Positions 1-42,550 of a stretch of 42,550 nt of DNA are shown piece by piece. The stretch's first letter is position 1. Every line of letters begins with the position of its first letter. Under the pieces are notes generated by a model, which was given only the letters and a program-made list of their open reading frames with translations, was not told the origin of the DNA and did no database searches. The stretch is taken from the NCBI GenBank assembly GCA_026707615.1, contig JAPOWL010000399.1:1-42550 (forward strand), given 5' to 3'. Source of the stretch: Acidobacteriota bacterium (GTDB taxonomy: Bacteria > Acidobacteriota > Vicinamibacteria > Vicinamibacterales > UBA8438). Made by a program: the position numbers and the translations under genes.

Positions 1-153
1 GTGGGGGGCTCGCCGGCGGCGGGAGGCGCGGCGGCGGGAGCGAACTCGCCGGCGAAGGCGGGCGCGCCAACCCCGGCGCCGTCAGCGCCGGGTGCGCGCA
101 CGGTGCCGCCCGGCTCCGCGCCGGGCGGAGACGTGCCGCTCGATCGCAACTGA
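1..153 (+). CDS. Possible C-terminal end of a gene entering from the left edge
   Basis: Frame 1 is open from the first base to a TGA at 151-153. It encodes about 50 residues rich in Ala, Pro and Gly and ends PGGDVPLDRN. Such a tail could be a disordered C-terminus of a protein starting outside the window. There is no recognisable domain, and other frames are also open in this GC-rich stretch, so the call is weak. Confidence 0.25.
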   Translation: MGGSPAAGGAAAGANSPAKAGAPTPAPSAPGARTVPPGSAPGGDVPLDRN

Positions 154-244
154 CGGCCGGCGGTCGCGAACCGGCCGGGCGTCGCCGAAGCCGGCCGGCC
201 GGGGCGCGTGCGGTATGCTGACCCGACCACGGGAGGCACTCGCG

Positions 245-1951
245 ATGCCGCACTCGCGCGTCGGACGCCGGACGTTCCTGCGCACCGTGCCGGCCGGGCT
301 TGCGGCCGGCACGGTGCCGCGACTCGCGGCGGGCCAGCCGGCGCCGGATCTCCTATCCGACACCCTTGCCGGCGCCGGCTCCCTGGCCGACCTCGACTTC
401 ACGACGGCCGAGCACGAGCTGATGCGCGCCGCCGTCGCCCGCAACCGCCGGCGCTACCGCCAACTGCGCGCGGTTCCCATCGGCCCGCAGGTCGAGCCCG
501 CGTTCCACTTCGATCCGTCGCACGTCGCCGGGCGGCCTCCGGGCCGCGCCACGCCGTCCGCGGCGCAGCCGTTCGCGCGCGCGACCGACGGCGAGGTGCC
601 GTCCGTCGTGGAGGGCCTGGCGTTCGCGCCGCTGACCGTGCTGGCCACGCTGCTCGAGCGGCGGCAGGTCACCGCGACCGCGCTCGCGGAGATGTACCTC
701 GCGCGGCTGGCGCGTTACGCCGACCGCCTGCGGTGCGTCGTGACCCTGACGCCCGATCTGGCGCGGGCGCAAGCGGCGGAGGCCGACCGCGAGATGGCGG
801 CCGGCCGCTATCGTGGGCCGCTGCACGGCGTGCCGTGGGGGGCGAAGGACCTGCTGGCGACGGCCGGCATCCGGACCACGTGGGGCGCCCGGCCCTTCGC
901 CGACCAGGTGTTCGACCACGATGCGACCGTCGTCGAGCGGTTGCGCGAGGCGGGCGCGGTGCTGGTCGCCAAGCTGTCGACGGGCGCGCTCGCCCGCGGC
1001 GGCGTCTGGTTCGGCGGCTCGACCCGCAACCCGTGGGACGTCACCCGCAGCTCCAGCGGATCGTCGGCGGGGCCGGGCGCCGCCACGGCGGCCGGCCTGG
1101 TCGGGTTCTCGATCGGCAGCGAGACGCTCGGCTCCATCATCTCGCCGTCGGCGGCGTGCGGCGTGACCGGCCTCCGGCCCACCTACGGCCGGGTGAGCCG
1201 CCACGGCGCCATGGCCCTGAGCTGGACCATGGACAAGATCGGACCGATGTGCCGGGCGGCCGAGGACTGCGCCCTGGTGCTCAACGCGATCTACGGGCCC
1301 GACGGGCGGGATGCCACCGTCGTCGACGCCCCGTTCCGGTGGGATCCGGGCCTCGATCTCGGACGCGTGCGCATCGGTCATGTGGCCGGGGAGCTCGCGG
1401 CGCCGCCCCGGGACGCCACGGGCGAGCACCGGGCGGCGCTCGCGGCGGCGCTCGACGTCCTGCGCGACGCGGGGGCGACGCTCGTCCCGGTCGAGTTGCC
1501 CGACTTCCCGGCCGACGCGCTGCGCATCATCCTGGAGGCCGAGTCGGCCGCGGCCTTCGACGACCTCACCCGGAGCGGCGGCGTGGACGAGCTGACTCGT
1601 CAGACGGCCGACGCGTGGCCCAACAGCTTCCGCGCCTCCCGCTACATCCCGGCCGTCGAGTACCTCCGGGCCCAGCGGGCGCGGACGCTGCTCATCGAGC
1701 GCCTGGAAGACCTGCTGGCGCGCGTCGACGTCTTCGTCAGCCCCACCCGCAGCGCGGGACTGGCGATGACGAACCTGACGGGGCACCCGGCCGTCGCGGT
1801 GAAGGCGGGCTTCGCCGGCGGTCTCCCGGTCGCGCTGATGATCACGGGCCGCCTCTACGACGAGGCAACGGTGCTCGGGGTGGCCCATGCCTACGAGCGA
1901 CTCGCCCCGTGGAGCGCGATGCACCCCCGTCTGGAGGAAGGGCCGGCCTGA
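245..1951 (+). CDS. Tat-exported amidase-signature (AS) family hydrolase
   Basis: A 568-residue amidase-signature enzyme that hydrolyses an unknown amide, probably in the periplasm. The N-terminus has a twin-arginine motif (GRRTFLRT, residues 8-15) followed by an Ala/Gly-rich stretch, which indicates Tat export. The Ser-cisSer-Lys triad is visible: K201 in GAKDLL, S273 in SGSSAGP and S297 in ETLGSI. Length suits the family. I chose the ATG at 245 because GGGAGG at 231-236 lies 8 nt upstream and the Tat motif follows directly; the open frame reaches further upstream without a ribosome site. The next gene is convergent, ending 14 nt away. The usual GGSSGGS and TGGS motifs are modified (SGSSAGP, TLGS), so this is not GatA. 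The substrate cannot be told from sequence. Confidence 0.88.
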   Translation: MPHSRVGRRTFLRTVPAGLAAGTVPRLAAGQPAPDLLSDTLAGAGSLADLDFTTAEHELMRAAVARNRRRYRQLRAVPIGPQVEPAFHFDPSHVAGRPPGRATPSAAQPFARATDGEVPSVVEGLAFAPLTVLATLLERRQVTATALAEMYLARLARYADRLRCVVTLTPDLARAQAAEADREMAAGRYRGPLHGVPWGAKDLLATAGIRTTWGARPFADQVFDHDATVVERLREAGAVLVAKLSTGALARGGVWFGGSTRNPWDVTRSSSGSSAGPGAATAAGLVGFSIGSETLGSIISPSAACGVTGLRPTYGRVSRHGAMALSWTMDKIGPMCRAAEDCALVLNAIYGPDGRDATVVDAPFRWDPGLDLGRVRIGHVAGELAAPPRDATGEHRAALAAALDVLRDAGATLVPVELPDFPADALRIILEAESAAAFDDLTRSGGVDELTRQTADAWPNSFRASRYIPAVEYLRAQRARTLLIERLEDLLARVDVFVSPTRSAGLAMTNLTGHPAVAVKAGFAGGLPVALMITGRLYDEATVLGVAHAYERLAPWSAMHPRLEEGPA

Positions 1952-1965
1952 GCGGCGGGCGCCGG

Positions 1966-2529
1966 CTACTCCACGCGCGCCGATTCGATCGCCGCCTCGA
2001 ACGAGTCCGCCCAGCGGAGGACCGTCCGGTCGGGGCCGGTCAACTTGAAGAAGTAGGGACCGTCCGGGGTCTCGACGACCGCGGCCAGCAGCCGGAAACC
2101 GGGCTTGTAGTAGCGCATGCGAGAGCCGGGGCGGACTTCTGCCGCGAACGTTCCCGGCACGTCGAGCAGGGTCACGGGGAGGTCGCCGACCCGGAAGCTG
2201 GTGGTGGTCGCGACCTCGGCGGACGGCGTGCCGTCCGGCTGCAGCATCTGGTTGGTCCAGCGCTCCAGGTTGGCCTCGACCGTGCCCCCGCCGCCCCCGA
2301 AATAGAAGACCACGAGCTCGGCGTCCTCGACGTCTCCCGCGAGCCGGGGCAGCAGGTACTGCGCAACGCGCATGGTCGACGACGGCGGTTGCTCCTGCCA
2401 TTCCGCCGGCGCCTCGAAGCGCAGGCTCCCCTGGGCCGCACCGGCCGCTCCGGCGGAGAGGCACGCGGCGAGGGCGACGGCCGGCAACGCGAGCACGCAG
2501 GCTTCGAGCCGCGCGACAGGTCCAGTCAC
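1966..2529 (-). CDS. Exported conserved hypothetical protein, possible lipoprotein
   Basis: A protein of about 187 residues with an N-terminal hydrophobic segment. The segment includes LAAC, which could be a lipobox, followed by AGAAQG, which could instead be a signal peptidase I site. The mature part has a compact domain with [31 protein letters not shown] and [12 protein letters not shown] have seen similar 'AELVVFYFG...NLERW' proteins annotated as hypothetical in Acidobacteria and Planctomycetes, but I know of no function. The only start that puts the signal at the N-terminus is GTG at 2529; a longer frame to 2931 would add about 134 unlikely residues antisense to yjbQ. No clear Shine-Dalgarno is present. 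Confidence 0.65.
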
Positions 2530-2645
2530 TTCCCAATCGCAATCGTATTGCGCAGCCGGGCGTCGCGCAATGGCCGGCAGGATCGCCGGTCGGCGGACCG
2601 GAGGCGGGGGTGCCCGGTCGAACCGGCGCTTCGACGGTCGTCGGC

Positions 2646-2651
2646 TACAAT
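2646..2651 (+). promoter_or_regulatory. -10 element TACAAT of the yjbQ promoter
   Basis: TACAAT lies 10 nt before the ATG at 2662. The transcript would start only about 3-4 nt before the start codon, so it would be nearly leaderless. No convincing -35 is visible. It matches the TANNAT boxes found just before other starts in this window. Confidence 0.45.
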
Positions 2652-2661
2652 CACGGTCCGC

Positions 2662-3078
2662 ATGGTGGCGACGGCTCGCTGCGAGGTCCGGACGACGGGG
2701 CAGGGCGACGTGCGCGACATCTCTGCCGAGGTGGCCGCGGCCGTGGCGCGCTCCGGCCTTTCGTCCGGCGTGGTGACGGTGGCCGTCGTCGGTTCCACGG
2801 CGTCCATCACGACCATCGAGCACGAGCCCGGCGCCGTCGCGGACCTGGGGACGGCACTGGAGCGGCTGGCGCCGCGTGACGGCGAGTACCGCCACCACGA
2901 GCGATGGGGCGACGACAACGGCTCGAGCCACGTCCGCGCCGCCATCCTCGGACCGTCGGTCACCCTGCCGTTCACGGACGGCCAGGTGGATCTGGGCACC
3001 TGGCAGCAGATCGTCCTGGCCGAGTTCGACACCCGGGCGCGCACGCGGAGCGTCGTGGTCCGGATGTTGGGGGACTGA
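2662..3078 (+). CDS. yjbQ: YjbQ/UPF0047 family protein (secondary thiamine-phosphate synthase type)
   Basis: A 138-residue protein covering the whole UPF0047 family. The family pattern is clear: a beta strand with [18 protein letters not shown], then [33 protein letters not shown] with conserved Asn/His positions, and the end [14 protein letters not shown] plus [11 protein letters not shown]. YjbQ proteins have been reported to have weak thiamine-phosphate synthase activity, but their main role is unsettled. The ATG at 2662 is preceded by a TACAAT box. The gene ends 4 nt before the M16 peptidase gene, so the three genes to 5751 look like one operon. Confidence 0.87.
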
Positions 3079-3082
3079 GCCG

Positions 3083-4405
3083 GTGCCGGGCCCGCTCTCC
3101 TACACCAAGACGACGCTCGACAACGGGCTCGACGTCATCGTCCACGAGGAGCACGCCTGCCCGATCGTCGCCGTCAACCTCTGGTACCACGTCGGGTCCA
3201 AGGACGAGCGCCCCGGGCGGACGGGGTTCGCGCACCTGTTCGAGCACCTGATGTTCGAGGGGTCCGAGCACCACGACGCGGGCTACTTCCGGCCCCTCGA
3301 GGAGGCCGGCGGCACCCTCAACGGGTCGACCAACGCCGACCGGACGAACTACTGGGCGACCGTGCCCCGCGAAGCGGTCGAGCGCGCGCTCTGGCTCGAG
3401 TCGGACCGGATGGGGCACCTGCTGCCGGCCCTGTCCGCCGAGAAGCTCGCCACGCAGCGCGACGTGGTGTTGAACGAGCGCCGCCAGAACTACGAGAACC
3501 GGCCCTACGGCCTGGCGCCGATGACCCTCGCGGCGGCTCTCTTCCCCCTGCCCCACCCGTACCACTGGCCGACGATCGGAGTGCCGGCGGACCTGCACGC
3601 GGCGGCGCTCGAGGACGTCCGGGCGTTCTTCGCCGCGTACTACCACCCGGGCAACGCGTCGCTCGCCATCGCCGGCGACATCGACACGGACGAGGCCCTT
3701 GCGCTCGCCAACCGTCACTTCGGGGAGATCGCCACGAGACCTCCGCCGCCGCCGGTGGCGATTCCCGCCGGTCCGTCCCCGGGGTCCGACTCGCGGCCCC
3801 GGTCGCTCTACCTGGAGGACCGGGTCGAGCTGGTGCGCATCTATCTCACGTGGCGCACCACCGCACTGTTCGAGGCCGGAGACGCGGAGCTGGACGTGCT
3901 GGCCGATCTGCTGGCCGGAGGGCTCTCCTCGCGCCTCCGCCGCGCTCTGGTCCACGATCGACGGCTGGCCGCCGACGTCGGGGCCTGGCAGGACTCGCGC
4001 GAGATCGCGGGCGTCTTCGCGATCTCGGTGACGGTCGCGCCGACGGCCCGAGCGGCCGACGTGGAGGCGGTCGTGACGAGCGAGCTGGCCCGCCTGGCCG
4101 ACGAGGGACCCGACCCGGACGAGCTGGCCCGCGTGGTCCGCTGCGCGGAGAGCGCGATGGCCTCGCTTCTCGAGCGGGTGGGCGGCTTCGGCGGAAGGTC
4201 GGACCAGTTGAATCGCTACAACGTGTTCGCAGGGACACCCGGCTACCTCGCCGGCGACCTGGCCCGCTACCGGCGCGTCGACCGGAGCGGGGTGCGAGCG
4301 GCGGCCGCCCGGCTGGCGGCGGAGCGCCGAATCGCGCTCTCGGTCGTCCCGCTCGGCGCGAACGACGCCGCGCTCCCGGGCGCGGAGCCGGCGGACGCGT
4401 CGTGA
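3083..4405 (+). CDS. M16 family zinc metallopeptidase, catalytic subunit
   Basis: A 440-residue pitrilysin/insulinase-type peptidase. The inverted zinc motif HLFEH is at residues 51-55, and the third ligand Glu is E132 in [15 protein letters not shown], at the normal spacing. The N-terminal half is M16 core ([37 protein letters not shown]); the second half is the related inactive-fold domain. No signal peptide is seen, so the enzyme is probably cytoplasmic unless exported by another route. The start is GTG at 3083, four bases after the yjbQ stop, with a G-rich site upstream. It overlaps the next M16 gene by 4 nt, as expected for a two-subunit M16B peptidase. Confidence 0.93.
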
Positions 4406-5751
4406 CCTCCGCGGACCGTTCGGCCCTGCCGGGTCTCGGCCCGCCGGCCTCGTTCGCGTTTCCGCCCATCGCGACCGACACGCTTCCGAACGGGATTCGC
4501 CTCTGGACGATCGACCGGCCCCGCTCGGAGCTGGTCACCGTCGTCCTGCTGCTGCGGCACGGCTCGGCCGCGGACCCGCCGGATCGTGCCGGGCTGGCCG
4601 CGCTGACCGGAGACCTCCTCGACGAGGGCAGCCGCGAGCGAGACGGGATGGAGCTGCACCGGGCCCTGCAGCGCATGGGGGGAGCGTTCGCGGCCGAAGT
4701 GACCAGCGACGGCACGTTCGTGTCGCTCACGGCCCTCGCACGCTTCGCGCACCAGGCGATCGCCCACCTCATCGAGGTGGCGGCGCGCCCGCGCTTCGAT
4801 CCGGACGATGTGGAGCGGGTGCGGGACCTGCGGCTGAACCGGCTGGCGCAGATGGAGCGGATCGCCGGTTCCGTCGCCGATCGCGTCTGGCTCAGAGGGC
4901 TCTACGGCTCGCATCCCTACGCACACTCGCCGATCGGCAGCGCGCCGTCGCTCGAGGGCGCCAGCGCGGCGGACGTCGCCGCGTTTCACGAGCGGCACTT
5001 CGGCGCCGGGGGGTGGACGGTGATCGTCGTCTCGTCCGACGCGGCACGACTGCGGCCGGTCGTCTCGGAGCAGCTCGCCGCGTTGCCCGGAGGCGGCGGA
5101 GCCCCCGCGCCTCCGCCCCCCGACCCCGCGCCTGCGGCCCGGCGACTCCTGCTGGTGCCGCGCCCCGGCGCCGTGCAATCGGAGATTCGGCTCGGGCACC
5201 TCGGCGCCGCCCGCAGCTCGCCCGACCATCACGCCCTCCTGGTGCTCAACATGGTGCTCGGCGGTCAGTTCGTCAGCCGGGTAAACCTCAACCTGCGGGA
5301 GCGCAAGGGGTACACCTACGGCGCCCGCACCGTGCTGGACCTGCGCCGCGGCCGGGGGCCGTTCGTCCTGCGCGCGGCGGTGGAGACGTCCGCCACCGCC
5401 GACGCCCTCCGCGAGGCGGGGGCGGAGATCGCGGCCATACGCGGCGACCGCCCGGTCTCGGACGCCGAGCTGGACGGGGCCCGCGCTGCGCTCACGCGCG
5501 GCTTCGCGCGCCGCTTCGAGACGGCCGGGCAGCTTGCCGCGGCTGCGATGCGGCTGGCCCTGTTCGACCTCCCCGCCGACGAGTACACCACCTTCGTCCC
5601 GCGCGTTGCGGCCCTCGACGCGCGCGCGGTCGCCGGCGCGGCCGGGCGTCTCCTGCAGCCGGAGCGTCTTGTCGCGGTCGTCGTGGGCGACCCCGACAAG
5701 CTGTCGTCCTCGCTCGCCGACGCCGGCTTCGGCGAGCCGCTCGGGCCGTGA
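4402..5751 (+). CDS. M16 family peptidase homologue, non-catalytic partner
   Basis: A 449-residue M16 protein lacking the zinc site. Where the partner has AHLFEH, this protein reads AALTGD, so both His and the Glu are lost. It keeps the Arg/Tyr motif region, VNLNLRERKGYTYGA, that non-catalytic M16 subunits supply to the active site of the partner. The start GTG overlaps the stop of the catalytic gene (GTGA at 4402-4405), which indicates translational coupling. In known heterodimeric M16 enzymes such as mitochondrial processing peptidase and some bacterial pairs, the two chains form one clamshell. The substrates here are unknown. Confidence 0.92.
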   Translation: MTSADRSALPGLGPPASFAFPPIATDTLPNGIRLWTIDRPRSELVTVVLLLRHGSAADPPDRAGLAALTGDLLDEGSRERDGMELHRALQRMGGAFAAEVTSDGTFVSLTALARFAHQAIAHLIEVAARPRFDPDDVERVRDLRLNRLAQMERIAGSVADRVWLRGLYGSHPYAHSPIGSAPSLEGASAADVAAFHERHFGAGGWTVIVVSSDAARLRPVVSEQLAALPGGGGAPAPPPPDPAPAARRLLLVPRPGAVQSEIRLGHLGAARSSPDHHALLVLNMVLGGQFVSRVNLNLRERKGYTYGARTVLDLRRGRGPFVLRAAVETSATADALREAGAEIAAIRGDRPVSDAELDGARAALTRGFARRFETAGQLAAAAMRLALFDLPADEYTTFVPRVAALDARAVAGAAGRLLQPERLVAVVVGDPDKLSSSLADAGFGEPLGP

Positions 5752-5880
5752 CGACGAGCCCCGCCGGCGCCGCCGGCCGCCGGCGCCGCGCCGTCGTCTG
5801 AACAGGGGAGCGGCCCCGGTCGTCACAATGAGGTAGAGTCGGAGTTCGGCCGCGTTCCGCGGCCCCCCGATTCGTAGTCC

Positions 5881-6084
5881 ATGTCGTTCTTCCGCGTCGG
5901 CCTGAGCCTCGTCGGCATCATCGGCGTTCTCGCGGCCACCCTCGCCGGGGCGACCATCTGGCTGCTGCTCACGGAGCCGATGACCGTGGCCGACGCCATG
6001 ACCGAGCAGGACCTCACGCCGCTGGCCCGCGAGCTGGCGGGCATCCTCTACGCTGCGCTCCGCAGCCTGCTGCGATTCCTCTGA
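5881..6084 (+). CDS. Small single-span membrane protein
   Basis: A 67-residue protein with one hydrophobic helix at about residues 5-30 (VGLSLVGIIGVLAATLAGA and beyond) and a short amphipathic tail ending LYAALRSLLRFL. The composition looks like a genuine membrane peptide rather than a shadow frame. There is no clear ribosome site before ATG 5881. A CACAAT box at 5824-5829 could be a -10. It sits head-on against the minus-strand hydrolase, whose frame has no stop here and reads through this gene in antisense. Function unknown. Confidence 0.5.
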   Translation: MSFFRVGLSLVGIIGVLAATLAGATIWLLLTEPMTVADAMTEQDLTPLARELAGILYAALRSLLRFL

Positions 6085-7125
6085 GGGCCGGACGGCGGCC
6101 TCCCGCATGCGGCGGGCGATGAAGCGGACCAGCGCGTAGCCGTCGAGCCAGCTGAACGGCGCAATCCCCGTGCTGTAGTGGCCGCACGGCAGGACGAACA
6201 CCTCCGGGTCCAGCCCGCGGCCCCGGAAGTCCGCCACGAGCTCCCGGGACAGCCGCACGGGGAACGAGTGGTCGTAGCGTGCGTAGACGAGGAGGACGTT
6301 CGTCCCCCGCATCCGCTCGACGTAGGGCGCGGGACTGATCGGCATCCAGAGATCGCGCAGCAGGGGGAGATCGATCGAGCCGTCGAGCCCTTCGCGGACG
6401 TGTGCCGTCGAGAGGCCCTCCCAGACCACGTCGGCGAAGTACGGCGAGATGTGGTTCAGGGCGGCCGCCGTGATGCGCGGGTCGTGCGCGGCGGTCAGCA
6501 GCGCGAGGCACGACCCGAGGCTCGTTCCCAGGATGCCGATGCGTTCGTACCCGCGCGCCCGAAGCCAGTCGACGGCGCGCCGCGCGTCGAGCACCGCCTG
6601 CCGGCAGATCTGCAGCGTGCGGCCGATGTTGGCGCTCACGATGTAGTCGGCGCGGTGCAGCTCGGGCGGCATGCGCGCGTCGTGGTAGGGCAGGCTCAGG
6701 CGCAGGGCGCTGACGCCGAAGCGCGCGATGAGCCGGGCGAGAGTGACGTGGGCGCCTGCATCCGCGTTCCATTGGGGGAGCACGACGACGGCGCGCCGGG
6801 CCGTTCCCCGTCCGGCCCCGCGCGACTGCGCGGCGGGGTAGTAGCGCGCCCGCGCGACGTTGTTCTCGGGGTGCGGCGTCTCGACCGCGCTGGGATACTC
6901 GAGCAGTCGACCGTCGAAGCGGAATCCCTCGGACGGAGGCGCCGCGAAGAACCGTTCGCTCTCGGCGGTGGCGGCCCTCGCCCAGGCCCGCAGCGCCTCG
7001 GCGGGCGACCCCGACCGCGGGGCATCGGGCAGCCACTCGAGCCCCCAGTCGAAGGGGCGGACCACGCGGTCCGTCGTCGCCGCCACGAGCCGGCGCTCCC
7101 AGGCGTGGAACAGGCGCGCGATCAT
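6085..7125 (-). CDS. Alpha/beta hydrolase (3' end uncertain)
   Basis: A serine hydrolase of the alpha/beta fold, about 347 residues to the end of recognisable sequence. The nucleophile elbow is GILGTSLGSCLAL, the acid is probably the Asp in YARYDHSFP, and the His is in LPCGHYSTG. The N-terminal region and the ALNHISPYFADVVWEGL lid-like segment suggest a dienelactone-hydrolase-like or esterase protein of unknown substrate. ATG 7125 is the natural start and is divergent from the rhodanese. The frame has no stop codon at the expected end (near 6085). It stays open to 4267, antisense to the small membrane protein and the M16 partner. The end given here is where homology appears to stop, not a stop codon. 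A sequencing frameshift, a lost stop or a real long tail are all possible. Confidence 0.7.
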
Positions 7126-7150
7126 CGCGGTCTCGGCGGCACGGGCGGGA

Positions 7151-7160
7151 ATGCTACTAT
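7151..7160. promoter_or_regulatory. Overlapping divergent -10 boxes between hydrolase and rhodanese
   Basis: ATGCTACTAT at 7151-7160 reads TACTAT (7155-7160) towards the rhodanese gene and TAGCAT (7156-7151 on the minus strand) towards the hydrolase. The 65-nt gap between the two ATGs leaves little other room for promoters. This is a candidate shared bidirectional promoter, with no clear -35 boxes. Confidence 0.35.
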
Positions 7161-7190
7161 GGCCACCCGCACGAGGAGGATGCATCGGCG

Positions 7191-7637
7191 ATGGGTGTGA
7201 AGGACATCGACGTGAGGCAGGCGCGCGAGCTGCAGGAGAACGAGGGCTATACGTACGTCGACGTCCGATCGGTGCCCGAGTTCGACGGCGGCCATCCCGC
7301 CGGCGCATGCAACGTGCCGCTCCTGCACCGCGACCCGGCGACCGGCCAGATGATGCCCAACCCGGAGTTCCTGGCCGTGATGCAGGCCAACTACGCCCCG
7401 GACGCCCGCCTGCTGATCGGTTGCCAGATGGGTGGCCGCTCCGCCCGCGCGGCCCAGATCCTGGCGTCGGCCGGCTTCACCGAAGTCTGCAACGTCATGG
7501 GCGGCTTCGGCGGCGCGTACGACCGCGCCACCGGGCAGGTGGTTCACCCCGGGTGGTCCGGCGCGGGCCTGCCGGTGGAGACCGCGGCGGCGCCCGCCGC
7601 CAGCTACGAGGAGCTCCGGGCAAACGCGGGCTCCTGA
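7191..7637 (+). CDS. Rhodanese-domain sulfurtransferase
   Basis: A single-domain rhodanese of 148 residues. The substrate-binding and active-site features are present: VDVRSVPEFDGGHPAGACNVPL, and an active-site loop LIGCQMGGRSARA with the catalytic Cys. The six-residue loop CQMGGRS is of the sulfur-transferring type rather than the longer phosphatase-like loop. Such proteins carry persulfide sulfur in thio-cofactor synthesis or detoxification. The ATG has a strong GAGGAGGA site at 7173-7180. The Ala-rich C-terminus runs into a hairpin that contains the stop codon. Confidence 0.93.
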   Translation: MGVKDIDVRQARELQENEGYTYVDVRSVPEFDGGHPAGACNVPLLHRDPATGQMMPNPEFLAVMQANYAPDARLLIGCQMGGRSARAAQILASAGFTEVCNVMGGFGGAYDRATGQVVHPGWSGAGLPVETAAAPAASYEELRANAGS

Positions 7638-7645
7638 CGGAGCCC
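7628..7645 (+). other. Perfect hairpin enclosing the rhodanese stop codon
   Basis: GGGCTCC-TGAC-GGAGCCC is a perfect 7-bp stem with a 4-nt loop, and the TGA stop is in the loop. No T-tract follows, so it is not a classic intrinsic terminator. It may stabilise the transcript end. Confidence 0.5.
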
Positions 7646-7780
7646 GTTGGAAGTTCGCTCCGCGAACTCCTGCCGGCCATTGGCGGGGCCGGTTGGGACT
7701 TCGCTGCGCGAACTCCTGCGGACCTCGACGGGGCCGGTTGGGGACTTCGCTGCGCCAGCTTCTGCGGGCCTCGACGGGGG
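7643..7780. repeat. Three tandem ~46-bp imperfect repeats
   Basis: Three consecutive units begin CCCGTTGG (7643), CCGGTTGG (7689) and CCGGTTGG (7734). Each continues with (G)ACTTCGCTGCGCGAACTCCTGC or a close variant and ends near GACGGGG. The first unit contains AGTTCGC-TCC-GCGAACT, a 7-bp hairpin. They fill the gap between the convergent rhodanese and amidase genes. The period is not a multiple of three, so they are not coding. Confidence 0.7.
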
Positions 7781-7793
7781 CGCCCCGGGCGGC

Positions 7794-9356
7794 TCAGCCG
7801 CGGATTACGTCCTCGTAGGCGGCGGCGAGGGCGAGGAGGGCGTCGGTGCCGTTCCGGCGGCCGACGAGTTGCAGGCCCGCCGGCAGGCCGCCCGCCAGGC
7901 CGCAGGGGACCGTGATCGCCGGGTGCCCCGTGAGGTCGAAGAGCTGCGTGAGCCGCAGCGTCAGGGGGCGGACGTCCACCGTGGTCCCGCCCACGGCGAC
8001 CCGAGCGACCCCGAGGCGCGGCGGGACGATCGGCAGGACCGGGAGCAGCAGGGCGTCCGAGCGTTCGAGCGCCGCGTCGACCTCGCGCGTCAGCACCGCC
8101 CGGCCGCGTTGCGCCCGCACGTAGTCCTCGGCCAGCACGTAGCGTCCGAGCTGCAGCCGGAGGCGCACTTCCTGGCTCAACGAATCCCCGTGGCGCTCCA
8201 GCAGCGCCCGATGACAGGCGCTGGCCTCCGGGAGCTGCGTGTGCAGGTAGACCGGGCCGGCATCGGCGGCGTGCGGGATGTCGGCGTCCGCGATGTGGCA
8301 GCCGGCATCCGCGAGGCGCTCGACGGCCGACCGGAAGCTCTCCGCGACGGAGGGTTCGAGCAGGTCGAGGAAGTAGCGGCGCGGCACGCCGAGGCGCGGG
8401 CGCGCGGGGACCGGGGCCGGCGGCCCCCCGGCGTCGGCGCCGCGTCCCGCAGGCTCGCGCAGGGCGCGGTACACCAGCTCCGCATCGGGCACCGACCGCG
8501 CGATGGGGCCGACGTGGTCGAGCGACGGGGCGAGGGGCAGGACGCCGTCGGTGCGCACTTCGCCGAAGGCCGGCTTCAGGCCGACCACTCCGCAGGCCGA
8601 CGCCGGGATGCGGATGGAGCCGCCCGTGTCGGTCCCGATGGACGCCAGCGCCATGGCGGTGGCGACGGAGATGGCCGACCCGCCGCTCGAGCCGCCGGCG
8701 GCCCGCCGCGGGTCGTGGGGATTGCGGGTGGGACCGAAGGCCGAGGCCTCGCCGGTCGTGCCGAACGCCAGCTCGTGCAGGTTGCACTTGCCGATGACGA
8801 CGGCCCCGGCGGCGCGGAGGCGAGCCGTGACCGCGGCGTCGACCGCCGCGCGGTGCGCGGTGCGGGCCGCCGTCGCCGCGGTGGTGGGCGTTCCGGCGAG
8901 GTCGATGACATCCTTCAGGGAGACCGGGATGCCGTGCAGCGGCCCGCGGTCCTCCCCGCGGGCCAGCGCCCGATCCGCCGCGTCGGCCTCGGCGCGCGCG
9001 TCGTCCTCGCGGACGAGGACGAACGCGTTCAGGGCGCGGTCTCCTGCGATCGCGGCCAGGCACTGCTCCACGAGCGCGCTCGCGCTCACCTCGCGGCGAC
9101 GCAGCGCCGCGGCGAGGCCGGCGATGGTGGTTGCGGGGGAGGCGGGCGGCGACGGGCGGCGGGAGACTCCGGCGTGTCCCGCGGCGGGCGTCGAGGCATC
9201 CGGTGCGGCGTGTCCGTCGTCCGGTCGCTGCGACCAGTCGGCGGCCCGCAGCGCGAGCGTCGCGCGCCGCAGCATCTCCAGCACCGGCTCGAGCGCCGGG
9301 TCGACCCGAGCGATCGCGTGCCGGCGCGCGTGGTCGAACCAGGCGTCGAGGTCCAT
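7794..9356 (-). CDS. Amidase-signature family hydrolase with N-terminal helical extension
   Basis: A 520-residue cytoplasmic amidase. The triad is K148 (PVSLKDVIDL), S223 (GGSSGGSA) and S247 (TDTGGSIRIPA), all canonical. About the first 45 residues form a helical region (VLEMLRRATLALRAADW) followed by a Pro/Ala-rich linker before the amidase core. This is loosely reminiscent of the small GatC-like partner seen with some amidases, but I cannot prove that. It is the last gene of a minus-strand group with the FAD oxidoreductase (34-nt gap) and AHSA1 protein, so it may act on an amine or amino-acid amide linked to that oxidase. It is not GatA, because no gatB/gatC is nearby. Confidence 0.88.
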   Translation of the reverse strand: MDLDAWFDHARRHAIARVDPALEPVLEMLRRATLALRAADWSQRPDDGHAAPDASTPAAGHAGVSRRPSPPASPATTIAGLAAALRRREVSASALVEQCLAAIAGDRALNAFVLVREDDARAEADAADRALARGEDRGPLHGIPVSLKDVIDLAGTPTTAATAARTAHRAAVDAAVTARLRAAGAVVIGKCNLHELAFGTTGEASAFGPTRNPHDPRRAAGGSSGGSAISVATAMALASIGTDTGGSIRIPASACGVVGLKPAFGEVRTDGVLPLAPSLDHVGPIARSVPDAELVYRALREPAGRGADAGGPPAPVPARPRLGVPRRYFLDLLEPSVAESFRSAVERLADAGCHIADADIPHAADAGPVYLHTQLPEASACHRALLERHGDSLSQEVRLRLQLGRYVLAEDYVRAQRGRAVLTREVDAALERSDALLLPVLPIVPPRLGVARVAVGGTTVDVRPLTLRLTQLFDLTGHPAITVPCGLAGGLPAGLQLVGRRNGTDALLALAAAYEDVIRG

Positions 9357-9390
9357 GCGTTTGGGGCTCGTCGCGGCGCCCGTCAGGGCA

Positions 9391-10575
9391 TCAGATCATT
9401 GCGTCGTCGTGGAACGGCTCGCCGCGGGCGAAGCGACCCGGATCGAACGCCCCGATGTCGAGCGTCGTCGAGGCGCCGGTCGTCAGCAGCTCCGCCATCG
9501 CGGCCCCGGTGGCGGGCGCCATCATGAGGCCGTGGCCGCTGAAGCCGTTGGCGAGCACGAAGCCCCCGAGCTCGGGGTGCTCTCCCAGCAGGGGGTTGTG
9601 ATCGGGCGTCATCTCGTACAGCCCGGCCCAGGCCTCGACCAGCTCTGCCGCCTCGAACGCGGGCAGGCGGGCCACGAGCGGGGGGCGAACGACGTCCGTC
9701 CAGCGATCGGCGTCGGCGACGAAGTTCTCGCCCGGGGGCTCGTCGAGATTGGTGCACGCCACGACGATGCGATCCGCATCCTCGGGTGCCGACGGGTCGT
9801 CGTGGCGCCAGTGCACGCCGCCCGGATCCACGACGACGGGGAAGCGGTGCGGCCAGCGGTGCGGGAGCGCGCATCGGAAGAGGTGCTGCCGCACCGGCGT
9901 GACCGGCAGCTCGACGCCGGCGCGCGCCGCGAGCGTGGCCGCGAAGGGGCCGGCGGCGTTGACGACGGCCCGCGCTTCGATGACCCGGCCGTCGTCCAAG
10001 GTGACGCCGGTGACCTGCCCCCGTGCCGCGCCGACCCGCGTGACCTCGCCCGTGAGGTAGCCGGCCCCGGCCGCCGCGGCCGCGTGCCGGAAGCCGGCCA
10101 GCACCTCGCGGGGGTTCGCGTACCCGTCGTCCGGGCCGAAGAGGCCGAATTCGATGTCGTCCAGGTGGAGGTCGGGCACGAGTCCGCGGATGGCGCCGGC
10201 GTCGAGCCGCTCCACGCGCGCTCCGAGCTCCCGCTGCCGCTCGTAGCGGCGCTCGAAGCGGCGCGCGCCGGCCGCGTCGGCCAGGAACAGGTAGCCGCGC
10301 TGCCGGAACCAGGCCCGCGGGTGGTGCTCCGCCGTGCGCATGCGGGCGTCGAAGCCCTGGTAGAAGCGGATGCTGTGCTGGGCGAGCCGGATGTTCGCGG
10401 CGGAGCTGAACTGCTGTCGCACGCCCCCCATGGCGAGGAACGAGGACGCCCGGCGATAGCTGGGGTCGCGCTCGACGACCGCGACCTCGCCGCGGAAGCC
10501 CCGCTCGAGGAGGTGCCAGGCGATGCTCGACCCGACGACGCCGCCGCCGACGATGACCACCCGGTCCGCGGACAT
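9391..10575 (-). CDS. FAD-dependent amine/amino-acid oxidoreductase (DAO family)
   Basis: A 394-residue flavoprotein of the D-amino-acid oxidase/sarcosine oxidase fold. The dinucleotide-binding motif is VVIVGGGVVGSSIAWHL at residues 6-22, followed by the acidic ribose-binding VVERDP. C-terminal flavin contacts are seen in ANGFSGHGLMMAPATG. The substrate domain carries VNAAGPFA and LYEMTPDHNPLLGEH. The closest families I recognise are FOXRED1-like, sarcosine dehydrogenase-like and glycine oxidase-like proteins, so it probably oxidises a secondary amine or amino acid. It starts 25 nt after the AHSA1 gene stop and ends 34 nt before the amidase gene, consistent with an operon. Confidence 0.88.
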   Translation of the reverse strand: MSADRVVIVGGGVVGSSIAWHLLERGFRGEVAVVERDPSYRRASSFLAMGGVRQQFSSAANIRLAQHSIRFYQGFDARMRTAEHHPRAWFRQRGYLFLADAAGARRFERRYERQRELGARVERLDAGAIRGLVPDLHLDDIEFGLFGPDDGYANPREVLAGFRHAAAAAGAGYLTGEVTRVGAARGQVTGVTLDDGRVIEARAVVNAAGPFAATLAARAGVELPVTPVRQHLFRCALPHRWPHRFPVVVDPGGVHWRHDDPSAPEDADRIVVACTNLDEPPGENFVADADRWTDVVRPPLVARLPAFEAAELVEAWAGLYEMTPDHNPLLGEHPELGGFVLANGFSGHGLMMAPATGAAMAELLTTGASTTLDIGAFDPGRFARGEPFHDDAMI

Positions 10576-10600
10576 GTCCTGCTGGCGGCGACGGGTGCGG

Positions 10601-11113
10601 TCAGGCCGGCGGCGCCACGCCGCGCGGCGGCAGCAGCGGATCCGCGCCCTGCTCCAGATAGTGCTTCAGCGCGCCGAGGGATTCGGCCCAGCCGGTGGCC
10701 AGCAGGTCGTAGTACCGACCCCAGCGCGCATTGTCGAGCGGACCGCCCTGCCGCACGTGCAGCCTCGTCCCCGGGCCCGCGACCCGGCAGGTCACCTCCA
10801 GGCCCATCGGGCCGATCGGGTCGTCCTCGGGGGGCAGCCAGTACGCATCCGCGACGAAGAACTGGCGCCCGTCCCGGAACTCCATCACCGTGCCGTAGAA
10901 GACGCCGCCGAGCATGCCGAACACATCGTCCGCGAACGGCGACGAGCGCCACTCCACGGCGTAGATGCCCAGCGGCCGGGGAGTCGTCACCGCTCGCACC
11001 GTCCGCCACCAGATGGCGAGCGCCTCGGGATCGAAGAAGGCGGCGAGCACCTGCGTCGGCGCCGCGGTGATCGCGACCTCATGCTCGAACTGTCGACCGC
11101 GCGTCCTGGCCAT
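10601..11113 (-). CDS. SRPBCC / AHSA1-type START-fold protein
   Basis: A protein of about 170 residues with the AHSA1 pattern: an N-terminal strand FEHEVAITAAPTQVLAAFFDPEAL, then WWRTVRAVTTPRPLGIYAVEW, and a C-terminal helix LLATGWAESLGALKHYLEQG. These proteins bind small hydrophobic ligands or act as accessory factors; no specific role can be assigned. The frame continues upstream. I chose ATG 11113 because the domain begins right after it, while ATG 11146 would add 11 residues. Neither has a strong ribosome site. It is the first gene of the oxidoreductase-amidase group. Confidence 0.83.
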   Translation of the reverse strand: MARTRGRQFEHEVAITAAPTQVLAAFFDPEALAIWWRTVRAVTTPRPLGIYAVEWRSSPFADDVFGMLGGVFYGTVMEFRDGRQFFVADAYWLPPEDDPIGPMGLEVTCRVAGPGTRLHVRQGGPLDNARWGRYYDLLATGWAESLGALKHYLEQGADPLLPPRGVAPPA

Positions 11114-11260
11114 CGCTGGGGCTGTCGAATCGCCGGAAGCCGCCATCCTATCACCGGGGGTGGCCCGGCGCAGAGCGCCAACGGAGTGCGTGCCGCGGCG
11201 CAAGCTCCTGGGGCGCTGGGGGCTGGGGCCGACCCGGAGCCTGCGACGGGTTGGCGGCGC

Positions 11261-11295
11261 TAGGAGTCTGCGCCGTAGAACGGCGCGGACTCCTA
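11261..11295. repeat. REP-like hairpin, copy A
   Basis: TAGGAGTCTGCGCCG (11261-11275), loop TAGAA, then CGGCGCGGACTCCTA (11281-11295). This is a 15-bp stem with a single G:T position. It lies in the 229-nt gap between namZ and the AHSA1 gene. It is related to copies at 14260, 25556 and 38665. Confidence 0.8.
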
Positions 11296-11342
11296 AGGAT
11301 TGGGTTGGGCGCCGAGCGGAGCCGCAGGCGACGAACGGCGGG

Positions 11343-12521
11343 CTAGGGCGCGGGCGCCGGGTAGAGCAGGAAGGGGCGCCGGGTGGCCTCGAACCGCGAG
11401 ACGTCGGCTTCCCAGCCGGCTGCGATGTCGACCGCCGGCCGATCGTCGTCGAGGTCGCGTCGGAGGGCGTCGGAACCGGCCAGGATGTCGATCGGCATCC
11501 GCTCGTGCTCGTACTCGTAGGGAGGCTCGCGCCACGCGAAGTGCTCGGGCGCGGCCCGGCGGCACTCCGCGACGAACGCGACGGCCGACAGCACGGGCCG
11601 GAACGAGCGGCGCTCGGTCACGTGCATCTGGCAGCCGCCGCACGTGCGGCCCGCGTGCTTCTGGAAGGTCGGCTCGAACGTCGCGGGCCGGAAGTGGACG
11701 CCGGGCAGGTCGAGCCCGTTCAGTCCGGCCGCGAGGCGGTCGGGATCGATGCCGGGTGCGCCGGCGATCTCGAACGGCCGGGTCGTGCCGCGGCCCTCGG
11801 ACAGCGTCGTGCCCTCCAGCAGGACCATGCCGGGATAGACGATTGCGCTGTCGAGGGTGGGCAGGTTGGGCGACGGAATCACCCACGGGGCCTCCGCCTC
11901 GTCGTGGTGCGTCGCGCGCGTCCAGCCGTCGAGCGGCACCACCTCCAGGTCGGCGCCGATGCCGAAGTGGTCGTTGAAGAGCCGTGCCAGCTCGCCGATG
12001 GTGAGCCCGTGCCGCAGCGGGATCGCGAACTGCCCGACGAACGAGGCCCAGGCCGGATCGAGGACCGGCCCCTCGACCGCCTCGCCGCCGATGGGGTTCG
12101 GCCGGTCGCAGACCACGACCGGCAGTCCCACCCGGCGCGCCGCCCGCAGGCAGTTGGCCATGGTGTAGGCGTAGGTGTAGACGCGCGTGCCGACGTCCTG
12201 CAGGTCGATCACGAGGACATCGAGCCCGGCGAGCATGTCCGCCGTCGGCTCCCGCGTGTCGCTGTAGAGCGAGTGGACGGGGATTCCGAGCCGCGGATGC
12301 CTCGCGTGCCCGGTCTCGACCATGTTGTCCTGCACGTCGGCGTGGAAGCCGTGCTGCGGCCCGAAGAGCGCGGCCAGCGTCACGCCCGGCTGCTCCGCGA
12401 TCCGGTCGGCGACGTGGCGGAACGCGTGGTCCACCGACGCGGGATTGGCGACCAGGCCGACCCGCGCACCCGCGAGCGCGCCGGAGGCGAGCAGCCGTTC
12501 GGAGCCCAGCGTCACCGGCAT
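11343..12521 (-). CDS. namZ: Exo-beta-N-acetylmuramidase NamZ family (DUF1343)
   Basis: A 392-residue DUF1343 protein. Family landmarks are GSERLLASGALAGARVGLVANPASVD, LFGPQHGFHADVQDNM, VIDLQDVGTRVYTYAYTM, VVVCDRPNPIGG, and GTTLSEGRGTTRPFE in the C-terminal half. Characterised members (GH171) release terminal N-acetylmuramic acid from peptidoglycan fragments for recycling. No signal peptide is visible, so it may be cytoplasmic or processed by another route. It begins only 6 nt after the stop of the putative restriction endonuclease gene, with no ribosome site of its own, so its translation may be coupled to that gene. Confidence 0.9.
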   Translation of the reverse strand: MPVTLGSERLLASGALAGARVGLVANPASVDHAFRHVADRIAEQPGVTLAALFGPQHGFHADVQDNMVETGHARHPRLGIPVHSLYSDTREPTADMLAGLDVLVIDLQDVGTRVYTYAYTMANCLRAARRVGLPVVVCDRPNPIGGEAVEGPVLDPAWASFVGQFAIPLRHGLTIGELARLFNDHFGIGADLEVVPLDGWTRATHHDEAEAPWVIPSPNLPTLDSAIVYPGMVLLEGTTLSEGRGTTRPFEIAGAPGIDPDRLAAGLNGLDLPGVHFRPATFEPTFQKHAGRTCGGCQMHVTERRSFRPVLSAVAFVAECRRAAPEHFAWREPPYEYEHERMPIDILAGSDALRRDLDDDRPAVDIAAGWEADVSRFEATRRPFLLYPAPAP

Positions 12522-12527
12522 GCGCGA

Positions 12528-13052
12528 TCAGCCCCCCGCGGATTCCCGGGCTCGGTCGGCTCCGCCGTGCGCCGTCGGCGCGCCCTGGCTCGTCGGGGCG
12601 GCGGCGTCCGGCAGCCCGAAGAAGAGCGTGAGCCAGCCGTTCAGGTCCTCGTACGCGACTGCCTTGCCGGTCGAATGGAGGTAGGCGCGCATGTTGGCCG
12701 AGAAGCCGGCGCCGTCGAAGACGACGATGCCGGGGATGGGCCACGCGGCGATGTCCTGGATGGTCGCCGGGATCTTCTCCTCCGCCGACCCGCCGGTGCC
12801 CTGGAACTTGCACTCGATGCCGAGGCTGCGCTCGGAGTCGGGGTGGCGCAGCACCAGGTCGATGCGGCGCTCGGCTCCCCAGAGCCTCCGGGCCACCCGG
12901 ACCTGCGTTCTCGCCCGCAGCCCGAGGCCGCGCGCCAGGGTCTCCACCGCCCGCTCCAGCTCGGCGCCGCTCGTGATCGTCGTCCGACCGGAGGGAGCGC
13001 CGCCTCCACTGCGCTTCTCCGGGAACATCGTCGCCGGATCCTCGAGCTTCAT
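12528..13052 (-). CDS. PD-(D/E)XK nuclease, probable restriction endonuclease partner
   Basis: A 174-residue protein with a nuclease-like core: RRIDLVLRHPDSERSLGIECKFQ, in which the Asp and the E-x-K form the PD-(D/E)XK catalytic pattern, then SAEEKIPATIQDI and PGIVVFDGAGF. ATG 13052 is chosen because the upstream frame is antisense-like over the methyltransferase. It lies 50 nt downstream of an adenine methyltransferase gene on the same strand, the usual arrangement of a type II restriction-modification pair. The N-terminal region (residues 25-60) looks helical. The function is inferred from the motif plus neighbourhood, not from recognising a specific enzyme family. Confidence 0.66.
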   Translation of the reverse strand: MKLEDPATMFPEKRSGGGAPSGRTTITSGAELERAVETLARGLGLRARTQVRVARRLWGAERRIDLVLRHPDSERSLGIECKFQGTGGSAEEKIPATIQDIAAWPIPGIVVFDGAGFSANMRAYLHSTGKAVAYEDLNGWLTLFFGLPDAAAPTSQGAPTAHGGADRARESAGG

Positions 13053-13102
13053 GTCGGACTCTCTGCGTCTGGGCGACAGGACCGCGTTCCCATCGCCCGC
13101 GC

Positions 13103-14122
13103 TCACGCGCGCTCGGGAGCGACGTTGGTGATCACGTACTCCTCGATCGGCCCCCGGCGTGCCGCTTTGGAGTTGATCGCCCGGCGCGCGGCAACCCGGT
13201 GGGCTCGAACGCCGGCCCCCTCCGCCTCCGCGTTGCCGTCGTAGAGGTCGCGGATCTCGGGTGCGGTGGAGTTGCTCAGGACGACGTGGCAGTGGCGCTC
13301 CGCCAGCTCGATGACGACCCGCTGGAGGTGCTGCTGGTCGCCGGCGTCGAACCGATCGGCCGTGTACGACGTGAACGACGCGGTGGAGCTCAGCGGGGCG
13401 TAGGGCGGGTCGAGGTAGACGAAGTCGCCGGGCTGCGCGACGTCGAGCACCGCGTCGTACTTCGCGTAGTCCACCTTCGCCGCGAGCGTCGACAGCGCCT
13501 CCGACGCTCGCCGGAGGTTGTGCTCGTCGCAGATCCGGGGATTCCGGTACCGTCCGCGCGGCACGTTGAACAGTCCGCTGGAGTTCACCCGAAAGAGGCC
13601 GTTGAAGCCGGTCCGGTTCAGATAGATGAGCATCGCGGCCAGCGTCGCCGTATACCGCTCGGCCTGAGCCCGGCCGTCGTCGAGAATCCCGCCTCTTGCC
13701 CCGTTGAACCGTTCCCGAACGCCGTAGTAGTGCTCCTCCGGCGCGTCGACGCGTTCGGCCGCCAGCTCCTGCAGGTGGTCGATGACGGCCTCGCGATTGT
13801 CGCGAAGCTGCCGCCAGCAACCGACGAGGTCCGGGTTGACGTCGGTGAGCCGGACTCGGCGCCGGCGGACGGCGCGACGACCGACCAGGTCGAAGAAGAC
13901 GGCGCCGCTGCCGACGAACGGCTCGTGGTAGGTCTCGAACCGCGGGGGATAGAACCGCCGCAGCTCGGGCAGAAGCTGCCGCTTTCCGCCCGCCCACTTC
14001 AGGAACGGACGAGCCGGCCGGTCGCCGGGCCGCCTGCCGCTCTCCGTCGCGTGGCTTCCGGAGGGGGTCACGCCGTGTCCGGGCGCGGTGTCGCCGCCGG
14101 CTCGCTGCGGGGCCGAGTCCAT
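13103..14122 (-). CDS. Dam-family adenine-N6 DNA methyltransferase
   Basis: A class-alpha (Dam/DpnIIA-like) methyltransferase of about 339 residues. Motifs in order are FLKWAGGKRQLLPEL (motif X), YHEPFVGSGAVFFDL (AdoMet-binding motif I), RLTDVNPDLVGCW, a target-recognition region with NRTGFNGLFRVNSSG, and the catalytic YLDPPYAPLS (motif IV). Adenine in GATC is a common target of this family, but the target here is not determined. I chose ATG 14122, which has an extended -10 (TGC-TACGAT) just upstream. GTG 14071 is a shorter alternative that keeps all motifs. With the downstream nuclease gene it likely forms a type II restriction-modification system. Confidence 0.88.
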   Translation of the reverse strand: MDSAPQRAGGDTAPGHGVTPSGSHATESGRRPGDRPARPFLKWAGGKRQLLPELRRFYPPRFETYHEPFVGSGAVFFDLVGRRAVRRRRVRLTDVNPDLVGCWRQLRDNREAVIDHLQELAAERVDAPEEHYYGVRERFNGARGGILDDGRAQAERYTATLAAMLIYLNRTGFNGLFRVNSSGLFNVPRGRYRNPRICDEHNLRRASEALSTLAAKVDYAKYDAVLDVAQPGDFVYLDPPYAPLSSTASFTSYTADRFDAGDQQHLQRVVIELAERHCHVVLSNSTAPEIRDLYDGNAEAEGAGVRAHRVAARRAINSKAARRGPIEEYVITNVAPERA

Positions 14123-14148
14123 CGGAGTCGCGCGGGGGGAACGGCCGG

Positions 14149-14154
14149 ATCGTA
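14149..14154 (-). promoter_or_regulatory. -10 box of the restriction-modification operon
   Basis: On the minus strand TACGAT is preceded by TGC, an extended -10. Transcription would start about 20 nt before the methyltransferase ATG at 14122. Confidence 0.4.
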
Positions 14155-14259
14155 GCACGCGGAGCGCGTCGTCCCGGCCGCGCCGGCGTTCGACTCCGGC
14201 CGCGCCTCCGGCGCGCCCCGTGCGGCATGCCCCGACCTGGCGCGCCCTGACGGGCGCGT

Positions 14260-14313
14260 GGGAATCTGCGCGGGCGCGGCGTGCCGCATCGCCGCTCTGC
14301 GGCGCAGACTCCC
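14260..14313. repeat. REP-like hairpin, copy C (longer variant)
   Basis: GGGAATCTGCGC (14260-14271) pairs with GCGCAGACTCCC (14302-14313) with one G:T position. The inverse strand begins GGGGAGTCTGCGCCG, the core seen in the other copies. It lies in the 260-nt gap between the divergent methyltransferase and acyl-CoA dehydrogenase genes. Confidence 0.6.
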
Positions 14314-14370
14314 CGGGGAACGGGTTGCGCGTGACCGCCGGTCGCCTCCTCGCACCGCGCGCCGAACGGT

Positions 14371-14376
14371 TACGAT
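14371..14376 (+). promoter_or_regulatory. -10 box predicting a leaderless acyl-CoA dehydrogenase mRNA
   Basis: TACGAT ends exactly 6 nt before ATG 14383, and there is no ribosome-binding site. Transcription would start at or next to the A of the start codon. Confidence 0.55.
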
Positions 14377-14382
14377 CTGCGG

Positions 14383-15570
14383 ATGCCCACGATCGAAGCA
14401 CCGCGCCCGGCCGCACCCGACGCCGAGTTGCACCAGGATCTCCGCAACGCGGTGGCGGAGCTCTGCCGGCGGTTCCCCGACAGCTACTGGCGCGACCTCG
14501 ACCGGGAGGAGGCCTATCCGCAGGAGTTCGTCCGGACCCTGACCGACGCCGGCTACCTCGCCGCGCTCATTCCGGAAGAGTACGGGGGCTCCGGGCTCGG
14601 GATCATGGAGGCCTCGATCATCCTGGAGGAGGTCAACCGCTCGGGGGGCAACTCGGCCGCCTGCCACGCGCAGATGTACATCATGGGCACGCTGCTGCGG
14701 CACGGCTCCGAGGCGCAGAAGCGCGAGTACCTGCCGAAGATCGCGAGCGGCGAGCTGCGGCTGCAGGCGTTCGGCGTCACGGAGCCGACCACCGGGACCG
14801 ACACCACGCAGCTCAAGACGATGGCGGTGCGCGACGGCGACCGCTACATCGTCAACGGCCAGAAGGTCTGGATCTCGCGCGCCGAGCACTCGGACCTGAT
14901 GCTGCTCATCGCGCGCACGACGCCCCTCGAGGAGGTGAAGAAGAAGACGGAAGGGCTGTCCGTCTTCCTCGTCGACCTGCGGACGGCGGTGGGGAACGGG
15001 GTGACGATCCGGCCGCTCCGCGCGATGATGAACCACGCGACCACCGAGGTCTTCTTCGACAACCTGTCGGTGCCGGCCGAGAACCGCGTGGGCGAGGAGG
15101 GGCGCGGCTTCCGCTACCTCATCGACGGCCTGAACGCCGAGCGGATCCTGATCGCGGCCGAGTGCGTCGGCGACGGCCGCTGGTTCGTGGAGCGCGCGGT
15201 CGGCTACGCCAACGAGCGCATCGTCTTCAACCGCCCGATCGGCAAGAACCAGGGCGTGCAGTTCCCGATCGCCCGCGCCCACGTGAACGTGGAGGCGGCC
15301 GACCTGATGCGGATGCGCGCGGCCGAGCTGTTCGATGCCGGCCGCCCGTGCGGGGCCGAGGCGAACATGGCGAAGCTGCTCGCGGCGGACGCGTCGTGGG
15401 AGGCGGCCAACGTGGCGCTCCAGACCCACGGCGGCTTCGGCTTCGCCGAGGACTACGACGTCGAGCGCAAGTTCCGCGAGACGCGCCTCTACCAGGTGGC
15501 GCCGATCTCGACGAACCTCATCCTCTCCTACATCGCCGAGCACGTGCTCGGCCTGCCGCGTTCGTTCTGA
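14383..15570 (+). CDS. Acyl-CoA dehydrogenase family protein
   Basis: A 395-residue flavoprotein with all three ACAD regions: helical N-terminus (LIPEEYGGSGLGIMEASII), FAD-binding beta domain (LQAFGVTEPTTGTDTT, VNGQKVWISRAEHSD) and C-terminal helices (RPIGKNQGVQFPIA, QTHGGFGFAEDYDVERKFR). The catalytic Glu of most ACADs (in YEGT) is missing; that site reads YQVAPIST. Instead E253 in GLNAERILIA sits where isovaleryl-CoA and long-chain enzymes carry their base. Its stop overlaps the start of the CoA-transferase gene (TGATG), so the two are coupled. A similar dehydrogenase lies in the itaconate locus of Pseudomonas. The substrate is probably a short branched or dicarboxylic acyl-CoA. Confidence 0.9.
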   Translation: MPTIEAPRPAAPDAELHQDLRNAVAELCRRFPDSYWRDLDREEAYPQEFVRTLTDAGYLAALIPEEYGGSGLGIMEASIILEEVNRSGGNSAACHAQMYIMGTLLRHGSEAQKREYLPKIASGELRLQAFGVTEPTTGTDTTQLKTMAVRDGDRYIVNGQKVWISRAEHSDLMLLIARTTPLEEVKKKTEGLSVFLVDLRTAVGNGVTIRPLRAMMNHATTEVFFDNLSVPAENRVGEEGRGFRYLIDGLNAERILIAAECVGDGRWFVERAVGYANERIVFNRPIGKNQGVQFPIARAHVNVEAADLMRMRAAELFDAGRPCGAEANMAKLLAADASWEAANVALQTHGGFGFAEDYDVERKFRETRLYQVAPISTNLILSYIAEHVLGLPRSF

Positions 15571-16763
15571 TGGCCGCCCTGATGGCCGCCCCCCTCGACG
15601 GGGTGACCGTCGTCGCCCTGGAGCAGGCGGTCGCGGCGCCGTTCGCCACTCGGCAGCTCGCCGACCTCGGGGCGCGGGTGGTCAAGGTGGAGCGCCCCGG
15701 CGTCGGCGACTTCGCCCGCGGCTACGACGCCACGGTCCAGGGCCTCTCGAGCCATTTCGTCTGGCTGAACCGCTCGAAGGAGTCGCTGACCCTCGACCTC
15801 AAGCGGCCCGAGGCGCGCGAGGTGGTGGGCCGCCTGATCGACCGCGCGGACGTCTTCGTGCAGAACCTGGCGCCCGGCGCCGCCGACCGGCTGGGCCTCG
15901 ACGCCGGGACGCTGCGCGGCCGGCGGCCGCGCCTCGTCGTCTGCAACGTCTCCGGCTACGGCGCCACCGGGCCCTACCGCGACAAGAAGGCCTACGACCT
16001 GCTGGTGCAGGCCGAGGCGGGCCTGGTGTCGATCACGGGAACGCCCGACCAGGTGGTGAAGTCGTCGATCTCGGTCGCCGACATTGCGGCCGGCATGTAC
16101 GCCTACTCGGGGGTGCTGACCGCGCTGTTCCGCCGCGAGCGGACCGGCGAGGGGGCCACCATCGAGGTCTCGATGCTCGAGGCGCTCGGCGAGTGGATGG
16201 GCTTCCCGCTCTACTACACGATGTACGGCGGCTCGCCTCCGCCCCGGAGCGGCGCCCGGCACGCGGCCATCGCCCCTTACGGCCCGTTCGCGGGCGCCGA
16301 CGGCGAGACGGTCTTCCTGGGCCTCCAGAACGAGCGCGAGTGGGTCCGCTTCTGTGCCGAGGTGCTCGAGCGTCCGGAGTTCGCGACCGACCCGCGCTTC
16401 GACGCCAACGCCCGGCGCGTGGCCAACCGCGATGCGCTGGAGGCCGCGATCCGCGACGTCTTCGCCAACCTGAGCGCGGAGGAGATCGTGGCCCGGCTCG
16501 ACGCCGCGCAGATCGCCAACGGCCGCATGAACTCGGTCGCGCAGCTCGCGGACCACCCGCAGCTTCGGGCCCGCGACCGCTGGTGTGAAGTGCCGTCGAG
16601 CGCCGGGCCGCTGCGGGCCACGCTGCCGCCGGCCACCCTCGACGGCGCCGAGCCGCGCATGGACGCCATCCCCCAGGTCGGCGAGCACAGCGAGGCCATC
16701 CTGGCCGAGCTCGGCTATGCGGCGGGGACCGTCGCGGCGTGGCGTCGCGCGGGGATTGTCTGA
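15570..16763 (+). CDS. Type III (CaiB/BaiF) CoA-transferase, itaconate/mesaconate type candidate
   Basis: A family III CoA-transferase of about 397 residues. Landmarks are DGVTVVALEQAVAAPFATRQLADLGARVVKVE, the catalytic Asp D143 in KKAYDLLVQAEAG, the following GLVSITGTPDQVVKSSIS, and DIAAGMYAYSGVLTAL. These enzymes move CoA between carboxylic acids through an aspartyl-CoA intermediate. The start ATG 15570 overlaps the dehydrogenase stop; ATG 15582 is an alternative four codons in. By context (MaoC, CitE and MmgE/PrpD genes at 23.6-27.9 kb) it could activate itaconate or a related C5 acid, as Ict does in Pseudomonas. That substrate is inference. Confidence 0.9.
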   Translation: MAALMAAPLDGVTVVALEQAVAAPFATRQLADLGARVVKVERPGVGDFARGYDATVQGLSSHFVWLNRSKESLTLDLKRPEAREVVGRLIDRADVFVQNLAPGAADRLGLDAGTLRGRRPRLVVCNVSGYGATGPYRDKKAYDLLVQAEAGLVSITGTPDQVVKSSISVADIAAGMYAYSGVLTALFRRERTGEGATIEVSMLEALGEWMGFPLYYTMYGGSPPPRSGARHAAIAPYGPFAGADGETVFLGLQNEREWVRFCAEVLERPEFATDPRFDANARRVANRDALEAAIRDVFANLSAEEIVARLDAAQIANGRMNSVAQLADHPQLRARDRWCEVPSSAGPLRATLPPATLDGAEPRMDAIPQVGEHSEAILAELGYAAGTVAAWRRAGIV

Positions 16764-16915
16764 CCGGCCCGCGCTGGAGCTCGACGGGTACGTCGTGGCG
16801 TCCGGCGATCTCCCTCGCGGTCGAAGGTCACGTTCTTGCCAGCGTTCGTCCGCCACCACGCGGGAACTCTCGCTGGCACCGGCTCCGGTGGGCCACCGAC
16901 GCGGGCGGGTGTCGC

Positions 16916-16921
16916 TACAAT
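16916..16921 (+). promoter_or_regulatory. -10 box predicting a leaderless HEPN/MNT mRNA
   Basis: TACAAT ends 6 nt before the GTG at 16928, with no ribosome site. The spacing is the same as at 14371 and 40581. Confidence 0.5.
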
Positions 16922-16927
16922 CGATCC

Positions 16928-17332
16928 GTGGGTTCGAGGCATGCCGACTGGTTCCGACAGGCGGAAGCCGACCTGCGGATGGCTGGCCAGGCCCGCGACG
17001 GCGCTGCGCACGACTGGGCCTGCTTCGCCGCCCAGCAGGCTGCCGAGAAAGCGCTCAAGGCAGTCCTCATGAGTCGGGGCGAAGACGCCTGGGGCCACAC
17101 GGTGACGGCGCTACTGGGCGTCGTTGCGCCGGACGGAGCGGCCGCCGAGGACTTGGTCGTGTGCGCCAAGACGCTCGACAAGCACTACATCCCGACGCGG
17201 TACCCCAACGGGCTCGATGCGGGAGCGCCGACCGACTTCTACACCCGGAAGGACTCCGACGATGCCATCGCCTGCGCGGAGCGGCTCATCGGCTTCGCTC
17301 GTGGTCAAGTCGAACAACGAAGCGGCGGTTGA
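16928..17332 (+). CDS. HEPN-domain protein (toxin-like half of a HEPN/MNT pair)
   Basis: A 134-residue HEPN protein. It opens with DWFRQAEADLRMAGQA, has the family hallmark CFAAQQAAEKALKAVL, and ends with the TLDKHYIPTRYPNGLDAG segment common in this subfamily. A possible R-x6-H is present in SRGEDAWGH, but the RX4HXY motif of HepT toxins is not seen. The GTG at 16928 is chosen because the domain begins immediately there and a TACAAT box sits 6 nt upstream; the longer upstream frame has no family sequence. The nucleotidyltransferase gene overlaps its 3' end by 32 nt. HEPN proteins in such pairs are often RNases neutralised by the partner. Confidence 0.86.
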   Translation: MGSRHADWFRQAEADLRMAGQARDGAAHDWACFAAQQAAEKALKAVLMSRGEDAWGHTVTALLGVVAPDGAAAEDLVVCAKTLDKHYIPTRYPNGLDAGAPTDFYTRKDSDDAIACAERLIGFARGQVEQRSGG

Positions 17333-17711
17333 GCGCGCGGTGCTCGCCTGGGCGCGGAGCGTCGGCGACCGGCACCCGGAAGTGCGCCGCATCCTCTGGT
17401 TCGGGTCCCGCGTCACCGGGATTCCGGCGCCGGGCAGCGACGTCGACCTGTGCCTGGTGCTGGCGCAGTCCGACAAGCCGTTTCGCGAGCGGATCGGCGA
17501 CTACCTGCCGTTCGGGTTCCCGGTGGGCCTGGATCTGTTTCCCTACACGCAGGCCGAGCTCGAACGCTTGCGGCGCGAGCACCCCTCCTGGCACCGGGCG
17601 ATGACGTCGGGGGTCGACCTGTTGACGCTCCCTGACGGTGCGCGAGAATCGACGCCGATCCGGCGTCGCCGGCCGGGAGTGGCGGGCGGCTCGACCTCGA
17701 CAATGCGGTGA
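17301..17711 (+). CDS. MNT-type nucleotidyltransferase (antitoxin-like half)
   Basis: A minimal nucleotidyltransferase of about 136 residues. The motif ILWFGSRVTGIPAPGSDVDLCLV has the GSX10DXD pattern of MntA antitoxins, with a third acidic position likely in VGLDLFPYTQ. In described HepT/MntA systems the MNT protein AMPylates the HEPN toxin. The start GTG 17301 lies inside the HEPN gene, a 32-nt overlap that implies coupled translation. The last 30 or so residues are Arg/Gly-rich and may be a nonconserved tail. Confidence 0.83.
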   Translation: MVKSNNEAAVERAVLAWARSVGDRHPEVRRILWFGSRVTGIPAPGSDVDLCLVLAQSDKPFRERIGDYLPFGFPVGLDLFPYTQAELERLRREHPSWHRAMTSGVDLLTLPDGARESTPIRRRRPGVAGGSTSTMR

Positions 17712-17777
17712 CCGTGCGATCGCGAATCTCGAGTCGGATCAGATCAGCGACTACCTCCTCCCGAGGACGACGAAACG

Positions 17778-18596
17778 ATGCTCCGGCCTGACTCTTCCCC
17801 ACTCGATCCCGGCGGGCCTGCATCCGTGACGACCGGATCGGGGCCTCTACGGCGCGCCGGCGGGCAGCTCCTCGGCGCGCGAAAGGTCCAGGAGGACGGG
17901 TACGGCTTCATCGACGGGACCACGCTCGACCCTGCCGGCCGGCACCCGGTGGTGATCGTGGCGGACGGGATGGGCGGCCACGTCGGCGGCGAGATGGCGA
18001 GCAGACTGGCGGTGCGTGCGTTCATCGAGGCGTACGGCCCCGACGGCGCCCCCGCCGGTCGGCTGCGCGCCGCGCTCGACGCCGCCAACCGGGCCATCGA
18101 CGACGCCGTCAGCAAGAACCTCTCGCTCGACGGCATGGGCGCCACGCTGGTGGCGGCGGCGGCGACCACGGACGGACTCGAGTGGATCAGCGTCGGCGAT
18201 TCTCCGCTGTACCTCTATCGTGGCGGGCGCCTGAAGCGCCTCAACGAAGATCACTCCATGGCGCCGATCATCGAAGCCCTGCGCGAGAGCGATCCGGCGG
18301 CGGCCAGCGGGCTGAACCCGAACGAGCTCCGCTCCGCCCTGGTCGGATTCGCAATCAGGAAAGTGGACGCGTCGCCGATGCCCGAGCTGCTGCTGCCGGG
18401 CGATCTGATCGTCGCCGCGACCGACGGCCTGAACACGCTGAACGTCGAGGAAACCGCTTCGATCATCTCGGACCGCTGCGGCGACGGGCCGCAAGCGGTG
18501 ACGGACGCGCTCCTGGCCGCGGTCGCCGCCCGCGCCGTTCCGACGCAGGACAACGCGACGGTGGCGATAATCGATATGCCCGACGGACCCTCATGA
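17778..18596 (+). CDS. PP2C-type Ser/Thr protein phosphatase
   Basis: A 272-residue PPM/PP2C phosphatase. Metal-binding motifs are VVIVADGMGGHVGGEMAS, GMGATLVAAA, LEWISVGDSPLYLYR, LIVAATDGLNTL and the final TQDNATVAII. The conserved Asp in DGMGG is present, so it is probably active. It lacks a kinase, forkhead or sensor domain, and no Ser/Thr kinase gene is visible nearby, so its partner is unknown. ATG 17778 has GAGG about 10 nt upstream. It lies 66 nt after the MNT gene on the same strand and may be transcribed with the HEPN/MNT pair. Confidence 0.9.
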   Translation: MLRPDSSPLDPGGPASVTTGSGPLRRAGGQLLGARKVQEDGYGFIDGTTLDPAGRHPVVIVADGMGGHVGGEMASRLAVRAFIEAYGPDGAPAGRLRAALDAANRAIDDAVSKNLSLDGMGATLVAAAATTDGLEWISVGDSPLYLYRGGRLKRLNEDHSMAPIIEALRESDPAAASGLNPNELRSALVGFAIRKVDASPMPELLLPGDLIVAATDGLNTLNVEETASIISDRCGDGPQAVTDALLAAVAARAVPTQDNATVAIIDMPDGPS

Positions 18597-18659
18597 ACGA
18601 GTGCCGTTGGGCCCCGACGTCACGTGGCGAGTCGGGTGCCGGGCGGAACGGGAGGGTCG

Positions 18660-18821
18660 CGAGCTCCAGCTCGACGACATCTTCTCGTCCTGAGGGTGAG
18701 CGCCGTACCGGTCCCGCGCCACGAGACCAAGGGAGACCGGTCGATGCCTGCCCACGATCGGGCGGGAACGGTACGAATGCTCCCGCCGGGCCGGCAACGC
18801 CGGCGCCGGGCCGGGGCGCGA
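18660..18821 (+). repeat. Duplicated ~160-bp block, copy 1 (begins with a Uma2 C-terminal remnant)
   Basis: This block matches 20390-20550. The last ~104 nt (from CCACGAGACCAAGGGAGACC) differ at only two positions. The first bases read ELQLDDIFSS then a stop in one frame, the typical C-terminus of a Uma2 protein, so copy 1 carries the tail of a lost Uma2 gene. Both copies contain AAGGGA, then ATG at a good distance, and inverted GCCGG motifs. The rest of 18597-18840 shows no gene. Confidence 0.85.
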
Positions 18822-18827
18822 GCTGTG

Positions 18828-18844
18828 CTGACTCCGGGAGTCAG
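18828..18844. other. Palindrome at the Uma2 stop codon
   Basis: CTGACTCC-G-GGAGTCAG is a perfect 8-bp inverted repeat around one base. It includes the minus-strand TGA of the Uma2 gene at 18841-18843. Confidence 0.5.
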
Positions 18845-19410
18845 GGAAGCAGATCGTCGACTGCGATCGGTGTGTCGGGGCGAGCCAGCGGCGCGACCTT
18901 GTCCCCGGATGCATGGTTGGTGACGCTCCGGTAGACGTCTCCAGCCGGATCGCGGTAGACCTCGAGACGGTGCTCGGGGAGGGCGAGGATCCAGTACTCG
19001 GGAATCCCGGAGCGCGCGTACAGGCGCCGCTTGACCGTCCGGTCGTACCGCAGTGATTCGTTCGAGACCTCGACGACCAGCACCGCCGACGTGGGATGGC
19101 CCCTGTCGTAGTCGCGGATCGCGCCCGTCACGACGGCCACGTCCGGTTCGGGTTCCGAGTAGTCGTCGGCCGCCAGCGGGTGCTGTATCCGCACGTAGAA
19201 GCCGGGGCCGAAGACCCGCCGCAGGCAGTCGGCGACGAGGTCCACGCCGACCGTGTGGCTGACTCCCTCGGGTGTCATGGCGCTCAGCTCTCCGTCGACG
19301 AGTTCCAGCCTGGCGTCGGGCTCGAACGCGCCGGCCTCCACGGCACGGTCGTACTCGACCCGGCTCAGGCGGTAGTGGCGGACGGAGACCTCGGACCCGG
19401 CGGCCCTCAT
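18841..19410 (-). CDS. Uma2 family (DUF820) PD-(D/E)XK endonuclease-fold protein
   Basis: An intact Uma2 protein of 189 residues. Family signs are YRLSRVEYDRAVEAGAF, LELVDGELSAMTPEG followed by SHTVGV, EPEPDVAVVTGAIRD, LVVEVSNESLRYDRTVKRRLYA and GIPEYWIL. The nuclease-like residues are the Asp in EPDVAVV, the Glu in VVEVS and the Lys in VKRRLY. The biological role of Uma2 proteins is poorly known, although they are very common in multicellular and soil bacteria. I chose ATG 19410 because GGAGGAG lies 5 nt upstream; the frame would allow 11 more residues. A TACGAT box at 19423-19428 (minus) is a likely -10. Confidence 0.88.
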   Translation of the reverse strand: MRAAGSEVSVRHYRLSRVEYDRAVEAGAFEPDARLELVDGELSAMTPEGVSHTVGVDLVADCLRRVFGPGFYVRIQHPLAADDYSEPEPDVAVVTGAIRDYDRGHPTSAVLVVEVSNESLRYDRTVKRRLYARSGIPEYWILALPEHRLEVYRDPAGDVYRSVTNHASGDKVAPLARPDTPIAVDDLLP

Positions 19411-19543
19411 GACGGCTCCTCCATCGTAGCGCGGAACCGTCACCGTGGGCCCCCGCTTGGCGCCGCTCCCCGTCGCGGTTCCGTCGCCGGCCGTCCAGCC
19501 GAGGCGCCTCGACGGCGTGGTTGAACTCGACGCATCAGGCTTG

Positions 19544-19987
19544 TCATGGACCGAATCGGCGACTTGTCCCGAGTGCCTTCAGCTTCAGCAGCGGGTAGTC
19601 CTCGTAGCGCGGCGTCAGAGTCCGCATCGTGCAGTCCGCGATCAGGTCGAGTCTTTCGAGCACGACCTGGCCGATGAGGACCTCGCTCAGCGGGGGTCCA
19701 ACGACGCACTCCATCGTCATCGAGCGGTTGCCGATCTGCACCCCCACCGGGCCTGCTAGGGGGCGTTCCTCGCGGCGTTCGTCTACGTAGGTGACGAACG
19801 CGGTTCCCTGCGTCTCGAGCCCCAGGCGCTCGACCAGGTTCTGCGGGAGCACGAGCGTTACGGCGCCCGTGTCGACGATGCCGTCGACGGTCGCGCGTCG
19901 GATGTCGGCCTCGGCGCGGTCGCCGCGGCGGAAGTACTCGCGGTCCCCTGCGTTCTCCAGAATGACGTCAGCGTGAATCTCTCCCAT
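19544..19987 (-). CDS. Retropepsin-like (clan AA) aspartic protease, copy 1
   Basis: A 147-residue single-lobe aspartic protease. The catalytic motif is GIVDTGAVTLVLP (DTG), and the second-half glycine region is SEVLIGQVVLERLDLI. One DTG per chain means it should act as a homodimer, as in retropepsins. It resembles the bacterial/archaeal clan AA 'AF_0612-like' proteases. ATG 19987 is chosen by alignment with the second copy, since both begin MGEI. It is about 70% identical to the protein at 20616-21029 and lies in the opposite orientation. The C-terminus has an extra ~10 residues (ALGTSRRFGP) relative to the other copy. No signal peptide is seen. Confidence 0.85.
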   Translation of the reverse strand: MGEIHADVILENAGDREYFRRGDRAEADIRRATVDGIVDTGAVTLVLPQNLVERLGLETQGTAFVTYVDERREERPLAGPVGVQIGNRSMTMECVVGPPLSEVLIGQVVLERLDLIADCTMRTLTPRYEDYPLLKLKALGTSRRFGP

Positions 19988-20423
19988 CAGCGGCTCGATC
20001 CTACTACCCCCGCCCACCTGCTACCGTCGCGCGCCGAGCGGCGTGAACTGCGGGAGCTGTTGTCTGCCCCCTGCGACGTGGTTCTGTCCGACACCGACGT
20101 CGTGCAGCCGGACCTGCTGTTCATCTCCCGCGAACGCAGACATCTGCTGAGCGGCGGCGAGAACGTGCGGGGTGCGCCCGGCCTCATGATCGAGATCCTG
20201 TCTCCGACGACCGCGGACAGGGACCGGGGGGGCAAGCGGGAACTCTACGGCAGGTACGGCGTGACCGAGTACAGGCTGGTCGATCCGACAGCCGAGACCG
20301 TCTCGATCCATTGCCAGCGCGGGCGTGCCGGCACCCACCCTCACCTTCGGCCGCGAACAGACGCTTCGCTCGCCGCTGCTCGCCGGCCTCGAGCTCCAGT
20401 TCGACTACATCTTCCCATCCTGA
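19988..20423 (+). pseudogene. Broken Uma2 family gene
   Basis: A damaged Uma2 gene. One frame encodes LSAPCDVVLSDTDVVQPDLL, GLMIEILSPTTADRDRGGK and RYGVTEYRLVDPTAETVSI, which is the middle of a Uma2 protein. The natural C-terminus (LRSPLLAGLELQFDYIFPS then TGA at 20421) is in another frame. A small indel between about 20310 and 20330 therefore disrupts the gene. The usual N-terminal 50 or so residues are missing; that position is occupied by the start of the divergent protease gene. It was probably broken by the rearrangement that duplicated the protease. Confidence 0.78.
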
Positions 20424-20550
20424 GGGGAGCGCCGCACCGGCACCCGCGCCACGAGACCAAGGGAGACCGGTCGATGCCTGCCCACGATCGGGCGGGAACG
20501 GTACGAATGCTCGCGCCGGGCCGGCAACGCCGGCACCGGGCCGGGGCGCG
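20390..20550 (+). repeat. Duplicated ~160-bp block, copy 2
   Basis: This is the partner of 18660-18821. It begins at the C-terminal codons of the broken Uma2 gene and runs through its 3' flank. The 3' two thirds are almost identical to copy 1, while the Uma2-coding part has diverged more. Downstream it leads into the second protease gene. Confidence 0.85.
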
Positions 20551-20615
20551 TCCCCTCGCGCGGGCACGTGCGTGGTATGGTGCCCGGACGGTCGGCAATC
20601 GAGGAGACTGGTCCC

Positions 20616-21029
20616 ATGGGGGAGATCGTCGCCCAGGTAGCGTTGGAGAATCCCGGCGACCGCGCCGTCGTCGAGCGCGGCTACGGCCAGGAGTCCGACG
20701 TCCGCCACTCGACCGTAGATGCCGTCGTTGACACGGGCGCGGTCATGCTCGTGCTTCCGCAGAACGTCGTCGAGCGCCTGGGCCTGGAGACGCAACGCAC
20801 GGTCGTCGTGACGTACGCGGACGAGCGGCGGGAGGAACGACCGCTCGCGGGCCCGGTGACCGTTCAGATCGGCAACCGATCCATGAGCACGGATTGCGTC
20901 GTCGGTCCCCCCCTGAGCGAACCCCTGATCGGCCAGATCGTGCTCGAAGCCCTCGATCTGATCGCCGACTGTGCGAACCGCACCCTCACGCCGCGGTTCC
21001 CTGACTATCCGCTGCTGAAGCTGAAGTAG
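20616..21029 (+). CDS. Retropepsin-like (clan AA) aspartic protease, copy 2
   Basis: A 137-residue single-lobe aspartic protease with AVVDTGAVMLVLPQN as the catalytic DTG motif and EPLIGQIVLEALDLI as the C-terminal glycine region. ATG 20616 has GAGGAGA about 8 nt upstream. It is the same length and register as copy 1 except for a missing C-terminal extension, and ends YPLLKLK. Only 6 nt separate its stop from the start of the J-domain membrane protein, so the two are almost certainly cotranscribed. The substrate is unknown. The operon suggests a link between proteolysis and the membrane J-protein. Confidence 0.86.
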   Translation: MGEIVAQVALENPGDRAVVERGYGQESDVRHSTVDAVVDTGAVMLVLPQNVVERLGLETQRTVVVTYADERREERPLAGPVTVQIGNRSMSTDCVVGPPLSEPLIGQIVLEALDLIADCANRTLTPRFPDYPLLKLK

Positions 21030-21035
21030 GACGGA

Positions 21036-22838
21036 ATGGAACGGCCGGACGTCGATCCGTACGAAGTCCTCGGCCTCGAGCCGGGAGCGACGTACGACGA
21101 GATCCGGGCGGCGCACCGCCGCTTGGCGTTGAAGCACCATCCCGACAAGAACCCCGGAGACAAGACTGCCGAGTGGATCTTCAAGGCGGTTCAGAAGGCG
21201 TACGAGACGCTGCGCCGGGAGCAGGCTGAACGGGAAGAGCGCAGCGAGCGGGAGCGTCGAGAGCGGGCTGAACGGGCTCGCCGGGAGCAGGAGCAAGCGG
21301 AGCGAGATGAGCGCGAGCGCCGGGAGCGGGAGCAGGCGGCACGGGAACGGGCGGAACGTGAGCGTCGAGAACGGGCTGAGCGAGTGCGCCGGGAGCAAGA
21401 GCAGGCCGAACGACGAGAACGAGAACGCTGGGAGCAGGAGCAAGCCCAGGCGGCGCGGGACCGCTGGGAACGTGGCCAGCAGGAGCAGGCCGAGCGGGCT
21501 GGTCGGGAGCAGGCTGCGCGGGAACAGGACCGCTGGGAGCAGGAGCAAGCCCAAGCGGCGCGGGACCGCTGGGAACGTGGCCAGCAGGAGCAGGCCGAGC
21601 GGGCTCGTCGGGCGGAGGAAGAGGCCGAGCGACGAGAGCGCGAACGAGGCACATCAGGGTGGTGGCCTGTCTTGGTCCGCGCGTATGTGGTGATCGCAGT
21701 CGTCGGCGTGGCGCTCGCTGCGTACTTTATCGGGCGAGACGTAGTTCGCGGTCCCGCTGTGCGGTGGAGCGGGGAGGAACCTGCCTCTGAGGCCACAGAG
21801 CCGGATCGCGATCGCCTCCAAGCGAACGCATCCATGTACTATGAGCGCGGCCGCCTCGCGCTGGAGGCGGAGGACTTCACAACCGCAGCCGACCTGTTCC
21901 GCCGCGGGCTCGCACTCCACCCGGGCAACCCGGCACTGCGGCATGCGCTCGGCATTTCCCTCTACTGGATGGGCGATACCGATGCGGCCGTCGCCGAGTT
22001 TGAGGAGACCCTTCGCCGGACCCCGCGACATGCCCTTGCCCATCTCAGCCTTGGCATCCTGCGCGCCCAGCAGCGACGCTATCGTGACGCGCTAACCCAC
22101 TTCGCCGCCGCGGCGGTTGTTGACCCCAGTCGGGTCGAGTCGCACGTCGGACAGGCCGAGATGCTCCGCAACCTGGGGGACTTGGAGGCGTCCGTGCCTC
22201 ACTGGCGACGCGCGGTGAGTCTCGACCCTTCCGACGCGGCTTCCTGGTTCGAGGGCGCTGCCGCGCTTGTCCGCCTCGAGCGCCACGATGAAGCGCGCGC
22301 GTGGCTCGCCGGAGCGCTCGAGCGGCACCCGGAGCACGTCCAGCTCCGCGAGCTGGCAGATGCGCTCAACGAGCGACCACACCAACGCCAAGTCCAAGAA
22401 CTGGGACGTCGAGGCGCGCGGTCGTCGTTGCAGCCGTCAGCGCGCGTGCGGAGCGAGGGGCGCGAGGTTGAGGTGGTAGGTTGGCGCCAGAACCAACGAC
22501 GAGGTCTGCCGTCCAGAGCCGCCGAATCAGCCGCCGGTGCCGCGGTTCCCGAGCCGGTCCGCGTCGGCGGCAACATCAGCCCGCCGACCAAGACGCGCGA
22601 CGTATCGCCCGTGTATCCCGAGGTGGCCCGCGCGGCGCGGGTCGAGGGCGTCGTGATACTCGAGGCGACCATTGGACTGACCGGGACGGTGACCGATGTC
22701 AACGTGCTGCGCTCGGTGCGGTTGCTCGACGAGGCGGCCGTTGCCGCCGTGCGCCAGTGGCAGTACACGCCGACTCTGCTGAACGGCGTGCCGGTTCCCG
22801 TGATCATGACGGTGACGGTGAACTTCTCGTTACGGTGA
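21036..22838 (+). CDS. Membrane J-domain protein with charged helix, TPR repeats and TonB C-terminal domain
   Basis: A 600-residue multidomain protein. Residues 8-65 are a J domain with the HPD motif at 34-36 (KHHPDKNPGD), so it should stimulate a DnaK-type Hsp70. Residues about 66-205 are almost only Arg, Glu, Gln and Ala, a probable single alpha-helix or coiled coil. A transmembrane helix follows at about 210-230 (VVIAVVGVALAAYFIG). Residues 266-448 contain about five TPR units (YYERGRLALEAEDFTTAADL, then ALRHALGISLYWMGDTDAAV, and so on). Residues 513-600 are a TonB C-terminal domain with VEGVVILEATIG and WQYTPTLLNGVPVP. With the J domain in the cytoplasm, TPR and TonB parts would be periplasmic. 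The start ATG has AGGA upstream and follows the protease stop by 6 nt. I do not know of this exact architecture. Confidence 0.9.
   Translation: MERPDVDPYEVLGLEPGATYDEIRAAHRRLALKHHPDKNPGDKTAEWIFKAVQKAYETLRREQAEREERSERERRERAERARREQEQAERDERERREREQAARERAERERRERAERVRREQEQAERRERERWEQEQAQAARDRWERGQQEQAERAGREQAAREQDRWEQEQAQAARDRWERGQQEQAERARRAEEEAERRERERGTSGWWPVLVRAYVVIAVVGVALAAYFIGRDVVRGPAVRWSGEEPASEATEPDRDRLQANASMYYERGRLALEAEDFTTAADLFRRGLALHPGNPALRHALGISLYWMGDTDAAVAEFEETLRRTPRHALAHLSLGILRAQQRRYRDALTHFAAAAVVDPSRVESHVGQAEMLRNLGDLEASVPHWRRAVSLDPSDAASWFEGAAALVRLERHDEARAWLAGALERHPEHVQLRELADALNERPHQRQVQELGRRGARSSLQPSARVRSEGREVEVVGWRQNQRRGLPSRAAESAAGAAVPEPVRVGGNISPPTKTRDVSPVYPEVARAARVEGVVILEATIGLTGTVTDVNVLRSVRLLDEAAVAAVRQWQYTPTLLNGVPVPVIMTVTVNFSLR
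21426..21605 (+). repeat. Internal 105-bp-period direct repeat in the charged-helix region
   Basis: Positions 21426-21500 and 21531-21605 are identical except for one base over 75 nt. They encode WEQEQAQAARDRWERGQQ and following residues twice, with a 35-residue period. Such near identity indicates recent expansion or conversion. Confidence 0.88.
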
Positions 22839-22908
22839 GCGAGGTAGGACTCGCCAGAGTAAGTGCCAGAGGCGGCACGGTGGCGCCCCACGGATGCGGG
22901 AGTCACGC

Positions 22909-23379
22909 ATGGAATGGACCGACGTGAAGGCTCGGGTGCGGTGCGCCTTCAACGCGTTGGAGCACCAAGATCTCCACCTGCTTGAGAACGACGCCCACGA
23001 GCGCACGATCTGCGCTCGCTTGGCCGACCACCTGCGATCCGTCTTCCCCGGGTACCACGTGGACGTCGAATACAACCGGCACTGCATGGACCCCAAGACG
23101 ATCGAGGTGAATCCTGAAAGGGACGAACAGTTCGTCTACCCCGATGTGATCGTGCACCACCGGGGGAACGACGACAGTAATCTCCTCGTCATGGAGTTGA
23201 AGAAGTCCACGAACCCCGAGTCACGAGATCCCGACCGGAGGAAGCTGAACCACCTCGTAGAGCAGTATGGGTACAAGTTCGCAGTGCTGGTTGACCTTCC
23301 GATCGGTGGAGACCTGATTACCACGCCGCGCCCGTGGCCCGTTTGCCGCATCCACCCGAGCAGCCCGCGGGCGACCTGA
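22909..23379 (+). CDS. PD-(D/E)XK-like conserved hypothetical protein
   Basis: A 156-residue protein with a nuclease-like core. D79 lies in VYPDVIVHHRG, and E96 and K98 in LLVMELKKS, giving the D-x(n)-E-x-K pattern; GYKFAVLVDL follows as the next strand. The N-terminal half (ALEHQDLHLLENDAHERTIC and LADHLRSVFPGYHVDVEYN) belongs to a widespread family of small hypothetical proteins that I recognise by pattern only. ATG 22909 is preferred over 22894 for its GGGAG site. GC content appears lower than in neighbouring metabolic genes, consistent with transfer. It may be a defence or repair nuclease, but no partner is visible. Confidence 0.72.
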   Translation: MEWTDVKARVRCAFNALEHQDLHLLENDAHERTICARLADHLRSVFPGYHVDVEYNRHCMDPKTIEVNPERDEQFVYPDVIVHHRGNDDSNLLVMELKKSTNPESRDPDRRKLNHLVEQYGYKFAVLVDLPIGGDLITTPRPWPVCRIHPSSPRAT

Positions 23380-23528
23380 GCACCAGATCCACGTGGCGGC
23401 CGATCGGGCGGCCTCCCCGTCGTCATGTGGCTTCGAGGCGACCGGGCCGTCGCGCGCGCCCCTTCCACGGTGGACCGACTGATCGCAACCGGTAGCCGGT
23501 GACCCGTGCCGGGAGGTTGTGGCTGTTC

Positions 23529-23534
23529 TACAAT
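23529..23534 (+). promoter_or_regulatory. -10 box upstream of the MaoC gene
   Basis: TACAAT lies 58 nt before ATG 23593, in the 213-nt gap after the accessory island. It suggests that the 23593-27917 genes have their own promoter, separate from the dehydrogenase/CoA-transferase promoter at 14371. No clear -35 is seen. Confidence 0.4.
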
Positions 23535-23592
23535 TCCCCGGTTCCGGCGTCCGCGAGCGGCTCGCGCGGGCGCGAGCCCGAAGGGAGCACGC

Positions 23593-24105
23593 ATGGCGGT
23601 GAAGGAAGGCTGGACCGGGCGGGTATACGAGGACTTCGAGGTCGGCGACGTCTACCGGCATCCGCTGGGGCGGACGGTGCTGGCCGCCGACAACGTCTGG
23701 TTCACGCTGCTGTCGCAGAACGTCAACAAGATCCACTTCGATTCCGCGTACGCGGCGAAGACGGAGTTCGGGAAGCCGCTGGTCGACTCCACGTTCACCC
23801 TGGCTCTGGTGACCGGCCAGTCGACGATGGATCTCTCGGTCAACGTCATGGCCAACCTCGGGTGGGACGAGGTGCGGCTGCCGGCCCCGGTCTTCGAGGG
23901 AGACACGATCTACTCGGAGAGCGAGGTGCTGGAGACCCGCGAGTCGAAGTCCCGGCCGAACGTCGGCATCGTCACGGTGCGGACGCGCGGCTTCAACCAG
24001 GACGGCACCGTCGTGATCACCTACCGGCGGACGTTCATGGTCTACAAGCGGGGTCACGTGCCGGAGTACGCAAGTGCCCGGCCCCGGCCGGAGGCAAGCG
24101 CATGA
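23593..24105 (+). CDS. MaoC family acyl-CoA hydratase, itaconyl/mesaconyl-CoA hydratase candidate
   Basis: A 170-residue hotdog-fold hydratase. Family features are DFEVGDVYRHPLGRTV, the hydratase motif region LLSQNVNKIHFDSAYA, FGKPLVDSTFTLALVTGQS, and a C-terminal GIVTVRTRGFNQDGTVVI. The N-x3-H-F-D stretch corresponds to the catalytic Asp/Asn-His dyad of MaoC hydratases. ATG 23593 has AAGGGAG upstream. Its stop overlaps the start of the amidohydrolase gene (ATGA). With a CitE-type lyase downstream and a type III CoA-transferase at 15570, it fits the hydration of itaconyl-CoA to citramalyl-CoA, but mesaconyl-CoA or other substrates are possible. Confidence 0.88.
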   Translation: MAVKEGWTGRVYEDFEVGDVYRHPLGRTVLAADNVWFTLLSQNVNKIHFDSAYAAKTEFGKPLVDSTFTLALVTGQSTMDLSVNVMANLGWDEVRLPAPVFEGDTIYSESEVLETRESKSRPNVGIVTVRTRGFNQDGTVVITYRRTFMVYKRGHVPEYASARPRPEASA

Positions 24106-25523
24106 CCAGCCGGCAGGGTCGCCCTTCGCGCGCGCGAGTCCGGCCCGCGGTCCCTCCGCTGCTGGTGGCCGGCCTCGCCGCGGCGGCCGGCGCCTGCGGT
24201 CCGCCGCCCGTCATGGTCGAGGGCGACCTGGCGTTCGTCAACGTCAACGTCGTGCCGATGGACAGCGAGCGGGTGATGGAAGGCCAGACGGTGGTCATCG
24301 ACGAGGGACGCATCCGGTCGATCGACAACGCCGAGCACGTGGAGCCGGCCGAGGGCGTCGAGATCGTCGAGGCCGACGGGCACTACCTGGTGCCGGGGCT
24401 GACCGAGATGCATGGCCACCTCCCGAATCCCCGCATGAGCGACCAGGACATCGGCAACCTGCTGTTCCTGTACGTCGCGAACGGCGTGACCACGGTGCGC
24501 GGCATGCAGGGGGATCCCTCGCAGTTCGGGCTGCGGAGCTCCATCGAGCGGGGGCTCCTGCTCGGCCCGCAGCTCTACCTGGCCAGCGTGTCGATGAGCG
24601 GGCGCAGCGTCACGACGCCGGAGGAGGCGTCACGGCTCGCGCGCGGCTACCAGGTGGAGGGCTACGACCTCATCAAGACCCACGAGGGGCTCGCCGCGGA
24701 CGTCTACGAGGCGCTGGTAGCCAGCGCCTCCGAGGCCGGCATCCCCTTCGGCGGCCACGTTCCCGACTCGGTCGGGCTGCTGGACGCGCTCGCCGCCGGC
24801 CAGGATTCGATCGATCACCTCGACAACTACGTCGAGGCCCTCGTTCCCGAGGACGCCCGGGACGACGACGGCGGAGGGCTGCTGGCGGCCGGTGCCCTCG
24901 TCGACCGGGTCGACGAGGGGCGGATTCCGGAGCTGGTCCGGGCCACCGTGGATGCCGGCGCGTGGGTCGTGCCGACGATGGTGCTCTGGGAGACGGCGTT
25001 CTTCGGCGACCGCTCCTCCGCCGACATCCGCGCGGAGCGGCCCGAGGTGCGCTACATGCCGCCGGAGACGGTCGAGCGCTGGAGCGAGGCCGTCGACTCG
25101 CGGCTCGAGGGCAGCGACCCCGAGGAGAACCGCCGGGTGGCGGCGCTCCGGCGCCGCATCCTGGCCGCCCTCCAGGATGGCGGGGCGCGGATCGCGCTCG
25201 GGACCGACTCGCCGCAGATCTTCTCCGTGCCCGGCTTCGCGATGCACCACGAGATGGAACTCTACGTCGACGTCGGCATGACACCGTACGAGGTGCTGGA
25301 GATCGGCACGCGCCGGCCGGCCGAGTACTTCGACGCCGCCGGCGAGTTCGGCACGGTGGCGGTGGACCGGCGCGCCGACCTGATCCTGCTGGCGGCGAAC
25401 CCGCTCGACGACATCGCCAACCTGCGGCAGCGGGCCGGCGTCGTGGTGGGCGGACGGTGGCTGCCGGAGTCGGAGATTCAGAGCCGCCTGACGGAGATCG
25501 CGCGCTTCTACGGCAACGACTAG
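24102..25523 (+). CDS. Amidohydrolase-superfamily lipoprotein (imidazolonepropionase/prolidase-like)
   Basis: A 473-residue metal-dependent hydrolase. The N-terminus has a signal ending AAAAGAC at Cys32, a plausible lipobox, so the enzyme is probably anchored outside the inner membrane. Metal ligands appear in order: HGH (TEMHGHLP), Lys in LIKTHEG (possibly carbamylated), His in FGGHVPDS, His in SIDHLDNY and Asp in LGTDSPQ. The C-terminus returns to the small beta domain (FGTVAVDRRADLILLAANPL). Related enzymes cleave Xaa-Pro dipeptides or N-acylated amino acids. Start and stop of the preceding gene overlap by 4 nt, so it is cotranscribed with maoC, although its role in that pathway is unclear. 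Confidence 0.87.
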   Translation: MTSRQGRPSRARVRPAVPPLLVAGLAAAAGACGPPPVMVEGDLAFVNVNVVPMDSERVMEGQTVVIDEGRIRSIDNAEHVEPAEGVEIVEADGHYLVPGLTEMHGHLPNPRMSDQDIGNLLFLYVANGVTTVRGMQGDPSQFGLRSSIERGLLLGPQLYLASVSMSGRSVTTPEEASRLARGYQVEGYDLIKTHEGLAADVYEALVASASEAGIPFGGHVPDSVGLLDALAAGQDSIDHLDNYVEALVPEDARDDDGGGLLAAGALVDRVDEGRIPELVRATVDAGAWVVPTMVLWETAFFGDRSSADIRAERPEVRYMPPETVERWSEAVDSRLEGSDPEENRRVAALRRRILAALQDGGARIALGTDSPQIFSVPGFAMHHEMELYVDVGMTPYEVLEIGTRRPAEYFDAAGEFGTVAVDRRADLILLAANPLDDIANLRQRAGVVVGGRWLPESEIQSRLTEIARFYGND

Positions 25524-25530
25524 CAGGTGG

Positions 25531-25597
25531 CTCCCTCAGGCGACGGATGGCGGGGTAGGAGTCGGCCGCCGCAGCACGGCGCGGCTTCCTGAGGGAG
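25531..25597. repeat. REP-like hairpin, copy D, nested in a second inverted repeat
   Basis: CTCCCTCAGG (25531-25540) and CCTGAGGGAG (25588-25597) are a perfect 10-bp inverted repeat. Inside, 25556-25591 is a diverged relative of copy A: TAGGAGTC, then GCCG, a loop, and CGGCGCGG before TTCCT. It fills the gap between the amidohydrolase and MmgE/PrpD genes. Confidence 0.68.
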
Positions 25598-25624
25598 CGG
25601 CCCGGGAGAGGGAGGACGGTCACG

Positions 25625-27037
25625 ATGATCGCTTCAGCAACCCTGACCGAAGCGACGGCGACGGCAGCACCGGCCGCCGGCCGGCTGGGCGCCTTCGCGG
25701 CGACCGCCGACGTGCCGGACGCGGCCCGGGCCGCCGCCCGCGCGGCGGTGCAGGACACGATCGGCGTCGCGCTGGCGGGGGCCGGCGAGCCGGCAGCGCG
25801 AATCGTGCAGCGCGTGCTGGCCGCCGACGGCGGCCCCGGGCCCTGCACCGTTCTTGGCGCCGCCTCCGGCGGCCCGTCCGCGGCGGCGCTCGCCAACGGT
25901 ACCGCCGCTCACGCACTCGACTTCGACGACATGTGCTGGGTGACGCTGGCCCATCCGAGCGCCCCGCTCGTCGCGGCGTCGCTCGCGGCCGGCGAGGCGG
26001 CCGACGCATCCGGCCGCACCCTGCTGGACGCCTACGTCGTCGGTTTCGAGGTCGAGGCGGCGCTCGGCACCGTCATGAACCCGACGCACTACGAGCGCGG
26101 CTGGCACGGCACGGCGACGCTGGGGACCATCGGCGCCGCCGCCGCGGCGTCTCGCGTCCTGGGTCTCGATGCCGAGGCGACCGCCCGTTCGCTCTCGATC
26201 GCCGCGTCGGAAGCGTCCGGCCTCAAGGAGAACTTCGGGACGATGGTCAAGCCGCTCCAGGGCGGCCTGGCGGCCCGCAACGGCGTGCTGGCGGCGCTCC
26301 TCGCGCGGGATGCGTTCACGGCGTCGCCGCGCGCCATCGACGGGCCGCAGGGATTCCTGGTGGCGATGCAGAGCGCCGGCCGCGATCTCTCGGCCGCCGT
26401 CGACCGGCTGGGGCAGCGGTGGGAGATCGTCGAGGGCGGCATCACGGTGAAGCTCTACCCGTCGTGCGCGGCGACCCACCCGACCATCGACACGCTGCTC
26501 GATCTGCGGCGCGAGGCCGGGATCGACCCCGCGACGGTCGAGGCCGTGGAGATCGGCGTCGATCCGGTGGTGCCGACGGTGCTCATCCACGACCGGCCCG
26601 CGACAGGGCTCGAAGGCAAGTTCAGCCTCCACTACTGTGCGGCGGCGGCGCTGGCCTTCGGTCGGGTCGGGATCGAGACCTTCGAGCCCGACGCGATGCG
26701 CGACCCCGCCGTCGCGAGGCTCGTGCCGCGGGTCACGATGCGCGCGGACGACCGGCTCGGCCGGGAGGTGCCGCCGCTGACCGAGGCGCGCGTGACGGTG
26801 CGCCTGGCGGACGGCCGGACGCTGGAGCGCTCCGTGCGGGGCGCCCGCGGCTATCCCGAGCGCCCGGCCTCGCCGGCCGAGCTCGACGGGAAGTTCCTGG
26901 CGTGCGCGCGGCGCGTCGTCGCTCCCGAGGCGGCCGCCGGAGCGCTCGACTTCCTGCGGACTCTGGAGGCCGCCCCGTCCGTGCGCGGGCTCGCCCCGCG
27001 GCTGGCGCCGGGCGCGGCGGCCGCGCAGCCGGTCTGA
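25625..27037 (+). CDS. MmgE/PrpD family protein
   Basis: A 470-residue member of the family that includes 2-methylcitrate dehydratase and cis-aconitate decarboxylase. Landmarks are LANGTAAHALDFDDMCW, HPSAPLVAASLAAGEA, the histidine region NPTHYERGWHGTATLGT, KPLQGGLAARNGVLAALLA, and VKLYPSCAATHPTIDT. Length is normal. GGAGGA at 25611-25616 precedes ATG 25625. A homologue lies in the itaconate locus of Pseudomonas, though its exact reaction there is not settled in my knowledge. The CitE-type lyase begins 10 nt downstream. Dehydratase, decarboxylase or isomerase activity cannot be decided from sequence. Confidence 0.9.
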   Translation: MIASATLTEATATAAPAAGRLGAFAATADVPDAARAAARAAVQDTIGVALAGAGEPAARIVQRVLAADGGPGPCTVLGAASGGPSAAALANGTAAHALDFDDMCWVTLAHPSAPLVAASLAAGEAADASGRTLLDAYVVGFEVEAALGTVMNPTHYERGWHGTATLGTIGAAAAASRVLGLDAEATARSLSIAASEASGLKENFGTMVKPLQGGLAARNGVLAALLARDAFTASPRAIDGPQGFLVAMQSAGRDLSAAVDRLGQRWEIVEGGITVKLYPSCAATHPTIDTLLDLRREAGIDPATVEAVEIGVDPVVPTVLIHDRPATGLEGKFSLHYCAAAALAFGRVGIETFEPDAMRDPAVARLVPRVTMRADDRLGREVPPLTEARVTVRLADGRTLERSVRGARGYPERPASPAELDGKFLACARRVVAPEAAAGALDFLRTLEAAPSVRGLAPRLAPGAAAAQPV

Positions 27038-27047
27038 GGCGCCGCGC

Positions 27048-27917
27048 ATGGCCGCCCCGTTTCGTGTCCGGCGCAGCCTGCTCTTCGTCCCCGCGGTGAG
27101 GCCCGACCGCTATCCCAAGGCGCTCGCCACGGGTGCCGACGCGGTCTGCATCGACCTCGAGGACGGCGTCTCCTTCGGGGCGAAGGACGAGGCGCGCGAC
27201 AAGGCGCTGGCGCTGTTCGCCTCCCGCGCGCCGGTCCGGGCCGAGGTCAGCCTGCGGATCAACGACCCGAAGACCGAGCTCGGCCAGCGCGACCTCGAAG
27301 CGGTACGGCAGTCCGGCATCCGGCCCGACGCGCTGATGCTGCCGAAGTGCGACGGACCGGACGAGATTCGCGAGGTGGCGGCGGCGCTCTCCGGCGGGCT
27401 GCCGGACCTGCCGCTCATCGTGATGCTGGAGACCGCTCGCGGGGTCGCCGCGGCGGAGGCGATCGCGACCGCCGCGCCGACCGTCTCCGCCGTCTTCTTC
27501 GGGGCGATCGACTTCGCGGCCGACGTGGGCTGCGAGGTCGCCTGGGATGCCGCGCTCTACGCCCGCTCGCGGGCGATCGTCGCCGCCGCGGTCGCGCGGG
27601 TCGGCGCGCTCGACTCCCCCTACATGGATGTCCCGGCGCTCGACGCCCTGGCCAAGGAGAGCCGCCGCACGCGCGCCCTCGGCTTCACCGGCAAGGCCGC
27701 CATCCACCCCACGCAAGTCCCCGTCATTCAGGCCGCGTTCTCCCCGCCGGCCGACGAGGTCGCCTGGGCGCGCCGCATCGTCGAGGCCTACGAGCGGAAC
27801 GAGGGGGGCGTGCTGCTCGTCGACGGCAAGCTGATCGAGCGTCCCGTCATCGCCTCCGCCCAGCGCACCCTGGCGATGGCGGCCGCGGTCGAGCCGGGCG
27901 ACGGATCCGGCGCGTGA
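27048..27917 (+). CDS. CitE/HpcH-type CoA-ester lyase, citramalyl/malyl-CoA lyase candidate
   Basis: A 289-residue TIM-barrel lyase. Conserved elements are RSLLFVPAVRPDRYPKAL, DAVCIDLEDGVSF, SLRINDPKTELG, LMLPKCDGPDEI, VMLETARGVAAAEAI (catalytic Glu), FGAIDFAADVG (metal-binding Asp) and AAIHPTQVPVIQAAF. These enzymes split malyl-, citramalyl- or related CoA esters using Mg2+. It starts 10 nt after the MmgE/PrpD stop. With a MaoC hydratase and a type III CoA-transferase in the same locus it fits (S)-citramalyl-CoA cleavage to acetyl-CoA and pyruvate. Nothing is seen in the 96 nt between it and the next, convergent gene. Confidence 0.92.
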   Translation: MAAPFRVRRSLLFVPAVRPDRYPKALATGADAVCIDLEDGVSFGAKDEARDKALALFASRAPVRAEVSLRINDPKTELGQRDLEAVRQSGIRPDALMLPKCDGPDEIREVAAALSGGLPDLPLIVMLETARGVAAAEAIATAAPTVSAVFFGAIDFAADVGCEVAWDAALYARSRAIVAAAVARVGALDSPYMDVPALDALAKESRRTRALGFTGKAAIHPTQVPVIQAAFSPPADEVAWARRIVEAYERNEGGVLLVDGKLIERPVIASAQRTLAMAAAVEPGDGSGA

Positions 27918-28013
27918 CCCCTCCCGGGGCGAGGCCCTCGACCGAGAGGTCCACGTCGCGGAAGCGCGTCGCGACGAAACGGATCCCACGCGTGACCCGC
28001 CGCCGCCGCGCCT

Positions 28014-29384
28014 TCAGAGCAGAAGCGGACTCGTCTGCCGATCGGCAACGTCGGTCAGAAGGTGGCGTGCGATCTCGACGCTCCAGGGTTCGGACACGCT
28101 TCCCCGGTCGATGTCGGCGGCGAGATCCTCCGCGCTGACGAAAGTGCCACTGAGGGACGTGCCGCGCCGTTCGAAGAACTCGGTCGCGCTCAGGGCGACC
28201 GCGACGTCGTCCGTCTGCGCGTGCCATTCGAAGACGATGGCCACGTGGAGCCGCGTCCTGCCGCCGTTCTTCGAACGGACTCCGCCTCGAATCCACACCG
28301 CGCCCAGGAGCTGGAGTTCTCCCGCTTCGACGCTGAGTCGGAGTTCTTCCTGAAGCTCGCGCACCGCGCATCGCCGGATCGAGCCCTGATCGCCGTTGTC
28401 CTCCCTGCGGACGTGACCGCCGGCCCATATCACGACCTTCTCGTGGAGGGGGTTGTCGGGCCGGCGCTCGCGCCGCCGCAGTCGAAGAACACTGCCGCTC
28501 CGATTACGGACCACGACGACGGGGAGCGCCTGGACCAGGGCGGAGTCGGACTCGACGTCGTCGCGGCTGGCGAACTCCCCCTTCGAGGCGAACATCGCCA
28601 TCAGGCGCTCGGCCTGTCCGCGGTCGATGCAGGTCCTGTCCCGGAACAGGGCCGCAGCTTCCTCCACGGGCAGTCGCAGGATGTGCTCGTCGAGTTGCTC
28701 CTCGATCAAGTCGAGCACGACGCAAGCAACGCGCTCCGCCGTCTGGCGGCGATCTCGCGATCCGCTTGATGTGTCGACCTCGAAGATACGGAACCGGTCC
28801 GCGAGTCGCTTCACGGTGGCTCGCGTCGTGTCGAGCATCTGCCGCAGCACGTCCTCGTTCATTATCGAACCGCCGGATCCCTCGACCGGCAGGTCGCCTT
28901 TCTCGCGCTGCATCGAGACGTGGGGAGCAGCCGTCATGACGATTACGCCGGTGATTCTCTTGCGCCAATCCTCCATCAGAAGGAACTGCTCGATCTGCTC
29001 CCGTTCGGCTCGACGAATCCGGGCGAGCCGTTCCATGACCGCGAACCAGCACACCGCATCGAACAGTCCGCGATCCAGTATCAGGATGTCAGGATCGTCG
29101 GGTCGCGCCGGTGTCTGCGTCTTCTGGAGGATCTGCGACAACGTCGTGCAGGCCGTCCACACGTTGAAATTGGCGTGCTTCTTGTCCCGGATCGGGCAGA
29201 CCGAAGCACGCTCGACAACGACTTCGACCCGAAAGCCGCATCGCTTGAGGAACGCGTGGATCTGGTTGAGGGTGGTCGTCTTGCCGGCCTTTGGGACTCC
29301 GGCGAATTCCAGGACGACCGGCTTGCGCGCTCCGTCGAACCGCGCTCGGGCGGCTTCGGCTCGCTTCTGGAGATCGGACTTCAC
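28014..29384 (-). CDS. P-loop kinase-like / Nudix fusion protein
   Basis: A protein of about 456 residues with two domains. The N-terminal half is a P-loop NTPase of the nucleoside/thymidylate-kinase type: Walker A GVPKAGKT at 29-36, ERASVCPIRDKKHANFNVW at 58-76, and a DRG motif at 104-106 in ILILDRGLFDAVCWF. An EGSGGSIMNEDVLRQML segment resembles a lid region. The C-terminal third is a Nudix domain with VIWAGGHVRRED and AVRELQEELRLSV. The Nudix box has a six-residue insertion and lacks the late Gly, but keeps the RE-x2-EE core. The start is uncertain: GTG 29384 gives a compact N-terminus, and the frame extends to 29450. The gene stands alone between convergent CitE and a distant radical SAM gene, and looks lower in GC. 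A role in phosphorylating and sanitising a nucleotide-like molecule is a guess. Confidence 0.8.
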   Translation of the reverse strand: MKSDLQKRAEAARARFDGARKPVVLEFAGVPKAGKTTTLNQIHAFLKRCGFRVEVVVERASVCPIRDKKHANFNVWTACTTLSQILQKTQTPARPDDPDILILDRGLFDAVCWFAVMERLARIRRAEREQIEQFLLMEDWRKRITGVIVMTAAPHVSMQREKGDLPVEGSGGSIMNEDVLRQMLDTTRATVKRLADRFRIFEVDTSSGSRDRRQTAERVACVVLDLIEEQLDEHILRLPVEEAAALFRDRTCIDRGQAERLMAMFASKGEFASRDDVESDSALVQALPVVVVRNRSGSVLRLRRRERRPDNPLHEKVVIWAGGHVRREDNGDQGSIRRCAVRELQEELRLSVEAGELQLLGAVWIRGGVRSKNGGRTRLHVAIVFEWHAQTDDVAVALSATEFFERRGTSLSGTFVSAEDLAADIDRGSVSEPWSVEIARHLLTDVADRQTSPLLL

Positions 29385-29539
29385 GGCTCGGACACCTGTT
29401 GCGCGGGCTCTGCGGGTTGTCACCCGCGGAGCGGGTCGGCGAGCACGCACAGTGCCGATCGCACGGGTGACGGGTCGGAGGACTCGATCGTACCACGGCC
29501 CGACCCTCCCGGGTCACGCGCCGCGCTCGGCGTCCCGCG

Positions 29540-31012
29540 TCAACTCGCGCGCGCGGCCGGGGCGTGCGCCGTGGCGTCGGTTCCGCCACCGGCGATGGCG
29601 CCGGCCCAGGGTGTTGCGGCGGCGGCCGGGGTGCGCTTCCGGCGCATTGCCGCCAGCCGGTCGTGGGCCAGGGCGTCCTGGATCAGCGGGAGGTAGAAGG
29701 CGCCGTCGCCCTGGATCGAGATCAGGTCGTCGTCGACCGCGGCCCATCCCAGCTCGGCGAGCGCGTCCCACACGGCGCGGTGCTCTTCCCGCACGTCCCG
29801 GCCGACCAGCGACGCGTAGCGGCGCCGGTCGACGGACAGGCCCTGCAACTCCTGGAAGAGCAGGTGCAGCCGCAGGTCGGTCTCGGAGTAGTGGAAGCCG
29901 CGCATCACCGGGAAGCGTCCGGCGTCGAGGTCGCGGAAGTAGTCGTCGACGCGGACCTGGTTCAGGTAGGCCCAGCCGGGCGTCCGGGGGCTGCCGAAGA
30001 AGAAGGAGACCCCGGCGAAGCCCCACCCCCACGCGTCATGCCCCAGGAGCTGCCCGCCGACGTCCTGGAACGGACGGCGGAAGAGCTCCTCGTAGAGGTA
30101 GGTGCTCGGCAGCGTTCCGGCGTGCTCGAAGTCGTAGGGCGTCGCCTGCGCGAAGCCCCGCGAGAGGAGAAAGTCCCGGCCCGTCCGGTACATCTCCAGG
30201 TTCTGCTCGGTCGACGGCAACTCGTGGCGGCGGTGCCGGGCGAAGTCCGTGCGCCCGGCCACGTTCAGCTCGTAGTGGGTGAGGTGCGTGACGCCCGCGT
30301 CGACGAGCGCCGTCAGGTCGCGCAGCATCCCGTCCGTGGTCTGGTTCGGCCACCCGAAGATCAGGTCGACGCTGAGCGGCAGGCCGAGGGCCCGGCACGA
30401 CTCGATCGTGCGGTACACCTGGTCCGAGGTCTGGTGCCGGCCGCTCAGCCGGATCATGTCGTCGTCGAGCTGCTGCACGCCCATGCTGATGCGGTTGATC
30501 CCGCACGCCTTCATGGCGGCCAGCTTCTCGTGCGAGAACGTCTGCGGAATCCCCTCCAGCGTCACCTCGATGCCCGCGGGCACGTCGAACAGGCCGCGCA
30601 CGATGTCCATCAGCACGGCGTACTGGTCCGTGCGGTACAGATTGGACGTGCCGCCGCCGAAGTAGATGCTGGCCAGCTGGGAGCCGCCCAGATGCGGCCG
30701 GAACAGCTCGCCCTCCCGGCGCAGGTACTCGAGGTAGCGCTCGAGCTGGCGCCGGTCGCGATACACCTCGCTCGGGAACAGGCAGAACCCGCAACGATCC
30801 GGCTCGGTGGGCAGGCAGTACGGCGTGCCGACGTAGAGGTTGATGCGCTTGCGGACCGAAGCGTCCGCCCGCCGCCGCGCCATGACGTCGGGAATCGAGA
30901 CGTCCCGGTCGAGCCAGAAGACGGGCGACGGATGACCGTGGAGAACCTTGTTGCTCTGACGCCGCCCGCGGCGCCTGTCGATGTACGCCCGGACCGCGGT
31001 GACGTCGAGCAT
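29540..31012 (-). CDS. HemW-like radical SAM protein with an atypical cysteine motif
   Basis: A protein of about 490 residues. It has the HemW/coproporphyrinogen-dehydrogenase-like layout: LYVGTPYC, IYFGGGTSNLYRTDQ, IEVTLEGIPQTF, INRISMGVQQLDDDMIRL, and LSVDLIFGWPNQT. The iron-sulfur motif is C-x7-C-x2-C (YCLPTEPDRCGFC) instead of C-x3-C-x2-C, so a loop is inserted between the first two cysteines. The C-terminal part (GHDAWGWGFAGVSFFFGS) resembles the HemW heme-binding region. I chose ATG 31012, which lies 69 nt after a predicted transcription start. The last 40 or so residues are Ala-rich. It is probably not canonical HemW; a variant heme-handling or methyl/radical-transfer role is possible. 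Confidence 0.8.
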   Translation of the reverse strand: MLDVTAVRAYIDRRRGRRQSNKVLHGHPSPVFWLDRDVSIPDVMARRRADASVRKRINLYVGTPYCLPTEPDRCGFCLFPSEVYRDRRQLERYLEYLRREGELFRPHLGGSQLASIYFGGGTSNLYRTDQYAVLMDIVRGLFDVPAGIEVTLEGIPQTFSHEKLAAMKACGINRISMGVQQLDDDMIRLSGRHQTSDQVYRTIESCRALGLPLSVDLIFGWPNQTTDGMLRDLTALVDAGVTHLTHYELNVAGRTDFARHRRHELPSTEQNLEMYRTGRDFLLSRGFAQATPYDFEHAGTLPSTYLYEELFRRPFQDVGGQLLGHDAWGWGFAGVSFFFGSPRTPGWAYLNQVRVDDYFRDLDAGRFPVMRGFHYSETDLRLHLLFQELQGLSVDRRRYASLVGRDVREEHRAVWDALAELGWAAVDDDLISIQGDGAFYLPLIQDALAHDRLAAMRRKRTPAAAATPWAGAIAGGGTDATAHAPAARAS

Positions 31013-31087
31013 CTGGGAGGGGGCCGCTCCGAGCCGTCTGCCGTGCCGACCGGGGCAGGGCCGTGCGGCCTGACGCAACCGACTTCG

Positions 31088-31116
31088 ATTGTGGGCGGTC
31101 GGGCGGTCGATGTCAA
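31088..31116 (-). promoter_or_regulatory. Sigma-70-type promoter of the radical SAM gene
   Basis: On the minus strand TTGACA (31116-31111) is followed by exactly 17 nt and CACAAT (31093-31088). This is the one textbook -35/-10 pair in the window. Transcription would start near 31081, leaving about a 69-nt leader. Confidence 0.55.
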
Positions 31117-31250
31117 GTTGGCGATGCCCGCCCGCGGCGGACAGCGCGGGGCGCGATACGGGCCGAGTCTCGCCGCGGGCGCCGCCGGCTCGGTCGCCCT
31201 GCGCCGGCGTCGGCAGCCCCGCGCCGGCGCCGATCGACCCGCGCCGGACG

Positions 31251-33893
31251 TCAGTCGACCCGCGCGAGGACCGCGTGGAGGTGGTTGAACGTGATCTCGG
31301 TCGGGCGCTCCGGAATCGGGATCTCCACCTCGACGACCTCCGCGTCGACCCACACGCGGTGCGTCTCTGGCGGACGGTCGCGGAACTCGAGCCGGATCGG
31401 CACCGGCATCCGGAACCCGTCGGGCACGTCCTCCTGCCGGATCGTGCCGTGCAGGGCGAAGGGCTCGCGGCCGTCGACGAGCGGCGAGACGGCGAGGTCC
31501 GGACGGTACGTCGGCACGTCCGTCCCGTAGACCCACTGGTCGAAGAACCAGTCCATCGGCTCACCGAAGGCCCGCCTCACCGCCTCCTCGAACGCGTGCG
31601 TGTTGGCGACCCGGCCGGTGTAGTCGCGGACGAAGGCGCGCATCATCTCGCGGAACCGCGTGTCGTCGCCGGTCTCGAGGTCAACGAGGAGCATGCGCAG
31701 CATGTGCAGGATGAGCGCCCCCTTCTCGTAGGCGAGCAGCCGGTAGTCGAACGGCGTGTCGACGGTCGACAGCCGGACGCCGGCCACCACCGGACCCGAC
31801 TCGTGCGCGTCGCTCTCCCGGATGATCGCCGGGCGCAGCCCGTAGCGCTGGAGGCCCAGGCCCTGGCCGATGCGGATCTCGCCCAGCACGTCGAGCCGCC
31901 AGGCGTCGAGCATGTCCTCGAACTGGTCCTCGTTGCCGAGGCCCACCAGCGCGTAGAGGGCGGCCGCGTAGTTCGCGAACCCCTCCGTCATCCACTGGTC
32001 GCGGTAGCCCTCCCAGTCGACGGACGCGCCCCACCACTGGTGCGCCACCTCATGCGCTCGGAACAGCTCGGACTCGCCGGTGTGCAACTCGCCGAACGAC
32101 CGGAAGCTCAGCAGCAGGAAGCCCGGGAACGCCTGGCCGCCGCTGGTCGGGGTCTCGGTCACGAGCAGCGAGTCGAAGGGATACGGGCCGAAGTAGTCGG
32201 TGTAGGTCCGGATGGCGCCCGCGAGGTCGTCCATGGTCTTCTGGCGCGCCCCCGGCGCGAAGCCGAGGTGGTGACGGTTCGCGTAGACGGCGATCGGCGG
32301 CAGCCCGTCGAGCGCGACCTCGTCCACCTCGAAGCGGCCGTAGTGGAAGGAGGTCGTGCCCCGCAGCGCGCGGTCGGTGACCCAGCGCATGATCCGCGTG
32401 CCGTCGTCGACCCGTTCCTCGACGAGGGCGCCGCCGCTGGCGACGCGGTAGCGGTCGGGCATCCGGAACGTCACGTTCAGTTGACGCCGCCGGTGGTGAG
32501 GGTGGGGGGGGGTCCAGTGGAGGGGGTCCTGGAGCAGGAACTCGTTGGTGGCGCGCAGCCGCTCGACGAGCTCGCCCTCGTACGCCAGCTCGAGCACGAA
32601 GGGCTCGCCGGGTGCGACCGGCCGCGGCAGCAGCACCGTCACCCACGGCTCGTAGCGGTCCTCCTCCATCCGCCGGTCGTGCTTCTCCTGCACGAAGTGG
32701 ACCCGTTCGCCGCCGAGCGCGACCGGCTCGTCCGGCTCCGGCGGCTCCCCGGGGTCCTCCGGCGGCGGCAGGAGCGGCACCCCGCGCACGTCGTCGACGC
32801 CCTCCGGGACGGCCGGCCGCCACCGCGCGTCGGTCACCTCGAGCGTGGTCGAGATGCGCAGCCGGACCGCGGCGAGCGGCGCGAGCGGCTCCACGACGAG
32901 CGCCACGCTGCCCGCGGCATCGCCGTTGCCCTCGAGCGCCAGGTCGACGTCCGTGCGGGGGACGGTGACCCGCGGCGCCCAGCCTTCGGCATCGGGCCGT
33001 GCGGGACGCAGCGGCAACCCGAAGTCCCGGAAGTCCCATTCGTCGTCGCGGTCGCGGCGGGGGCCCGCCGGACCCTGCACGTCCGGGTCGCGAGGGGGGC
33101 CGCCCGCGGCGAGCGAGGCGGCGCGGGCGGGATCGAAGTCGGTCAGGACGTCCGTGCTCATCCAGACCTCGGTCCGCTCGTGTCGGCGGCGGAAGCGGGC
33201 GAGCTGCACCTCCTCGGGGTCGCGCGGCTCGATCTGGAACGCGAACCAGTCGTGCTCGCGGCCGTCGATGTCGGCGTAGACGTAGGGGCGCGCGGGAGGC
33301 CTGAGCGGCGGGTCGGCCTCGGCACGCCAGAGCGCCATCACCACTCGGCTGTCCGGATTGGCGAGCTGGCGCTCGAGGAGCTCTTCGCGGCGGTCCTCGA
33401 GCAGGTCGGCGGCCCGGCCCGCCCGGCGCCCCGGCGGCCCCGAGGCCAGGGCCGCCAGCCGCGCGCCGACATCCCCCGTGGTCCAGAAGACGAGGCGCTC
33501 GAACTCCTCCTCCAGGAAGTCCTCGTCCAGCAGCTTCCGCATCTGCTGGTGCTCGACGCCGTCCGGCGGCCAGGCGCGGAGGGTGCCGCGCCCCAGGTAG
33601 ATCGCGATCGGAACGTGCGCGCCGATCCGGACGACGTACACGTCGCCGTCGGTCAGCTCGAAGGCGAAGCGGTCGATCTCGAGCCGGCCGCCCCGGATGC
33701 GGCCGACTCCCTCGGGGCGCGCGTCGCGCAACTCGTCGTAGAGCGGCGGAGGGCCGAGAGCCTCGTCTTCGCCGTCATCCGCGGCGGCGGAGGCGAGACC
33801 GGCAGACGCGGTGGACAACGCCGCCACGAGGGCGGCACCGCCCCAGCGCCGGAGGGTCCGGAAACCGCGCCAGCGAGGGGTGCCCCCGAGCAT
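31251..33893 (-). CDS. Exported M1 family zinc metallopeptidase
   Basis: An 880-residue secreted gluzincin. Residues 1-37 look like a signal peptide (WGGAALVAALSTASAGLASAAA). The N-terminal 280 or so residues form a poorly recognised domain, followed by the M1 beta domain and the catalytic domain. The zinc site is HEVAHQWWG at 614-622 with E637 in WMTEGFANY, giving HExxH-x18-E. The usual GxMEN exopeptidase motif is not seen; that region reads ETPTSGGQAFPGFLLL, so it may not be a classical aminopeptidase. The minus-strand GATAAT box 8 nt before ATG suggests a near-leaderless transcript. Confidence 0.9.
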   Translation of the reverse strand: MLGGTPRWRGFRTLRRWGGAALVAALSTASAGLASAAADDGEDEALGPPPLYDELRDARPEGVGRIRGGRLEIDRFAFELTDGDVYVVRIGAHVPIAIYLGRGTLRAWPPDGVEHQQMRKLLDEDFLEEEFERLVFWTTGDVGARLAALASGPPGRRAGRAADLLEDRREELLERQLANPDSRVVMALWRAEADPPLRPPARPYVYADIDGREHDWFAFQIEPRDPEEVQLARFRRRHERTEVWMSTDVLTDFDPARAASLAAGGPPRDPDVQGPAGPRRDRDDEWDFRDFGLPLRPARPDAEGWAPRVTVPRTDVDLALEGNGDAAGSVALVVEPLAPLAAVRLRISTTLEVTDARWRPAVPEGVDDVRGVPLLPPPEDPGEPPEPDEPVALGGERVHFVQEKHDRRMEEDRYEPWVTVLLPRPVAPGEPFVLELAYEGELVERLRATNEFLLQDPLHWTPPHPHHRRRQLNVTFRMPDRYRVASGGALVEERVDDGTRIMRWVTDRALRGTTSFHYGRFEVDEVALDGLPPIAVYANRHHLGFAPGARQKTMDDLAGAIRTYTDYFGPYPFDSLLVTETPTSGGQAFPGFLLLSFRSFGELHTGESELFRAHEVAHQWWGASVDWEGYRDQWMTEGFANYAAALYALVGLGNEDQFEDMLDAWRLDVLGEIRIGQGLGLQRYGLRPAIIRESDAHESGPVVAGVRLSTVDTPFDYRLLAYEKGALILHMLRMLLVDLETGDDTRFREMMRAFVRDYTGRVANTHAFEEAVRRAFGEPMDWFFDQWVYGTDVPTYRPDLAVSPLVDGREPFALHGTIRQEDVPDGFRMPVPIRLEFRDRPPETHRVWVDAEVVEVEIPIPERPTEITFNHLHAVLARVD

Positions 33894-33901
33894 GTCGCCG
33901 C

Positions 33902-33907
33902 ATTATC
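33902..33907 (-). promoter_or_regulatory. -10 box of the M1 peptidase gene
   Basis: GATAAT on the minus strand lies 8 nt before ATG 33893, so transcription would start almost at the start codon. No ribosome site is present. Confidence 0.45.
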
Positions 33908-34045
33908 GCACTGCGGGGCGACTTCGGCGACCCCGGACTTCCGGGTGCACGGGACGCGGACGCATCGCCGGGGGCGGCGCTCGCACCCGCGCGCGTCCTC
34001 TCTTCGCTCGACTCGGTGTGCGAGTTCGGCGACCGTTCGGACAGG

Positions 34046-34771
34046 TCACATGGCGGCCGGCGGCGATCGGCGGCCGAAGAGCGCGGTCCCGACGCGCACC
34101 ATCGTGGCGCCTTCCTGAATGGCGACCTCGAAGTCGTGGCTCATGCCCATCGAGAGCTCGGCGAGCGCTTCGTCGTCCGCCCCCTCTGCCCGCAGCGTAT
34201 CGCGGAGCTCGCGAAGCCGCCGGAAGTACGGACGGGTCGCCTCGGGATCCTCGTTCCAGGGGGGCATCAACATCAGGCCTCGCACACGGGCGGCGCGGGT
34301 TGCCGCCGCAGCGTCCAGGATGCGGCGCACCGAGTCGAGCGGCGCGCCGTGCTTGGCCGCCTCGCCGGCGAGGTCGACCTGCACGAGCAGGCGCGGCGCC
34401 GTGCCGGCGTCGTCCGCCGCCCGGTCGAGGCGCGCGAGCAGCTTCGCGCTGTCGACGGAGTGAATCCAGTCGAAGCGGCCGGCGGCCTGTCGGGCCTTGT
34501 TCGATTGCAGATGGCCGATCAGGTGCCAGCGCACCGAGAGCCCGGCCGACTCGTCGATCTTGCCGGCGGCTTCCTGGACGCGGTTCTCCCCGAAATCGGC
34601 GAGCCCGGCGCGCGCGGCGGCTTCCACGGCCGCGAGCGGGAACGTCTTCGACACGGCGACGAGCCGGATGCCGCCGGCGCTGCGACCGGCGCGCGCGGCG
34701 GCGCGCGCGATGCGACCGCGCACGGCGCGGAGATTGGCCTCGAGCGCGGCAGGTGTCGGTGGGACGCTCAG
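34046..34771 (-). CDS. yggS: YggS/PLPBP-type pyridoxal-phosphate homeostasis protein
   Basis: A TIM-barrel PLP-binding protein of about 241 residues. Family signs are IRLVAVSKTFPLAAVEAA with the PLP Lys, DFGENRVQEAAGKI, RWHLIGHLQSNKAR, LLVQVDLAGEAAKHG, LMLMPPWNEDPEATRPYF, LSMGMSHDFEVAIQEGATMVRVGTALFG. The first standard start is GTG 34723, but the conserved N-terminal helix (ALEANLRAVRGRIARAAARAG) begins upstream. The only upstream candidate before the stop is CTG 34771, which has GGAG 9 nt before it. I therefore propose a CTG start with moderate confidence. The protein controls PLP availability and amino-acid balance. Confidence 0.87.
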   Translation of the reverse strand: MSVPPTPAALEANLRAVRGRIARAAARAGRSAGGIRLVAVSKTFPLAAVEAAARAGLADFGENRVQEAAGKIDESAGLSVRWHLIGHLQSNKARQAAGRFDWIHSVDSAKLLARLDRAADDAGTAPRLLVQVDLAGEAAKHGAPLDSVRRILDAAAATRAARVRGLMLMPPWNEDPEATRPYFRRLRELRDTLRAEGADDEALAELSMGMSHDFEVAIQEGATMVRVGTALFGRRSPPAAM

Positions 34772-34878
34772 TGCTCAGGGCTCCAGGGTGGTAGGCGCGA
34801 CGGCGCGTCGGCGCGTCGGCCGCGTGCTCGTTCAGTCTACCGCCGTGCGGTTGCGGCGTCGCCCGCGAGGTCGTCTCC

Positions 34879-36465
34879 TCACATGCCCCAAACGGTGACC
34901 GGCGCGCCGCTCCCCTCCGGGTCGCGGCGGAAGATCTTCTCGTGCCAGGTGCGCTCCGGCGAGCGGTCGAAGACGATCAGGTGACCCGACTCCGCTCCGC
35001 AACGGTCCATGTAGCGGCGCGTCTGCACCAGGCCCTCCGCGATGGTCGGCTCCAACCCCTTGTGCAGCAGCTTGCACTCCACCACGAAGCGCCGCTCGCG
35101 GCCGCCCTGCGGCCAGCGCAGCAGGAGGTCGGTTCGCCCGCTCCCCAGGGCGTACTCGCGTTCCACGAGGCCGCCTCCGTTCACCACCCGCTGCAGGTGT
35201 GCCTGCAGCAGGAGTTGCGGCCCGGCCTCGTGGTAGCGGTCGAAGCGTTGCACCCAGGACTCCGAGTGCTCCCGGAAGAACGACTGGAACGCCGCGATGA
35301 GGCCCTCGACGTCCAGCCCGCCCTCCGCGTCCACGTACCAGGCCGTCTTCTGCGGCAGCCCGATCTGCGCCGCCCAGGTCAGCTCGCGCGGCACCACCTC
35401 GCGGTAGATCGGATTGGCGATGCGCGGCGAGCCGTCCGCTTCCAGCGTCACCAGCCCCAGGTCGCGGACGTAGGCGATGTCCTCGTCGGACCACCCGTGC
35501 GCGCCCGCGCCGGCCAGGATCGGCTCGATCACCCGCCGCACCCGATCCTCGCGCAGCTTCTTCGCCAGGTCGTCGAGGTGCGTGACACGCGCCAGGATCA
35601 GCCGTTCCTGGGACGCCGCGATGTCGTCCGCCGTGATCGCTCGGGACCGGTCGCGGCCGGCGCGATTGTCGAAGCAGGCGTCGTAGCACAGCGCGTTCAC
35701 CAGCCAGGGTTGGCCCGCAGTGCGGGTCCGGACTGCCTCAAGTGCCTCCGGGGTGAACGTCTGCCCCGTCTCCGCCGTGTGCTGCGCCAGCAGCGCCCGC
35801 GTCTCCGCCGCGGAGAAGTCGCCGAGCCGCAAGGACTTGGACTTGATGTTGAACGCGCTGCCGCCGAGAACCAGGCGCTTCTCGGCACCCGAGTGGACGC
35901 GGTAGTCCCGCACGTCCCGCACGCCGCACAGGATCACGCTGTGCGGGAAGCCGTTCGGACGCTCGTCGTACCCCGCGCGCAACTGCCGCAGCACGGCCAG
36001 CAGGGTGTCGCCGATGAGCGAGTCGATCTCGTCGATCAGCAGCACGAGCGGCTTCGGGGCGGCCGCGGCCCACAGCGCGAGGGCTTCGGTGAGCGCGCCG
36101 TTCGGGCCGACCCGCTCCAGTGCGCCGGGGAAGATCTCGTCCAGCGTGCGGTCGCCCAGCGTGCGGTAGGCCCGTCCGGCGAGCTGGCCGAGCATGGCGC
36201 GCAGGGCGTCCGCGACGTTCTCCCGCGCCGCCTGGCCGACCTCGAAGTTCGCGTACACGCAGGCGTACTCGCTGCCCGCGTTCAACAGATCCCGCAGGGC
36301 CAGCAGGGTGGACGTCTTCCCCGTCTGGCGCGGCGCGTGCAGCACGAAGTACCGCTTGCGCCTCACGAGATCGAGCAGCTCGTCGAGGTCCACCCGCGAC
36401 AGCGGCGGGATCAGGTAGTGGTCCGACGCCACCATGGGTCCGGCGGTGTTGAACTCCCGCGTCAT
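34879..36465 (-). CDS. AAA ATPase fused to a PD-(D/E)XK nuclease-like domain
   Basis: A 528-residue protein. It opens MTREFNTAGPMVASDHYLIP, has Walker A APRQTGKT at 44-51, Walker B LVLLIDEIDSLIG and a sensor region SVILCGVRDVRDYR. A winged-helix-like middle (AHGWSDEDIAYVRDLGLV) follows. The C-terminal GSGRTDLLLRW and RRFVVECKLL, then QTRRYMDRCG, give a D...E-x-K nuclease-like core. This matches the AAA-like plus PD-(D/E)XK proteins common in many bacteria, which have no settled function. ATG 36465 has GGTGAGA upstream. The frame extends upstream, but that part is low-complexity and antisense. Confidence 0.85.
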   Translation of the reverse strand: MTREFNTAGPMVASDHYLIPPLSRVDLDELLDLVRRKRYFVLHAPRQTGKTSTLLALRDLLNAGSEYACVYANFEVGQAARENVADALRAMLGQLAGRAYRTLGDRTLDEIFPGALERVGPNGALTEALALWAAAAPKPLVLLIDEIDSLIGDTLLAVLRQLRAGYDERPNGFPHSVILCGVRDVRDYRVHSGAEKRLVLGGSAFNIKSKSLRLGDFSAAETRALLAQHTAETGQTFTPEALEAVRTRTAGQPWLVNALCYDACFDNRAGRDRSRAITADDIAASQERLILARVTHLDDLAKKLREDRVRRVIEPILAGAGAHGWSDEDIAYVRDLGLVTLEADGSPRIANPIYREVVPRELTWAAQIGLPQKTAWYVDAEGGLDVEGLIAAFQSFFREHSESWVQRFDRYHEAGPQLLLQAHLQRVVNGGGLVEREYALGSGRTDLLLRWPQGGRERRFVVECKLLHKGLEPTIAEGLVQTRRYMDRCGAESGHLIVFDRSPERTWHEKIFRRDPEGSGAPVTVWGM

Positions 36466-36583
36466 GGTCTCACCGGCTATTGTCCCAGTGCGCGGCGCCG
36501 CTGTCACCGTCAGGCCGGGTCGCCCGGGTCGCGACGGTCCGACGCCGGTGGCCGGCGCGAACCTGACGCGCTCCGTGACGACG

Positions 36584-38659
36584 TCACGCCCGGTCACCCC
36601 GGTCGCTCCCGACCGACCTCCCCTTCGCGGCGGCCCCGTTGAAGAAGCGGTCGACCTCGGCCAGGTCCTGCGTGACCGGGGCCGGCGGCAGCGCCTCCAG
36701 GAAGCGGTAGCCGTACCCACGGGTGTGGAGGCGCGGGTCGAGCAGCGCGAGCACGCCGCGGTCCGTGCGGTGGCGCAGCAGCCTTCCGAGGCCCTGGAGG
36801 AGGGTGAGGATGGCGAGCGGGACCTGGTAGTCGGCGAACGGGTTCCCGCCCTCCTCGGCGATGCGCTCGAGGCGCGCGGCCGTCAGCGGGTCGCCGGGCG
36901 GTGCGAACGGGATCTTGTCGATGACGACGCAGCTCAGCGCCTCGCCCGCGACATCGACCCCCTGCCAGAAGCTGGAGGTCGCGAGCAGCACCGCGTGCGG
37001 CGTGGCCCGGAACTCGCGCAGGAGCACGGTCCGGGGCGCGCTTCCCTGGACGAGGATCGGGTAGGGCAGGTCCGGCTCCAGACGGACCTGCACCTCGCGG
37101 AGGGTGGCGTAGCTCGTGAAGAGGACGAACGCGCGGCCCCGGGTGACCCGCAGCAGCCCGGCGAGCTGGCGGGCGACGGCCGCCCCGAACCCCGGACGGC
37201 CCGGCGCCGGCATGTCGCGCGGGAGGTAGAGGACGGCCTGCTCGGCGTAGTCGAACTCGGACGGTACGCGCAGCTCGGTCGCCTCACCGATCCCGAGCCG
37301 CCCGCGCACGTAGGCGAACGACGCGTCCACGGTGAGGGTGGCGGAGGTGAGGACGGCGGCCCGCATCCGGTCCAGCAGCAGCTCCCGTACGATGTCCGAG
37401 ACGTCGATCGGCGCCGCCCGCAGGAACAGCGCTCGCGAGCGCCGTTCCAGGAAATAGACGAAGGCGGTGTCGGCAGCCGCCAGCAGGAAGGCAAGCTGCG
37501 CCCGAAGCTCGCCGGCCCGCCGCGCGAGGGAGGTGAGATCCGCGTTGGGCGATCCCTTCGCGAGGCCCGCCAGCGCCGAGCCCAGTTCTTCGAGGCAGCT
37601 CCCCAGACGGCGCCCCATCTCCGCGGCCGGGGCCAGCGTCTCGCTCGTCATCCGCCTCCGCTCGCCGGAGGCCGCGGCGGCCGGGGCCAGCGCTCCGAAC
37701 AGCAGGCGGGACCCGTCCCGGGCCCGGTCGAGGAGAGCGAAGACCTCCCGTTCGGCCCCTTCCTCGATCTCGAGCGTGGAGGTCTCGCCGGTGACGAGCC
37801 GGTGGACATCGCGGTCGAGCTCGTCGAAGCGCCGGGCGCTGACCGAGACGCCGAAGTACTGCGTGGCGACGTCCTCGAGCTGGTGCGCCTCGTCGATGAT
37901 CGCCACGTCGCACGCGGGGATGACCTCGCCGTACGCGCCCTGTCGCACCGCGGCGTCGGCGCAGAGCAGATGGTGGTTGACGATGACGACGTCCGACTCC
38001 GCGGCCCGTTGCCGCATGGTCGTCACGAAGCACTCCTGGTACGCCGGGCAGTCGGTTCCGATGCAGTTCTCGGACGAGGCCGCGATGTCGGTCCAGAGGG
38101 GGAGGTCGTCGGGGAGGTCCTCGACCTCCGCGCGGTCGCCGGTCTCCGTCTGCTCCGCCCACTCCGCGAGCGGTTCGAGCCAGCGGCGGTCCGGGGACGG
38201 GAGCAGCGACGCCTGCGCTTCCGTGCGGGCCGCCTCGAACCGGTGGCGGCAGAGGTAGTTGCCGCGTCCCTTCATGTAGGTGGCGCGCACCTCGACGCCG
38301 AGTGCCTCGCCGAGCGCCGGAAGGTCCTTGTAGAAGATCTGGTCCTGCAGGTTGCGGGTGCCGGTCGAGACGAGGACGCGCTGGCCGCTCAGGATCGCGG
38401 GGACGAGGTAGGCGAGGGTCTTTCCGGTCCCCGTCCCCGCCTCGGCGAGGAGCACGCCACCGCTGCCGAGGACCCGTGCGGCCGCGGCGGCCATGCGCCG
38501 CTGGCCCGGCCGCGGCTCGAAGGCGGGCATGGCGCGCGCGAGCACCCCGCCGTCGGCGAGCGCGGCGCGGACCTCTCGCTCCAGCGCGGAACTCCCGCGC
38601 CCGTCGGGGCGCGCCAGCCCGGAAACCGTTGCCTGCGGCTCCGATTCCCGCCCAGCCAT
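36584..38659 (-). CDS. dinG: DinG/YoaA-like superfamily 2 DNA helicase with Fe-S cysteines
   Basis: A 691-residue helicase. Motif I is LLAEAGTGTGKTLAYLVPA, motif Ia VLVSTGTRNLQDQI, and motif II IIDEAHQLEDV. Four cysteines of an XPD-type [4Fe-4S] domain are in NYLCRHRFE and ENCIGTDCPAYQECF. Helicase domain 2 includes VLFTSYATLREV, LLATSSFWQGVDV, and LQGLGRLLRHRTDRG. DinG/YoaA proteins unwind R-loops, G-quadruplexes or damaged forks. It starts 22 nt from the glyA stop on the same strand, with a REP-like hairpin between, so they may be cotranscribed. The symbol is by family likeness; YoaA is an equal possibility. Confidence 0.92.
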   Translation of the reverse strand: MAGRESEPQATVSGLARPDGRGSSALEREVRAALADGGVLARAMPAFEPRPGQRRMAAAAARVLGSGGVLLAEAGTGTGKTLAYLVPAILSGQRVLVSTGTRNLQDQIFYKDLPALGEALGVEVRATYMKGRGNYLCRHRFEAARTEAQASLLPSPDRRWLEPLAEWAEQTETGDRAEVEDLPDDLPLWTDIAASSENCIGTDCPAYQECFVTTMRQRAAESDVVIVNHHLLCADAAVRQGAYGEVIPACDVAIIDEAHQLEDVATQYFGVSVSARRFDELDRDVHRLVTGETSTLEIEEGAEREVFALLDRARDGSRLLFGALAPAAAASGERRRMTSETLAPAAEMGRRLGSCLEELGSALAGLAKGSPNADLTSLARRAGELRAQLAFLLAAADTAFVYFLERRSRALFLRAAPIDVSDIVRELLLDRMRAAVLTSATLTVDASFAYVRGRLGIGEATELRVPSEFDYAEQAVLYLPRDMPAPGRPGFGAAVARQLAGLLRVTRGRAFVLFTSYATLREVQVRLEPDLPYPILVQGSAPRTVLLREFRATPHAVLLATSSFWQGVDVAGEALSCVVIDKIPFAPPGDPLTAARLERIAEEGGNPFADYQVPLAILTLLQGLGRLLRHRTDRGVLALLDPRLHTRGYGYRFLEALPPAPVTQDLAEVDRFFNGAAAKGRSVGSDRGDRA

Positions 38660-38664
38660 GCCTA

Positions 38665-38699
38665 CAGGAGTCTGCGCCGTTCTACGGCTTGGACTCCCA
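38665..38699. repeat. REP-like hairpin, copy B, overlapping the 3' end of glyA
   Basis: CAGGAGTCTGCGCCG, loop TTCTA, CGGCTTGGACTCCCA. The inverse matches copy A at 29 of 35 positions, including the TAGAA loop. One arm supplies the last codons of glyA (WESKP and the TAG stop). Confidence 0.75.
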
Positions 38700-40013
38700 G
38701 CGACCGGTCGGGCCGCGGTCCGCCGGCGTCGGGTAGAGCGGGAACTTCCGGCACAGCCTCTCGACCTCGATCCGCACGATGCCCGTGACCCGCTCGTCCT
38801 CGGGTGCGCTCAGGGTGCGGCCGATGAGCTCGGCAACGGTGTCCATCTCGGGCTCGGCCATGCCGCGCGTCGTCAGCGCGGGCGTCCCGAGCCGAATGCC
38901 GCTCGCGACCATCGGCGGCTGCTCGTCGAACGGGATGGCGTTCTTGTTCACCGTGATGCCGGCCCGTCCGAGGGCTTCTTCCGACGCCCGTCCCGTCAAG
39001 CCGCGCGAGAAGACGTCCACGAGCAGGAGGTGGTTGTCGGTGCCGCCGCTCACGATTCGGAAGCCCTGCAGGGCGAGCGCCCCGGCCAGACGGGCCGCGT
39101 TGCGGACGACCTGCCGCTGGTAGTCGGCGAAGGCGGGCTCGGCCGCCTCCCGCAGGCAGACCGCCTTCGCGGCGATGACGTGCATCAACGGCCCGCCCTG
39201 CACGCCGGGGAAGAGCGACCGGTCGACCGCCTTGCGATGTGCGTCCCGGCAGAGGATCAGGCCGCCGCGGGGTCCGCGGAGCGTCTTGTGGGTCGTGGTG
39301 GTGACGATGTCGGAGTGCGGCACCGGGCTCGGATGCAGCCCCGCGGCCACCAGCCCCGCGATGTGCGCCATGTCGGTGACCAGCGCCGCGCCGACCTCCG
39401 CCGCCACGGCGCCGATGCGGGCGAAGTCGATCTCGCGCGGGTAGGCGCTGGCGCCGGCCATGATGAGCCCCGGCCGACGCTCGCGGGCGAGGCGCTCGAG
39501 CTCGTCGTAGTCGATCCGCTCGTCGTCGCGGCGGACGCCGTACGGGACGATCTCGTAGAGCTGGCCGGAGAAGTTGAGCGGGTGCCCGTGGGTCAGGTGC
39601 CCGCCGTGGGCGAGGTTCATCCCGAGCACCGTCGCGCCCGGCTTCAGCAGGGCGAAGTACGCGGCCATGTTCGCCTGGGCTCCGGAGTGCGGCTGCACGT
39701 TGGCGTGCTCGGCTCCGAACAGGGCCTTGGCGCGCTCGCGGGCCAGCGTCTCGGCGACGTCGACGTGCTCGCAGCCGCCGTAGTAGCGGCGTCCCGGATA
39801 GCCTTCGGCGTACTTGTTGGTCAGCGGCGAGCCCATTGCCTCGAGCACGGCCGCGCTCGCGAAGTTCTCGGAGGCGATCAGCTCGAGCCCGTCGTTCTGG
39901 CGGTCGATCTCGTCCCGGATGGCGGCCGCGACCTCGGGATCGCGGGCGGCCAGGGGCTGATTGTGGTCGGTAGCGTCGAAGGCGGAGGCGGGATTGGGAG
40001 TAACTGTGCTCAC
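38682..40013 (-). CDS. glyA: Serine hydroxymethyltransferase
   Basis: A PLP enzyme of 443 residues that interconverts serine and glycine with tetrahydrofolate. Landmarks are [67 protein letters not shown], and the PLP Lys in [14 protein letters not shown]. Length is slightly above the usual 415-430. GTG 40013 is the best start because AGGA lies 9 nt upstream; TTG 40022 would touch that site. The final residues WESKP come from a REP-like element and may be a recent extension. The gene follows rpiB by 81 nt on the same strand. Confidence 0.96.
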
Positions 40014-40094
40014 GGGAAGCAATCCTCGAGCGGCCGGCGCTGCCGGGCGGCCGGAGCGGACGGCCCGGGCACCGGGCGAACCTGGGGCGGCGGG

Positions 40095-40574
40095 TCAGGC
40101 CGGAGACGGGGCGGCGGCCGGTTCCCCGCGGGCGGCCTCCCGCTCCATCGCGATGATCTTGTCGACGCGGCGCCGGTGCCGTCCCCCGGCGAACGCCGTG
40201 TCCAGAAAGGCGGCCACTACCGCGGCGGCGTCGTCCGGGGCGAGCGCAAGCCCGGCCAGGGCCAGGACGTTGGCGTCGTTGTGCTCGCGGCACAGTCGGG
40301 CGCCCTCCGCCGTGTGGACGAGGGCGGCGCGCGCCCCGCGCACCTTGTTGGCCGCGATGGACATGCCGACGCCGCTGCCGCAGACGAGAATGCCGCGATC
40401 GAAAGTCCCCGCCGCGACCCCCGCCGCCGCCTGCCGGGCCACGTCGGGGTAGTCGGCCGGCTCCCCGGAGTGGACGCCGAGGTCGGTGCAGTCGTGGCCC
40501 GCCGCGACGAGAGCGTGCCGGATCCGGCGCTTCAGCTCGACTCCGCGATGATCGGCGCCTACCGCGACCCGCAT
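40095..40574 (-). CDS. rpiB: Ribose-5-phosphate isomerase B
   Basis: A 159-residue RpiB/LacAB family isomerase that interconverts ribose-5-phosphate and ribulose-5-phosphate. It begins MRVAVGADHRGVELKRRI, has DYPDVARQAAAGVAAG, and the catalytic Cys in ILVCGSGVGMSIAANKVRG, followed by CREHNDANVLALAG. The TACAAT box ends exactly 6 nt before ATG, and there is no ribosome site, so the mRNA is likely leaderless. Pairing with glyA is common in bacteria. The Ala/Pro-rich C-terminal 15 residues are not conserved. Confidence 0.94.
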   Translation of the reverse strand: MRVAVGADHRGVELKRRIRHALVAAGHDCTDLGVHSGEPADYPDVARQAAAGVAAGTFDRGILVCGSGVGMSIAANKVRGARAALVHTAEGARLCREHNDANVLALAGLALAPDDAAAVVAAFLDTAFAGGRHRRRVDKIIAMEREAARGEPAAAPSPA

Positions 40575-40580
40575 GCGACG

Positions 40581-40590
40581 ATTGTACTAT
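40581..40590. promoter_or_regulatory. Overlapping divergent -10 boxes of rpiB and the rRNA methyltransferase gene
   Basis: ATTGTACTAT contains TACAAT on the minus strand (40586-40581) and TACTAT on the plus strand (40585-40590), sharing two base pairs. The minus box is 6 nt from the rpiB ATG; the plus box is 60 nt before ATG 40651. This is a candidate bidirectional promoter. Confidence 0.5.
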
Positions 40591-40650
40591 GCCGTTCCGA
40601 ACGCGGCGGTGGCCCGGAGTCCCGGTTCTCGGCGCCGTGCAGGTTCCCCG

Positions 40651-42024
40651 ATGAGCAAGCGCAACGCCGCGGCCGGTCGCGCGAGCTCCGCCGGGGGCGC
40701 CCGTCCTCCGCGGCGCCGGAGACCCGAGCCGCGCCGGCCGGGGCCGTCGCCCGGGGAGCTGCCGCCGGCCCCCGCCGTTGCGACCGCCCCGCCCGGACCT
40801 CCGCATCCCGACTCGCCCGCGGCCTCCGCGGCAGCCGAGCCGCCGTCCCGCCCGGTCACCGACCGGGAACCGACCGTCGAGCTCACCTCCCGCGGCGAGC
40901 GCCGCCTCCGGACCGGGCACCCGTGGGTCTACCGGTCCGACGTCCGGCGGGCGGAGGCTGCGGCCGGAGACGTCGTCCGCGTGCTCGGACCGCGACGCCG
41001 CCCCCTGGGGTACGCGACGTTCAGCGACCGTTCGGTCATCGCGCTGCGCCTGCTGACGCACGAGGACGCCCGCCCCGATGCGGGGTTCTGGCGCGCGCGT
41101 GTCGAGGCGGCCGTCGCCTACCGCGAGACCCTGGGCATCGACGCGACCGCGTATCGCCTGGTCCACGGCGAGGGAGACAGGCTGCCCGGACTGATCGTCG
41201 ACCGCTACGGCGAGTCGCTCGTCGTGCAGACCCTGACGCAGGCGACCGACCGGCTCCTGTCCGTGCTCTGCAACCTGCTGGTCGATGCCGTGGCGCCGGC
41301 GGGCATCCTGGCGCGCAACGATCCGCGGGTGCGAACCCTCGAGGGGCTGGACCAGAAGGTCGAGCTGCGGTACGGCCGCGTGGCCGAGGAGGTAGAGGTG
41401 CGCGAGGGGGCGGTGCGCCTGTTCGTGGACCCGTGGAAGGGACAGAAGACCGGCCTCTTCCTCGATCAGCGGGAGAACCGCCTGGCGGCGGCCCGCTACG
41501 CCCGCGGCCGGGTGCTCGACGGCTTCAGCTACACGGGGGCCTTCGCTCTGCAGGTGGCTGCGGCCAGCGACGCCGTGCTGGCCGTCGACGTGGCGGAGAG
41601 CGCCGTGGCCGGTGTCGCCCGGCACGCCGCCCACAACGACGCCCCGCACGTCGAGGCCCGCGCCGGGAACGTCTTCGACGTTCTGCGGGACCACGACCGT
41701 GCCGGCGAGCGGTTCGACGCCGTCGTGCTCGACCCGCCCGCGTTCGCCCGGAACCGCAAGGCGGCGGAGCGGGCCGTCGCCGGCTACAAGGAGATCAACC
41801 TGCGCGCGCTGCGCATCCTCGAGCCGGGGGGCACGCTCGTGACTTCGAGCTGCTCGTACCACGTGGACGAGCCGGCGTTCGCGCGCATCCTGGCGGAGGC
41901 GGCCGCCGACGCGCGCGCTGACGTTCGCGTCGTGGAGCGGCGCCGGCAGGCCCGCGATCACCCGATGCTGGTCGCCGTGCCGGAGACGTCGTACCTGAAG
42001 TGCGTCGTCCTGCAGAAGCTGTAG
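40651..42024 (+). CDS. RlmI-like class I rRNA cytosine methyltransferase with a disordered N-terminal extension
   Basis: A 457-residue protein. Residues 1-72 are Pro/Ala/Arg-rich and look disordered. Residues 75-140 are a PUA-like domain ([20 protein letters not shown]). The methyltransferase follows: [19 protein letters not shown], the AdoMet motif [27 protein letters not shown], the catalytic-loop [17 protein letters not shown], and [13 protein letters not shown]. RlmI methylates C1962 of 23S rRNA in E. coli; the target here is assumed similar. ATG 40651 is used, though a start just before the PUA domain would give a normal-length RlmI. It is divergent from rpiB. Confidence 0.9.
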
Positions 42025-42048
42025 CGCGGGCCGGGCCGGGCCGCGTGC

Positions 42049-42054
42049 TATATT
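42049..42054 (+). promoter_or_regulatory. Extended -10 box upstream of thiC
   Basis: TGC-TATATT is an extended -10 and lies 25 nt before the thiC ATG. The predicted leader is only about 19 nt, too short for a TPP riboswitch. Confidence 0.45.
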
Positions 42055-42079
42055 CGTCCCCGATTCCGCAGGAGGACTC

Positions 42080-42550
42080 ATGGCAAGTCCCGCCGCCTCC
42101 ATAGATTCCCGGTCCACCGCCGCATCGAGCTTCGCCGCCGCCTATCCGGGCTCCCGCAGGGTCTACGCGGGTGACGGGGGGGTGCGTGTCCCGATGCGGG
42201 AGATCGCTCTCTCGGGCGGCGAGCCGCCGCTGCGCGTCTACGACACCAGCGGTCCCCACGACAGCGACGTGCGGGCAGGGCTCCCCGCGCTCCGCCGGCC
42301 GTGGATCGCGGACCGCGGGGATGTCGCCGAGGCGGCTCCGGCGGGGCGCACGCCGGGCTCGGTCGAGATCCCCGCCTCGCTCCGCCGTCCGGTCGTGCGG
42401 GGTGCTGGCCCGGTCACCCAGATGCACTATGCGCGCCGGGGCGAGATCACCCCGGAGATGGAGTTCGTGGCGCTGCGCGAGGCGCTCGACCCGGAGGTGG
42501 TGCGGGCGGAGGTCGCCCGGGGCCGGGCGATCATTCCCGCCAACGTCAAC
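42080..42550 (+). CDS. thiC: Phosphomethylpyrimidine synthase ThiC, N-terminal part (runs off the right edge)
   Basis: The first 157 residues of ThiC, the radical SAM enzyme that converts aminoimidazole ribotide to the pyrimidine of thiamine. Recognisable stretches are [62 protein letters not shown], and IIPANVN at the window end, matching the family order. ATG 42080 has a perfect AGGAGGA site 3 nt before it. The ThiC domain continues beyond the window, so the Fe-S cysteines are not visible. The leader is too short for the usual riboswitch. Confidence 0.95.

Follow-up and report, generated by a model that had tools for sequence, protein, structure and literature searches.

A membrane J-domain protein with a TPR and TonB C-terminal tail, encoded beside a retropepsin-like protease in an acidobacterial genomic island

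Class C J-proteins, such as DjlA, DjlB and DjlC of E. coli, have only the J domain in common with DnaJ and are regarded as Hsp70 targeting factors; they carry many added domains, some have transmembrane regions, and the J domain is sometimes a late addition (PMC8215388). Here we describe a locus from an Acidobacteriota metagenome-assembled genome (MAG) that encodes a protein of this kind; the whole stretch of 42,550 nucleotides that was analysed (contig JAPOWL010000399.1) is referred to as the window. From DjlA, DjlB and DjlC the window protein would differ by a single transmembrane (TM) segment, a long R/E helix and a putatively periplasmic tail made of TPRs and a TonB C-terminal domain (TonB_C). 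A preliminary description of this DNA had called the arrangement one that is not known from the literature. For the specific combination this still holds, as a TonB C-terminal domain together with a DnaJ domain was not found in the literature searched, the survey of prokaryotic J-protein architectures by Barriot et al. 2020, which lay outside that search and may list it, being set apart. For the kind of protein it does not, because class C proteins with added domains, TM regions and late J domains are already on record in PMC8215388.

Bacterial retropepsin-like proteases, such as Rickettsia APRc (PDB 5c9f) and the proteins described by TIGR03698, share with the product of the gene upstream of the J gene a predicted fold, a single DTGA and a LIG motif, although the window protease differs from TIGR03698 (clan_AA_DTGF) in that its score of 47.9 is below the curated cut-off of 57.35. 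TonB energy transducers are alike in their TonB_C, which in the window protein is about 94% identical to that of the TonB of the genus, but an anchor of J domain, arm and TM segment stands in place of the TonB N-terminus, and the TM motif of TonB is missing. That motif, SxxxH in the N-terminal TM segment, is the one for ExbB/ExbD. Finally, ER/K single alpha-helices resemble the charged arm of the J-protein in their i/i+4 pairing of E and R with no hydrophobic heptad, while the arm, a putative single helix, differs in sitting within a bacterial J-protein.

Architecture of the J-protein

The protease frame lies on the + strand, with its ATG at 20616 and its stop ending at 21029, and is followed after a spacer of 6 nt (21030-21035) by the J gene, also on the + strand, which has its ATG at 21036 and a stop that ends at 22838. 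The close spacing of a retropepsin-like protease gene and a J gene had been claimed beforehand, and is borne out by the coordinates and by the Pfam matches and predicted fold of the protease. The same is true of the composition of the J-protein: Pfam, hydropathy and a structure model agree that its single intact frame of 600 codons encodes a J domain, an R/E arm, one TM segment, TPRs and TonB_C in one chain.

The J domain occupies residues 7-64 (21054-21227; Pfam DnaJ, 1.8e-19). It does contain the expected HPD motif, at residues 35-37, however, and not at 34-36 as previously given. Besides DnaJ, Pfam found no DnaJ C-terminal or zinc-finger family in the protein, and an HPD J domain with no other DnaJ domain would place it in class C. 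The J domain runs into an R/E-rich (R/E/Q/A) arm, residues about 63-205 (21222-21650), lying inside a predicted continuous helix (43-201). Pairs at i+4 number 26 for E-to-R and 26 for R-to-E, compared with 12.8 and 12.6 in shuffled sequences (0 of 2000 shuffles were as high); E/R pairs are strongly depleted at i+5 and mildly at i+3, E-to-R pairs at i+1 are also raised (25 vs 12.9 in shuffles), and inspection by eye found no hydrophobic heptad. We take this pairing to be the pattern of ER/K single alpha-helices. The DNA of the arm includes a direct repeat of 100 nt, 92% identical, at a spacing of 105 nt.

A single TM segment follows at residues about 207-237 (21654-21746), as judged from hydropathy and from a helix at 210-237 in the model, and then come TPR helices at residues 255-464 (21798-22427), where several Pfam TPR models match between about 268 and 440 and where the model is helical as well. 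A linker that is predicted to be disordered extends from 465 to about 505, with low confidence to 511 (22428-22547; pLDDT <50 for 465-511), and the chain ends with a TonB-derived piece, residues about 505-600 (22548-22835), in which TonB_C (PF03544) matches at 9.7e-21 over 524-599 and the model has strands from 519. All of these features are on the + strand. Since the model has a pTM of 0.33 (mean pLDDT 76.4) and was made from an input alignment of 13 partly unrelated rows, the relative placement of its domains carries no meaning.

The natural reading of this order is a topology with the J domain inside and the TPR/TonB_C part in the periplasm. The net charge is +1 over the 20 residues before the TM segment and -2 over the 30 residues after it, a small difference that fits the J domain inside and lends this weak support. 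With a TonB_C that would be in the right compartment if this topology holds, one may also consider a TonB-like energy transducer whose TM segment was replaced by the anchor of a J-protein. Yet the TM segment of the chimera, GWWPVLVRAYVVIAVVGVALAAYFIG, has no histidine and does not contain SxxxH, whereas the canonical TonB of a congener (G002) has SIAVH in its TM segment. Because the motif is missing, the J-protein is presumably not driven by ExbBD, and we consider a transducer hardly credible.

A chimeric gene and its relatives

Counterparts of the two tail pieces are found in separate genes of congeners. Residues 281-461 of a 471-aa TPR frame in G001 and G002 share 68% identity with the TPR part, and a shorter stretch in G003 shares 70%, while the TonB_C part is 93.5, 93.5 and 94.6% identical to the canonical TonB of G001-G003; by these comparisons, the J-protein of the window is a chimera. 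In the window's own genome the canonical TonB is represented by residues 1-114, 98% identical, ending at the last base of a contig (G000:C619:2679-3008), and no TPR source gene was found in this bin, which is 95.8% complete (the best match outside the window's piece, at matching coverage, is 42%).

A second MAG of the genus, G001, has the same protease at contig C437 (L041), followed by the J domain and the first part of the arm, with 96% DNA identity over 20548-21513. At the protein level the arm/TM stretch can be recognised there (56% over residues 121-233); the end with TonB_C is 93% identical over 22548-22928, while the TPR part, compared with the window, is absent. The TonB piece at this locus has its match further upstream in TonB than the piece in the window. 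Between the tails at the two loci dS is 0.11, vs 0.27 and 0.38 to the canonical TonB of G002, and since the tails are closer mutually than to canonical TonB, the capture of the TonB end seems to predate the split between the window and G001.

These data also bear on whether the fusion could be an artefact of assembly, as might be suspected in a fragmented MAG (691 contigs) whose canonical TonB is cut by a contig end, the more so as the G001 locus lacks the TPR part. Against this, another MAG has J domain, arm, TM segment and TonB_C at the same place, the dS values set the locus tails apart from canonical TonB, and identity between the TPR piece and the best TPR proteins found reaches only 68-70%, with no closer copy turning up in its own genome. 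We therefore regard an artefact as extremely improbable; the view that this is a fusion rather than a frameshift or misassembly is upheld.

The copy in G001 has fared differently. Alignment with the window shows 1 nt inserted within its J domain and 1 nt deleted within its TonB_C; its middle has a DNA identity of 37-46%, no better than unrelated sequence, and its pieces lie in three frames, i.e. the gene is frame-broken. As the neighbouring genes are open, this copy is likelier to be a real pseudogene than poor sequence, and a counterpart in three frames with an unrelated middle indicates that the J gene is dispensable in G001. From the arm to the TM segment, the gaps between the two copies (6, 18, 27 and 9 nt in one MAFFT alignment) are all multiples of three. 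Between the window and G001, J residues 1-54 have a high dN/dS (0.59) and the TonB_C tail an intermediate one (0.32), with few changes in either.

The closest rival to our preferred reading (see below) is that the J gene is a young chimera that has no selected function, produced by recombination in an unstable island, open in the window and decaying in G001. A frame-broken counterpart next to open neighbours is what one would expect in this case, as are the absence of the island from G003, its atypical GC3 and the patchiness of the J family, but 600 open codons with intact domains and gaps in multiples of three are not, and the TPR piece has a dN/dS of 0.14-0.25 against its three sources, although that value includes the time before capture. 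On balance, we hold this explanation to be possible but rather unlikely.

The J family to which the window gene belongs has a constant N-terminal cassette (J domain, charged arm, TM segment) and differing tails, and occurs at seven loci in 5 of 193 genomes of the class. Against a J-domain profile built from these loci, and searched in 162 genomes of the order, the seven score 111-132 bits and the next match 80 bits, a gap of about 30 bits to ordinary DnaJ, although the seven loci's own scores are partly so by construction, since the same seven built the profile. In a phylum sample of 396 genomes six pass the threshold, namely the window's, G208, which is outside the profile and has two copies scoring 120 and 110 bits, and four others with 85-88 bits; the two of these four that were read out (G165 and G400) look like ordinary DnaJ. 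With the tandem pair of G208, the family comes to nine loci. The pair (L155, G208:C9, 3578-6027) consists of short J-membrane genes, and the frame between them has no Pfam or PADLOC match. A codon-usage gene caller missed most of the J genes, and its lists were not used as evidence of absence.

Compared with the TPR and TonB_C tail of the window, the tail at G001:C437 is an unrecognised stretch followed by TonB_C, and that of L045 has seven Sel1 stretches. At the Pfam cut-off no domain was found in the tails of L193, the frame of which runs off its contig, L047, L057 and both L155 frames, where there are one to three hydrophobic segments; the scan covered all tails but that of L081, near a contig end. 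Among the matches listed, J and TonB_C are on one contig only in the window's genome (G000:C415) and at G001:C437. The J-family gene of L057 (G019:C3) stands beside an ISAzo13-type transposase frame. On viral contigs, 34 loci encode J domains, with 33-56% identity.

It is tempting to see in J domain, single-helix arm and TM segment a swappable anchor cassette. By repeated capture of periplasmic modules (TPR and TonB_C, another stretch and TonB_C, Sel1 repeats) it would have given rise to transmembrane receptors of one chain, which call Hsp70 to the inner membrane either where an envelope partner lies or in answer to it, and in-frame repeat expansion would have set the length of the arm. We put this forward tentatively, as a possibility well short of an even one.

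The protease and its linkage to the J gene

The protease has 137 residues, with DTGA at 39-42 and LIG at 104-106, and matches gag-asp_proteas (2.6e-9) and Asp_protease_2 (1.6e-8) in Pfam. Its AlphaFold2 model (pLDDT 88.8, pTM 0.80) has retroviral proteases as its best Foldseek matches (query TM-scores 0.48-0.57, prob 1.00), and Rickettsia APRc is found at rank 8 (prob 1.00, query TM 0.50, rmsd 9.5), while a PDB search by sequence gave nothing better than E 0.53. Among 28 related copies, 26 have DTG, L093 has DTA, and the match of L106 covers residues 47-137 only; an alignment of 27 rows, from which L087 (a near-duplicate), L093 (DTA) and L106 (a partial match) were left out, is invariant at D39, T40, G41 and G106. 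The modelled retropepsin fold, together with D-T/S-G, would make this a clan AA protease, of which dimeric and proteolytic action can be predicted.

Protease copies are dispersed and numerous: 11 of 28 genomes of the taxonomic family have at least one match at 1e-8, and of the 53 matches 13 are in G013. Of 72,556 plasmid records, just one carries a match, 32% identical. The window itself has a second copy, 75% identical by sequence comparison and also recognised by Pfam, on the opposite (-) strand at 19544-19987, with Uma2 after it. A 108-nt direct repeat, 98% identical (18713-18820 and 20443-20550), flanks Uma2 and this second protease, and DNA resembling a second Uma2, at about 20037-20550, has no clean frame in the window and is open in G001.

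The preliminary description treated protease and J gene as an operon, which as a conserved module is not upheld by their distribution. The protease adjoins the J gene at three of the nine J-family loci (the window, G001 and G024); at the other six its absence was judged by protease search, and for L155 of G208 from a reading-frame listing. Conversely, a tblastn search of 30 fetched protease loci found a J domain beside three copies (L083, L084 and L088, L103 being the same window stretch as L083), and comparing by eye the contigs of all 53 protease matches with the J matches, in the 28 genomes of the taxonomic family, gave the same three sites. A sigma-70 scan found no promoter, but as shuffles likewise gave 0.0 this carries no weight; the pair may be expressed and co-transcribed.

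Might the two products nevertheless work as a pair, the protease cleaving the J-protein or a client presented by DnaK at the membrane? The 6-nt spacing, an order shared by three loci from two genera, and the identity to the window's protease at the other two loci (99% and 84%) are in line with this. However, no adjacent protease was found at six of nine J loci, 27 of 30 protease copies lack an adjacent J domain of their own, and between the window and G001 the protease has a dN/dS of 0.028 (12 synonymous changes and one other), indicating strong constraint even where the adjoining J gene is broken. Thus the protease does not depend on the J gene next to it in G001, and we think a functional pair unlikely. 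A two-gene machine is not established, and the linkage appears incidental.

A variable island and the role of the J-protein

The J gene lies in a variable genomic island of about 5.9 kb (17650-23522), bordered on the left by a HEPN/nucleotidyltransferase pair and on the other side by a MaoC-like gene. Only 150 bp separate the counterparts of window positions 17649 and 23523 in G003 (L201), i.e. the island is absent, and GC3 is 0.64-0.89 in the measured island genes or gene parts vs 0.93-0.98 in six flanking genes. The HEPN and nucleotidyltransferase pair at the left edge (16979-17711) is aligned up to 17649 in G003 and mostly missing in G001. Further upstream, at 12531-14122, a gene with a PD-(D/E)XK nuclease domain stands beside a D12-class adenine methyltransferase, possibly a restriction-modification pair.

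At the same site G002, where contigs end, has a kinase-Hsp70 frame (L202:2-1648, G002:C643; Pkinase 4.2e-32, HSP70 1.4e-10) that is cut by the contig end, with near full-length matches in G019 and G013 and pieces in G020. The PP2C of the window shares 75% identity with one from G019 that neighbours kinase genes and a kinase-Hsp70 gene, in a cluster (L216, G019:C10) that holds two further kinase matches and, by eye, FHA-like genes. A dedicated Hsp70 partner for the J family was considered and rejected: among the five genomes of the class that have the family, only the match in G019 reaches the Hsp70 part.

Some genes of the island resemble defence genes. The one after the J gene (22894-23379), mostly missing at the G001 locus, matches PADLOC PD-Lambda-3_A at 5e-29, and Uma2 matches PDC-S03 at 1.6e-13; near the relatives of the J gene, 4 of 10 genes match (PDC-S01, AbiEii and AbiEi near L047, and DrmA on the contig of L045). 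The J-protein could accordingly belong, as a membrane protein, to an island of defence or mobile-element type, but neither it nor its protease matches any PADLOC family at 0.01. For the second protease copy PADLOC gives two weak hits (0.002 and 0.003), and for the PP2C of the island none. Since two of nine window genes outside the island (a methyltransferase and a DinG helicase) match as well, proximity to defence genes may be no more than chance on these counts, and we consider a defence role very unlikely.

The reading that we prefer, and to which we would give an even chance, is that the J gene encodes a young membrane-anchored J-protein of class C, whose periplasmic tail determines where on the inner membrane DnaK is recruited. 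The J domain would be cytoplasmic and carried at the tip of a stiff charged helix, the length of which, about 140-160 residues, would amount to some 20 nm in a straight form; the one TM segment would span the inner membrane, and a swappable module would face the periplasm, which in the window combines a segment of a TPR protein with the terminal piece of a TonB gene. This TPR/TonB_C part would bind an envelope partner, and the J domain would bring housekeeping DnaK to the cytoplasmic face at the partner's place, the protease being an independent, dispersed enzyme that came to lie upstream by chance. An envelope protein-quality module, as first proposed, is a conceivable role. If this reading is true, the J-protein would connect the cytoplasmic Hsp70 system, physically and within one chain, with contacts in the periplasm. 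It would also represent a natural case of gene fusion equipping new membrane proteins with a chaperone-recruiting domain, one for which sister genomes show the likely source genes, the empty site and a decaying copy.
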